Assembly (NCBI GenBank): GCA_017390825.1
Contig: JAFPAK010000067.1
Location: forward strand, 1 to 6,028
Source of the DNA: Clostridia bacterium
GTDB taxonomy: Bacteria; Bacillota_A; Clostridia; Oscillospirales; Acutalibacteraceae
DNA: 6,028 nt
Direction: 5' to 3'
Under the pieces are notes generated by a model. The model was not told where the DNA came from, ran no database searches, and saw only the letters and a program-made list of their open reading frames with translations. The translations under genes and the position numbers were made by a program. Of the stretch, positions 1-6,028 are shown piece after piece (position 1 is the first letter of the stretch; each line of letters starts with the position of its first letter).

Positions 1-134
1 GTGATGGAGAACGGAAATTCACCTTCTGTAACCTTTGGCTTTAATGCTATACCTGCAACAACCGCAGAAATCATAGTAAGCACAATTGCTACGGCGAGAA
101 TTATGGTTGGTAAAAATAATCTTTTGCTCCTCAT
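1..134 (-). CDS. N-terminus of second membrane protein, paralogue of the previous gene (cut by window edge)
   Basis: An open frame runs from an ATG at 134 to the window edge without a stop, giving about 45 residues that begin MRSKRLFLPTIILAVAIVLT. It has a short basic start, one hydrophobic helix (about 6-30) and then KPKVTEGEFPFSIT. Aligned with the N-terminus of the preceding gene it needs no gap, and 16 of 45 residues are identical, including the shared FSIT after the helix. The two are therefore tandem paralogues. An AAAGGA lies upstream; the ATG at 134 has the better spacing (eight bases) while an adjacent ATG at 137 is also possible. The gap from the previous stop is 21 bases, so it should belong to the same operon. 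The function is unknown and the rest of the gene lies outside the window. Confidence 0.75.
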   Translation of the reverse strand, partial: MRSKRLFLPTIILAVAIVLTMISAVVAGIALKPKVTEGEFPFSI

Positions 135-155
135 CATTGCATTCCTTTCTACGAT

Positions 156-1052
156 TTACAGAACATATTCTAATACCATAAGTATCACTTCTGCCACAGG
201 TGCCAAGAATTGAATACAAAAACCAATTTTTCTGAAACCTTTACGGCGTAAAGCCAAAGACGCAGCAATAGAGAACGGAGCAATCTGAGGAACACACAAA
301 TAAGCCTGATATATCCAATCGGGTCCTGTCGGGAATGCTTGAATAAAAATCGCTCCTATGTAAATAATGGGAAGAGCAAAAAGCATCACTGCAAAATTCA
401 ATGCTATGCCGATTTTATCGAGCACACCATATTCCACACCATCGCACTTTCTTACAAAAATCATGCAAAGAATAAGGGTTAAGATTCCAACAAGAGTCAT
501 CACTCCTGTATTTGTAGCATGAAGCCCGGAAAAACCAGTAAATTGAAATGTATTTTCAATTGGTTCAGGATACTCAAAGCTAACTATCTCGGCATCAAAA
601 ACAGCGGGCAATTCTGTTTCGTCGTATTGATAGCCATCTTTATCTTCTGCTTCAAGGGAGGGGGCTTCATTGCCTGATTCATACGAATCATTTTCCATAT
701 CACCCATAAGGTACGCATCATTTAAAAGGGCTACAATATAAAGCTTGTATCCATCTTTTTCGGCAATTGTGAAGCAACGATCACCATCGGTCTCGCCCTC
801 TACTTTATATGTGCCCTCGTAATATCTGCAAAGCGGGTCTACACCGTTAGCTCCAAATCCGGTGAAACGACTACTGTAAGCACCGTTTAGGGTTTTTATT
901 TCGCCGTCGAGTTTATAGGTTATTGAAAAATCAAAATCCTGTTTTGTTACAGTAGGCATTTTTTGCATAGAAACAAGCAAACCTGCCGCAATCGCAACAA
1001 TTATGCCAATGGCAATAATGATTGCCGGAATTCTTAAACTTTTACCTTTCAT
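156..1052 (-). CDS. Membrane protein of unknown function with acidic outer domain
   Basis: I do not recognise this 298-residue protein. It has one N-terminal hydrophobic helix (about 6-28), a large soluble region (about 29-180) and four C-terminal hydrophobic stretches (about 183-200, 211-240, 249-268 and 276-297). The soluble region probably faces outwards. It contains two cysteines (75 and 93) that could pair, and a strongly acidic segment at about 118-147 (DMENDSYESGNEAPSLEAED and on). The short N-terminus MKGKSLR is basic. The first helix has no clear lipobox, so it reads as an anchor rather than a lipoprotein signal. The start is ATG at 1052 with AAGGAG (1067-1062) nine bases upstream, preferred to a TTG at 1073 that has no such site. 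It begins 14 bases after the phosphotransferase gene and is followed by a paralogue. It may be the envelope part or the output of the switch; no function is claimed. Confidence 0.85.
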   Translation of the reverse strand: MKGKSLRIPAIIIAIGIIVAIAAGLLVSMQKMPTVTKQDFDFSITYKLDGEIKTLNGAYSSRFTGFGANGVDPLCRYYEGTYKVEGETDGDRCFTIAEKDGYKLYIVALLNDAYLMGDMENDSYESGNEAPSLEAEDKDGYQYDETELPAVFDAEIVSFEYPEPIENTFQFTGFSGLHATNTGVMTLVGILTLILCMIFVRKCDGVEYGVLDKIGIALNFAVMLFALPIIYIGAIFIQAFPTGPDWIYQAYLCVPQIAPFSIAASLALRRKGFRKIGFCIQFLAPVAEVILMVLEYVL

Positions 1053-1061
1053 AATGTCTAT

Positions 1062-1067
1062 CTCCTT
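1062..1067 (-). promoter_or_regulatory. Ribosome binding site fixing the membrane protein start
   Basis: AAGGAG on the coding strand, touching the stop codon of the phosphotransferase gene, lies nine bases before the ATG at 1052. It would fall inside the coding region if the TTG at 1073 were used, so the ATG is preferred. The N-terminus from this ATG also aligns without gaps to the neighbouring paralogue. Confidence 0.8.
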
Positions 1068-2245
1068 TAACAATCGAAGCAGAGGCTATCGATCTTGCCA
1101 AGAAGTTCAGCAAGTACCTCTTTGCATCTTGCAATCTTAGCAGGGCTATCGGCATCCTGCGGTCTGCGTATAGCACGGCGGAGCATACGAGTATAACCCA
1201 CAATCATCGCCTTTTCTTCCACGCTACGGCAAACCTCTTCATCCTCGGTGCCAAGATACATCTTCAAAACCAATCTCCAGAACTTTTCGGCAGTTTCATG
1301 GGTAAATCCAAAGAAATCAATGGCGGTTTGAGGATTAAGTTCGGAATAGCCAATAAAGGCATTTACCATAGAACCAAGTTCAAAGATGGGATGTCCCATG
1401 CACAAGGTATCCATATCGATAAGCAAGGGTTCGCCGTTTTGAACCATAATGTTATTGGTGTGGTAGTCTCCGTGCATAAGGGTGTTTTTCTTAGGAACAG
1501 CTTCAATCAAAGCACGAAGTTTTTTGCCCTGATCTTCAGGAAGATGTGCCTTAACAAAATCTGCCCAAGCAAGAGCCGTTTCCTTCATATCAGGAACTTC
1601 GCCGTCTTCCACTTCAATACTGTGGATGGTTTTGAGCATATCGATATAATATTTCGCCGCCTCAGACATATCATCGGGGTTATTGCGAATAAGCTTTGTT
1701 ACACTAACGGCATTAAGCAATTCGGTAACAGTACCGTAGCCATCATCTACACGAACAATTCCGTAAGGAATAGCGGTATTGATACCAAGAACAAATGCCT
1801 TTCTTGCGTTTTCGCGCTCCTGCTTGATTTCGGGAAGCGCGTCTTTGGCAAAATAGGTTTTGAGTATAGTTTCATCGTCATAACGATAAACCGCACCGTT
1901 CGCACCCTTTGCAATAAACTCGCAACCCTCAACGCTCATTCTTTGATATGCCTTTTCAACCGTAACCATATCGGTAAAGCCGGTCATATCGAACACTTCA
2001 TAAACATCCGAAGAAACATTGATGATGGCAAGTTTCGGTTCTTCTTTTCTAAGTCTTAAAATCACTCTAAGACCTGCGGAAGATATGTACTCCAGTTTAT
2101 CAGCGTCGATTACGGTATGCTTGTCGGGATTTTCATTCTTAATACTGAAAATTTTCTCCTCTGCTTCGGCCGCATTGGTAGCATCGATTCTGCCTTCCAA
2201 AGCAATATACAAAATATCTTTATCTATACGATAAGTAACGTTCAT
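1067..2245 (-). CDS. STAS domain fused to APH/choline-kinase-like phosphotransferase
   Basis: This 392-residue soluble protein joins two modules. Residues 1-97 are a STAS domain with EYISSAGLRV at 52-61; Ser56 is the likely phosphorylation site, and the motif is identical to that of the upstream STAS protein. Residues from about 105 to 392 form a protein-kinase-like phosphotransferase. Its nucleotide loop is KGANGAVY (113-120), the ATP lysine is probably Lys129, the catalytic loop is HGDYHTNN (258-265, base Asp260) and the metal-binding IDMD is at 276-279. All core residues are present, so it looks active. The family includes aminoglycoside, choline and other small-molecule kinases; the substrate cannot be read from sequence. 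The ATG at 2245 is preferred to an upstream TTG at 2272 because AAGGAG lies nine bases before it and four bases separate it from the preceding stop. The kinase may be gated by phosphorylation of its STAS domain. Confidence 0.9.
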   Translation of the reverse strand: MNVTYRIDKDILYIALEGRIDATNAAEAEEKIFSIKNENPDKHTVIDADKLEYISSAGLRVILRLRKEEPKLAIINVSSDVYEVFDMTGFTDMVTVEKAYQRMSVEGCEFIAKGANGAVYRYDDETILKTYFAKDALPEIKQERENARKAFVLGINTAIPYGIVRVDDGYGTVTELLNAVSVTKLIRNNPDDMSEAAKYYIDMLKTIHSIEVEDGEVPDMKETALAWADFVKAHLPEDQGKKLRALIEAVPKKNTLMHGDYHTNNIMVQNGEPLLIDMDTLCMGHPIFELGSMVNAFIGYSELNPQTAIDFFGFTHETAEKFWRLVLKMYLGTEDEEVCRSVEEKAMIVGYTRMLRRAIRRPQDADSPAKIARCKEVLAELLGKIDSLCFDC

Positions 2246-2249
2246 TGGT

Positions 2250-2816
2250 TTATTCTCCTTTTCCAAAAACAAGTTCTGTTAGCGTTTTATACTCAAGCCA
2301 TGCTGATGTATCGGACAAACGCTCGGTCAATTTTGCGATAGAGCGATAGTACCAAGCCTGCTCGTTCACATCTTTCTGATTAAATCGCTGCCACATTGTC
2401 ACGCCTTCCACCTTGAAATCACGGTAGATAGCACGCATATTGGCAAGCTTGTCGCCAAGCCATACCATAAGCACTGCGATGTCGTCTGTGTTTTTGAGCA
2501 CCTCAAGGGATTCTTCTTTGCGAATGCGCCAAGTATCACTTGGTGGCAAATCAGCTCGTTTATCCTCAGTTTCAGACTCAACAAGTTCTCTAACACGCTT
2601 TCCGAATTTTTCTTCAATTTCTTCGATGGTGATATCCGCATCCTCTACAACGTCGTGAAGAGCTGCGGCGGCAATCAAATTTTGATCATCGGTCATCGAG
2701 CCGACAATGACCGCCGCTTCCATGGGATGCAAAATATACGGAGCATCACTCTTTTTGCGACGCATTCCGTCGTGTGCTTTGACGGCAAATGCAATCGCTT
2801 CACTTACAAGTTCCAT
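2250..2816 (-). CDS. HD-domain hydrolase, small alarmone hydrolase-like (Rel/SpoT HD family)
   Basis: This 188-residue protein resembles the (p)ppGpp 3'-pyrophosphohydrolase domain of Rel/SpoT. The series AHDGMRRKKSDAPYILHP (14-31), ALHDVVED (52-59) and GDKLANMR (121-128) supplies His30, His54, Asp55 and Asp122 as metal ligands, Glu58-Asp59 as the catalytic pair and Asn126 as a nucleotide contact, all by alignment to Rel. There is no synthetase, TGS or ACT domain, and the length is close to that of Mesh1-type small alarmone hydrolases. The tail after about 140 (MWQRFNQKD, WYYRSI) is less familiar. It would probably lower (p)ppGpp in the cytoplasm, although another nucleotide substrate is possible. 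The ATG overlaps the preceding STAS stop by one base, and only a weak GGTGA lies upstream, so translation is probably coupled. The fold is clear; the substrate is inferred. Confidence 0.85.
   Translation of the reverse strand: MELVSEAIAFAVKAHDGMRRKKSDAPYILHPMEAAVIVGSMTDDQNLIAAAALHDVVEDADITIEEIEEKFGKRVRELVESETEDKRADLPPSDTWRIRKEESLEVLKNTDDIAVLMVWLGDKLANMRAIYRDFKVEGVTMWQRFNQKDVNEQAWYYRSIAKLTERLSDTSAWLEYKTLTELVFGKGE
2255..2260 (-). promoter_or_regulatory. Ribosome binding site fixing the STAS-phosphotransferase start
   Basis: AAGGAG on the coding strand lies within the last codons of the HD hydrolase gene, nine bases before the ATG at 2245. The alternative TTG at 2272 has no such site, so the shorter 392-residue protein is the better call. 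The overlap with the upstream gene points to coupled translation. Confidence 0.8.
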
Positions 2817-3112
2817 TATTCAATCACCAAAATATCGGCAAAGCCAGTCATTTCGAACACTTCCATAACCTCTTCGCAAACGCCGGTTACCTTCATAGAA
2901 CCGATCTTCTGCATTTTCTTTTGTGCCGAAAGAAGTACACGAAGACCTGCGCTGGAGATATACTCCATGCCTTTTACATCAAGAACGAGATTTTTGGTAT
3001 CTCCAATATCCTCGTTGATGGTTTTGTCCAGTGCGGGGGCGGTGATAGTATCGAGTCTGCCAACAATCTCGATGATGGTTTCAGTTTCGGTTTTCTTGAT
3101 TTCGATAGTCAT
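2816..3112 (-). CDS. Stand-alone STAS anti-sigma-factor antagonist (SpoIIAA/RsbV-like)
   Basis: This 98-residue cytoplasmic protein is essentially a single STAS domain, the usual size of SpoIIAA/RsbV proteins. In that family the unphosphorylated form binds the RsbW-type kinase and releases its partner; the kinase inactivates it by serine phosphorylation and a PP2C phosphatase restores it. The motif EYISSAGLRV at 50-59 matches the phosphorylation site, and alignment with RsbV points to Ser54. The C-terminal EVFEMTGFADILVIE is typical of the fold. The ATG at 3112 has AAGGAG (3127-3122) nine bases upstream, only 14 bases after the sensor gene ends, so the kinase domain next door is the obvious partner. 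The stop codon shares one base with the next start (TAATG), which suggests translational coupling. The acceptor residue is inferred from alignment. Confidence 0.93.
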   Translation of the reverse strand: MTIEIKKTETETIIEIVGRLDTITAPALDKTINEDIGDTKNLVLDVKGMEYISSAGLRVLLSAQKKMQKIGSMKVTGVCEEVMEVFEMTGFADILVIE

Positions 3113-3126
3113 AGTAGTAATCTCCT

Positions 3127-3534
3127 TTAAATTTTCTTAATCATAGTTAAAATGTTTTCGCCCTTTTCGTAGGCGTAAGTTACGGCATCCATCGTCTTCT
3201 TGGTAATGAAGATGCCGAGACCGCCGATTTCACGTTCTTCTGCCGAAAGAGTAATATCCGGATCAGGTTTCTTTAGAGGATCAAAAGGAATGCCTTTATC
3301 CGACATACGGAAGGTCACATCACGGCTTTGCTCATCAAAGCCAATATGAAGCGTCATATCACCCTCACTGTCGGGGTAGGCATAGCGAGCGACATTGACG
3401 AATACTTCTTCAATGGCTACACAAATTGCCATTTGGATTTTCATAGGGCATTCAAAACTTTCAAGGGTTTCTTCTACGAAACCGAGAACATCATTTAGCG
3501 ATTCGGTTTTTGCAGGGAATGTTTTATTCGTCAT
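3127..3534 (-). CDS. Possible internally initiated RsbW/SpoIIAB-like kinase (in-frame with the fusion)
   Basis: The last 135 residues of the fusion could also be translated alone. Residue Met811 is an ATG at 3534, seven bases after GGAGG, and the protein from there (MTNKTFPAKTESLNDV...) has the beginning and length expected of a stand-alone anti-sigma-factor kinase of the GHKL ATPase family. The phosphatase domain has just ended with DDITMLMFDYK, so the start falls exactly at the domain boundary. The ATP-binding N-box, the D-x-G-x-P element and the GGLG lid motif are all present, so the product should bind ATP. It would be soluble, unlike the membrane-bound full-length protein, and would change the kinase to phosphatase ratio. 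Whether it is actually made is inference from the start signal. It could instead be a relic of a formerly separate gene. Confidence 0.55.
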   Translation of the reverse strand: MTNKTFPAKTESLNDVLGFVEETLESFECPMKIQMAICVAIEEVFVNVARYAYPDSEGDMTLHIGFDEQSRDVTFRMSDKGIPFDPLKKPDPDITLSAEEREIGGLGIFITKKTMDAVTYAYEKGENILTMIKKI

Positions 3535-5964
3535 ACGCTCACCTCCTTTTTTAGGTTTATAATCAAACATCAGCATTGTAATATCGTCGAACTGGGGTGC
3601 TTCGCCAACAAATTCATCAATATTAGCTTTCAATGCCGGTAAAAGTTTTGTTGCTTCCACGGTTGCATTTTGGTTCATAAAGGTTAGGAGTCTATCCTCA
3701 CCATACAGTTTATTTTCTACGTTTGTAGCCTCTGGCACACCATCGGTATACAGAAACAATCGGTCACCCTCATTTAAGGTGATTTCACCCACACGGTAGC
3801 GAACACCCTCCATACCGGCAAGAACAAATCCTGCACGGGTTTTAAGATATTCAAACGAACCATCAGCACGCTTTAAGAGTGGCGGATTATGACCGGCATT
3901 GGCAAACTGCACGTTGCCTGTAGTCAAATCCAAAATTCCCATCCAAGCGGTAACAAACATACCCGATTCGTTATTTTCGCAAAGCTTTTCGTTTGCTTTT
4001 GTGAAAATATCGTTAACCGCCATACCGCTTTCTGCCAAGTCCTTGATGATAGTTTTAGCGGTCATCATAAACATAGCAGCTGGAATTCCTTTGCCCGATA
4101 CGTCTGCAGCAAGGAAAGCCACGGTTGTATCATTCAGCTTATAGAAATCGTAGAAGTCGCCACCGACTTCTTTTGCGGCAATCATTTCGGCATAAATGCT
4201 ATACTCCTCATTTTCGGGGAAGTTGGTAGGCAGAGCCGAAAGCTGAATTTGCTTTGCGTATTCCAGTTCTTTATCAATGCGGGCCGCCGCCTCAGCAATA
4301 TATCGTTTCAACGTGGCAACGGTGGAATTAATATCATCGGACAAGGATGCGAACTCTTCATTGGAGCGTACGTCAACAGTGGCATTCAAGTCGCCCTTTG
4401 TAATCTGTGCAAGGGTGTCATTTATTTTCTTTAGATTATTGATGATGACACGCTTGATTAGAACGTAAATAAACACGAACAGTGTCGCAAAAATAAGTAC
4501 CTGCATAAAAATGCTTGTCAGCATGGAAGCATCGCGCATAAACATCGCTTCTGCTTCCGGCATAGCTGCAATAATGCAATAACCCTCAACAAATTTGAAA
4601 ACGTACATATACCGAAGGCTTGCATCAGTTTTGCCGTCAACAACGTCTGCGTAGTAAAGAGCCGTAGCGGTTTTACCTTCTTTCATTTCAGTCGGAGGAT
4701 TAATACCTATGGTGGAAATTGGAAGACCTGCGTAATCATTGTCAATTACCATAGAAAGTGTTTCGTCGCAAACAGCAACGAAGCCGCCGGTACCTACGTG
4801 GCGATTTTTTGTAACGTCAACCACAAATTCGTCAAGCATTTCGTGGAATTGTTCGGCATCATATCCCACTTGAATAAATCCGCCGCTTTCTAAGTTGATC
4901 GCCGCATACTTTCTCCAAACGGATTCATCTTTTCCTCTTGGACTATATTCCTGAACAAAAGAATCCTGTGTTTTAAGCGTATCCACAAATTCCTTAGACT
5001 GTGCCTTGCTGTTCATATCGTAGTTGTTGATAACGTCCGCTTCGGTGGAATTTCTAATGATTCCGTTGGAGTCAACAACATTGATTTCTACAATTCCGTT
5101 ATGATCTGCAAGTGTCTTTAAGGAAATCGTAGAATTTTTTTCGTATTCTCGTTTAACCTTCTCAGCAATTTCAAGGAGATGGCGATTGGATTTTTCTTTT
5201 ACAGATGCCTCAACATCGTTGATACCAACCGTAAACAGTTCCTGCGTTTCAATCTGCGCCATTCCGTTTTGGAGAATTAGAGTAAAGGTGCTGGTGATCA
5301 GATAGGCGATTACAATACAGCTGAGCAATCTTCTTTGGAAGGTGTTGGCAATGCCCTCTGAAGTTTTCTTTCTGAAAAAGTTCTCGTGACTAAAGAGAGA
5401 TACCAAGATAATAGATATTCCGACTGCCACGGAATTACCAAGCATCATAGGTGCCGTGGCACTTTTGACAAACTCAAAGGCTCTGGAAGAATCATCCATA
5501 TTAGTCAGGAAGATCAGAATCATATGGATGACTTCGCATACAACGGCGATACAGATACCATAACTCCAAGTGGGCTTTTTGTTGTCAAACATCAATTTTC
5601 TAAGTCCTGCCGCCATAAGACCCGCAAGAATAGTGGCAATACTGCAAGCAAGTTGCGTGTAAACTCCTGCACCCCAATACACAGAGAACCAGCGGTAAAG
5701 TCCGCCAATAAGACCGGAGATAATACCGGCGGGTGCACCAAAAATAAGACCTGCTGATAATGGTGCCGCATCACGAACGTTCACTACTGTTCCCAGCATA
5801 TTCACTCCATAACTTGAAGCAAATGCAGAAACGCCGCCGAACAAAATACCGATAATTATCTGCTTTGCCATATATGGCATCTTTTTAGCAGGAGTATACT
5901 TATCTACCAGGTATACGGCTAGAACTAGAATACAGTTAAGTAATATTGGAACAATTAATCTCAT
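3127..5964 (-). CDS. Membrane sensor SpoIIE-family phosphatase fused to RsbW-type kinase
   Basis: This 945-residue protein appears to be the sensor and control element of a partner switch: the PP2C domain should dephosphorylate STAS antagonists and the C-terminal kinase should phosphorylate them. Residues 1-192 hold about six hydrophobic helices resembling the LytS-type 5TM receptor, including NVRDAAPLSAG (62-72) and glycine-rich GLIFGAPAG. A helix at 212-232, an outer region at about 235-475 (Cache-like, by position only) and a helix at 483-505 follow. A HAMP-like linker covers about 505-557. The phosphatase spans about 570-803 with VGGDFYD (600-606), ADVSGKG (620-626), TDGVPEA (740-746) and DDIT (793-796), so the metal-binding aspartates are present. 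The kinase spans 811-945 with N-box EEVFVN (852-857), SDKGIPFDP (888-896) and GGLGIF (914-919). The ATG at 5964 has AGGAGG seven bases upstream. Such fusions exist in the family; the ligand is unknown. Confidence 0.93.
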   Translation of the reverse strand: MRLIVPILLNCILVLAVYLVDKYTPAKKMPYMAKQIIIGILFGGVSAFASSYGVNMLGTVVNVRDAAPLSAGLIFGAPAGIISGLIGGLYRWFSVYWGAGVYTQLACSIATILAGLMAAGLRKLMFDNKKPTWSYGICIAVVCEVIHMILIFLTNMDDSSRAFEFVKSATAPMMLGNSVAVGISIILVSLFSHENFFRKKTSEGIANTFQRRLLSCIVIAYLITSTFTLILQNGMAQIETQELFTVGINDVEASVKEKSNRHLLEIAEKVKREYEKNSTISLKTLADHNGIVEINVVDSNGIIRNSTEADVINNYDMNSKAQSKEFVDTLKTQDSFVQEYSPRGKDESVWRKYAAINLESGGFIQVGYDAEQFHEMLDEFVVDVTKNRHVGTGGFVAVCDETLSMVIDNDYAGLPISTIGINPPTEMKEGKTATALYYADVVDGKTDASLRYMYVFKFVEGYCIIAAMPEAEAMFMRDASMLTSIFMQVLIFATLFVFIYVLIKRVIINNLKKINDTLAQITKGDLNATVDVRSNEEFASLSDDINSTVATLKRYIAEAAARIDKELEYAKQIQLSALPTNFPENEEYSIYAEMIAAKEVGGDFYDFYKLNDTTVAFLAADVSGKGIPAAMFMMTAKTIIKDLAESGMAVNDIFTKANEKLCENNESGMFVTAWMGILDLTTGNVQFANAGHNPPLLKRADGSFEYLKTRAGFVLAGMEGVRYRVGEITLNEGDRLFLYTDGVPEATNVENKLYGEDRLLTFMNQNATVEATKLLPALKANIDEFVGEAPQFDDITMLMFDYKPKKGGERMTNKTFPAKTESLNDVLGFVEETLESFECPMKIQMAICVAIEEVFVNVARYAYPDSEGDMTLHIGFDEQSRDVTFRMSDKGIPFDPLKKPDPDITLSAEEREIGGLGIFITKKTMDAVTYAYEKGENILTMIKKI
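3541..3547 (-). promoter_or_regulatory. Internal ribosome binding site at the phosphatase-kinase junction
   Basis: On the coding strand the bases read AGGAGGT, followed after seven bases from GGAGG by an in-frame ATG at 3534. This is as strong as the site before the first gene (5972-5977). It lies inside the long reading frame, encoding Gly-Gly, where no start signal would be needed if only the fusion were made. Confidence 0.75.
3547..3552 (-). other. A6 homopolymer at the gene-fusion hinge
   Basis: Six consecutive A residues on the coding strand encode Lys805-Lys806, just after the phosphatase domain. One more A would make translation stop at TGA (3541-3539), after the AGGAGG and four bases before the kinase ATG. 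One fewer A would make it stop at TGA (3533-3531), overlapping that ATG in an ATGA arrangement. The tract length therefore decides between one fused gene and two tandem genes. It could be a natural variable site, a slippage site or a base-calling error. Confidence 0.6.
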
Positions 5965-5971
5965 TTAGCCG

Positions 5972-5977
5972 CCTCCT
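5972..5977 (-). promoter_or_regulatory. Ribosome binding site of the sensor gene
   Basis: AGGAGG on the coding strand, with GGAGG seven bases before the ATG at 5964. This supports the full-length start of the 945-residue protein. The 51 bases further upstream to the window edge hold no promoter that I can call with confidence. Confidence 0.85.
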
Positions 5978-6028
5978 ATATGAACATACGTATCAGTGTT
6001 TTGACTATCTCAGACAAAAGATCGCCAA

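Follow-up and report, generated by a model that had tools for sequence, protein, structure and literature searches.

Does an open reading frame that carries a complete ribosome-binding site and start codon at the border between two enzymatic domains encode one protein or two? The question is raised by a gene of a gut bacterium that joins a membrane phosphatase to a kinase and lies in the window, by which is meant the whole analysed stretch of 6,028 nucleotides (Table 1). From comparison with related sequences, we consider it likely that the one frame yields two products: the membrane phosphatase-kinase and a free RsbW-like kinase of 135 aa, the latter started internally.

Domains and junction of the fused gene

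The Pfam matches of the fused frame contain no receiver domain at the N-terminus, the 5TMR-LYT domain standing in that place. The phosphatase is of the SpoIIE/RsbU PP2C type, with a score far above the cut-off of 25, and the kinase domain is of the RsbW/SpoIIAB type, matching HATPase_c_2 with 80.5 bits over profile positions 1-127 of 127. Solved relatives of the kinase at E ≤ 0.01 are SenB (9qih, 2e-7) and, weakly, RsbW (6m36, 0.0018). The Pfam order of PP2C and then kinase domain within a single protein is that of the HsbR/CrsR type.

Table 1. Positions of the features within the window
Feature	Position	Strand	Basis
Fused ORF of 945 aa for the membrane phosphatase-kinase (long product)	3127..5964	-	Open frame; Pfam domains; fused likewise in 40/40 clade rows
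5TM-5TMR_LYT membrane sensor domain, residues 26-188	5401..5889	-	PF07694, 95.7 bits
HAMP-like segment, residues 503-553	4306..4458	-	PF00672, 21.8 bits, below the Pfam cut-off of 25
SpoIIE/PP2C phosphatase domain, residues 612-802	3559..4131	-	PF07228, 167.3 bits
A6 run, not conserved	3547..3552	-	At least A6 directly before G in 13/40 clade rows
Internal Shine-Dalgarno sequence AAGGAGGTGA of the kinase	3539..3548	-	-15.2 kcal/mol; column statistics
Internal kinase start codon ATG	3532..3534	-	Start kept in 36/40 rows
Nested kinase reading frame, 135 aa (predicted short product)	3127..3534	-	Complete HATPase_c_2 match, fused residues 816-943
STAS protein of 98 aa, on which both activities probably act	2816..3112	-	PF01740; RsbV and SpoIIAA among solved relatives
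HD_4 domain gene	2250-2816	-	Shares one base with the end of the STAS gene
STAS domain fused to APH-like kinase domain	1067-2245	-	PF01636; STAS part with ISSAGLR
ORF of 305 aa, last gene of the run	156-1073	-	ATG at 1052; no Pfam match at E 0.001

Positions 3552-3531 of the minus strand read AAAAAAGGAGGTGAGCGTATGA, with the A6 run at 3552-3547, GGAGG at 3546-3542 and the kinase ATG at 3534-3532, so that GGAGG and ATG are separated by 7 nt. The sequence-only reading that preceded this analysis had described a run of six A followed on the coding strand by GGAGGTGAGCGTATG, with the frame open into the kinase, and the 945-aa ORF bears this out. Its account of the shifted frames was equally correct upon reading the sequence: one additional A leads to TGA 3541-3539 and a phosphatase of 808 aa, and one A fewer leads to TGA 3533-3531 and a phosphatase of 810 aa. 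The geometry of a tandem gene pair that it had recognised at the junction was confirmed too, with a ribosome-binding site far above chance, and a split form does exist among the relatives (P0126). The three explanations that it had offered for this geometry, a recent fusion through a homopolymer change, slippage making both forms and a base-calling error, are mostly contradicted by the relatives.

Were the frame to slip or shift within the A run, a separate phosphatase and a separate kinase would be produced besides the fusion. Such a run is not conserved in the relatives, as at least six A directly before G are present in only 13 of the 40 rows of the clade to which the window belongs, and the codon bias presented below persists in the 27 rows without A6. 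The codons ahead of the Shine-Dalgarno (SD) sequence vary among the clade rows (CAA AAA, TAT CAA, CGC AAA and AAA GAA). Stops in the other two frames are frequent across this ORF: of the codon positions scanned, 64% and 76% have one within 48 nt, and the two stops near the A6 run are therefore ordinary. In favour of slippage, P0126 has a one-base-shifted end, and the linkers of L017 (DNA, with AAGGAGG retained) and P0134 (protein only, with Thr at the start position) resemble one-base shifts restored further downstream, the fused frame being kept in both. These two apparent shifts indicate that indels occur at the junction and that the fused frame is kept or regained. Judged by the relatives, the A6 run looks incidental and conserved slippage at it is unlikely, which leaves room at most for rare slippage in this strain; that slippage produces separate proteins from this gene is in our opinion very improbable.

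Age and spread of the fusion

Scoring in the protein search for relatives was restricted to the phosphatase region, so that fused proteins gained no advantage, and the best 120 of 8000 scored candidates were listed. The kinase domain PF13581 is carried by 119 of these 120, the exception being P0126, and fused proteins 98-100% identical over the searched region were found on other contigs. In the scan of genome contigs the best 80 of 153 relatives were kept, and loci from whole-genome searches were added, giving a starting set of 145 sequences (the window and 144 loci). From these, 45 lacking an adjacent phosphatase and kinase match and 6 identical copies over that stretch were removed. The remaining 94 non-identical adjacent phosphatase-kinase loci are fused in 87 cases and split in 7.

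A quick maximum-likelihood tree places the window within a starred clade whose 40 rows are without exception fused, with identity reaching down to 68.2%, and the next row, L111 (60%), is fused too. Over the whole tree the distribution of fused and split states takes 4 changes, the 7 splits occupying a different sector of 25 rows. Since all 40 clade rows and L111 are fused, the fusion is, by this comparison, old in the lineage of the window, which contradicts the recent fusion by homopolymer change that had been put forward. From a tree that has no root, and in which 31 of the 91 inner branches are open, we infer that a phosphatase gene and a kinase gene once stood in tandem and fused long ago. 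A base-calling or assembly error that conceals a truly split gene, also suggested earlier, would agree with the single split protein among the 120 listed near phosphatases. The 119 fused ones, the nearly identical fused proteins on other contigs and the fusion in every clade row speak against such an error, to which we give practically no credence.

The split P0126 has 809 aa and ends in KQKKEVSI, the frame that is expected with one A fewer, and the KQKK linker is also present in the fused proteins P0112, P0121-P0123, P0128 and P0150. Known from the protein alone, the shift in P0126 is either a mutation or a sequencing error, and it shows that such one-base shifts occur.

Relatives above 80% identity were observed in only 3 of 136 genomes of one genus-level group and 2 of 70 of another, and the close relatives (L001-L035; genomes G001-G005 and G074) were found in bins of differently named groups. 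This patchy distribution may reflect either transfer or mixed bins. A scan of viral contigs found no relative.

Conservation of the internal SD and start

Of the 40 clade rows, 31 have ATG as the kinase start, 4 have GTG and 1 has an ATG one codon later; L011, L016, L032 and L035 have lost the start, so that it is dispensable in some. The SD of the kinase is the strongest of six starts scored in the window, the fused gene having -10.8 kcal/mol and the four downstream genes -8.0, -5.8, -8.0 and -8.0 kcal/mol. Over all rows the kinase start is 2nd of 942 columns by mean SD energy. Among the 31 Met-conserved columns, defined as having Met in at least 20 rows, the kinase Met displays a mean of -11.3 kcal/mol, the first Met of the gene -10.9 and the next best -4.7. 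SD-like stretches elsewhere in the ORF reach -8.7 at 89-90 columns upstream and -8.2 at 208, without a conserved Met at either place.

An in-frame start with an SD of -9 kcal/mol or lower was observed at the junction in 23 of the 40 rows, where windows of equal size from other parts of these ORFs predict 0.2, and an SD of -6 or lower in 34 against 3.5. Local RNA structure at the junction is low, ranking 112th of 927, and is not exceptional. SD and start are concordant in 37 of 40 rows, both being present in 34 and neither in 3 (Fisher p 0.004, uncorrected for kinship). Pairing the losses of start and SD on the tree yields 4 pairs only, 1 of them on starred branches, and has no power.

In the 47 other fused loci the SD signal is weaker, with an SD of -9 or lower in 8 against 2.0 expected and of -6 or lower in 18 against 9.6, and the internal start is missing in many fused loci outside the clade. 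The fused relatives L040, L044, L041 and L111 (53-60% identity) also carry, at the junction, an in-frame start with an SD of -8.5 to -13.1 kcal/mol. Comparison of the junction across relatives had been proposed beforehand, with loss of the ribosome-binding site named as the refuting outcome. The site was instead kept in most relatives, which points to internal initiation, a possibility absent from the options of the sequence-only reading.

The motif at the junction was matched in 179 of 182 listed proteins, and among these 179 the two glycines are kept in 177 and 173, Met in 172, with Val in its position in 5, and the residues around the glycine pair, three preceding and two following it, in 111-159. 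The frequency of Gly-Gly in near relatives, and the location of the site exactly at the domain border, would suit an SD-like linker that serves as a translational pause for domain folding, or a Gly-Gly linker kept for its own sake, with the Met merely an amino acid. The concordance of start and SD in 37 rows is not what a pause would call for, since pausing requires no start codon. The GTG in 4 rows and the lack of the site in many other fused loci also count against these readings. The synonymous bias reported in the next section opposes any reason purely at the protein level, and we consider a pause or linker quite improbable.

Synonymous codon choice at the junction

The codon tests were performed on the 40 fused rows of at least 65% identity (lowest 68.2%), a level that no split row reaches. 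L035 is gapped at the start column, where column tests consequently have n=39, and the other 47 fused loci entered only the tree-wide comparison of the junction and the observed and expected SD counts. At fourfold-degenerate sites the median pairwise agreement is 0.36 against 0.27 expected from composition, so close that silent sites are near saturation. Synonymous codons were shuffled by each gene's own usage.

The observed SD at the junction is -10.38, against -7.87 (sd 0.36) for the synonymous shuffles. Its excess strength is the 4th of 930 columns, the three ahead of it all lying at the gene's own start; all columns share one tree, which makes this ranking a fair control for kinship. None of the 500 shuffles reached the observed SD, be it in all rows, in a clade of 33 rows, in the 18 rows at 86% identity or less, in the 36 rows with a start or in the 27 rows without A6, and a longer anti-SD left the outcome unchanged. 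A subclade of 7 rows showed no codon bias, 389 of 500 shuffles being as strong as the observed SD there, though the start is kept. The codons of the linker glycines rank 2 and 4 of 59 in conservation, which is high and not unique.

Internal SD and start are thus conserved beyond the constraint on the protein, with the exception of the 7-row subclade, and the best reading of these comparisons is that the ribosome-binding site and start of the kinase are kept by selection and are not debris. That they are instead leftovers without present function, from genes fused through the loss of a stop, is favoured by split relatives with a ribosome-binding site at the same place (7 of 94 loci). A relic would also fit the subclade without codon bias and the loss of the internal start, which affects four rows of the clade and many fused loci beyond it. 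The SD stands despite nearly saturated fourfold sites and synonymous choice favours it, and a relic is accordingly judged unlikely. Selection for the internal start appears reasonably probable to us: a full tandem-gene ribosome-binding site and start would be maintained within the fused ORF, so that one mRNA gives both the membrane protein and a free kinase of anti-sigma type, and initiation sets the ratio of kinase to phosphatase.

The probable STAS partner and a model with two products

In all 39 clade rows with a contig reaching that far, the match to the STAS gene starts 15-23 nt past the end of the kinase match; in the remaining row, L010, the contig ends 5 nt past the kinase match. The STAS protein matches the structures of RsbV and SpoIIAA and carries an ISSAGLR stretch, which we take to surround the serine that is phosphorylated in RsbV/SpoIIAA. 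No sigma factor was found within the window.

The two-product reading, as the best reading, rests on the conserved fusion, the ribosome-binding site with its start, the synonymous bias and the adjacent STAS gene. Ribosomes starting at 5964 would make the membrane-bound phosphatase-kinase, and other ribosomes would bind AAGGAGGTGA in the linker and start at the ATG at 3534, releasing the free 135-aa kinase. The STAS protein of the next gene downstream would be the substrate of both, one domain removing phosphate and the other adding it, and the free kinase would raise the ratio of kinase to phosphatase and provide a diffusible pool. The membrane phosphatase-kinase and the free kinase would in this manner share one STAS substrate in a partner switch, and we infer internal initiation in cells as well as the stoichiometry and the enzyme activities.

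Further along the run, a second STAS domain with ISSAGLR is fused to an aminoglycoside-phosphotransferase-like (APH) kinase domain, and this protein, too, may be targeted by the switch. Among relatives, the HD_4 gene is missing from some, displaced in others and found at the same position in others again.

Database annotation and significance

At least 120 kinase-only proteins were listed, mostly from short contigs, and 110 of 120 have 134-135 aa and begin with Met. Near relatives listed from longer contigs are called as fusions of 944 or 945 aa. The 135-aa database proteins were not counted as split genes because most lie on contigs of 2 kb or less (judged by eye), on which a gene finder may choose the internal ATG. 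Six kinase-only proteins on contigs above 3 kb (P0183, P0207, P0211, P0246, P0288 and P0295) could be real splits.

If the two-product reading is true, annotation gives one protein where two exist, and the databases already disagree. It would also mean that the fusion of domains and the separate supply of one of them coexist under selection in a phosphorylation switch. An SD and start at a domain border, together with synonymous bias, would be a simple signature for finding further such genes.

Comparison with known systems

In Bacillus, RsbU/RsbW/RsbV and SpoIIE/SpoIIAB/SpoIIAA are separate proteins with a sigma factor as target. The present locus employs the same three domain families and differs in the fusion of phosphatase and kinase and in the absence of a sigma factor from the window.

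Internal in-frame initiation is known from other pathways, and the short form of CheA is one such product. Cas11b is made within cas8b from an internal in-frame start (PMC11899642). According to the accessible part of that source, the likeness lies in a C-terminal part of the ORF made separately from an internal Met, and the difference in the pathway and in the evidence, the short product being shown there and the evidence here being comparative. Extended SD motifs were reported to be important in Staphylococcus aureus, in the part of the study available (PMC13009471).

HsbR/CrsR of Pseudomonas aeruginosa and Shewanella oneidensis combine, in the text available, a PP2C domain and a kinase/anti-sigma domain and have a STAS-type partner (PMC6482189). 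The order of phosphatase and then kinase/anti-sigma domain in one protein is shared with the fused gene, whereas their N-terminal receiver domain is replaced here by 5TMR-LYT and a HAMP-like segment, and an internal start goes unmentioned in the available text. SypE of Vibrio fischeri, as far as the accessible text describes it, likewise joins a serine kinase and a serine phosphatase in one protein that controls a STAS protein (PMC10120452), with the order kinase, receiver, phosphatase in SypE and phosphatase, then kinase here. Among the open-licence papers listed, judged by titles and abstract openings, no report of a PP2C-kinase fusion with an internal kinase start was found. Proteins joining a PP2C to a kinase have precedents, as do internal in-frame starts, and this gene would combine the two.
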